The notes below the pieces were generated by a model. The model did not search any database and had not been told where the DNA came from. It saw nothing but the letters and a program-made list of their open reading frames with translations. A DNA stretch of 31,396 nt from a virus: IMG/VR virus record IMGVR_UViG_3300028743_000201, positions 1 through 31,396 of that record; one strand, 5' to 3'. Made by a program: the position numbers and the translations under genes. Shown one piece after another: positions 1 to 31,396 of this stretch (within the stretch, counting starts at the first letter, position 1; each line of letters starts with the position of its first letter).

Positions 1-990
1 ATGAACATTGCCGCTGGAAAACTGCTGCAAAATGCCAAGTTGATGGAGCTGGACCCCGCTACGGTGGAGGATGGGCAGCGCATTGGCTTCCTGCATGAAG
101 ACAAGGCCGCCGCCATCGGGCGCCTGATGGCAGTGGATGGGCAGCGCGACCCGATCAAGGTGGTGGCGCAGGCCAAGGGATCGACCAAGCCGTGGCGGCT
201 GGTGGTGGGCATGCATCGGCTGGTGGGCGCCCGCAAGGAAGGCATTCCAGTTTATGCCATTGAGGTTTCGGGCAAGCCGGAGGATCTGGCCGATCTGGAG
301 GCCAGCGAGAACCTGCACCGGCGCCCGCTGGCCCCGATTGAGCGGGCGAAGTTTGTCGCTGCGCTGTGTCGGGCGGCACAGGAGCGCATCGCGCGCCAGC
401 ATGGAAATCTCAAACAGGAGCAACTTGGAGCCGCAGCGCGCTGGGCCAAGGTAAAATCCGGTGAGATCAGGGTCGACGATGCGTTGCAAGCTGCGAGTGA
501 CGATGCTGCGGACAAGATGTCCGCAGCATACGGTTGGCAGGAATCGGCGGCTGACGCCCTAGGAATGGACAAGCGGACGATCCGCCGGTCACTGGAATTT
601 TTCCACCTTCTGATCGAGCCTTTTCCCGACCTGATTGAGCAGCTGGCGCACCATCCGGTGGTGGGCGAGAATGCAAGTCAGTTGAAGCTGATCGCGACGG
701 TAAAGGTGGAAAGCCAGCGTCGCGATGTGATCGCCATGCTGCTGGCTGACCTTGAAATGAGCGCGGATCAGGCGCTGGTGCAGGTGGGCGTGGCGCGCGC
801 GGCGGCGGCGGCGGTGGCGCAGCATCAGAAATTCTATGATCAGATCGTGGGCGGATGGGGGCGGCTGGGCATCGCGCAAAAGCGCGATTTCCTGCCCCGC
901 ATCCCGGCGATGCTGGGCACGGATGATCTGAAAAGACGGCTGCGCGATATGCTCAACGCAGAATTGGGAGGCGATGATGCCACGCGGTGA
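1..990 (+). CDS. ParB-like nuclease/partition-domain protein
   Basis: A 329-residue protein whose N-terminal half looks like the ParB/Spo0J N-terminal domain. The family signature is visible as GMHR at residues 70-73 followed by a basic helix, then ENLHRRPL at 103-110 and an ERA helix. The C-terminal half is helical and would hold an HTH, with a stretch resembling one near residues 185-205 (DALGMDKRTIRRSL). ParB-fold proteins bind DNA and use the HR-containing box to bind or hydrolyse CTP; a role in phage gene regulation or DNA organisation is inference. The ATG lies at the first base of the window, so a longer start upstream cannot be excluded. It overlaps the following methyltransferase gene, which suggests co-expression. 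Confidence 0.75.
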   Translation: MNIAAGKLLQNAKLMELDPATVEDGQRIGFLHEDKAAAIGRLMAVDGQRDPIKVVAQAKGSTKPWRLVVGMHRLVGARKEGIPVYAIEVSGKPEDLADLEASENLHRRPLAPIERAKFVAALCRAAQERIARQHGNLKQEQLGAAARWAKVKSGEIRVDDALQAASDDAADKMSAAYGWQESAADALGMDKRTIRRSLEFFHLLIEPFPDLIEQLAHHPVVGENASQLKLIATVKVESQRRDVIAMLLADLEMSADQALVQVGVARAAAAAVAQHQKFYDQIVGGWGRLGIAQKRDFLPRIPAMLGTDDLKRRLRDMLNAELGGDDATR

Positions 991-1687
991 GATTTCATCG
1001 GGCCGTGCGGCCAAGCGCCATCCGCTCGACTGGTATTGTGAGGCCGGGTGGGAGTGGGGCCAGATCGTGGAGGCGATTGGCCTGCGCGAAAATGAGAATG
1101 GATCGGCCATTTGGGATCCGGCGTGCGGCTATGGCACCAGCGGCGAATGGTTGCAGGGTGAAGGCTTTGACGGCCAGATCCTGCTGTCCGATCTGGTCAA
1201 TAATCTGCGGATCGAGAATTTTGCCGATCTCGATGCGGTTCACTGGGCCAGCGTGGATTTCGTGGATGACAATGAGGTCAACCGGTTTCTCGATTGTTGG
1301 CCCAAATCTCGATCAATCTGGTGCAACCCTCCCTACAGCTACAAGAAGGTGTGGTGGAAGGGGCGCAAGGTCTCGATCAGCGAGGCTTATGTCCGGCAGG
1401 CGTTGGCCGTCGCGACAGACCGTGTGGTGATGATCCTGCCCGCCAAATGGCTGGCTATGGGCAAGCGCCGCAGCCGCCTCGTGCGGATCGACCACCCGCC
1501 CCAGTATGTGCTGCATTTCTGCGAGCGGCCCAGCATGCCGCCCGGCGATATGATCGCGGCCATGGGCGACCGCGCCTTTCGCGGCGGGATGATCGATTAT
1601 TGCGCGGTGGTTTGGGATGTGCGTCAGCCCGCCCTGCCCGGCGAGACGCGCACGATCTGGCTGCCACCACTGTCAGGAGGGGCGTGA
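977..1687 (+). CDS. DNA N6-adenine methyltransferase (phage Dam-type, NPPY motif)
   Basis: A 236-residue predicted methyltransferase. The AdoMet-binding motif I is DPACGYG at residues 47-53, an acidic residue follows in SDLV (about 72), and the catalytic motif IV is NPPY at 117-120 preceded by WC. This layout (motif I before NPPY, no separate target domain) fits small phage adenine methylases. Two ATGs lie in tandem at 974 and 977. The Shine-Dalgarno GGGAGG at 966-971 is spaced better for the second. It overlaps the ParB-like gene by 14 bases. No restriction nuclease is adjacent, so it is probably an orphan methylase protecting phage DNA or altering regulation; its target sequence cannot be read from the protein. 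Confidence 0.82.
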   Translation: MPRGEISSGRAAKRHPLDWYCEAGWEWGQIVEAIGLRENENGSAIWDPACGYGTSGEWLQGEGFDGQILLSDLVNNLRIENFADLDAVHWASVDFVDDNEVNRFLDCWPKSRSIWCNPPYSYKKVWWKGRKVSISEAYVRQALAVATDRVVMILPAKWLAMGKRRSRLVRIDHPPQYVLHFCERPSMPPGDMIAAMGDRAFRGGMIDYCAVVWDVRQPALPGETRTIWLPPLSGGA

Positions 1688-1691
1688 TCCG

Positions 1692-1877
1692 ATGAATCTG
1701 AAGCCTGCACCTTTTTGGCTGACCCCGCACCGCGTTAAAGCGCTACTGGGAACACCATATTATGGCGCTGATGTTTGTCGTGTGCCTGTGCTGTCGATCA
1801 AGCTGGTCGATCAACCGCGCGCATCCGTCGATCCTCGTCTGGCAAAGGCCAATGATAACGGGGGCGATCATGGCTGA
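1692..1877 (+). CDS. Small hypothetical protein
   Basis: A 61-residue ORF that starts four bases after the methyltransferase stop and ends in a TGA overlapping the next start (ATGGCTGA). It has no recognisable domain; the C-terminal half is basic then Asn/Gly-rich (AKANDNGGDHG). Its position in a translationally coupled early operon is the main support. An open frame continues upstream of this ATG but lies inside the methyltransferase gene and is judged a shadow. Confidence 0.5.
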   Translation: MNLKPAPFWLTPHRVKALLGTPYYGADVCRVPVLSIKLVDQPRASVDPRLAKANDNGGDHG

Positions 1878-2232
1878 GGTGATCCTGCGCACTGGCGCGG
1901 AACTGGCCGCGCATATTGAGAAAGAAGCCGCGATGAGGGGGCTGAGTCCATCAAAGTTGCTGGCTCAGATTTATCCAAACCCGGCGGCATCACTCAACAC
2001 GATCCGGCGAGCCAGACAGCCGACGATCAATACCATCGCAAAACTCAACCGTATCCTTTCGTCGAAGGTCATGATGGCTAGGGCCGATGAGCGCACCAAT
2101 GCCGCCCATATGCAGCGGCTTGCGACCATCGCCACAAAGGTTGATCCGGTCTATGTCGATCGCGATCCCTGTTTTTACTGCGGCACGCGCGCCGATATTG
2201 GGTGCCGTCACCAGGAGTCGCAGCATGGCTAA
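1870..2232 (+). CDS. Possible HTH DNA-binding protein with C-terminal Cys cluster
   Basis: A 120-residue protein. Residues about 22-60 (LSPSKLLAQIYPN, then LNTIRRARQPTINTIAKLNRIL) have the spacing of a Cro/C1-type helix-turn-helix, where a recognition helix is followed by a helix that starts 'TINTI'. The C-terminus has CFYC, a further Cys and a His (CRH), which could bind zinc. Overlap with both neighbours (8 bases on each side) places it in the early operon just upstream of the transposase, where Mu carries the regulator ner. A Ner-like role is inference; there is no clear family match. Confidence 0.55.
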   Translation: MAEVILRTGAELAAHIEKEAAMRGLSPSKLLAQIYPNPAASLNTIRRARQPTINTIAKLNRILSSKVMMARADERTNAAHMQRLATIATKVDPVYVDRDPCFYCGTRADIGCRHQESQHG

Positions 2233-2677
2233 GGCCAAGCCTCACCCCGATCAGATCGGCTTTTGCTTTGACACGCCCCAGCCCGCCAGCATGCCTGCGG
2301 CATTGGCGGGGCTGGAGCATCAGATCTGTGGCGCGGTGGGCATGATCCTTAATTCTGATCCGCGTCCGCGCGAGATCATCGCCGCCGAGATGAGCATCCT
2401 GCTCGGCGATGATGTGAGCCGCGCAATGCTGGATGCCTATTCCAGCCCAGCGCGCGAGGGGCACCGGGTATCGCTCAGCCGATTCCTTGCGCTGGTGGCG
2501 GTGAGCAAGCGGCATGATGTGCTCGACACGTTGATCCGACCGATCGGTGCGGCGGTGCTGGTGGGCGAAGAAATCCAGACCGCGCGGCTCGGCCAAATCG
2601 ACCGCCAGATGCAGGCGCTGAAAGAAGAGCGCCAGCGCTTGGCCGCGCGCGCACCATTGATCCGGGGAGGCAAGTAA
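2225..2677 (+). CDS. Hypothetical early protein (about 150 residues)
   Basis: A 150-residue helical protein with no family I can name. The N-terminus is short and basic. The middle (IIAAEMSILLGDDVSRAMLDAYSS) and the following VSLSRFLALVAV segment look like a small helical bundle, and the C-terminal 35 residues (IDRQMQALKEERQRL) form a probable coiled coil. The start ATG overlaps the preceding gene by 8 bases, and the stop directly abuts the GTG of the transposase. A similar small protein ahead of the transposase is common in transposable phages, so a role in early regulation or in transposition is possible but not shown. Confidence 0.6.
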   Translation: MAKAKPHPDQIGFCFDTPQPASMPAALAGLEHQICGAVGMILNSDPRPREIIAAEMSILLGDDVSRAMLDAYSSPAREGHRVSLSRFLALVAVSKRHDVLDTLIRPIGAAVLVGEEIQTARLGQIDRQMQALKEERQRLAARAPLIRGGK

Positions 2678-4696
2678 GTGGGCGCTAAGATTATCCCCAT
2701 GGCTACACAAACGCCGGAAGTCGAGGCGCGCAGCGACTGGTTTTCTCTGTCGGAATTGCTGGCGCTGGGCCTGTCTGGCCTGCCCACAGACCGCCGCAAG
2801 CTGTCACGCAAGGCACAGGACGAGGCATGGCACTTGCAGGTTGACGCCGATGGCCAGTTGCTCAGTCGCGCGCGGGGCCGGGTTGGCGGCGGGGTTGAGT
2901 TTCATATTAGCGTTTTGCCACCGGCAACCCAGTTGGAACTGGCCACACGCGGCCTGTCTATCAGCCATCCCCAGCCTGCCGAGGCCGAAACTCGCGAGGC
3001 ACGTGAATGGCGCTGGTTCGACCGGCAGACCGATACAGTGAAGAATGAAGCCGCGCGCCGTCAGTTGCTGCTGGCTGAGATTGATGTGCTGGAGGCCGCA
3101 GGTGTGACGCGCTCTGCCGCGATCAGCGATGTGAGTCGCCGGTTTGATGTGGGTGCATCGACCATCTGGCTTTGGTTCAATGCAGTTAAGGGCATCGCCA
3201 TGCACGATCGCCTGCCTTTTCTTGCGCCGCGTCGCAAGGGCGGCGGGGTTGAGGCCGAAATCCCCGATGATATCTGGAAGCTATTCCTATCCGACTATCT
3301 GCGGCCAGAGCAGCCGACGCTCAAGAGCTGCTATGACCGCGTGGTGAAGGTGGCGAAGGATCGCTGCATCAATCAAGCTCTACCATCGGATGCGGCCTTT
3401 CGCCGCCGCCTAAAGCGCGATGTGGACGCCCGCGTGATGCTGTTGCGGCGAGGCAAGAAGGATGAGTTCAAGCGGTCTGTGCCCGATCAGCGGCGCAAGC
3501 TCGATACGATGAACGCGCTCGATCTGGTTAATATCGATGGCCATGAGTTCGATGTGTTTGTGATCCCACCGGGTGGCTCGGAAAAGCATCCAGTGCGCCC
3601 GGTGTTGGTCGCGATACAAGATGTGTTTAGCCGTAAGTTCCTCGCTTGGAAGCTGGACCTGTCAGAAAACTTTCTGGCGACCCGGCTGGCCTTCGCGGAC
3701 CTATTCAAGATTTATGGCATCCCCAAGGCCTGCCTGCTCGATAACAGCCGCACCTTTGCGGGAAAGAAACTGACCGGTGGCGTGAAAACGCGTTTCCGCT
3801 ACAAACACATTGAGGGCGAGGCGGCCGGTCTGCTGACATCCTTGGGTATTCAGATCCGCTTTGCTCAGGTCTATCATGGGCAAGCCAAGCCCATCGAGCG
3901 CGGCTTTCGCGACTTTGCTGATCGCATTGCACGCGGTCCGGAATGCGCGGGTGCCTATACCGGGAATAGCCCCACTAACAAGCCAGCGAACCGTGGTGAG
4001 CGCGCTATCCCGTGGGATGAGTTCGAGCAGATTGTGGAGCGCGGGATCGCCGATCACAATGCCCGCATGGGGCGGCGCGGCGGTGTGTGCAATGGCCGCA
4101 GCTTCGACCAAGTGTTTGCCGAAAGCTATGCTACAGCGACGATTGGTAAGGCATCGTCAGAGCAACTCCGCATCGCTTTGCTGGTAGCAGAGCAGAAGCG
4201 CGTTGATCGCCGCACAGGTGAGATCAAGCTGCTGGGCAATCGCTATTGGGCCGAGGAATGCGGGCGCATTCGCGGCGACTTGGTGACTGTGCGCTACGAC
4301 CCCGAAGACCTGACCAAGGAAGTCCACATCTACGACTTCTCGGGCGCTTATCTTTTTGCGGCACAGCCGGTTGGTGATGTGCAGTTCTTGGAAGCCGCCG
4401 GTGCTCACGCTGTATCGAAGCGCCGCAAAAACTATCGGGATTCCGTGCGTGCGGTTGAGGCCGCTTACGACCTGATGGAGGCGGCGGAGGTAGCCGCCTT
4501 GCAGGCTGCCGCTGGAGTGCCAGCCCCTGATCTGCCCGATCCGGGTGCAGTGCGTATCCATCGCCATCGCGGCAATGTGGCTCGCAAAACCAAGGCTGCG
4601 CCGGATGTGACGCTTACCCCGCAGCGGGAAATTAGCGCGCATGAAGAGAGGAATTTCGCGGCCCTAGGCAAGGTTGGCCTGAGGCTGGTCGAATGA
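2678..4696 (+). CDS. Mu-type DDE transposase A
   Basis: A 672-residue transposase that joins phage ends to target DNA during integration and replicative transposition. The N-terminal region (about residues 17-80) resembles the MuA winged-helix DNA-binding domain, and a second helix-turn-helix zone spans about 115-180. The catalytic core shows the triad at D287 (NIDGHEFD), D355 (LLDNSR) and E407 (KPIERGF). The 68- and 52-residue spacings are close to those of MuA (D269, D336, E392). A beta-barrel domain follows (about 480-570), then a basic helical tail that in MuA contacts MuB and ClpX. The frame is intact. The GTG at 2678 directly follows the previous stop; an ATG at 2699 is an alternative start. 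Confidence 0.95.
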   Translation: MGAKIIPMATQTPEVEARSDWFSLSELLALGLSGLPTDRRKLSRKAQDEAWHLQVDADGQLLSRARGRVGGGVEFHISVLPPATQLELATRGLSISHPQPAEAETREAREWRWFDRQTDTVKNEAARRQLLLAEIDVLEAAGVTRSAAISDVSRRFDVGASTIWLWFNAVKGIAMHDRLPFLAPRRKGGGVEAEIPDDIWKLFLSDYLRPEQPTLKSCYDRVVKVAKDRCINQALPSDAAFRRRLKRDVDARVMLLRRGKKDEFKRSVPDQRRKLDTMNALDLVNIDGHEFDVFVIPPGGSEKHPVRPVLVAIQDVFSRKFLAWKLDLSENFLATRLAFADLFKIYGIPKACLLDNSRTFAGKKLTGGVKTRFRYKHIEGEAAGLLTSLGIQIRFAQVYHGQAKPIERGFRDFADRIARGPECAGAYTGNSPTNKPANRGERAIPWDEFEQIVERGIADHNARMGRRGGVCNGRSFDQVFAESYATATIGKASSEQLRIALLVAEQKRVDRRTGEIKLLGNRYWAEECGRIRGDLVTVRYDPEDLTKEVHIYDFSGAYLFAAQPVGDVQFLEAAGAHAVSKRRKNYRDSVRAVEAAYDLMEAAEVAALQAAAGVPAPDLPDPGAVRIHRHRGNVARKTKAAPDVTLTPQREISAHEERNFAALGKVGLRLVE

Positions 4697-4701
4697 AAGG
4701 T

Positions 4702-4740
4702 GGCGCGTGAGGGCGGCCTAGGAAACTTCCCCCACGCGCC
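4702..4740 (+). promoter_or_regulatory. Stem-loop between transposase and MuB-like genes
   Basis: An 8-bp perfect inverted repeat (GGCGCGTG at 4702-4709, CACGCGCC at 4733-4740), extended inside by a GGG/CCC pairing after one mismatch, fills half of the 77-bp spacer between genes A and B. No T-run follows, so it is not a standard terminator. It might protect mRNA ends or tune the ratio of A to B; that is inference. Confidence 0.4.
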
Positions 4741-4773
4741 GGTGTCCAACGATGAACACGGGAGTTATGTGCA

Positions 4774-5745
4774 GTGCCAACGGATATCTTGCAACCCATC
4801 GCAGAAACCAATGAGGTCGAGGAAGCCCGCAAGTGGTTGATCGACCACAAGACCAGCACGGGGTTTAGCTGGAGCGAATTGAGCAAGCGCACCGGTGTGC
4901 CCACCGGAACGCTCAGCCAGTTCGGTAGCGAAAAGGGCTATCGGGGCGATGAGCGCAAATTGGCCGCACAGGTCAATGTGTATCGGCAATCCCTGATCGC
5001 CTCTTCGCGCGTTACCGTCGAAATGCCCAGCCGCCCCGGCTATTTCGAAACACCGACGTCGCAGCACATCACCAATATCCTGACTATGGGACGGATGGGG
5101 CGCGTAGTGGCGGCAGCCACCGGCGCCGGGCTGGGCAAGAGCGAGACTGCTCGGAATTTCCGGGATTGCTACCCCAATGTGTGGATCATCACCCTCAAAC
5201 CATCGCTGAGTGGTGTCGCGCCGGTGTTGCTCGCTATCCTCAAGCAGCTGGGCGAGGTCAATGCCAAGGGATCGCCGCAGATGCTGTCAGATCGCATCGG
5301 TGAGATCCTTCGGTCGCGTCACAAGCCGATGCTGATCTTTGACGAAACGCAGCATGCCACAGTTAAGACGATCGACGAAATCCGCTCGATCAATGATGAA
5401 ACCGGCGCAGGCATAGCTTTGCTGGGCAATATTCCGGTGCTGCGCAAGATCGAGGGCGGCGGGCGCGATGAGGCATTCGCCCAGATCTATAGCCGTCTGG
5501 CCTATCGGATGGTGCGGCCTTTGCCTTTGAGGGCGGACGCTGAAGCACTAGCCAGCGCATGGGGCATTGCTGAACCAGATATGATCGACCTGATCGTGCG
5601 GATCTCGCTCGTGCCCGGCGGCCTGCGCAACAGCACTCACGCGCTCGAATTGGCCACGATGCTGGCCATGGGCGAGGAAAAGCCATTTGGCCTAGATCAT
5701 TTGCAAAATGCTTGGGCGCAGATTTCCGGCCGGGGGGTGATGTGA
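4774..5745 (+). CDS. MuB-like AAA+ ATPase, transposition target-DNA activator
   Basis: A 323-residue ATPase. The N-terminal 75 residues contain an HTH (FSWSELSKRTGVPTGTLSQF, about 31-50), as in MuB and TniB relatives. The AAA+ core has Walker A TGAGLGKS at 116-123 and Walker B LIFDE at 187-191. A likely sensor region (ALLGN) follows, and the C-terminal domain is helical. In the family, ATP-bound MuB coats target DNA, gives target immunity and stimulates the transposase. The GTG start has GGAG 9 bases upstream. The ATG at 4767 is in another frame and stops quickly. It sits directly downstream of the transposase, as in Mu. Confidence 0.92.
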   Translation: MPTDILQPIAETNEVEEARKWLIDHKTSTGFSWSELSKRTGVPTGTLSQFGSEKGYRGDERKLAAQVNVYRQSLIASSRVTVEMPSRPGYFETPTSQHITNILTMGRMGRVVAAATGAGLGKSETARNFRDCYPNVWIITLKPSLSGVAPVLLAILKQLGEVNAKGSPQMLSDRIGEILRSRHKPMLIFDETQHATVKTIDEIRSINDETGAGIALLGNIPVLRKIEGGGRDEAFAQIYSRLAYRMVRPLPLRADAEALASAWGIAEPDMIDLIVRISLVPGGLRNSTHALELATMLAMGEEKPFGLDHLQNAWAQISGRGVM

Positions 5746-5909
5746 TGCGCTGGGTGCAATCGATCCGCGCGGTAATCGCGGAGCATCAGGCGATCTTTGG
5801 TTGCCCTGACCGCGCCTATCTCATCACCGCAATCCTCACGATGATCGCGACCGGCCTGATGGTCTTTGAGATCGGATGCTTTGTCGCAGCCTTTGGAGGT
5901 GATCAATGA
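5745..5909 (+). CDS. Small single-pass membrane protein
   Basis: A 54-residue ORF overlapping the MuB-like stop by one base (TGATG) and the next gene by four (ATGA). One hydrophobic helix spans about residues 26-50 (YLITAILTMIATGLMVFEIGCFVAAF). The N-terminal 20 residues are amphipathic and basic. No family is recognised. Transposable phages often carry small membrane proteins in the early operon, but the function here is unknown. Confidence 0.55.
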   Translation: MRWVQSIRAVIAEHQAIFGCPDRAYLITAILTMIATGLMVFEIGCFVAAFGGDQ

Positions 5910-6613
5910 GTGCTGTCAAAGCTAATGCCCGCCCTGCGCAATTTGATCGGGCTAGCCAGCATCGTCGTTCGATGCTGGCTAAAGCCAACATCGCCAAGCT
6001 CCAACTGGGGCTGGATGAGGACGATTATCGACAGGCCATCTTTGATGTGTCGGGGCAGATGAGCCTTGCCGCCTGCAATGACGCGCAACTGGTGCGCCTG
6101 CTCGACTGGTTTAAGGGCAAGGGGTTTCGCCCCTTGCCCAAGGGCGGCAATGCGGTCGCCGATAACCCTATGGCGCGTAAGGCACGGGCTATGTGGATCT
6201 CGCTCTATCACTTGGGCGCCGTGCACAATCCTTCTGAGCAAGCGCTGGAGGCCTTTGCCAAGCGCCAGCTTGGATGCGATAAATTGGTATGGGCGCGGCA
6301 GGGGGATGCCTATCGCCTGATCGAAGCGCTCAAGGCCATGGCGCTGCGGGCGGGATGGATTTTGCATGATCGCGCCACCCAACGCCCGCTATCACCGCTT
6401 GGCCTGCAAGCTTCGCTCTGCTCTGCAATCTTGATCCAGCTTAAAGCCAAGGGTGTGGCACCCGAGGGGTGGACGCTTGATCAAGCCGCGTTCCGCCTTT
6501 GCGGGATCGACACGGCGGAGACAACCACCGGCTATACCGCGCAGCATTATGAACGGCTGGCCAAGGCGCTGGGCGATATGTTGCGCCAGCATGGAGGCGC
6601 CGCACATGGCTAA
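5906..6613 (+). CDS. GemA-like regulatory protein (DUF1018, Mu gp16 family)
   Basis: A 235-residue protein matching the GemA/DUF1018 pattern. It begins with a basic segment, then IAKLQLGLDEDDYRQAIFDVSGQMSLAACN (about 28-57), the consensus IHIAKKxLGLDDxxYR. It continues with the LLDWFKGKGF turn and, after a linker, KARAMWISLYHLGAVHNPSEQALEAFAKRQLG, then an IEALKAMA helix. In Mu, GemA (gp16) is an early protein reported to alter host DNA topology and gene expression; its mechanism is not settled. The C-terminal 70 residues are less conserved. Translational overlap with both neighbours places it in the early operon. Confidence 0.85.
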   Translation: MSAVKANARPAQFDRASQHRRSMLAKANIAKLQLGLDEDDYRQAIFDVSGQMSLAACNDAQLVRLLDWFKGKGFRPLPKGGNAVADNPMARKARAMWISLYHLGAVHNPSEQALEAFAKRQLGCDKLVWARQGDAYRLIEALKAMALRAGWILHDRATQRPLSPLGLQASLCSAILIQLKAKGVAPEGWTLDQAAFRLCGIDTAETTTGYTAQHYERLAKALGDMLRQHGGAAHG

Positions 6614-6827
6614 AGCAGTGCAGGCGTATGCCGACGATACTGGGCAAATTCACGCCTCGGCGGAGAATGCGATTCTGGCGGACTTGACCAATATCCTTGG
6701 CCGGGTTGGTGCCGAGGGCGGGATTACACAAGGGCTCGCTCATCTCATCCTCAAGAAGCGCCCCGAGATCGAGCGCGTCTTTGCCGATTTGGATGCGATC
6801 TCCGCTGATCAGGAGGGAAGCCTGTGA
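6606..6827 (+). CDS. Small hypothetical early protein
   Basis: A 73-residue ORF starting inside the end of the gemA-like gene (8-base overlap) and sharing GTGA with the next gene. It is acidic and helical (AENAILADLTNILGRV, then LAHLILKKRPEIERVFADLDAI). No domain is recognised. The 'LILKKRPEIERVFADL' helix could be a coiled-coil or protein-contact surface. Support comes from coupling within the operon. Confidence 0.55.
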   Translation: MAKAVQAYADDTGQIHASAENAILADLTNILGRVGAEGGITQGLAHLILKKRPEIERVFADLDAISADQEGSL

Positions 6828-7111
6828 GGACAATCCCAAATCATGGACCTGTAATCTCTAACCATGCGCTCATGCGGTGGCTGGAGCGGTCTGGCGCCAT
6901 TGATGCTGGCGCGATGAGAGGCCTTTTGGCTAACTCGCTCGCTCGCGCTTATCAGGCTGCCCGATCGATCACGACCAGGGACTTTTTAATCCTTGCCGAT
7001 GGTCTCGTTTATGTGGTTCGGCAGGACACGGTTGTGACAGTCTGCGATGATGATGGCCGTCATACAACCCGCGCATGGTTGCTCGCTGGCCCTGATCAGG
7101 ATGCAGGATAA
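6824..7111 (+). CDS. Hypothetical early protein, DUF4258-like pattern
   Basis: A 95-residue protein from a GTG start with a perfect AGGAGG at 6811-6816. The N-terminal segment SNHALMRWLERSG and the C-terminal short strands (DFLILADGLVYVVRQDTVVTVCDDD) resemble the 'HAxxRxxER ... VTV' layout of DUF4258-like and small toxin-like folds. The match is by eye only and weak. It sits between two early genes and shares one base with the mor-like start (TAATG). Confidence 0.6.
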   Translation: MRTIPNHGPVISNHALMRWLERSGAIDAGAMRGLLANSLARAYQAARSITTRDFLILADGLVYVVRQDTVVTVCDDDGRHTTRAWLLAGPDQDAG

Positions 7112-7485
7112 TGCATCACGATCGGCTGACCTTCCATTTGCGCAATATCCTGGGCGAAGAAGGCTTTGTGCACCTCGCCCAGGCAGTGGGGGGAACGCGC
7201 ATCTATGTCTCGTATCACATGGGTGATGATCATCCTGTGGTGCAAGCTGTGGGGCGAGCTTCGGCTGATAAGTTGAGCCGCGAACTCGCCCCAGCCACTA
7301 TCCGTGCACCACTGGCCCGGCGTGAGCGGGCGCTGTATTATCGTAAGCAGGGCTTGTCTGATGCAGCCATTGCGCGGAAGCTGGGCATCACAGAAAACGG
7401 TGTCGGAAAGCTGTTCAAGAGAGAGACGGACTTGCCAGAACGGCCAAAAAAGGCCAGATCACCATTGCAACTAGACCTCCTCTAG
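7111..7485 (+). CDS. Mor-like transcription activator of the middle/late genes
   Basis: A 124-residue protein with the Mor/C family plan: a helical N-terminal part, a short beta segment (TRIYVSYHM, about 29-37) that in Mor forms the dimer core, and a C-terminal HTH at about 81-104 (GLSDAAIARKLGITENGVGKLF). Length is close to Mu Mor (129 residues). The family binds an imperfect dyad upstream of a promoter lacking a good -35 and recruits RNA polymerase. It is the last gene before the early terminator, so it should activate the lysis and structural genes that follow. The C-terminal tail is basic (RPKKAR). Confidence 0.82.
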   Translation: MHHDRLTFHLRNILGEEGFVHLAQAVGGTRIYVSYHMGDDHPVVQAVGRASADKLSRELAPATIRAPLARRERALYYRKQGLSDAAIARKLGITENGVGKLFKRETDLPERPKKARSPLQLDLL

Positions 7486-7490
7486 TTTCC

Positions 7491-7516
7491 TGCCCGCTTC
7501 GGCGGGCATATTTTTT
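7491..7516 (+). terminator. Intrinsic terminator closing the early operon
   Basis: Six bases after the mor-like stop, TGCCCGC (7491-7497) pairs with GCGGGCA (7502-7508) around a TTCG tetraloop. After TA comes a run of six T (7511-7516). This is a standard Rho-independent terminator. Confidence 0.92.
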
Positions 7517-7530
7517 GCCATCTATCAGCG

Positions 7531-7578
7531 CCATCGTGACCCCATGATCAGCGGGGCCGATACTTCCATCGTGCCCCG
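7531..7578 (+). promoter_or_regulatory. Candidate activator-binding region ahead of the lysis genes
   Basis: The 88-bp spacer between terminator and endolysin holds two copies of CCATCGTG (7531-7538 and 7566-7573, 35 bp apart) and an inverted repeat CGGGGC/GCCCCG (7552-7557, 7573-7578). No convincing -35/-10 pair is visible, as expected for a Mor-activated promoter. Assignment as the Mor site is inference from position and repeats. Confidence 0.35.
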
Positions 7579-7604
7579 ATTTCTTGGGAAATCAGGTGGC
7601 AGAG

Positions 7605-8168
7605 ATGGCGGTAAATGTCCTTCAGTTGATTGATCGGGTGATCGGGACCGAGGGTGGCTTTGTGGACCACCCTAGTGATCGCGGCGGCGCCACGCGCTGG
7701 GGCATCACGGAAGCGGTGGCGCGCGCCTATGGCTATACTGGCGCGATGCGCGATTTGCCGCGTCCTGTGGCGCAGGACATCTATCGCAAGCGCTATTGGC
7801 TGGAGATCGGGCTGGACCGGATCGCGGTGGAATGCCCCGATCTGGCTACGCATTTGTTCGATGTGGCGGTCAATATGGGCGCATCAGTGCCCGGTGCTTG
7901 GCTGCAGCGCCTGCTTAACGCGCTCAACCGGGGCGGCGCCGATTATCCCGACATGGAGGTGGATGGCCGCATCGGCTCGATGACGGTTCAGGCCTTGCGG
8001 TCGTTTCATACGTTGCGTGGGTCCGATGGGGAGAGCGTGCTGATCAAGGGCATCCAGATCCTGAAAGGCGCCCGGTATATCGCACTGGCCGAGGGTGACC
8101 GCAGTCAAGAGGCCTTCCTCTACGGCTGGCTGGTCAATCGCATCAACCTTGGGGTTGGTCGGGTATGA
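7605..8168 (+). CDS. Endolysin, GH108-type muramidase with peptidoglycan-binding tail
   Basis: A 187-residue cell-wall hydrolase. The N-terminal GH108 (ZliS/secretion-activator) signature is clear: E16-G-G at 16-18, then DRGGATRWGIT at 25-35, with E16 the predicted catalytic glutamate. The C-terminal half (DGRIGSMTVQALRSF) matches the PG_binding_3 domain that usually accompanies it. It cleaves the glycan backbone of peptidoglycan at lysis. No signal peptide is seen, so it should depend on the holin that follows. ATG 7605 has a weak SD (AGGTGG at about 7594); a TTG at 7584 would add seven residues. It is the first gene after the early terminator. Confidence 0.9.
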   Translation: MAVNVLQLIDRVIGTEGGFVDHPSDRGGATRWGITEAVARAYGYTGAMRDLPRPVAQDIYRKRYWLEIGLDRIAVECPDLATHLFDVAVNMGASVPGAWLQRLLNALNRGGADYPDMEVDGRIGSMTVQALRSFHTLRGSDGESVLIKGIQILKGARYIALAEGDRSQEAFLYGWLVNRINLGVGRV

Positions 8169-8476
8169 CCTTCTGGGACTGGTTATATCGGCTCGGGCCG
8201 GGCTGGCCTGATCAGCGCGGATGGTATGCTGTTGCACTGTTTGTGCAGACTTGCGCTATCCTCATGATGCTCAGTTTTGTGCCAGCCTTGAGCCATGACG
8301 AATTTTTCAAATCCCTCGCCACGGCCATCGTGGTGACTGGGTGGGTAGGATTCGCAGTAGCCGGGCGCGATAACCGTATGGATCGCGATCAGGTATCTCA
8401 AGCGCAGGATCTGGCACGGCAGGTGTTGCAGCATGTCCAGTCGGGTGCACCCACAGCGCCCAAGGACGGCCAATGA
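8165..8476 (+). CDS. Putative holin
   Basis: A 103-residue membrane protein overlapping the endolysin by ATGA. Two hydrophobic stretches (about 20-42, YAVALFVQTCAILMMLSFVPAL, and about 48-66, SLATAIVVTGWVGFAVAG) are followed by a hydrophilic C-terminal tail. Size, two helices and position between endolysin and spanins fit a class II-type holin. No specific holin family is claimed. Confidence 0.75.
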   Translation: MTFWDWLYRLGPGWPDQRGWYAVALFVQTCAILMMLSFVPALSHDEFFKSLATAIVVTGWVGFAVAGRDNRMDRDQVSQAQDLARQVLQHVQSGAPTAPKDGQ

Positions 8477-8832
8477 TCAGCCCCGATATCTTGTTGCGCA
8501 ACTGGCGCGTGGTCGCCGCCATGGTCGCCTTGGCAGCAGCTTGCCTGTGGCTTGCCCTGCATGATCGTGCCGTGATTGCTCGGCATGAGGCCAAGGTTGA
8601 GGCTGCTGCCGCTCCGGCGCGTGATGCCGCCGCCGCCGAGCGTGTGCGCGATGCGGCCGCCAATACCAAATCTGAACAGGAGCTTTCCCATGCGATCGAC
8701 AATGCGCCGCGTGGCGGCGATCTCAGCCCTGCTGCTCATGCCCTTGCTTGTGAGCGGCTGCGCGCCATCGGGCGGTTTCCCGCCGGTTGCCGATCTGCAA
8801 GCGGCAACGGAGGCCAAGCCGGTGCCCAGTGA
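8473..8832 (+). CDS. Putative i-spanin (Rz-like)
   Basis: A 119-residue protein with one N-terminal membrane helix (about 11-29) followed by an Ala/Glu/Arg-rich helical domain (about 35-75) likely to form a coiled coil in the periplasm. This is the plan of an inner-membrane spanin subunit, which joins the o-spanin to fuse the inner and outer membranes at the last step of lysis. The o-spanin gene starts inside this one in another frame. The assignment rests on topology and architecture, not on sequence identity. Confidence 0.72.
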   Translation: MISPDILLRNWRVVAAMVALAAACLWLALHDRAVIARHEAKVEAAAAPARDAAAAERVRDAAANTKSEQELSHAIDNAPRGGDLSPAAHALACERLRAIGRFPAGCRSASGNGGQAGAQ

Positions 8833-8983
8833 TGCTATCGCCACCGATCCGTCTGCCGAAGCGCATTACAACGCGGCGGTGGAAAGCTGGGGCGACCAGT
8901 TATCGTCTGCTGGTGGGCGGCTCTGCCGGTTTTTCCAGCGGCGCGGGGTAAAGGGGCTGGCATGCCCGGAAGAGGGCCGATGA
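8690..8983 (+). CDS. Putative o-spanin lipoprotein (Rz1-like), embedded in Rz
   Basis: A 97-residue lipoprotein starting inside the i-spanin gene in a different frame. The N-terminus is MRSTMRR then a hydrophobic core and the lipobox VSGC, with Cys24 the lipidated residue. The start at ATG 8690 is supported by AGGAG at 8678-8682, 7 bases away. Lipidation anchors it in the outer membrane, where it partners the i-spanin. It extends 151 bases past the i-spanin stop, an overlapping rather than fully nested arrangement. It ends in ATGA overlap with the next gene. Confidence 0.78.
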   Translation: MRSTMRRVAAISALLLMPLLVSGCAPSGGFPPVADLQAATEAKPVPSDAIATDPSAEAHYNAAVESWGDQLSSAGGRLCRFFQRRGVKGLACPEEGR

Positions 8984-9141
8984 GCACGACATATGCCCTT
9001 GGCCCTAATCAGCAGGGCCAAATGATCTTTTTCATCCTCTCGAAAGACGGATGGAAGATCAAGAATATGGCCACCCGTCAGGAGGTGTGCATTTCGGATA
9101 GTCAACTGGCGCTGGCGCATCAGATTGTGAAGCCGAAATGA
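8980..9141 (+). CDS. Small hypothetical protein
   Basis: A 53-residue ORF that starts in ATGA overlap with the o-spanin gene and ends in ATGA overlap with the TraR/DksA-like gene. The sequence begins MSTTYALGPN and shows alternating strands (MIFFILSKDGWKIKNM) and a short C-terminal helix. It has no recognised family. Tight coupling on both sides supports its being real. Confidence 0.55.
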   Translation: MSTTYALGPNQQGQMIFFILSKDGWKIKNMATRQEVCISDSQLALAHQIVKPK

Positions 9142-9368
9142 AGGTCACCGACCGCATGATCGAGGCTGCCGAGGCCAATGTCAGTCGGGAGTGCGAGAGC
9201 GCAATCGCGCGCATCCGCGCCCATCTGGCAGAGGAAGGCGAAGACGTTTGCATCGACTGTGATGAACCCATTGGCGCAGCGCGCAAGGCGGCGCTGCCGT
9301 CGGCTGAGCGCTGCATTGACTGTCAAAACCTATTTGAAAGGATGCTGCGTGGATCTCGCGCCTATTAA
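9138..9368 (+). CDS. TraR/DksA-family C4 zinc-finger protein
   Basis: A 76-residue protein with the DksA-type zinc finger. Cys pairs C38-x2-C41 and C59-x2-C62 enclose a 17-residue loop containing EPIGAARKAALPSAERC, the usual 'IPxxRLxAxPxAxxCIxCQ' pattern with a changed first part. An N-terminal helix precedes it. Short TraR-like proteins bind the RNA polymerase secondary channel and mimic ppGpp/DksA effects. Small versions are common in Mu-like phages just before gp25. A role in shifting host transcription is inference. Confidence 0.85.
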   Translation: MKVTDRMIEAAEANVSRECESAIARIRAHLAEEGEDVCIDCDEPIGAARKAALPSAERCIDCQNLFERMLRGSRAY

Positions 9369-9672
9369 TCAATGGCTGTCCGTGGTCGCGCTGGTGATGG
9401 GCATCGGGAACGGTCTCTATCTCTGGATCAGCCGCCCTGCGAAAGATTTGGGTGGCCGGGTCGATCTGGCGAATAGTCGGGTTGATGAGGCATTTGACGG
9501 CCTCAAAGCTCATGATCGACGCATTCAGCGCGTCGAAGATGATATGCGCCACCTGCCGACCAAAGATGATCTGCACAAGGTCTCAGCAGACATCGCCTCC
9601 CTGAAGACAGAGGTCGATGGCATCGGGCGCACTGTGCACCGCATTGATGATTTCCTGAGGAGCAAGCCATGA
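9349..9672 (+). CDS. DUF2730 protein (Mu gp25-like)
   Basis: A 107-residue protein from a GTG start with AAAGGA 6 bases upstream, overlapping the zinc-finger gene by 20 bases. An N-terminal membrane helix (about 9-27) is followed by a long coiled-coil-forming region (about 35-100, with DDMRHLPTKDDLHKVSADIASLKTEV). This matches the DUF2730 family found at the same place in Mu-like phages; the KDDLHKVS segment is characteristic. Function is unknown; membrane-anchored coiled coil. Confidence 0.78.
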   Translation: MDLAPINQWLSVVALVMGIGNGLYLWISRPAKDLGGRVDLANSRVDEAFDGLKAHDRRIQRVEDDMRHLPTKDDLHKVSADIASLKTEVDGIGRTVHRIDDFLRSKP

Positions 9673-9983
9673 GCAGCTATGAGCAGCGGTGTCAGGAAGA
9701 TGCGCGTCTGGCGATCCTGGCTGAACTGGCCCGACAATCTGATGCCCGCCTCAACAGCCTCTCGATCTCGCGCATTATTGATGCGCTGGGCATGCGTCGA
9801 TCCCGCGATTGGGTCGAAAACCAGTTGAGGCGTTTGGATGAATTCGGCGCGATCAATCTGCGCAGCGAGACCATTAGCGGAATGGGTGAGGTCAGTATTG
9901 CCACCCTTACACGCACTGGACGCGATCATGTGGAACGCCGCGCGCTGCTCGCAGGTGTAACGCCGCCTATGGATGAGGAATAA
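9669..9983 (+). CDS. Mu gp26-like winged-helix protein
   Basis: A 104-residue protein overlapping the DUF2730 gene by ATGA. It has an ArsR-like winged-helix layout: LAILAELARQSDARLN, the SISRIIDALGMRRSRDWVENQLRRLDEFGAINL recognition region and a terminal strand-and-helix (ISGMGEVSIATLTRTGRDHVE). It belongs to the phage family often found between gp25 and gp27 (VpaChn25_0724-like). Presumed DNA- or protein-binding; the exact role in packaging or regulation is unknown. Confidence 0.75.
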   Translation: MSSYEQRCQEDARLAILAELARQSDARLNSLSISRIIDALGMRRSRDWVENQLRRLDEFGAINLRSETISGMGEVSIATLTRTGRDHVERRALLAGVTPPMDEE

Positions 9984-9985
9984 TC

Positions 9986-10138
9986 ATGGGGCGTGGGTAT
10001 ACCATCATTTTGGAGGCTGCTGCTGTCGGCGTCTTGCTATCGCTGCTGCTTGGCTGGTTCATCCTGAACATGCCTGTTGAACAGGGCGATGGGCCTGTAT
10101 TGGCTGATCCTGTGCAGGTCGTGCAGTATCATGACTGA
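9986..10138 (+). CDS. Small membrane peptide
   Basis: A 50-residue ORF beginning two bases after the previous stop and overlapping the next start by eight. It has one hydrophobic helix (about 6-28, including VGVLLSLLLGWFIL) and a hydrophilic acidic tail (about 30-50). No family is recognised. Its placement inside the gp26-gp27 spacing and coupled stop/start support a real gene. Confidence 0.5.
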   Translation: MGRGYTIILEAAAVGVLLSLLLGWFILNMPVEQGDGPVLADPVQVVQYHD

Positions 10139-10766
10139 TCCGCATGATAGCCCCGCTGCTGATCGGCGAGAGGGTCGCGGCTATTTGTCGGCGATCGACC
10201 GGCTGCCAGAGGTCTGCGATGAGGATATCGCATGGGCGAACACCGCGCTGCGCGACCGCAAGATGCCGCAGACAGAGATCCTGCGGCAGTTTAACGCGCG
10301 CCTCGCCGACCGTGGGGTGAAGGGGATCAGCGTCGGCGCGTTCAACCGGCATTCCGTGCGCATCGCAATCGAGATGCGCAAGATCGAGGCGAGCCGCCAG
10401 ATCACCAACGAGGTGCTCTCACGCCTAGCACCGGGCGAACGCAGCGACAGTATGATCGCGGCGGTCGAGCTGCTCAAGCACCGCATCATCGAAATGGTGA
10501 TGGGCGACGATGAACCCAACTCTGCCGAGCTGGGCAAGGCCACGCTGGCTCTGCAGCGCCTGTCGTCCACGCTGGCGCGCACAACCGAACTCCAGCGCCG
10601 CGACCGGCAGGAGCAACGCGAGGAGGAGGACCGCAAGGCTTTGCTGGAGCGCCAAAAGGCGGAGAGCGATGCCGCCGACGCCGCCGTCAAGATCGCGGGC
10701 GAGGCTGGCCTGTCCGAAGAGCGTATCCGTGCTATCCGGCGTGGCGTCTTGGGGCTGTCAGCATGA
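10131..10766 (+). CDS. DUF3486 protein, small terminase subunit (Mu gp27-like)
   Basis: A 211-residue helical protein matching DUF3486. It begins with an RGYLSAIDRLPEV segment (about 17-29), the family's conserved 'xIDxLPxxV' start, then an HTH-like part with FNRHSVR. A long central helix follows and a charged coiled coil (about 145-190) ends it. In Mu-like phages the gp27 position is now regarded as the small terminase that recognises DNA for packaging. The ATG overlaps the previous ORF by 8 bases, and the gene ends ATGA before the next. Confidence 0.85.
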   Translation: MTDPHDSPAADRREGRGYLSAIDRLPEVCDEDIAWANTALRDRKMPQTEILRQFNARLADRGVKGISVGAFNRHSVRIAIEMRKIEASRQITNEVLSRLAPGERSDSMIAAVELLKHRIIEMVMGDDEPNSAELGKATLALQRLSSTLARTTELQRRDRQEQREEEDRKALLERQKAESDAADAAVKIAGEAGLSEERIRAIRRGVLGLSA

Positions 10767-11056
10767 CGCGGGCCAAGGCAAAGGCGCGAAGCAAGCCCTA
10801 TCAGGTGGCGCTGGATATCGAGACTTATGCGCCGCTACTGGCGCAGGGGTTCGGCGGCGCGCTGGGCGATGGGGCATCGCCGACCAGCGTGATCGGCTAT
10901 TATGGCAGCAATGGCCGCATCCGAATGATACGGGCCGATTACCCCAATGGCTGGCGGCTCGACCTACGGATCAGCAAAGGGCGCGATAGTGCCCTGCGCA
11001 TCACCAGCATGACCTCCTCGATGCGTATGGTCACACGACCAAAGGGGGCCGTATGA
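10763..11056 (+). CDS. Hypothetical protein
   Basis: A 97-residue ORF between small and large terminase genes. It is basic at the N-terminus (MTRAKAKARSKPYQ) and Gly/Ser-rich in the middle (GGALGDGASPTSVIGYYGSNG), then has alternating strands with many Arg. No family is recognised. ATGA overlaps at both ends support translation. Confidence 0.5.
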   Translation: MTRAKAKARSKPYQVALDIETYAPLLAQGFGGALGDGASPTSVIGYYGSNGRIRMIRADYPNGWRLDLRISKGRDSALRITSMTSSMRMVTRPKGAV

Positions 11057-11295
11057 CCGCCTTGCCCGATGATGCACCCGACATCGCTACCCTTGCCGCC
11101 TGCCTCACGCCTGCGCAGCGGCGCGCGGTGTTGCGCGGGCACCCAGAAACCATCCTTGGCGAGCGCGGGCGCGGCTATTGGCTGCTCACAAATGCCTTGA
11201 TCGATAAGGGGCTGATCCACCGCGCGGGCTATCGTTATGTGCTCACCGCGCTGGGGCAACAGTTGCGCGCCCATTTGCAGGAGGCGCAGGCGTGA
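11053..11295 (+). CDS. Hypothetical protein, winged-helix-like
   Basis: An 80-residue protein. LTPAQRRAVLRG is followed by a helix, a turn and KGLIHRAGYRYVLTALGQQLRAHLQ, the pattern 'helix, helix, wing, final helix' of a small winged-helix. Such an ORF could contact DNA near the packaging machinery, but no family is named. It overlaps both neighbours by four bases and precedes the large terminase. Confidence 0.5.
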   Translation: MTALPDDAPDIATLAACLTPAQRRAVLRGHPETILGERGRGYWLLTNALIDKGLIHRAGYRYVLTALGQQLRAHLQEAQA

Positions 11296-12983
11296 CCGGT
11301 CAGTTGCTCTCCACCTCCTCGATGACGCCGCCGGTGGCGACCGCGCCGGTATTGTCGCGCGATCCTTCCGCGCCGCTGCCCGGCGAATTGCCGCGCGGCG
11401 CAGAAATTCCCGATGATCTCGACCCGCTGGCCGAAGGCGTGTTGATGAAGCATCAGCGCGAGTGGCTCGAAGATAAGAGCGACATGAAGCTCGCCGAGAA
11501 AGGGCGGCGTGCGGGGATCACCTTTGCCGAGGCGCTCGATGATACACTGATCGCCGCCGCCTCGCGCAAGGCCGGTGGCTCGAACGTGTTCTACATCGGC
11601 GATACCAAGGATAAGGGCCGTGAGTTCATCGGTTATGTCGCCCACTTCGCCAAGGTTGTGGCCAAGGAACTGGTCGAGATCGAGGAGTTCCTGTTCAAGG
11701 ACGAGCGCGAGGACGGATCCTCGCGCGATATCTCCGCCTTCCGCGTCACCTTTGCCAGCGGCTTCCGCGTTGAGGCGCTGTCCTCGCGGCCGGAGAACAT
11801 CCGTGGCCTTCAGGGTGTGGTGGTAATCGATGAGGCCGCGTTCCATGCCGACGTGCGCGAGGTGATTGACGCAGTGAACGCGCTGCTGATCTGGGGCGGC
11901 AAGGTGCGCGTGATCTCCTCGCACAACGGCGTGCTCAATGCCTTCAACGATCTGATCAACGAGTCTAAGGCGGGTAAGAACCCGTTCTCGCTGCACTTCA
12001 TCCCCTTCTCAAAGGCCGTTGAGAACGGTCTTTACAAGCGAGTCTGCCTGATGAAGGGCTGGACCTATTCCCCCGCCGCCGAAGCGGAATGGGAAGCCAA
12101 GATCCGCAGCGCTTACGGCACGCGCCTTGCCCAGATGCATCAGGAGCTGGATGCGATCCCCGCCGATGCGCAGGGGGCCGCGCTCAGCCGGACCATCATC
12201 GAGCAGGCGACCGCGCCGGACGTGCCCGTCATCCGCTACGTTCTGCCCGATGCGTTTAAGACTGCGCCTAAGGCCTTGCGCAAGGCGATGACCAAGGAAT
12301 GGCTGGATACGCATGTCCTGCCACACCTGAAAAAGCTCGATGTGCGCCGCCGCCATGACATGGGGCAGGATTTCGCGCGCAGCGGCGACAGCAGCGACCT
12401 TATCGTCCAGTCGCTCGAGCAGGATCTAGTGCGGCGCTGGCGGCTAGTGATCGAGATGCGCAATGTGCCCTTCGAAACGCAGCGCGATATCCTGTTCTAT
12501 GTCGGCGAGCGGATTCCGAATTTCGGCCATGCCGCCTTCGATGCTACCGGCAATGGCGCCTATTTGGCGGAGGTTGCCGCGCAGAAGTGGGGCGCACGCG
12601 TTTCCGAAATCAAGCTGCATGCCGAGTGGTATCGGGAGAACAGCCCGCCCTATGTCGAGGCGATCGGCGATGGCACGGTGTTTATCGCGGCGGATGATGA
12701 CATCGTGCGCGACCATCAAGCGCTCCAGTTCGTCAATGGCGTGATCCGCGTGCCCGAGGGCGCACGGTATAAGGGCAGCGATGGGCTGGACCGTCACGGC
12801 GACACCGCGATTGCGGGCATTCTGGCATGGTTCGCTTCGCGGCAGGGGGCGATTTCCTACGGCTATGAGCCGGTCGGTCAGACACGACATGACCCGTGGA
12901 ATGGCGATGACGATGATGATGAGGACACCGACGAATGGCGCGGCCCGCTGGGCGCGCGCCTGCATAGCCGCAGTTACCATTGA
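11292..12983 (+). CDS. Large terminase subunit (Mu gp28-like)
   Basis: A 563-residue packaging motor. The ATPase half has a Walker A-like stretch EKGRRAGIT (about 69-77, with RRxG in place of the usual GKT, as in Mu gp28) and Walker B VVVIDE at 176-181 followed by AAFH. A coupling motif (VISSHN) follows. The second half looks like the RNase H-type nuclease: DMGQDFARSGDSSD, then AAFDATGNGAY and LDRHGDTAIA hold acidic residues in the expected order. It cuts and pumps phage DNA, in Mu along with flanking host DNA. The GTG start overlaps the previous gene by four bases. The C-terminus has an acidic run (DDDDDEDTDE). Confidence 0.92.
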   Translation: MTGQLLSTSSMTPPVATAPVLSRDPSAPLPGELPRGAEIPDDLDPLAEGVLMKHQREWLEDKSDMKLAEKGRRAGITFAEALDDTLIAAASRKAGGSNVFYIGDTKDKGREFIGYVAHFAKVVAKELVEIEEFLFKDEREDGSSRDISAFRVTFASGFRVEALSSRPENIRGLQGVVVIDEAAFHADVREVIDAVNALLIWGGKVRVISSHNGVLNAFNDLINESKAGKNPFSLHFIPFSKAVENGLYKRVCLMKGWTYSPAAEAEWEAKIRSAYGTRLAQMHQELDAIPADAQGAALSRTIIEQATAPDVPVIRYVLPDAFKTAPKALRKAMTKEWLDTHVLPHLKKLDVRRRHDMGQDFARSGDSSDLIVQSLEQDLVRRWRLVIEMRNVPFETQRDILFYVGERIPNFGHAAFDATGNGAYLAEVAAQKWGARVSEIKLHAEWYRENSPPYVEAIGDGTVFIAADDDIVRDHQALQFVNGVIRVPEGARYKGSDGLDRHGDTAIAGILAWFASRQGAISYGYEPVGQTRHDPWNGDDDDDEDTDEWRGPLGARLHSRSYH

Positions 12984-12989
12984 CAGTTT

Positions 12990-13003
12990 GCGGGCAAGCC
13001 CGC
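12990..13003 (+). repeat. Short hairpin in terminase-portal spacer
   Basis: GCGGGC and GCCCGC (12990-12995, 12998-13003) face each other across two bases, followed by a short T-run in GCATTTTGATTTG. It could be a weak terminator or a ribosome-level spacer; the loop is tight and the T-run is short. Confidence 0.3.
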
Positions 13004-13027
13004 GCATTTTGATTTGAGGAGCAGGTG

Positions 13028-14617
13028 ATGACAGTGCTGGTGGACCAGTGGGGGCAACCTCTTCGCCGCGATGTGCTGACGCAGGATCTGGCGCAAGCAT
13101 CCACCACGGGCGTGCGTTCCTCGATCGCGGGCTATCCGGCCAATGGTCTTAATCCGGCCCGCTTGGCCGATATCCTGCGTGCGGCAGATCAGGGCGATCC
13201 GCTGGAATATTTCGAACTGGCTGAGCTGATCGAGGAGCGCGATCTGCATTATGCCGGTGTGCTGGCGACCCGCAAGCGCAGCGTGGCGCAAGTTGATGCC
13301 ACTGTCGAGGCGGCATCCGATGATGCAGAGGATGTTCGCCGCGCCGATATGGTGCGTGACTGGCTTAAGCGCGACGAACTGTCTGACGAAACCTTCGATA
13401 TACTGGACGCGGTCGGTAAGGGCCTCTCCTTCACCGAGATCATCTGGGACACGTCGGAAGGCCAGTGGATGCCGCAGCGCCTTGAGCGCTGGGACCAGCG
13501 GTGGTTTACCTTCGACCGCAAGCGTCTGGTTCAGCCGATGATCCGTGGTGGTTTGGACGGAAACAGCGTTTCTGAACCGCTTCCGCCCTTCAAGTTCATC
13601 TATGCCCAGATCAAGGCAAAAAGCGGCTTGCCTGCACGTAGCGGCCTTGCGCGTCAGGTTGCATGGGCATGGATGTTCAAGGCGTTCACGCAGCGCGACT
13701 GGGCGATCTTTACGCAGACCTATGGCCAGCCTGTCCGCATCGGTCGGTTCCACGAAAGCGCGTCGAAAGAGGACAAGGCCACGTTGCGCCGCGCAGTGGC
13801 CAATATTGCGGGCGATTGTGCCGCGATCATTCCGGCTGGTATGGACATCGAGTTTATCGAGGCCAAGAATGTGACGGCTGGCGCCGAGCTGTATGAGCGC
13901 CGCGCGAACTGGCTGGACATGCAGGTATCCAAGGCGGTGCTGGGTCAGACCACCACCACGGATGCGATTTCGGGTGGTCATGCCGTTAGCCAGGAACACC
14001 GCAAGGTGCAGGAGGATATCGAGCAGGCCGATTGCAAAGCTCTGGCTGCCACCATCAACCGCTATCTTATCCGTCCCTGGATGGATCTGAATTTTGGGCC
14101 ATCCAAAGCCTATCCGCGCGTCATCATTGCCCGTCCGCAACAGGAAGACCTTAAGCAGCTGACCGAAAGTCTTGGCATACTCGTGCCGCTGGGCTTGCGC
14201 GTTCAGGCGTCGGAAGTGCGCGACAAGCTGGGGTTGGCCGATCCCGATCCGGGCGCCGAATTATTGCAGCCTGCAGCGCCTAGCACCACTCCGAGCATGG
14301 TACAGACGCTGCCCGGTGCCACGATCATCGCGCCCCAATCGGCTCAGCAGCTCGCTGCTATTAAGCGCAATCCACATCCGGCTGATTTGATCGCGCAGCG
14401 CATGGCCAAGGAAGGGCAACCGGCGATCGACGCTATGCTCGCCTCGATCGAGGCAATGCTGGAGCAAGCCAGCGATCTGGCGGAGTTCCGGCAGATGCTG
14501 ATGCTGGCCTTTCCGGATCTCGATGCATCCGCGCTGGCGACTGTGCTGGCACAGGGCCACGGCGCCGCGCATGCGGCAGGGCGCTCGGATCTGGTGGATG
14601 AGAGTTCTGCCTCCTGA
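13028..14617 (+). CDS. Portal protein, DUF935 (Mu gp29-like)
   Basis: A 529-residue protein in the DUF935 family, the portal of Mu-like phages, through which DNA enters and leaves the capsid. The N-terminal part has the family's typical start (LNPARLADILRAADQGDP, then ELIEERDLHYAGVLATRKRSV). The middle includes the GLARQVAWAWMFKAFTQRDWAIF helix and the AEYGQP-like 'QTYGQPVRIG'. The QTTTTDAISGGHAVSQEH stretch is also characteristic. Start at ATG 13028 with GAGGA 7 bases upstream; a GTG at 13025 is possible. It is placed between large terminase and gpF as in Mu, apart from the inserted methylase. Confidence 0.93.
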   Translation: MTVLVDQWGQPLRRDVLTQDLAQASTTGVRSSIAGYPANGLNPARLADILRAADQGDPLEYFELAELIEERDLHYAGVLATRKRSVAQVDATVEAASDDAEDVRRADMVRDWLKRDELSDETFDILDAVGKGLSFTEIIWDTSEGQWMPQRLERWDQRWFTFDRKRLVQPMIRGGLDGNSVSEPLPPFKFIYAQIKAKSGLPARSGLARQVAWAWMFKAFTQRDWAIFTQTYGQPVRIGRFHESASKEDKATLRRAVANIAGDCAAIIPAGMDIEFIEAKNVTAGAELYERRANWLDMQVSKAVLGQTTTTDAISGGHAVSQEHRKVQEDIEQADCKALAATINRYLIRPWMDLNFGPSKAYPRVIIARPQQEDLKQLTESLGILVPLGLRVQASEVRDKLGLADPDPGAELLQPAAPSTTPSMVQTLPGATIIAPQSAQQLAAIKRNPHPADLIAQRMAKEGQPAIDAMLASIEAMLEQASDLAEFRQMLMLAFPDLDASALATVLAQGHGAAHAAGRSDLVDESSAS

Positions 14618-14627
14618 CGGGGGCGGC

Positions 14628-14720
14628 AGGGGCGCGCCAACGCCCCTAACCGCGAGCTGCAACTCGCACCTTGGGCTGACGCGCCAGCCCGTCGGCTCCC
14701 CCGGCCTCGACGGCGGAGCC
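14628..14720 (+). repeat. Four consecutive stem-loops in the portal-methylase spacer
   Basis: Four inverted repeats lie in line in this 118-bp spacer: AGGGGCG/CGCCCCT (14628-14634, 14641-14647), GCGAG/CTCGC (14652-14656, 14663-14667), GGGCTG/CAGCCC (14673-14678, 14685-14690) and GGCTCC/GGAGCC (14694-14699, 14715-14720). The first three have 6-base loops and the last a 15-base loop. None is followed by a T-run. They may block readthrough or tune methylase expression; this is inference. Confidence 0.6.
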
Positions 14721-14735
14721 AGTTAGGTGACGATC

Positions 14736-15566
14736 ATGACTGTAGGAAATGATGAAAATGATGCTCTGATGCCGATCCAGCCCACGATGCCACCGGCGCC
14801 GTGGCAGGGGGGCAAGCGCAGCCTTGCGGGCAAGCTGTCCGATCTGATCGCGGCGGTGCCGCATGCGCGTTATGTTGAACCCTTCGTCGGCATGGGCGGT
14901 GTGTTCTTCAGGCGGCAGGCAAAGCCCAAAATGGAAGTGATCAACGACATCAACCGCGATGTGGTCAATCTCTTCCGCCTCCTCCAGCGCCACTATCAGC
15001 AGCTGCTCGATACGCTCAAATGGCAACTCTGCTCACGCGCCGAGTTCGACCGCCTGTTGAATGTCGATCCCGATACGCTGACCGATCTGGAGCGCGCCGC
15101 GCGCTTTCTTTACCTCCAGCGCACTGGTTTCGGTGGCAAGGTTGTTAAGCAAAGCTTCGGTGTGAGCTATACGTCTGGTGCTAGCTTCAACCTGACCAAG
15201 CTGGTGCCGATCCTTGAGGATGTGCACGAGCGCCTAGCCGGTGTCCTGATCGAGCGCCTGCCTTACGCCGACTGCATCCGCAAATATGATGCCAAGCCCA
15301 ATACCCTGTTCTATCTCGATCCGCCCTACTGGGGCTGCACAGATGACTATGGCAAGAACCTCTTCGAGGCAGCCGATTTCGAGAGGATCGCCGATCTGCT
15401 TGGCCAGATCCAGGGCAGCTTCATTCTCTCGATCAACGACGTGCCCGAGATCCGCGAAATCTTCCGTGGCTACCATCAGGCCGAGGTCAGTTTGCACTAC
15501 GGTGTTGGCGGTGGGCAGCGTCCGGCGCGAGAGCTGATCATCTCCAATCGCCCCCTACCAACCTAA
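14736..15566 (+). CDS. Dam-like D12-class DNA adenine methyltransferase
   Basis: A 276-residue methylase of the D12 (Dam/DpnM) class. In order: motif X PWQGGKRSL (about 22-30), AdoMet motif I VEPFVGMGG (47-55), a target-recognition stretch with LYLQRTGFGGK (126-135) and SFGVSYTSG (about 140-148), and catalytic DPPY at 195-198. An ARELIISN terminal strand is conserved. Such enzymes often methylate GATC, but the site cannot be deduced. ATG 14736 has AGGTGA upstream; GTG 14727 would add three residues. It interrupts the portal-gpF gene order of Mu, with structured spacers of 118 and 122 bp on either side, so it looks like acquired cargo. Confidence 0.9.
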   Translation: MTVGNDENDALMPIQPTMPPAPWQGGKRSLAGKLSDLIAAVPHARYVEPFVGMGGVFFRRQAKPKMEVINDINRDVVNLFRLLQRHYQQLLDTLKWQLCSRAEFDRLLNVDPDTLTDLERAARFLYLQRTGFGGKVVKQSFGVSYTSGASFNLTKLVPILEDVHERLAGVLIERLPYADCIRKYDAKPNTLFYLDPPYWGCTDDYGKNLFEAADFERIADLLGQIQGSFILSINDVPEIREIFRGYHQAEVSLHYGVGGGQRPARELIISNRPLPT

Positions 15567-15583
15567 CCTGCCCATATTTCGCC

Positions 15584-15646
15584 AAGGAGGCGTTTTGAGC
15601 GCACCGGCGCCACACGGGCACCGGATTTCACTCAAACCGCCTTCTT
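15584..15646 (+). repeat. Large imperfect stem-loop after the methylase gene
   Basis: The 16-base arm 15584-15599 pairs with 15631-15646 with 14 Watson-Crick pairs, one G-U and one mismatch. Inside it, CCGGCGCC (15604-15611) pairs with GGCACCGG (15617-15624) with one mismatch. In addition GGCGTTTT (15589-15596) is perfectly complementary to AAAACGCC (15657-15664), an alternative pairing. No T-run follows. The element sits in the spacer before gpF; its function is not known. Confidence 0.5.
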
Positions 15647-15688
15647 AGCCCTTCTTAAAACGCCCCTAGCGGCAATCGAGGTTCCACC

Positions 15689-16942
15689 GTGCCACATCCG
15701 TCTACATTGTCCGGCGCATTTGCCCAACCCTTCCCCGAGCAAGTGGCATTCTTGCGCCAGAAGCTGGGCAACCTCGTGCCCACGACGGCATGGGATGACA
15801 TGGAGGGGGCCGACCATGACACCGGCTTTATGGTCGCGGGCGCGGTGAAGGCCGATCTCTTGACCGATCTGGCCGCAGCAACCGACAAGGCTATTGCCGA
15901 GGGGCGAGGCATTGAGGAGTTCCGGCGCGACTTTCGCGATACCGTAGCCAAGAACGGTTGGACAGGATGGACCGGCGAGGGATCGGTCAAAGGGGAGGCG
16001 TGGCGCGTCGGAGTGATCTACCGCACCAACTCTTACACGTCCTACGCCGCAGGGCGACATGCCCAGTTGCTGGATGGTGATTTCAAATACTGGATCTATC
16101 GCCATGGGGCGAGCCGTGAACCGCGTGTCGAGCATTTGTCCTGGACCGGCCTCGCGCTGCCGCCTAGCCATCAATTCTGGGTGACCCATTATCCGCCATC
16201 GGACTGGGGCTGCTCCTGCTATGTTGTCGGCGCTAGTTCAGATCGGATGGTGGCGCGTCTTGGGGGTGATCTTTCCAAAACGCTGCCCGACAACTGGCAG
16301 AAGCGCGATCCCAAGACGGGCGAGATGATGGGTATAGGCAAAGGCTGGTCCTATGCGCCCGGTGCCAGCGTGGCAGGCACAGTGAGCGCGATGGCTGGGA
16401 AAGTTCGCAATTGGGACTATGCCACAGCAAAGGCCTTTATGAGTAGCCTTCCGCAGCCGCAGGTTGATGCATTATCACAAAGCTACCGAGCGCTGCCCAG
16501 CACTGCCGATGATGCGCGTCGTTTCGCCCAGGCCGTTTTGGATGAACGCGCTCCGGCAGGTGGGGCGGTTGTTCGCACGCTGGGCATTGTGCCATCGGCA
16601 CAGGCTGATGAGATCCTGGCACTGGCTGGGCGGAATGTTTCAGGTTTTGACTTCAGGCTGGCACCTGATGCTGTGCGCCATATCAAGTCCAATCATGGTG
16701 ATGCAGCCACAGAAGCGCCGCGCGGACAAGTTCCGGTCTCAGCCGCAGACTATGCTAATTTGCCCGCTATTCTCTCACAGCCCGATGCCATCACTGGCCC
16801 GGACGTGTCAGATATCGGTGAGATGCTAATCCACTACACGCGGGCGATCGCGGGCAAGCGCTACACGGTCACACTGGCAATAAACCGTGCCTATCGCTCG
16901 CTGTCTCTCAAGACCATGTTCATCGGTAAAGGGAAGCCCTGA
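15689..16942 (+). CDS. gpF head morphogenesis protein fused to nuclease-toxin-like domain
   Basis: A 417-residue Mu gpF-type (MuF/SPP1 gp7) minor head protein. The N-terminal two thirds carry the family pattern: FRRDF, YRTNSYTSYAAGRHAQL (111-127), REPRVEHLSW (143-152), and HQFWVTHYPPSDWGCSCYVV (161-180). After a linker, residues about 296-413 form a separate domain (FDFRLAPDAVRHIKSNHGD, then ADYANLPAILSQPDAITG and SLSLKTMFIG). This follows the layout of the PBECR/MuF-C nuclease-like domains known from phage MuF proteins, with His331 and His336 as candidate active-site residues. Such domains are thought to be RNase-like toxins carried in virions. GTG start 15689; no good SD is seen. Confidence 0.85.
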   Translation: MPHPSTLSGAFAQPFPEQVAFLRQKLGNLVPTTAWDDMEGADHDTGFMVAGAVKADLLTDLAAATDKAIAEGRGIEEFRRDFRDTVAKNGWTGWTGEGSVKGEAWRVGVIYRTNSYTSYAAGRHAQLLDGDFKYWIYRHGASREPRVEHLSWTGLALPPSHQFWVTHYPPSDWGCSCYVVGASSDRMVARLGGDLSKTLPDNWQKRDPKTGEMMGIGKGWSYAPGASVAGTVSAMAGKVRNWDYATAKAFMSSLPQPQVDALSQSYRALPSTADDARRFAQAVLDERAPAGGAVVRTLGIVPSAQADEILALAGRNVSGFDFRLAPDAVRHIKSNHGDAATEAPRGQVPVSAADYANLPAILSQPDAITGPDVSDIGEMLIHYTRAIAGKRYTVTLAINRAYRSLSLKTMFIGKGKP

Positions 16943-16965
16943 TCCCGCTCTTACGTCCCTGCCGA

Positions 16966-16984
16966 TCCCCCACCGTATGGGGGA
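16966..16984 (+). repeat. Hairpin between gpF and gpG genes
   Basis: TCCCCCA (16966-16972) and TGGGGGA (16978-16984) form a perfect 7-bp stem with a five-base loop, 24 bases after the gpF stop and 31 before the gpG start. No T-run follows. It could separate expression of the toxin-bearing gpF from gpG. Confidence 0.45.
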
Positions 16985-17015
16985 AAGCGATATCAGTGCT
17001 GGAGGCTTAATACGG

Positions 17016-17516
17016 ATGATCACGACAAATTTCAAGTCTAGCGCGGTCACTCAAGCCATCCGCGACGCCATCGCGGTGCTGAAGGATATGACGCCGGTCT
17101 ATCGCGACATTGTCGAGTATATGGTGCAGGCCACCCGCCAGCGCTTTGCCGATGGGCAAGATCCTAATGGCAATGCCTGGGCGCCCAAGAAGCAATCCAC
17201 GCTCGATCGGTATAAGCGGCTGGGCTATGGTAATCTTGACCGCGTGCTGATTGGCCCAGGCCGCGCGCTCTCGCGACAGATCGTTGGCCAGGCAACAGCA
17301 TCGGAGGCAGTCATCGGATCGGCCTTGATTTACTCGCGTGTGATGCAGGAAGGGGCCAGCAAGGGCGAGTTTGGCGTTGATCGCCGTGGCCGCTCGTTGC
17401 CATGGGGCAATATTCCCGCGCGCGTTTGGCTGGGTGTGTCCGCCAAGAAGGATGAGCCAGAAATCATCGGGATCGTGGAAGATCACCTCGCCGATAAGCT
17501 GGGCAACGATAGTTGA
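17016..17516 (+). CDS. Phage virion morphogenesis protein (Mu gpG-like)
   Basis: A 166-residue protein matching the Mu gpG family. Characteristic parts are MVQATRQRFADGQDPNGNAWAPKKQSTLDRY (about 36-66), LIGPGRALSRQIVGQ and SALIYSRVMQEGASKGEFG (conserved 'YAxxHQ...G' zone), then WGNIPARVWLGVS. The family is involved in head-tail joining or tail length; Mu gpG is absent from mature heads. ATG 17016 has GGAGG at 17001-17005. It follows gpF as in Mu. Confidence 0.88.
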   Translation: MITTNFKSSAVTQAIRDAIAVLKDMTPVYRDIVEYMVQATRQRFADGQDPNGNAWAPKKQSTLDRYKRLGYGNLDRVLIGPGRALSRQIVGQATASEAVIGSALIYSRVMQEGASKGEFGVDRRGRSLPWGNIPARVWLGVSAKKDEPEIIGIVEDHLADKLGNDS

Positions 17517-17558
17517 CATCTTGACCTTGAAAGCGGCTCGGGCCATCAGGCTCCCATA

Positions 17559-17606
17559 GCCCGCCAGCGCGAGCTTTTCTGGCCCGCGCTGGCGGGCATA
17601 TTTTTT
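17559..17606 (+). terminator. Intrinsic terminator between gpG and protease genes
   Basis: A 13-bp perfect stem (17559-17571 with 17585-17597) encloses a 13-base loop and is followed by ATA and six T (17601-17606). Its 3' side shares 17 identical bases with the early terminator. Only 29 bases separate it from the protease start, leaving little room for a promoter. Confidence 0.92.
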
Positions 17607-17614
17607 GGTCGGGG

Positions 17615-17635
17615 CGACGGGCAGAACAGCCGTCG
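17615..17635 (+). repeat. Hairpin immediately upstream of the protease start codon
   Basis: CGACGG (17615-17620) and CCGTCG (17630-17635) form a 6-bp stem ending at the base before ATG 17636. No Shine-Dalgarno sequence is present there, so this stem would sit where a ribosome binds. Confidence 0.4.
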
Positions 17636-18616
17636 ATGACCAAGACCGCAACCTCTCAAGCTCTCTGCTCCGCGCAGCCTATTGCCTCAGGCGAAGGTGA
17701 TGTTCCCGAGTGGATCATGCTGCTGCCGCTCGGCACTGTGCGCACCGTCGATGGGCGTGGCCCGTATCGTGTGACCGCGCCGCAGTCGATTTGCGCTGCC
17801 TCGTTGCCGACCAATGCCAAGCTGCCGCTCGATGAGGCGCATGTGACCGACAAGGGCGCGGCGCTTGGTCTGCCGCATCCCGCGAAGGGCTGGATCGTTG
17901 AAATGGCGCCGCGCGACGACGGCATTTATGGCCGCGTCGATTGGAACGCCTCTGGCCGCGCCCTGATGGAAGATCGGGCCTATTCCGGCATCAGCCCCGT
18001 GGTCATGCACGACAAGGCGGGCAATGTCCTGCGCGTGCTGCGCGCCAGCCTTACCAATACGCCAAACCTTGAGGGCATGAAGTCCCTTCAATCGGAGGAA
18101 ATAGACATGGATTGGAAAGCCAAGCTGATCGAGCTGCTTGGGCTCGACGGCAGCGCCGATGATGCGGCCATTGAGGCAGCGCTCGCGGCGAAAATGAGTG
18201 GCGGGCAGAAGGAACTGTGCTCGCAGGATCTGCTGACCCACCCCACGGTGGTAGCGCTGCAAAGCCAGTTGGGCGAGGTGACTAACCAACTCAATGGTCT
18301 GCTGGTCAACGGTCGCTTGGCTGCGGCCACCGCATTTGTCGATGGCGCGATTGCCGCTGGCCGTGTGGGTGTGAAGCCGTGCCGCGACGAATATATCGCC
18401 ATGCACAGCGAGGATCCCGCCAAGACCGAGGCGCTGATCAACAAGCTGCCCGTGATCAATGGCACCCTGCACCAGAGCAGTGGCGATGCCGCGATGGCTG
18501 TGCAGCGCGGCGCCTTGAACCGCGATGACCGCACGGTGATCGCGATCTTTGGCGTCAATGGGGAAGACTACAGGGCCGAACTCGCCAAGGGCGGCCAGAT
18601 GCAGGAGGCCCTCTAA
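17636..18616 (+). CDS. Capsid maturation protease with fused scaffold (Mu gpI-like)
   Basis: A 326-residue Mu I-type protease/scaffold. The N-terminal protease part shows the family plan: EWIMLLPLGTVRTVDGRGPYRV (about 25-46), the AAxLPxxxD-like LDEAH region and AAxGWIxEM (AKGWIVEM), then the YSGISPVVM stretch that is conserved ahead of the LTNTPNL segment. The C-terminal part (about 158-326) is the scaffold, helical, with an SRDxVxxLVxxGxL-like remnant. In Mu the protease cuts scaffold and itself during head maturation. Start at 17636 lacks an SD and lies behind the terminator; a later ATG at 17714 is possible. Confidence 0.88.
   Translation: MTKTATSQALCSAQPIASGEGDVPEWIMLLPLGTVRTVDGRGPYRVTAPQSICAASLPTNAKLPLDEAHVTDKGAALGLPHPAKGWIVEMAPRDDGIYGRVDWNASGRALMEDRAYSGISPVVMHDKAGNVLRVLRASLTNTPNLEGMKSLQSEEIDMDWKAKLIELLGLDGSADDAAIEAALAAKMSGGQKELCSQDLLTHPTVVALQSQLGEVTNQLNGLLVNGRLAAATAFVDGAIAAGRVGVKPCRDEYIAMHSEDPAKTEALINKLPVINGTLHQSSGDAAMAVQRGALNRDDRTVIAIFGVNGEDYRAELAKGGQMQEAL
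18107..18616 (+). CDS. Predicted scaffold protein from internal in-frame start (gpZ-like)
   Basis: An ATG at 18107, in the same frame as the protease, is preceded by GGAGG at 18094-18098 with an 8-base spacing, far better than the signal at the full-length start. The product would be 169 residues beginning MDWKAKLIELLGLDG and would correspond to the scaffold part alone. Mu is known to make a separate scaffold (Z) from inside gene I in this manner, so the internal start is likely used. Confidence 0.65.
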   Translation: MDWKAKLIELLGLDGSADDAAIEAALAAKMSGGQKELCSQDLLTHPTVVALQSQLGEVTNQLNGLLVNGRLAAATAFVDGAIAAGRVGVKPCRDEYIAMHSEDPAKTEALINKLPVINGTLHQSSGDAAMAVQRGALNRDDRTVIAIFGVNGEDYRAELAKGGQMQEAL

Positions 18617-19029
18617 TGGTTGCTTTGACCGCTGCGCGCAACACACCTGCACGCCTCACGCCCCGCACGCGCACTGTCCCGGTCGCTGCCAATGCGGTGA
18701 TCCAGCAGGGCGGGCAGGTGCAGATCAATGCCTCTGGCTTTGCAGTGCCCGCCACCGCCACCGCCGCCAATATCACCATCGGCATGGCCAAGGCCAAGGT
18801 GGACAACACGGGGGGCGCGAATGGCGCCGTGAGCGTGGATGTCGATCGCGGTATCTTCCGCTTTGGCAACTCGGCCGCCGCTGATCTGATCGCGCGGACT
18901 GAGATCACCGCCACCGTCTACGTGGTCGATGATCAGACCGTGGCCAAGACCAACAGCGGCGGCACGCGCCCGGCCGCAGGCAAATGTTTCGACGTGGATG
19001 CCTCGGGCGTCTGGGTCGAGTATCTCTAA
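18616..19029 (+). CDS. Capsid cement/decoration-like protein
   Basis: A 137-residue protein sharing one base with the protease stop (TAATG). Pattern: LTAARNTPARLTPRTRTVPVAANAVIQQGG at the start, then GFAVPATATA, KVDNTGGANGAVSVDVDRGIFRFGNS, and VYVVDDQTVAKT with DASGVWVEYL at the end. This resembles small capsid-stabilising (cement) proteins found next to gpT in B3-type transposable phages and DUF2190-like proteins. It probably binds the outer capsid surface. The family is assigned by pattern, the role by context. Confidence 0.75.
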   Translation: MVALTAARNTPARLTPRTRTVPVAANAVIQQGGQVQINASGFAVPATATAANITIGMAKAKVDNTGGANGAVSVDVDRGIFRFGNSAAADLIARTEITATVYVVDDQTVAKTNSGGTRPAAGKCFDVDASGVWVEYL

Positions 19030-19043
19030 GGAGCATCGCAGCC

Positions 19044-19943
19044 ATGGATATTACCACTGAGAATCTCAACAAGCTGCGGGTCGGCTTCAACGCCGCCTAC
19101 AAGCGCGGCCTGATGGGCACCGCGGCCAAAAGCTCTGCTCGTATCGTGACGCTGGTGAAGGCCACGAAAAAGGAGCAGCGCTATGGCTGGCTCAATAAGC
19201 TGCCCAGCGTGCGCGAATGGATCGGCGACCGTGTGGTGCAGAACCTGTCCGAGAGCGATTATTCGATCAAGGAAAAGCGCTGGGAACTGACCGTTGGCGT
19301 GGATCGCGATGACATCGAGACGGACGATCTGGGCCAATATTCCACGATGTTCGAAAGCATCGGCGAAAGCGCGACCTCCAAGCCCGAGGAATTGATCTGG
19401 GGGCTGCTGCTCGCTGGTTTCACCACCAATTGCTACGATGGCCAGTATTTCTTCGATGTGGACCATCCGGTGCTCGACGCCAATGGCAACACGATCATGG
19501 TGGCCAACACCGATGGTGGCGCAGGCTCGCCGTGGTTCCTGCTCGACACCAACCGCGTGATCAAGCCGCTGATCCTGCAGGTGCGCCGCGATTTTGGCGA
19601 CATCGTGGCCAAGGACAAGGTGACCGATGACAACGTCTTTGACCGCAACGAGTTTGTTTATGGTGTCGATGCCCGCATGAACGTGGGCTTTGGCTTCTGG
19701 CAACAGGCTTGGGGATCGAAGCAGACGCTCAATGCTGCCAACTATGAAATTGGCCGTGTCGCGCTCACTGGCATGAAGGGCGACTATGGCCGCCCGCTGG
19801 GCATCATGCCCAATCTGCTGGTGGTTGGCCCGTCCAACGAAAAGGCCGCCCGCGCGGTGGTCGCCTCGCAACTGGTGAACGGTGGCGAAACCAACCCCTG
19901 GGCGGGCACCGCCGAGGTGCTGGTCGTGCCGTGGCTGGCGTAA
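19044..19943 (+). CDS. Major capsid protein (Mu gpT-like)
   Basis: A 299-residue major head subunit, near the 305 residues of Mu gpT. The start MDITTENLNKLRVGFNAAYKRG is typical, followed by YGWLNKLPSVREWIGDRVVQNLSESDYSI and WELTVGVDRDDIETDDLGQYSTMFESIG. The C-terminal part GRPLGIMPNLLVVGPSNEKAARAV is the strongest family signature. It assembles into the icosahedral head with an HK97-like fold. ATG 19044 has AAGGAG about 10 bases upstream. Confidence 0.95.
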   Translation: MDITTENLNKLRVGFNAAYKRGLMGTAAKSSARIVTLVKATKKEQRYGWLNKLPSVREWIGDRVVQNLSESDYSIKEKRWELTVGVDRDDIETDDLGQYSTMFESIGESATSKPEELIWGLLLAGFTTNCYDGQYFFDVDHPVLDANGNTIMVANTDGGAGSPWFLLDTNRVIKPLILQVRRDFGDIVAKDKVTDDNVFDRNEFVYGVDARMNVGFGFWQQAWGSKQTLNAANYEIGRVALTGMKGDYGRPLGIMPNLLVVGPSNEKAARAVVASQLVNGGETNPWAGTAEVLVVPWLA

Positions 19944-19957
19944 GGGAGGGCTGAGGC

Positions 19958-20455
19958 ATGCACAAAGTGAAAGCAAGGGCCGTCAGCATGCAGCTGGCGG
20001 CCGAGGGCACCAAAACCGGCGACGCGGGCGGCGAGGATGGTGCGGGCGAAGGCCTGACCGGCGATGCGGGCGGCGATGCTGGCGCGGGCGAAGGCTCGAC
20101 CGGCGATGCGGGCGGCGGTGCTAGCGCGGGCGAAGGCTCGACCGACGACGCAGGTGGCGATGCTGGCGCGGGCGAAAGCTCGACCGGCGACGCGAGCGGC
20201 GAGGATGGTGCGGGCGAAGGCCTGACCGGCGATGCTGGCGGCGATGCTGGCGTGGGCGAAGGCCTGACCGGCGACAAGGGTGGTCTGTTCTTGCCTCGCA
20301 CCATGCAGGTGCGATCGCTGAGCCAGAAGGGTCGGTGGCGTGCGGGCATCCAGTTTGGCCCACGCTTTGCGCCGCTCGATCTGGCCGATCTGACCGAGGA
20401 CCAGATCGGCTTGATCTGCTCGGATGATCAGCTCGTCGTTAAGATCGACGAATAA
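19958..20455 (+). CDS. Mu gp35-like protein with 14-residue tandem repeats
   Basis: A 165-residue protein. The C-terminal 55 residues (MQVRSLSQKGRWRAGIQFGP, then LADLTEDQIGLICSDDQLVV) match small proteins related to Mu gp35 and H. influenzae HI1506. Between a basic start and this domain lies a Gly/Asp/Glu-rich repeat: five consecutive 14-residue units (residues 30-99, for example GEGLTGDAGGDAGA) with partial units on both sides. The repeat is acidic and likely disordered, acting as a linker. It lies between major capsid and gp36, as in Mu. GGAGG precedes the ATG. Confidence 0.7.
   Translation: MHKVKARAVSMQLAAEGTKTGDAGGEDGAGEGLTGDAGGDAGAGEGSTGDAGGGASAGEGSTDDAGGDAGAGESSTGDASGEDGAGEGLTGDAGGDAGVGEGLTGDKGGLFLPRTMQVRSLSQKGRWRAGIQFGPRFAPLDLADLTEDQIGLICSDDQLVVKIDE
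20045..20254 (+). repeat. 42-bp tandem repeats (five units) inside the gp35-like gene
   Basis: Five consecutive 42-bp units, each encoding 14 residues, with diverged partial copies before and after (about 20015-20281). Units differ by point changes but keep the frame and length. This is a coding minisatellite, prone to gain or loss of units by slippage. Confidence 0.85.
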
Positions 20456-20467
20456 GGGGCGCGGCCA

Positions 20468-20896
20468 GTGAGTTATGTCAGCCAACAGCAGTTGATCGAC
20501 CGTTTCGGCAGCCGGACCTTGCTCCAGCTTGCCGATCGCGCCGATCCGCCTGCTGGCACTATCGATGCGGCAATCGTTAGCCGCGTCCTCGCGGATACCG
20601 ATGCCGTGATCGATGGCTATCTCGCCGGTCGCTATGCCTTGCCGCTGTCGGCAACGCCGCCGCTGCTGATCGATATCGCCGCCGCGATCGCGATCTACAA
20701 GCTGCATGTCTATGCGCCAGACAAGAAGATCGAGGACGACTATCGCGATGCCATCGCGACGCTGACCAAGATCTCGACGGGTGTTGTGCAGTTGCCGGTT
20801 GCGGGTGTTGCTCCGGCAGCATCGGGCAGCGCAGGCGTCGAGGTGACCGACCGCGATCGCGACATCACGCCGGAAAATATGCGGGGCTTCATATGA
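20468..20896 (+). CDS. DUF1320 protein (Mu gp36-like head completion)
   Basis: A 142-residue protein typical of DUF1320: YVSQQQLIDRFGSRTLLQLADRAD at the start, then DADAxIDGYLAGRYALPL (here ADTDAVIDGYLAGRYALPLSATPPLLIDIAAAIAIYKLH) and DDYRDAIATLTKISTG. In Mu, gp36 is a presumed head-completion or joining protein. GTG start 20468; the ribosome site is weak. Overlaps the next gene by ATGA. Confidence 0.9.
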   Translation: MSYVSQQQLIDRFGSRTLLQLADRADPPAGTIDAAIVSRVLADTDAVIDGYLAGRYALPLSATPPLLIDIAAAIAIYKLHVYAPDKKIEDDYRDAIATLTKISTGVVQLPVAGVAPAASGSAGVEVTDRDRDITPENMRGFI

Positions 20897-21345
20897 CGGT
20901 TGCCCTGTTCCGGATCGAGGATGTTTTCGCACGGCTCAAGGACCGGGTAACCGATCTGGCTGGGCGCATCGATACAGCGAGCGCCTTTGCCCGCCTCGTC
21001 GAGCGAGGGCAGCTACCCCAGCAGACGCCTGCTGCTTTCGTTTTGCCCGCCTCGATCTCTGGCGGGAAAGTCCAACTGGCGAGCGGCCTGTTCCGGCAGG
21101 AAGTGATCGAAACGGTGTCGATTGTGCTGTGCGTGCGGGTGGCGGGCGATGCGCGCGGCGACCGTTCGATCGACGAAATCACACCGTTGCTCCGCAGTGT
21201 GGTCGGCGCGATTTGCGGCTGGGCACCGGCCAATTGTCCCGGTCAGTTTTTGCTGTCTTCCGGTCAGTTGGCCGGAACACAGGACAGCTGCCTTGTCTAT
21301 CAGCTCGACTTTGCTCTCGATGATCAACTGAGGATCACACCATGA
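20893..21345 (+). CDS. Tail terminator-like protein (DUF1834/gp37 position)
   Basis: A 150-residue protein in the Mu gp37 place (DUF1834). It starts IEDVFARLKDRVTDLAGRIDTASAFARL, then AFVLPASISGG and FRQEVIETVSIVLCVRVAGDARGDRSIDEITPLLRSV, and closes with CLVYQLDFALDD. The order of helix, strands and helix fits minor tail proteins capping the tail tube at the head end. Weaker sequence signal than its neighbours, so the role relies on context. Confidence 0.75.
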   Translation: MTVALFRIEDVFARLKDRVTDLAGRIDTASAFARLVERGQLPQQTPAAFVLPASISGGKVQLASGLFRQEVIETVSIVLCVRVAGDARGDRSIDEITPLLRSVVGAICGWAPANCPGQFLLSSGQLAGTQDSCLVYQLDFALDDQLRITP

Positions 21346-21551
21346 AGAAACCAACGACCGAGGCAGTTGACGCGCCCACCGGCGATGCAGTGCTGGCAGC
21401 GGATGCCGAGGTGCAGAGTGATGCGCTCAATACGGCCCAGCCTGAGCAAACCCTGCCGGAGGCATCCGGCGCAGAACTCATGCCCGATCAGGGCGGCAGC
21501 TATACGCGCAATGCCGATGGCTCGCTGACCCTCAACGCGAAGGAGGCATAA
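21342..21551 (+). CDS. Small hypothetical tail-region protein
   Basis: A 69-residue acidic protein, Ala/Asp/Glu-rich and likely disordered at the start (PTTEAVDAPTGDAV), ending in YTRNADGSLTLNAKEA. Similar short proteins ending in 'DGSL' lie next to tail tube genes in B3-like phages. It overlaps the previous gene by ATGA, and the next ATG follows its stop directly. Confidence 0.6.
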   Translation: MKKPTTEAVDAPTGDAVLAADAEVQSDALNTAQPEQTLPEASGAELMPDQGGSYTRNADGSLTLNAKEA

Positions 21552-22493
21552 ATGCCTACGCCTGATCCCAAATATTGGAAGACCAAGGTGCTGCTCGCCA
21601 AGATCGAGACCGCCTATGGCACCGACTCCACGCCCACGGGCGCTGCCAATGCGATCTTGGCGAGCGAAGTCACTTTCCAGCCGATGGAAGGAGAAGTGGC
21701 CAAGCGCAACATCGAAACGCCCTGGCTTGGGACGCAGGCCGCCGTGCTGACAGCGTTCAAGTCCATGATCACCTTTTCGGTCGAACTGGTCGGGTCGGGC
21801 ACGGCGGGCACCGCGCCGCTGTGGGGGCCATTGCTGCGCGCCTGCGCCGCCGCCGAAACGGTGACTGCCGCAACGAAGGTGGAATACACGCCGATCACCA
21901 AGAACATGGAGTCGGTCACGCTCTATTTCGACGTGGATGGCACCAAGCATGTGATGACTGGCGCGCGGGGCAATTGCACCATCAAGGCCGATGCGAATGG
22001 CATTCCGGTCGCCACCTTTATCATGACCAGTCTGTTCACGATCCCTACCGAGGCTGCGCGCCCGGTGCCGGTTTACACCGGATTCAAGGATCCGCAGGCC
22101 GCCAACAGCACCAACACCACGCTGTTCACCATCGGCGCCACGGCCATGGCTCTGCGCTCGCTGGAGTTCGATTTTGGCAATGATGTGCAGGTGCGCAATC
22201 TGATCGGTTCGGATGCGGTGCGGATCGTGGATCGCGAATGCTCGCTCAAGACGCAGGTCGAGGCGATCGCGCTCACCTCTTACGACCCCTACACCATCGC
22301 CCGCGCAGGCACCAAGCAGGCAGTGGCCTTGCAGCACCACACTGTCGCCGGGTCCAAATTTCGGCTCGATTTCAGCAATGCCCAGCAGTTGCTGCCTTCT
22401 TACCAGGAGCAAAATGGCATCGCCGAATGGCCGCTCTCGTTTCTGCCATTGCCCACCAGCGGCAATGACGACTGGAAAATCACGCTCACTTAA
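21552..22493 (+). CDS. Major tail tube protein, siphovirus type
   Basis: A 313-residue protein with the phage tail tube pattern: KTKVLLAKIETAYGTDSTPTGAANAIL (about 10-36), then VTFQPMEGEVAKRN, alternating strands, VTLYFDVDGTKHVMTGARGNCTIKADANGIPVATF and a DYPYTI-like 'SYDPYTIARAG'. No sheath gene is near, so the tail is non-contractile. The tube forms the DNA channel. Start abuts the previous stop. Confidence 0.87.
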   Translation: MPTPDPKYWKTKVLLAKIETAYGTDSTPTGAANAILASEVTFQPMEGEVAKRNIETPWLGTQAAVLTAFKSMITFSVELVGSGTAGTAPLWGPLLRACAAAETVTAATKVEYTPITKNMESVTLYFDVDGTKHVMTGARGNCTIKADANGIPVATFIMTSLFTIPTEAARPVPVYTGFKDPQAANSTNTTLFTIGATAMALRSLEFDFGNDVQVRNLIGSDAVRIVDRECSLKTQVEAIALTSYDPYTIARAGTKQAVALQHHTVAGSKFRLDFSNAQQLLPSYQEQNGIAEWPLSFLPLPTSGNDDWKITLT

Positions 22494-22502
22494 GAGGTTC
22501 TT

Positions 22503-22826
22503 ATGTTCAAGGTTGTTTCCGAACCCACGTTTACCCATCCGGTCAAGGTCATGGTCCCCGTCGATGGCGGCCATGTCGAGCAGACCTTCAAGACCAAGTT
22601 CCGCGTATTACCGCTCGACGATGAGGATGCCGATGCCAACGAGCAAAGCGAGCGGGCCACCCTGCGCCGTGCGATCGTCTCGATGTCCGATCTGACTGGC
22701 GATGATGATCAGCCGGTCGAATATTCCGATGGCCTGCGCGACCAGCTGATCGCCGTGCCCTATGTCCGGATCGCACTGATGCGAGCCTACATCTCGGCAG
22801 TAGCCAAGGCTCGCGTGGGAAACTGA
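22503..22826 (+). CDS. Tail assembly chaperone, short (G-like) form
   Basis: A 107-residue acidic protein, MFKVVSEPTFTHPVKVMVPVDGGHVEQTF, followed by charged helical segments (LDDEDADANEQSE). It stops at TGA 22824-22826. Small chaperones just upstream of the tape measure coat it during tail assembly; most siphophages produce a second, longer form by frameshift, and the signals for that are present here. Confidence 0.82.
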   Translation: MFKVVSEPTFTHPVKVMVPVDGGHVEQTFKTKFRVLPLDDEDADANEQSERATLRRAIVSMSDLTGDDDQPVEYSDGLRDQLIAVPYVRIALMRAYISAVAKARVGN

Positions 22827-23185
22827 AACTCGCCGCTCGCCACTGGGCGGGCGGCGGCAAGCGCGATTATTCGAATGCCGCGAAGGAGGCCCGCGAATTT
22901 GGCATCCCCGAGGAAGTCGTTGCCCGCCTTGAAGTCAGCGATCGCAGCGATGACTTGGAGGTTTGGCCCGAAAACTGGCCCTCGGTTTTGGCTTTCCTCG
23001 CGGTATCGACCCAGTGGCGGATGATCGGGCGGGCGGATGGATCGACCTATTGGCAAGGCCTTGATTATGCCGCCGTCGCCGCCCGCCTCGCTGGCACTGG
23101 CCTATCGCAAGAGTTGTGGGGCGATCTGGCCATTATGGAGGCAGCGGCCCGCAATCGTCTCAATGGCATCATGGAAAACGACTGA
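22503..23185 (+). CDS. Tail assembly chaperone, -1 frameshift extended (G-T) form
   Basis: Frame -1 stays open from before the short form's stop to 23185 and encodes a DUF1799-like tail (EVWPENWPSVLAFLAV, then STQWRMIGRADGSTYWQGLDYAAVAARL). The join is (22503-22823, 22823-23185), 227 residues in total. It has no credible start of its own (only TTG at 22955). The heptamer GGGAAAC and a hairpin mark the slip site. In lambda, gpG and gpGT both bind the tape measure during tail assembly. Confidence 0.87.
22817..22856 (+). promoter_or_regulatory. Programmed -1 frameshift signal
   Basis: G GGA AAC (22817-22823) has the X XXY YYZ form in the correct frame and lies directly before the TGA. Seven bases on, an 11-bp stem (22831-22841 with 22846-22856, one T-G pair) closes an ACTG loop. 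Heptamer, spacing and stem are all classical for -1 frameshifting. Confidence 0.9.
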
Positions 23186-26100
23186 TGGCGCTTAAAACCT
23201 CTCTTGTGATCACGGGCGACAGCGCATCAGCCACGACTGCACTGCGGCAGGTCGAAGCTGGCTTGGACGCAGTCGATGGCGCTGCCCAAACAACTGGGGC
23301 CACCATTAACAGTGCGATGATGGCTGCCGTGAGTGCGATTGCCCAGAATACGGGCACCACCAATCAGCTGATCGCTGCGATGATCGCTGGGACCAATGCA
23401 GCACGACAAAAAGCTGATGCCGTTGATGAGGTCGCTCGGGCCATGCGTGCAGCGGCACAAGCAGCCAATGATAATGCCAGGGCAGATGCCGCTCTGACCC
23501 AGCAGGCGTCATCATTGCGCGCGGCGATCGACCCGATGTATGCGGCCCAGCAGCGTTTCAATCAGCAAATGGACGTTGCCGAAGAGCTGCTAAAGGCGGG
23601 CGCGATTGCCGAGCGCGAATATGCGGCCGCCATTGCTGTGGCTCGCCAGCAGTTGCAGGATCATGCGCGCGCTGTCGCAGGCAATGGCACGGCAGTTGAT
23701 CAGGCGGCGGGAAAAAATAAGCAGGCCGCTGCCGGTTACATCAACCTAGGCCGCCAGATGCAAGACGTCGCTGTGATGGCACAGGGCGGGATGAGCCTCG
23801 GCTCGATCATCTCCACCCAAGGTGGCCAGATTGCCGATGCTGTCCAGCAGATGGGCGGGCGGTTTTCGGGGCTTGCTTCGTTTCTGGCTGGGCCGTGGGG
23901 TGCTGCGGTTATCGTTGGCACAAGCCTGCTTGCCAATTTTGCTTCCGGTTTGCTGCACACTGGCGAGGCCGCCGAGGATGAGCTGGGAAAGTTGAAGAAA
24001 AACGCCCAGCAGACTGATGCCACGCGCCGCGCTAAGGAGATCTTCGCAAAATCCGAAGATGGCGTGCGCAATGCGATCCTTGATCAGAAAGAGGCGCTGG
24101 ATAAGCAGGTTAAGTCTCTGCGATCTGCGGCGCAACAGGCCTTGGAAACTGCGAATGCGAACTATGCCAATGAAATGAAAATTCGGAATGCGACCAAGGC
24201 CATGCTGGAACAGGCCTTGGCGCAAGAAGCCATTGCGGCCAAGAATGTCTCAAAAGGCGGTGATGGCACTGTCGGCGGCGATGAAGCTGCATTCGGCGCC
24301 CTGCAAGGCACTAGCAAGCGCACCCAGCTGCTAACGGAACAACTCAAGCAACAGAATGCGGCGCTGGCGGCTGCGGCGAGCAGCCGCACGACTGCCCAGA
24401 GCCTTTACGATGTAGAGGAGGGCAAGAAGGCTGCTGATCCGCTTGAGGCGATCAAAAAGAAGTATGAAGGGTCAGGCGGCCTGATCGAGCAGGCGCGCCA
24501 ACGCGCAGTGGCCGAAGGTCTTGTGGGGGCCGCGTTGCAGCAACAGGTCGCAGAAATTTCCAAGCAGGAAAAGGCCGAAGAGGATGCGGCAAGGAAGCGC
24601 CGCAAGAAGCCTAATGACCCTACCGCCTCCGCCATAAAATTGGAAGATGGCGCCGAGCAACGCCTTGCGAAGCTAGCCAACCAGTATGCCGATCTGCCGA
24701 GCGGTGTGCAGAAGGCCAATGCCGCGCTGCTGGATTTGAACGCCATCCAGAAGGAGATTACCGAGCGCGCTGCGAAAAAGGGCGGCGGGGTCATCAATGT
24801 GGCCAAGTGGCTGGGCGATATCCAGACGGTGCGTGATGCCATCAATCAGCAGATGACCAAGCCGTTTGAGGATTACATCAAAAAAGGCGCGGAGGCGGCG
24901 CAGGTCAATAAGCTGGCCGCCGCCGGGCGCGAGGATGAAGCGGCGGCCTTGCAGGTGATTTTTGGCCTGCAGGAGAAGATGAACCCGCTCTCGGCCGAGC
25001 AGACCGAACAGGTGCTCAAGACCGTGCAGGCCCAGCGCGAGCAGGCGCTTGTGCTGCGCGATCAGCGCGCGCTGATCCAAGCCAATGTGCAGGCGGTGAC
25101 ATCGATGCGCACTGCCTTGCAGGATACGGTGGCCAATGCGCTCAAGGGCCGCATGTCCGCCGCCAATGTGCTGGCCTCGATCGGCAATAGCTATGTCAAC
25201 ATCATGTCGCAGCGGATCACCGAGAGCCTGTTTGGCGATGCCCTGCGCTCGCTGGAAAGCCAGGCGGGCGATGGCTTCCAATCGGCGATGGGCCGCGCCT
25301 CAACCAATGTGACCAGTTTTGCGGATGCGGTGCTGGCTGCGACGGCCAAGATCAACGGCGCGCCGGTGTCCGCTGGCGCGGCGGCATCGGTGGGCAAGGT
25401 GGTGGAAACCGCCGAGGGCGGCATTCCGGTAAATTACAATGTGCCCGCCAATGATAACCAAGAGATCGCCGTTACTGCGAAGCCCAAGACCAATGTGTCG
25501 GGCGCCGGTGGCGTGGTAACCAGCCTACTTTCAACAGCAATGCGCGGCCTTGGCATCAGTGTTGGTCAAGGGCTGCAAGATAAGCTGCTGCCAGTGTTCA
25601 CCCGCCTTGAAAAGCGCCTACCCGATGCACTGCAGGGCGCCTTCACGGGCAATACCGCCTCCAAGCTGATCCTTGGCAGTGGATCTAGCAGTGTAGGGTC
25701 CAGTGTTGGTGGCGCTATCGGTCAAAAGATGGGTGAGAAATTCCTTTCTAAGGGCCTTGAGACTATTGCGTCGGGCCTTGGACAGTTTGCTGGTCCGCTG
25801 GGGTCTGTGCTGGGTGGTGTGGTCGGCGGCATGCTGGGCGACCTGTTTACCCCCACGAAGGCGGGCACGACCGTCATCACCAGCACCAGCAAGGATGCAT
25901 CGACCACGGCCAGCACCAGCGAGGTGCAGGCGGGCCTGTCGAATATTTCGACATCGATCCAATCCTCGCTCGATGCCATCGCCTCCAAATTTTCGACTAC
26001 AGTGGGCGATTTCTCGGTCAGTATTGGCCAGTATAAGGATTATTTCCGCGTATCGGCTTCCGGCAGTTCGCATGTCGGTGACAAATATTATCCGAACGGT

Positions 26101-26916
26101 GCCGGTTCAGACATCCTCTACGATGGCACGGACACCGCCGCCGCCGTGATGATCGCCATTCAAAACGCGATTGCGGATGGAGCGATCAGAGGCCTCTCAT
26201 CGGCTGTTCAGAAGGCTCTGGCCAGCAGCTCAAATATCGAGCGCGCGGTGGCCGAGGCGCTCAAAGTGCAGGAGGTCGAGCTGGCCATCGGCGGGCTGGG
26301 CGCGACCATGGAAAAATCGTTCAAGGATCTGGACGCCAAGGCGGCCGAGCGTGTGCGCATCGCCAAGGACTATGGCTTTGACCTGCTCAAGGTTGAGCAG
26401 GTGAATGCCGAGAAGCGCCTGGCCCTGCAGAAGAGCCTACTCAAGGAGCAGGTTGGCAGCCTGCAAGACCTCATCACCGAGATGACCAGCGGGTCACTGT
26501 TTGAGGGCAGTCTTGTTGATCAGCGTGCTGCGATCCTAGCGAAGATTGATGCGGCCAAGGCGGATGTTGCGGCAGGCAAGGATGGCGCGGGCGATGCGCT
26601 TGCCAAGTTGCTAGAGCAGCTCAACACGGTGAGCCGCGATGCCTATGGCACCACCGGCAATTTCGCGACCGACCGCACACTGATCTCTGACACCGCGCGC
26701 GATGCCATCGCCTCGGCCAATGCTGCCATCCAGGCGGCGGCAGATGCGGCAGCTGCAACGATGACGGCCAGCGATACGACTGCCACTCAACTGGATGAGG
26801 CCAATGACCAGCTAGCCAAGATCGCTAGCGCGCTGGGCCTCTCGCTCGACTATCTCAAGGCCATTGCCGCCAATGGCAATATTGCCTCCAGCCTCAAAGA
26901 TGCGGCGGGCTATTGA
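23185..26916 (+). CDS. Tail tape measure protein
   Basis: A 1243-residue protein, by far the longest in the window. Its first 200 residues are Ala/Gln-rich coiled coil (LVITGDSASATTALRQVEAG, then repeated AAQ helices). A conserved hydrophobic segment follows (FLAGPWGAAVIVGTSLLANFASGL, about 230-253) and more coiled coil (about 265-560). A Gly/Ser-rich hydrophobic zone lies at about 830-895 (SVGGAIGQKMGEKF, GSVLGGVVGGMLGDLF). Further helices end the protein. The tape measure sets tail length and is ejected ahead of DNA. ATG 23185 overlaps the frameshift product's stop by one base (TGATG). Confidence 0.93.
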   Translation: MALKTSLVITGDSASATTALRQVEAGLDAVDGAAQTTGATINSAMMAAVSAIAQNTGTTNQLIAAMIAGTNAARQKADAVDEVARAMRAAAQAANDNARADAALTQQASSLRAAIDPMYAAQQRFNQQMDVAEELLKAGAIAEREYAAAIAVARQQLQDHARAVAGNGTAVDQAAGKNKQAAAGYINLGRQMQDVAVMAQGGMSLGSIISTQGGQIADAVQQMGGRFSGLASFLAGPWGAAVIVGTSLLANFASGLLHTGEAAEDELGKLKKNAQQTDATRRAKEIFAKSEDGVRNAILDQKEALDKQVKSLRSAAQQALETANANYANEMKIRNATKAMLEQALAQEAIAAKNVSKGGDGTVGGDEAAFGALQGTSKRTQLLTEQLKQQNAALAAAASSRTTAQSLYDVEEGKKAADPLEAIKKKYEGSGGLIEQARQRAVAEGLVGAALQQQVAEISKQEKAEEDAARKRRKKPNDPTASAIKLEDGAEQRLAKLANQYADLPSGVQKANAALLDLNAIQKEITERAAKKGGGVINVAKWLGDIQTVRDAINQQMTKPFEDYIKKGAEAAQVNKLAAAGREDEAAALQVIFGLQEKMNPLSAEQTEQVLKTVQAQREQALVLRDQRALIQANVQAVTSMRTALQDTVANALKGRMSAANVLASIGNSYVNIMSQRITESLFGDALRSLESQAGDGFQSAMGRASTNVTSFADAVLAATAKINGAPVSAGAAASVGKVVETAEGGIPVNYNVPANDNQEIAVTAKPKTNVSGAGGVVTSLLSTAMRGLGISVGQGLQDKLLPVFTRLEKRLPDALQGAFTGNTASKLILGSGSSSVGSSVGGAIGQKMGEKFLSKGLETIASGLGQFAGPLGSVLGGVVGGMLGDLFTPTKAGTTVITSTSKDASTTASTSEVQAGLSNISTSIQSSLDAIASKFSTTVGDFSVSIGQYKDYFRVSASGSSHVGDKYYPNGAGSDILYDGTDTAAAVMIAIQNAIADGAIRGLSSAVQKALASSSNIERAVAEALKVQEVELAIGGLGATMEKSFKDLDAKAAERVRIAKDYGFDLLKVEQVNAEKRLALQKSLLKEQVGSLQDLITEMTSGSLFEGSLVDQRAAILAKIDAAKADVAAGKDGAGDALAKLLEQLNTVSRDAYGTTGNFATDRTLISDTARDAIASANAAIQAAADAAAATMTASDTTATQLDEANDQLAKIASALGLSLDYLKAIAANGNIASSLKDAAGY

Positions 26917-29036
26917 TGGCGGCGCGCGTCATCCTGATCGATGTGGCGCCGCGCAATGCGGCCACGGGCGCGGCTGTGGCGCTGCGCCTCGCAGGCGGCG
27001 GGGCCGATGCGCCCTATTATTATGGCGGGCAGCATTATCGTGCAGGCATCACCGCGCAGCCAGCCTTTCAGTGCGCTATCAATTTCGATGGCGGCGATTT
27101 TGGCACTGGAGGTGTGCCGCAGGCGGCAGAGTTGAGCTGGTCGCCCAGCTCCAAGGCTGATCTCGCGGCAGCGGCGGGCTATTTCTGGGTTGATGCGCCG
27201 ATCACGGTGCGGATCGGCGAGGAGAGCGCAGTTGGCACGCTGCCACCTGTGCGCCTGACCGGCAAGGTGCTGTCGGCTACGGTGGATGGTGCCGCGCTGA
27301 AGCTGGTATTGTCTGATCCTGCCGCTGATCTTAAAAAGCCACTGCTGAGCGCGCGCTATGGCGGCACAGGTGGGCTGGATGGCCCAGCCGAGTGGGATGG
27401 CAAGATTAAGCGACGCGTGTGGGGGCGGATCTGGAATCTGGCCGGGATCTGCATCGATAAGGCCAACAACATCTATTCCTACGCCGATCCATCGCGCCCG
27501 CTCCAGAGCATTGATGCCGTGCGTGATAAGGGCGCACCCGCCGCTACGCTCACCATGCAGGCATGGGCGGGCAGTGCTGCGGCGACCTTTACTGCTTTAC
27601 AGGCCGCTGCAGCACCGCAGGGTGGCGGGGTAGTTTGCCCATCCATCGCCTGCGTCAAATGGTGGACCCAGCCTGCCGGAGATCTGACGGCGGACCTGCG
27701 CGGCGAGATCGGTGGGGCCTATGTCGAGACCACGGCTGAGATCGTCGAGCGTATCGTGCAGGCAGGCCCTGCGACGCCCTTTGCCACTGGCACCGTGGCA
27801 GCGGCGCGCGTGGCGCGACCGGCGCCGGTCGGCTATGTGGCCGAGGACGAATACACGACGGCTGCCAGCGTCATCGATACGCTGCTGGGCAATAGCTCGC
27901 TGCTGTGGCTGCTCGATGCCAATGGACAGATCGTGCTGCGTGAATGGGCCTGGGGTGCATCAATAGCCGTGGCAATTAGTCTGTCGGTTAGCCGTAAGGA
28001 GACCTTCAAGCCGGTTGTTACGCGTAAGGTTGGCTATCGCAAAAACCAGACCAAAGCTGCACGCGGCGATCTGGCGGCGATTGTGCTGGTCAATGATGTC
28101 GCATTTTCCGATGGCGGATCGCTGGTTTCGGCTATCGATGATGCTGCCACGACTGCGACTTGGGCCTACGTGACCGGATCGGGCAAGCCTGCGGATAACG
28201 CTGATGTGACCGGCACTCATACCGCCGCCGCGATCACTGGGCAGGCCGCAACAGCGACGAGCAGCGATTTTTCGGTGATTACGGGCGTGACCAAGCCTGA
28301 GGCCAACGCCGATGTCACCAGCCTGATTACGGGCGCAGGCACTATCTCCATTAACGCCGCCTATACCGGGGCCATCACTGATGCCCTACCGCGCACCCAG
28401 CCGTATGCGCTCATGCGGCAGGGCACCGATGTCACCTCATCATCCTCGTGGTCGGTAGCGGTGATGTCTGGCACAATGGCAGCCAGCATAGGAGCGGGCA
28501 CCGGGGTTTTGAGCATCAATGCTAGCGGGGGCACACTCACCAGTGGGCGGGTGCGGATCACGGCCACCTATGGCATGATTAGTCGATCCAGCGACGTAGT
28601 GATCACGATCAATACTGCTGCTGCGCCTAATACTGGCATCTCCGGTGGCACGGCGGCTACCGGAGCCACCAATGGATCAACGTCATCGACCACTATGGTG
28701 CCAGTTGGAGACACGCTGACCGTAATCGTCGGGCCATCGGGCAATGTAGCGCTGTCGGCTTATTATAATTTCACCACCAGTGCTGTTAGCGGGAGCTACG
28801 CGGTAAAAGCGCAGTGGTATCGTTGGAATGGGGCCGCGTATGTAGCTATCGGATCCGCGATCACATCCAGCGCCAACTATACCCCATCGGCAGGTGACTC
28901 GGGCAATGGCGCCTGCAATTATTCAGACACGGGCCTGACAGCGGGCAGCGTCCAAAAATATCAGCTCTTCATGGCCAATTCATCCGGGACCGTCCCCCGG
29001 ACGATCAGCGGCGACTGCGCTGCGGTAGGGAGCTAA
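26916..29036 (+). CDS. Tail-tip/hub-like protein with C-terminal Ig-like repeats
   Basis: A 706-residue structural protein directly after the tape measure (TGATG overlap). The N-terminal 350 residues resemble a tail-hub domain (KVLSATVDGAALKLVLSD, then RRVWGRIWNLAGI and YTTAASVIDTLLGNSSLLWLLDANGQIVLREW). About residues 412-470 hold the phage host-specificity pattern TGSGKPADNADVT and VTKPEANADVT. The last 200 residues are Ser/Thr/Gly-rich beta repeats of Ig-like type. It probably forms the tail tip and contacts the cell surface. No enzymatic motif is seen. TTG at 26913 is an unlikely alternative start. Confidence 0.75.
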   Translation: MAARVILIDVAPRNAATGAAVALRLAGGGADAPYYYGGQHYRAGITAQPAFQCAINFDGGDFGTGGVPQAAELSWSPSSKADLAAAAGYFWVDAPITVRIGEESAVGTLPPVRLTGKVLSATVDGAALKLVLSDPAADLKKPLLSARYGGTGGLDGPAEWDGKIKRRVWGRIWNLAGICIDKANNIYSYADPSRPLQSIDAVRDKGAPAATLTMQAWAGSAAATFTALQAAAAPQGGGVVCPSIACVKWWTQPAGDLTADLRGEIGGAYVETTAEIVERIVQAGPATPFATGTVAAARVARPAPVGYVAEDEYTTAASVIDTLLGNSSLLWLLDANGQIVLREWAWGASIAVAISLSVSRKETFKPVVTRKVGYRKNQTKAARGDLAAIVLVNDVAFSDGGSLVSAIDDAATTATWAYVTGSGKPADNADVTGTHTAAAITGQAATATSSDFSVITGVTKPEANADVTSLITGAGTISINAAYTGAITDALPRTQPYALMRQGTDVTSSSSWSVAVMSGTMAASIGAGTGVLSINASGGTLTSGRVRITATYGMISRSSDVVITINTAAAPNTGISGGTAATGATNGSTSSTTMVPVGDTLTVIVGPSGNVALSAYYNFTTSAVSGSYAVKAQWYRWNGAAYVAIGSAITSSANYTPSAGDSGNGACNYSDTGLTAGSVQKYQLFMANSSGTVPRTISGDCAAVGS

Positions 29037-29038
29037 CG

Positions 29039-29425
29039 ATGGCGATGGCTGAATTTTTCTTTCTGAATGGGGCATTCCACCATGTCGATGGTCCGCTGCC
29101 TAAGGGTGCCCAGCGTGTGCCGCGTATGCCCGAGGTGGGCGAGGCCTGGGATATTAAGGCGCAAGATTTCGTGCGCGACGATGTGGCGATAGCGCACCAC
29201 GCCTTGCCCGCCGATCACATCGCCCGCGCACATGCGATCAAGGCGATCGAGGCGGTGCTGATCCTGTCCGGCGTGCCGCTGACCCATGGATTGATTGTAG
29301 AGGAGGCTGCGGCACTGGGGATCGATCCTCCTGCGCTCGCCGCCGCCGTCCACGCTCAAGGCGAGGCTATGCGCCGCGCCGAGGTCAACCGCCGCACCGC
29401 CAAGGCCAGCGCCTCAAAGGAGTGA
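29039..29425 (+). CDS. Hypothetical tail-region protein
   Basis: A 128-residue protein starting two bases after the previous stop. The first 55 residues are beta-like (AEFFFLNGAFHHVDGPLPKGAQRVPRMPEVGEAWDIKAQDFVRDD), the rest helical and Ala-rich (AIKAIEAVLILSGVPLTHGLIVEEAAALGI), ending in a charged tail. Size and layout recall tail-fibre assembly-like or tip accessory proteins. No family named. A second ATG at 29045 is possible. Confidence 0.6.
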   Translation: MAMAEFFFLNGAFHHVDGPLPKGAQRVPRMPEVGEAWDIKAQDFVRDDVAIAHHALPADHIARAHAIKAIEAVLILSGVPLTHGLIVEEAAALGIDPPALAAAVHAQGEAMRRAEVNRRTAKASASKE

Positions 29426-29427
29426 CT

Positions 29428-29805
29428 ATGCAATATCTTTCCGACATCCCCGCCGCCCTATCTGCGATCAACACCTATCTGATCGCCAGCGCCGCCGCTC
29501 TGCCTGCCCCAGCCCGTGCCGCCATCGCGCGCTCCGCTGGGCAGGCCTCGCCGGTTGATACCATCGTGCAGACCGGCGAGTTGCTCTATGGGCTGGGCGA
29601 TGGCGGCACGGCTGAAACGCGCGCGCTGGCCGCGCGGCTGATCGAATTTGCTACCCGCTATGGCTGGCATGAACTGAGCGCCGATAGCCGGGGCGCGCGG
29701 ATCATGGCGGCCCTGCTGCGCGATCTGGGCGAGGATGCGCCCATCGGTGGCTGGCCTGATCCTGCCAGAGATCCGGCGCCGCGCGAGTTTTCGGTCGCCG
29801 CATGA
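29428..29805 (+). CDS. Hypothetical tail-region protein
   Basis: A 125-residue Ala-rich protein: MQYLSDIPAALSAINTYLIASAAALPAPARAAIARS, then TETRALAARLIEFATRYGWHELSADSRGARIMAAL. It is mostly helical. AAGGAG just ahead of the ATG (about 5 bases) supports the start. Overlaps the next gene by ATGA. No family is recognised; a structural role is inferred from position. Confidence 0.6.
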   Translation: MQYLSDIPAALSAINTYLIASAAALPAPARAAIARSAGQASPVDTIVQTGELLYGLGDGGTAETRALAARLIEFATRYGWHELSADSRGARIMAALLRDLGEDAPIGGWPDPARDPAPREFSVAA

Positions 29806-30170
29806 GCACGGTCGATCCTCTCTATGCCCAGTGGTTGATAGCTGAGACGCTGTGGGCGGTTTCGACCGATGCCACCTTAGCCGCGCGCTGGGGGGCGAGC
29901 GGGCAAACGACCGAGCGTGCCACGACCATTGCCAACAAGGCCGATGCTATAGCCGAGGCCGCACGGCAGGTTGCTTTCCTCGCCGGTGGCGGCCCGCTGG
30001 TGATCGACGAGCATCAACTGATCGGCGCATGGTGCGGCTATCTAGGGCAGGTAATCACCATCACCGGAGACCAGCTCGGCTATGATGCTGGCCTCGCGGT
30101 GTTTGTAATCGGGGTGCAGGATAATCCGACCACGGGCCTGTCCACCGTTAGCGTGATCCGGAGGCTCTGA
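29802..30170 (+). CDS. Hypothetical tail-region protein
   Basis: A 122-residue protein: helical first half (PLYAQWLIAETLWAVSTD, then TTIANKADAIAEAARQVAFLAGG), followed by a beta domain (VIDEHQLIGAWCGYLGQVITITGDQLGYDAGLAVFVIGVQDNPTTGLSTVSVIRRL). The second part looks like a small beta-barrel. It has no known family. ATGA and TGATG junctions tie it to both neighbours. Confidence 0.6.
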   Translation: MSTVDPLYAQWLIAETLWAVSTDATLAARWGASGQTTERATTIANKADAIAEAARQVAFLAGGGPLVIDEHQLIGAWCGYLGQVITITGDQLGYDAGLAVFVIGVQDNPTTGLSTVSVIRRL

Positions 30171-30940
30171 TGGCCAATATCCTCATTCTCTCGCCCATCT
30201 CGATCTCGGCCATTGCGGCGTCGCGTGGATCTGGCGTGGTAAACCTGCTGACCCGCTCGCCGAAAGAAGTTTGGATCGACAGCGCGGTCGGATCGGCCGC
30301 GACCATTGATATCGACCTCGGCGTGGCGCAGTCGATCGATACTGTGTTTCTGGGCTATGTCTCGCCGCCAGCCGCAGGGGCTGTCTGGACCATCACGGGC
30401 GGGCTGGCGGGCTATGCCGAGACCACGATCAAGGCCTCGGGCGCGCTGCGCGCCGTGGATAGCGCCAGCCGCGCGCCGAGCCGCACCCATGCCCTGTGGA
30501 CCGGAGGCGCTACCAGCGCCCGCTATATCCGCATCAGCGTGACCCAGCCCGCAGGCAGCACTGCGCTGTCGGCCGGAGTGGTGATGTTGGGCGCGGCATG
30601 GCGGCCGACGTTCAACATGGAATGGGGCGCGGGTCGCCGTGTGATCGACACTGGCAGCGCAACGTCGCTGCCCGATGGCGGATTTTCGACGGTGCTGGGC
30701 GCACGCAAGCGAGCATTCTCTTTCAGCTTGGGCGATCTCGCGACTGCCGAGGTCGATGCGCTCGAAGAACTGCTGCTCGATCTGGGAGAGACCTCTCCCG
30801 CGCTGCTGGTCGAGGACACCGATGCGATCGTGGGCCAGCGTGGGCGCATTCATTACGGCCTTTTCCAGGGGCTGAAAGCATTCGAGCGCCGCAATGCGTT
30901 GCAAACGCGCTGGGAGCTGAATTTCGAAGAGTGGATTTAG
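30170..30940 (+). CDS. Probable tail-tip protein, discoidin-like fold
   Basis: A 256-residue beta-rich protein. ATIDIDLGVAQSIDTVFLGYVSPPAAG, then YIRISVTQPAGSTALSAGVVMLGAA has the 'W..IDLG...I.tv.lg ... aRYiRI...' style of discoidin/galactose-binding-like domains. The C-terminal part (AFSFSLGDLATAEVDALEELLLDLGETSPALLVED, then ALQTRWELNFEEWI) resembles distal-tail type proteins that end in strands. It probably takes part in the tail tip. ATG at the TGATG junction. The fold is proposed by eye. Confidence 0.6.
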   Translation: MANILILSPISISAIAASRGSGVVNLLTRSPKEVWIDSAVGSAATIDIDLGVAQSIDTVFLGYVSPPAAGAVWTITGGLAGYAETTIKASGALRAVDSASRAPSRTHALWTGGATSARYIRISVTQPAGSTALSAGVVMLGAAWRPTFNMEWGAGRRVIDTGSATSLPDGGFSTVLGARKRAFSFSLGDLATAEVDALEELLLDLGETSPALLVEDTDAIVGQRGRIHYGLFQGLKAFERRNALQTRWELNFEEWI

Positions 30941-30949
30941 GAGGTAGCT

Positions 30950-31396
30950 ATGCAGATTAGTTTTAGTGGTGGGGGGCAGTCTGAAAGCGGGGCGCTGACG
31001 ATTACAGGCCCTGCGCAAATCCGCCTGCGCGTGGCGACGCTAAGCGCGTGCGATGTGCGCCTCAAGCTCGCATCGATCGATGGGGTGGTCTCGCAGACGC
31101 TGATCTCACAGGCTGGGATCTACAATTTCCTGGCATCGCCGGGCGATGTGCTGACTCTGCTCTACGATGGGCAAAACCACGTTTCGGCTGCAGTTGTCGC
31201 ATCGCTGGAGAGCATCAGCAGCGCGGGGGGATCGTCGCTCGATAATGTGATCGACGCCATGACCACCAACGGCAGCGCGACCAGCGCGGCGGTGGTGGTG
31301 AGCGCCAGCATGGCGGGCTATGCGGGTGGATCGTTTCAGGTCACCAGCATCGGCACGGGCAATACCGTGATCTTTGAGCAATCGAACGATGGGGTG
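30950..31396 (+). CDS. Hypothetical tail protein, cut by the window edge
   Basis: An open frame of 149 codons that runs off the right edge with no stop. A strong GGAGG at 30940-30944 lies 5 bases ahead of ATG 30950. The sequence begins MQISFSGGGQSESGALTITG and is beta-rich (RLRVATLSACDVRLKLAS, AGIYNFLASPGDVLTLLYDG), later Gly/Ser/Ala-rich. The phage continues to the right, probably with further tail-tip or fibre genes. No family recognised. Confidence 0.7.
   Translation, partial: MQISFSGGGQSESGALTITGPAQIRLRVATLSACDVRLKLASIDGVVSQTLISQAGIYNFLASPGDVLTLLYDGQNHVSAAVVASLESISSAGGSSLDNVIDAMTTNGSATSAAVVVSASMAGYAGGSFQVTSIGTGNTVIFEQSNDGV

Follow-up and report, generated by a model that had tools for sequence, protein, structure and literature searches.

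In the lambda G/G-T system, tail assembly depends on a chaperone and on the longer version of it that a low-level -1 frameshift yields (PMC5009743, accessible passages), and the locus described here resembles that system by arrangement. For the HK97-like tail chaperone cluster, reporter frameshift efficiencies of 6% and 7% are given in the accessible part of PMC3711429. In the gp18/gp19 pair of Burkholderia phage KL1, GGGAAAC lies directly before the TGA of the short form and is followed by a -1 extension, with a predicted stem-loop in the 35 bases downstream, all as in the present locus (PMC3483164, accessible passages). Such sites are not universal among tailed phages; none was found in KS10 (PMC2628397) and no clear one in RcZahn (PMC8601537), as far as the available portions of these two reports go. 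The accessible text of PMC10885494 and PMC4066793 held nothing decisive, and the passages retrieved for DUF1799 by name in a literature word search were without frameshift.

The window, i.e., the whole stretch of viral DNA analysed (31,396 bases), encoded a Mu-type transposase, MuB, a Mu-like portal and protease, and the major head protein gpT, while its tail genes (tail terminator, Phage_tube_2) suggest a non-contractile tail. A D12-class N6-adenine DNA methyltransferase (14727-15566) was located between the portal and gpF-like genes, and the Mu F-like head protein (15689-16942) carried a C-terminal PBECR3 domain (Barnase/EndoU/ColicinE5/RelE-like nuclease family). Tail tube, chaperone, DUF1799 part and tape measure followed each other in this order (Table 1), which is the position expected for a frameshift of the G/G-T type.

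Table 1. Positions of the features around the chaperone junction in the window.
Feature	Position	Strand	Remarks
Tail tube protein	21552..22493	+	directly upstream of the chaperone ORF; Phage_tube_2, E 1.2e-14
Upstream (G-like) tail assembly chaperone ORF	22503..22826	+	107 aa; ends at TGA 22824-22826
Slippery heptamer GGGAAAC	22817..22823	+	G_GGA_AAC register, in frame with ORF 22503-22826
-1 frame extension (T-like, DUF1799)	22817..23185	+	122 codons from the slip site; stop 23183-23185
Probable stimulatory hairpin	22830..22857	+	predicted fold; loop 22842-22845 (4 nt)
Tape measure protein	23185..26916	+	phrog_24 (tail length tape measure), E 1.4e-07

The upstream ORF matched phrog_569 (tail, E 6.7e-18) and was 41.8% identical to a protein of Rhodobacter phage RC1; no relatives of it were obtained in the viral-contig search. 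Its match to Phage_TAC_4 (PF08748) spanned profile positions 6-124 of 124 and stayed below the gathering cut-off (E 0.0012, 19.5 bits against 21.1), so that the ORF resembles this family without being filed as a member. The -1 frame, which the first-pass annotation had called DUF1799-like, proved to match DUF1799 (PF08809) well above the cut-off (E 8.7e-15, 55.2 bits against 26) over residues 44-113 of the -1 product, as well as phrog_680 (tail, E 7.3e-19). It was open from 22709 to 23182, i.e., up to the tape measure as had been claimed, and its stop overlapped the tape-measure ATG at 23185 (TGATG). The same overlap was present in all 11 closest loci, as TGATG in 10 and TAATG in L006. In Pseudomonas phage YMC11/02/R656, a gene annotated 'immunity to superinfection' (L105:3023-3610) separates the DUF1799 part from the tape measure. 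Neither the chaperone nor the DUF1799 part had a match in NCBIfam or in PDB sequence searches up to E 0.1, and Rfam gave no match in the window at gathering scores.

The 3' end of the upstream ORF reads GTG GGA AAC TGA, a register in which GGGAAAC permits re-pairing from GGA AAC to GGG AAA. The heptamer has the X_XXY_YYZ form of G/G-T type frameshifts, in 0-frame register and inside the overlap of the two frames, and the 0-frame TGA adjoins its 3' end, exactly where the first-pass annotation had placed it. By itself the heptamer was not rare (2 occurrences in the window versus 2.19 expected). Judged from sequence, it is the combination of register, position and conservation that goes beyond chance, with a slippery heptamer at 105 of 106 junctions versus an adjacent one at none of 1008 control stops.

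Relatives were chosen by similarity to the -1 (DUF1799) part, not by the heptamer. The 106 loci comprised the best 80 of 187 in viral contigs, 16 from species genomes, nine from phage records (of 19 records matched by the search) and the window itself; clustering the 92 non-identical ones, many of them closely related, at 80% identity over 90 nt gave 56 groups. The 105 heptamers at the junction were all in register (G_GGA_AAC in 55 loci and A_AAA_AAC in 50, named phages included), and among non-identical loci GGGAAAC was found in 48 and AAAAAAC in 44. Counted from the slip site, the -1 frame had at least 70 open codons in 92/92 non-identical loci; upstream, the 0 frame had at least 80, except in three loci that are cut short by the contig end. 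Frame breaks of such look can come from base-calling errors, and the join could in principle reflect a sequencing error or a gene that is broken; that nearly every relative shares this break, and at this heptamer, contradicts the explanation and leaves it a negligible probability.

The first-pass annotation had named relatives lacking the heptamer yet keeping both frames as evidence against a frameshift. Such relatives were absent from 105 of the 106 loci, but a single one, the viral contig L012, fits the description formally, as its two frames are kept and still stand in a -1 relation. It differed from L011 by a 36-bp deletion removing heptamer and stop, plus one mismatch, and was otherwise identical. 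The deletion may have arisen in assembly or mark a genuine defective allele. GCGT occurs at both edges of the stretch deleted in L012 (around 2487).

Protein conservation switched frame at the heptamer, both frames being conserved on their own side of it. Among the 11 closest loci, amino-acid identity before the site was 0.54 in the 0 frame versus 0.35 and 0.32 in the other frames, while after the site it was 0.64 in the -1 frame versus 0.39 and 0.40, and most differences fell at third positions of the respective frame. Over the first 13 codons past the leucine, the -1 frame reached an identity of 0.82, against 0.55 and 0.62 for the other two frames, which places the onset of the -1-frame constraint at the slip site itself, ahead of the ATG, GTG or TTG starts.

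This last observation bears on the possibility that the DUF1799 part is a protein of its own, made from an internal start (TTG 22955 or the junction CTG at 22823-22825 in the window; GTG, ATG or CTG in relatives), the heptamer being incidental. Public records do present RcapMu50 and S-CBS1 gp14 as separate genes starting 72 nt after the match start, and in RC1 the gene begins on the final base of the heptamer (base 2507 of L100). An ATG, GTG or TTG was found from -30 to +120 in 76/92 loci, with positions such as +72 and +75 recurring within subgroups. Against this stands the protein conservation right beside the slip site. Of the 11 closest loci, 5, including the window, lacked any ATG, GTG or TTG in that interval and the other 6 disagreed on its position; moreover, an internal start leaves the conserved heptamer and its register unexplained. 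We consider an independent protein of this kind very improbable, although an additional internal start may exist in many relatives, only 16/92 loci being devoid of ATG, GTG and TTG from -30 to +120. In the window, the first such codon in the -1 frame was TTG 22955, 138 bases past the heptamer start. The earlier statement that frameshifting is the only sensible route was overstated, since a start at TTG 22955, residue 47 of the -1 product, would keep most of the DUF1799 match while losing the conserved stretch beside the slip site.

Downstream of the heptamer, positions 22831-22841 were predicted to pair with 22846-22856 (11 pairs, including one U-G), forming the 11-bp stem with a tetraloop noticed before, 7 nt from the heptamer; counting an additional closing U-G pair (22830-22857) shortens the spacer to 6 nt. 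A stem-loop at this distance is common, not universal, in the G/G-T type. The 60-nt stretch folded at -26.8 kcal/mol (z = -3.27 versus dinucleotide shuffles, 2/200 as low). Across the 92 loci, 40-nt segments had a mean folding energy of -14.1 at the heptamer (offset 0) and of -18.6 at offset +10, versus -7.4 to -12.2 at other offsets from -210 to +240. Relative to shuffles of synonymous codons in the -1 frame, the stem stretch had a mean z of -1.58, with 64/92 loci below -1 and 30/92 below -2, while 18/92 loci, the close L003 and L007 included, displayed little or no excess (z above -0.5).

Place and stability of the stem were thus well supported, whereas evidence from covariation, by which the first-pass annotation had proposed to check it, was mixed. 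The 11 closest sequences were too alike to show covariation, and no measure rose clearly above shuffles (86 to 367 of 500 reached it). A wider set of 20 distinct sequences was therefore counted, which leaves out 71 of the 92 non-identical loci and, having been picked for shared stem geometry, leans towards the structure. In this set, 89.6% of the stem cells paired, versus 32.5-55.4% in slid controls, and 18 stem cells had changed on both sides, a number reached by 0/500 shuffles, the score also exceeding 500/500. The double-change cells lay mostly in two columns separating two subgroups and may represent few events; measures less inflated by relatedness (double-change pairs, 479/500; further pair types, 330/500) were not above shuffles.

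Another recoding step might join the two frames, transcriptional slippage for instance, which can look alike and for which the AAAAAAC relatives offer a run of six A. The run in the window is just GGGAAA, a length that is short for polymerase slippage, and both the register and the stem that follows match tandem tRNA slippage; plain readthrough of the TGA would remain in the 0 frame, which is not the conserved one. Other recoding was accordingly given an extremely low probability. All three alternatives, internal initiation, sequencing error and other recoding, were regarded as unlikely.

The in-register heptamer, the switch of conserved frame and the positioned stem support the first-pass reading of a -1 frameshift joining tail chaperone genes. 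We regard a programmed -1 ribosomal frameshift of the lambda G/G-T kind, joining the tail chaperone to the DUF1799 extension, as highly probable (roughly 0.94). The comparison of relatives carries the site, the two frames, their conservation and the folding at the right place; from these we infer that slippage occurs, together with its rate, its stimulation by the hairpin and the roles of the two products. The 107-residue chaperone would come from most ribosomes, which read GGA AAC and terminate at the TGA. In a minority, probably delayed by the hairpin, both tRNAs would shift back by one base to pair with GGG AAA, and translation would run on to 23182 to yield a fusion of chaperone and DUF1799 part. 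If lambda, whose slip site differs from that of the window, is a guide, the short form may bind along the tape measure protein, and tail tube subunits may be recruited by the fusion. The nine phage records examined give the DUF1799 part as a separate gene; for annotation purposes, it very probably forms the C-terminal portion of a frameshifted tail chaperone.

The position of the 0-frame stop was itself largely conserved. It came directly after the heptamer in 80/92 non-identical loci (61 TGA, 12 TAA, 7 TAG) and in 49/56 groups. In the remaining 12 loci it began 10, 28 or, in ten of them, 31 bases from the first base of the heptamer; in these ten (L025, L037, L050, L057, L062, L063, L066, L069, L074 and L081) the stop at +31 lies in the 3' arm of the hairpin. 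The control stops, i.e., other plus-strand stops of these loci at the end of open stretches longer than 80 codons, included 13 with a slippery heptamer within 24 nt. The next -1 residue after the slip site varied (T, K, I, R, E, A, S) while the adjacent stop stayed. Arginine at the fourth -1 residue was coded AGR in 7/7 loci, versus 8/57 for other arginine codons of the same ORFs, which hints at selection for the stop; the bias is only suggestive, because an adjacent TGA combined with arginine at this residue requires AGR and the seven loci are few and partly related. Selection for a stop immediately behind the slip site in the DUF1799-type chaperone family is a tentative and rather unlikely proposal. 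If true, termination would compete with slippage, and release-factor activity would help to set the ratio of chaperone to fusion and thereby tail assembly.

An increase of frameshift efficiency by the adjacent stop, as had been suggested for this site, is unsupported, and the HIV-1 precedent would, by analogy, point the opposite way. At the HIV-1 slip site, a UGA inserted next to the site lowered apparent frameshifting by about 70%, and extra release factor also lowered it, a caution about the reporter being given in the same paper (PMC4373837, accessible text). Natural stops adjoining the slip site are described there for Rous sarcoma and barley yellow dwarf viruses (PMC4373837). A literature word search, with subscription papers mostly outside it, retrieved no statement on conserved stop adjacency in DUF1799-type chaperones. 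Relatives with and without the adjacent stop form a natural series for the effect of the stop on -1 frameshifting in bacteria.

Among known systems, Rhodobacter phage RcapMu, a Mu-type phage with a flexible non-contractile tail (PMC8601537, accessible passages), has the same gene order in its genes 49/50 (NC_016165) and GGGAAAC with an adjacent stop; its record marks a 'potential -1 frameshift' at the first base of this heptamer, and its DUF1799 part, annotated as a separate gene, is 30.8% identical to that of the window. The Mu-like siphophages of P. aeruginosa, e.g., PaMx73, also have flexible tails and a proposed -1 frameshift in their tail assembly genes, although at a slip site different from that of the window (PMC4378225, accessible passages). 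The phiCbK-like Caulobacter phages carry the same two sites as the relatives studied here, AAAAAAC and, in Colossus, GGGAAAC, in the chaperone gene before the tape measure (PMC3556154, accessible passages). The likeness to KL1 is one of arrangement, a tail gene standing between chaperone and tape measure in that phage, whereas in the window the tape measure overlaps directly (PMC3483164). With the KL1 arrangement already in print, the site in the window is an ordinary case of a well-known device common to its relatives.
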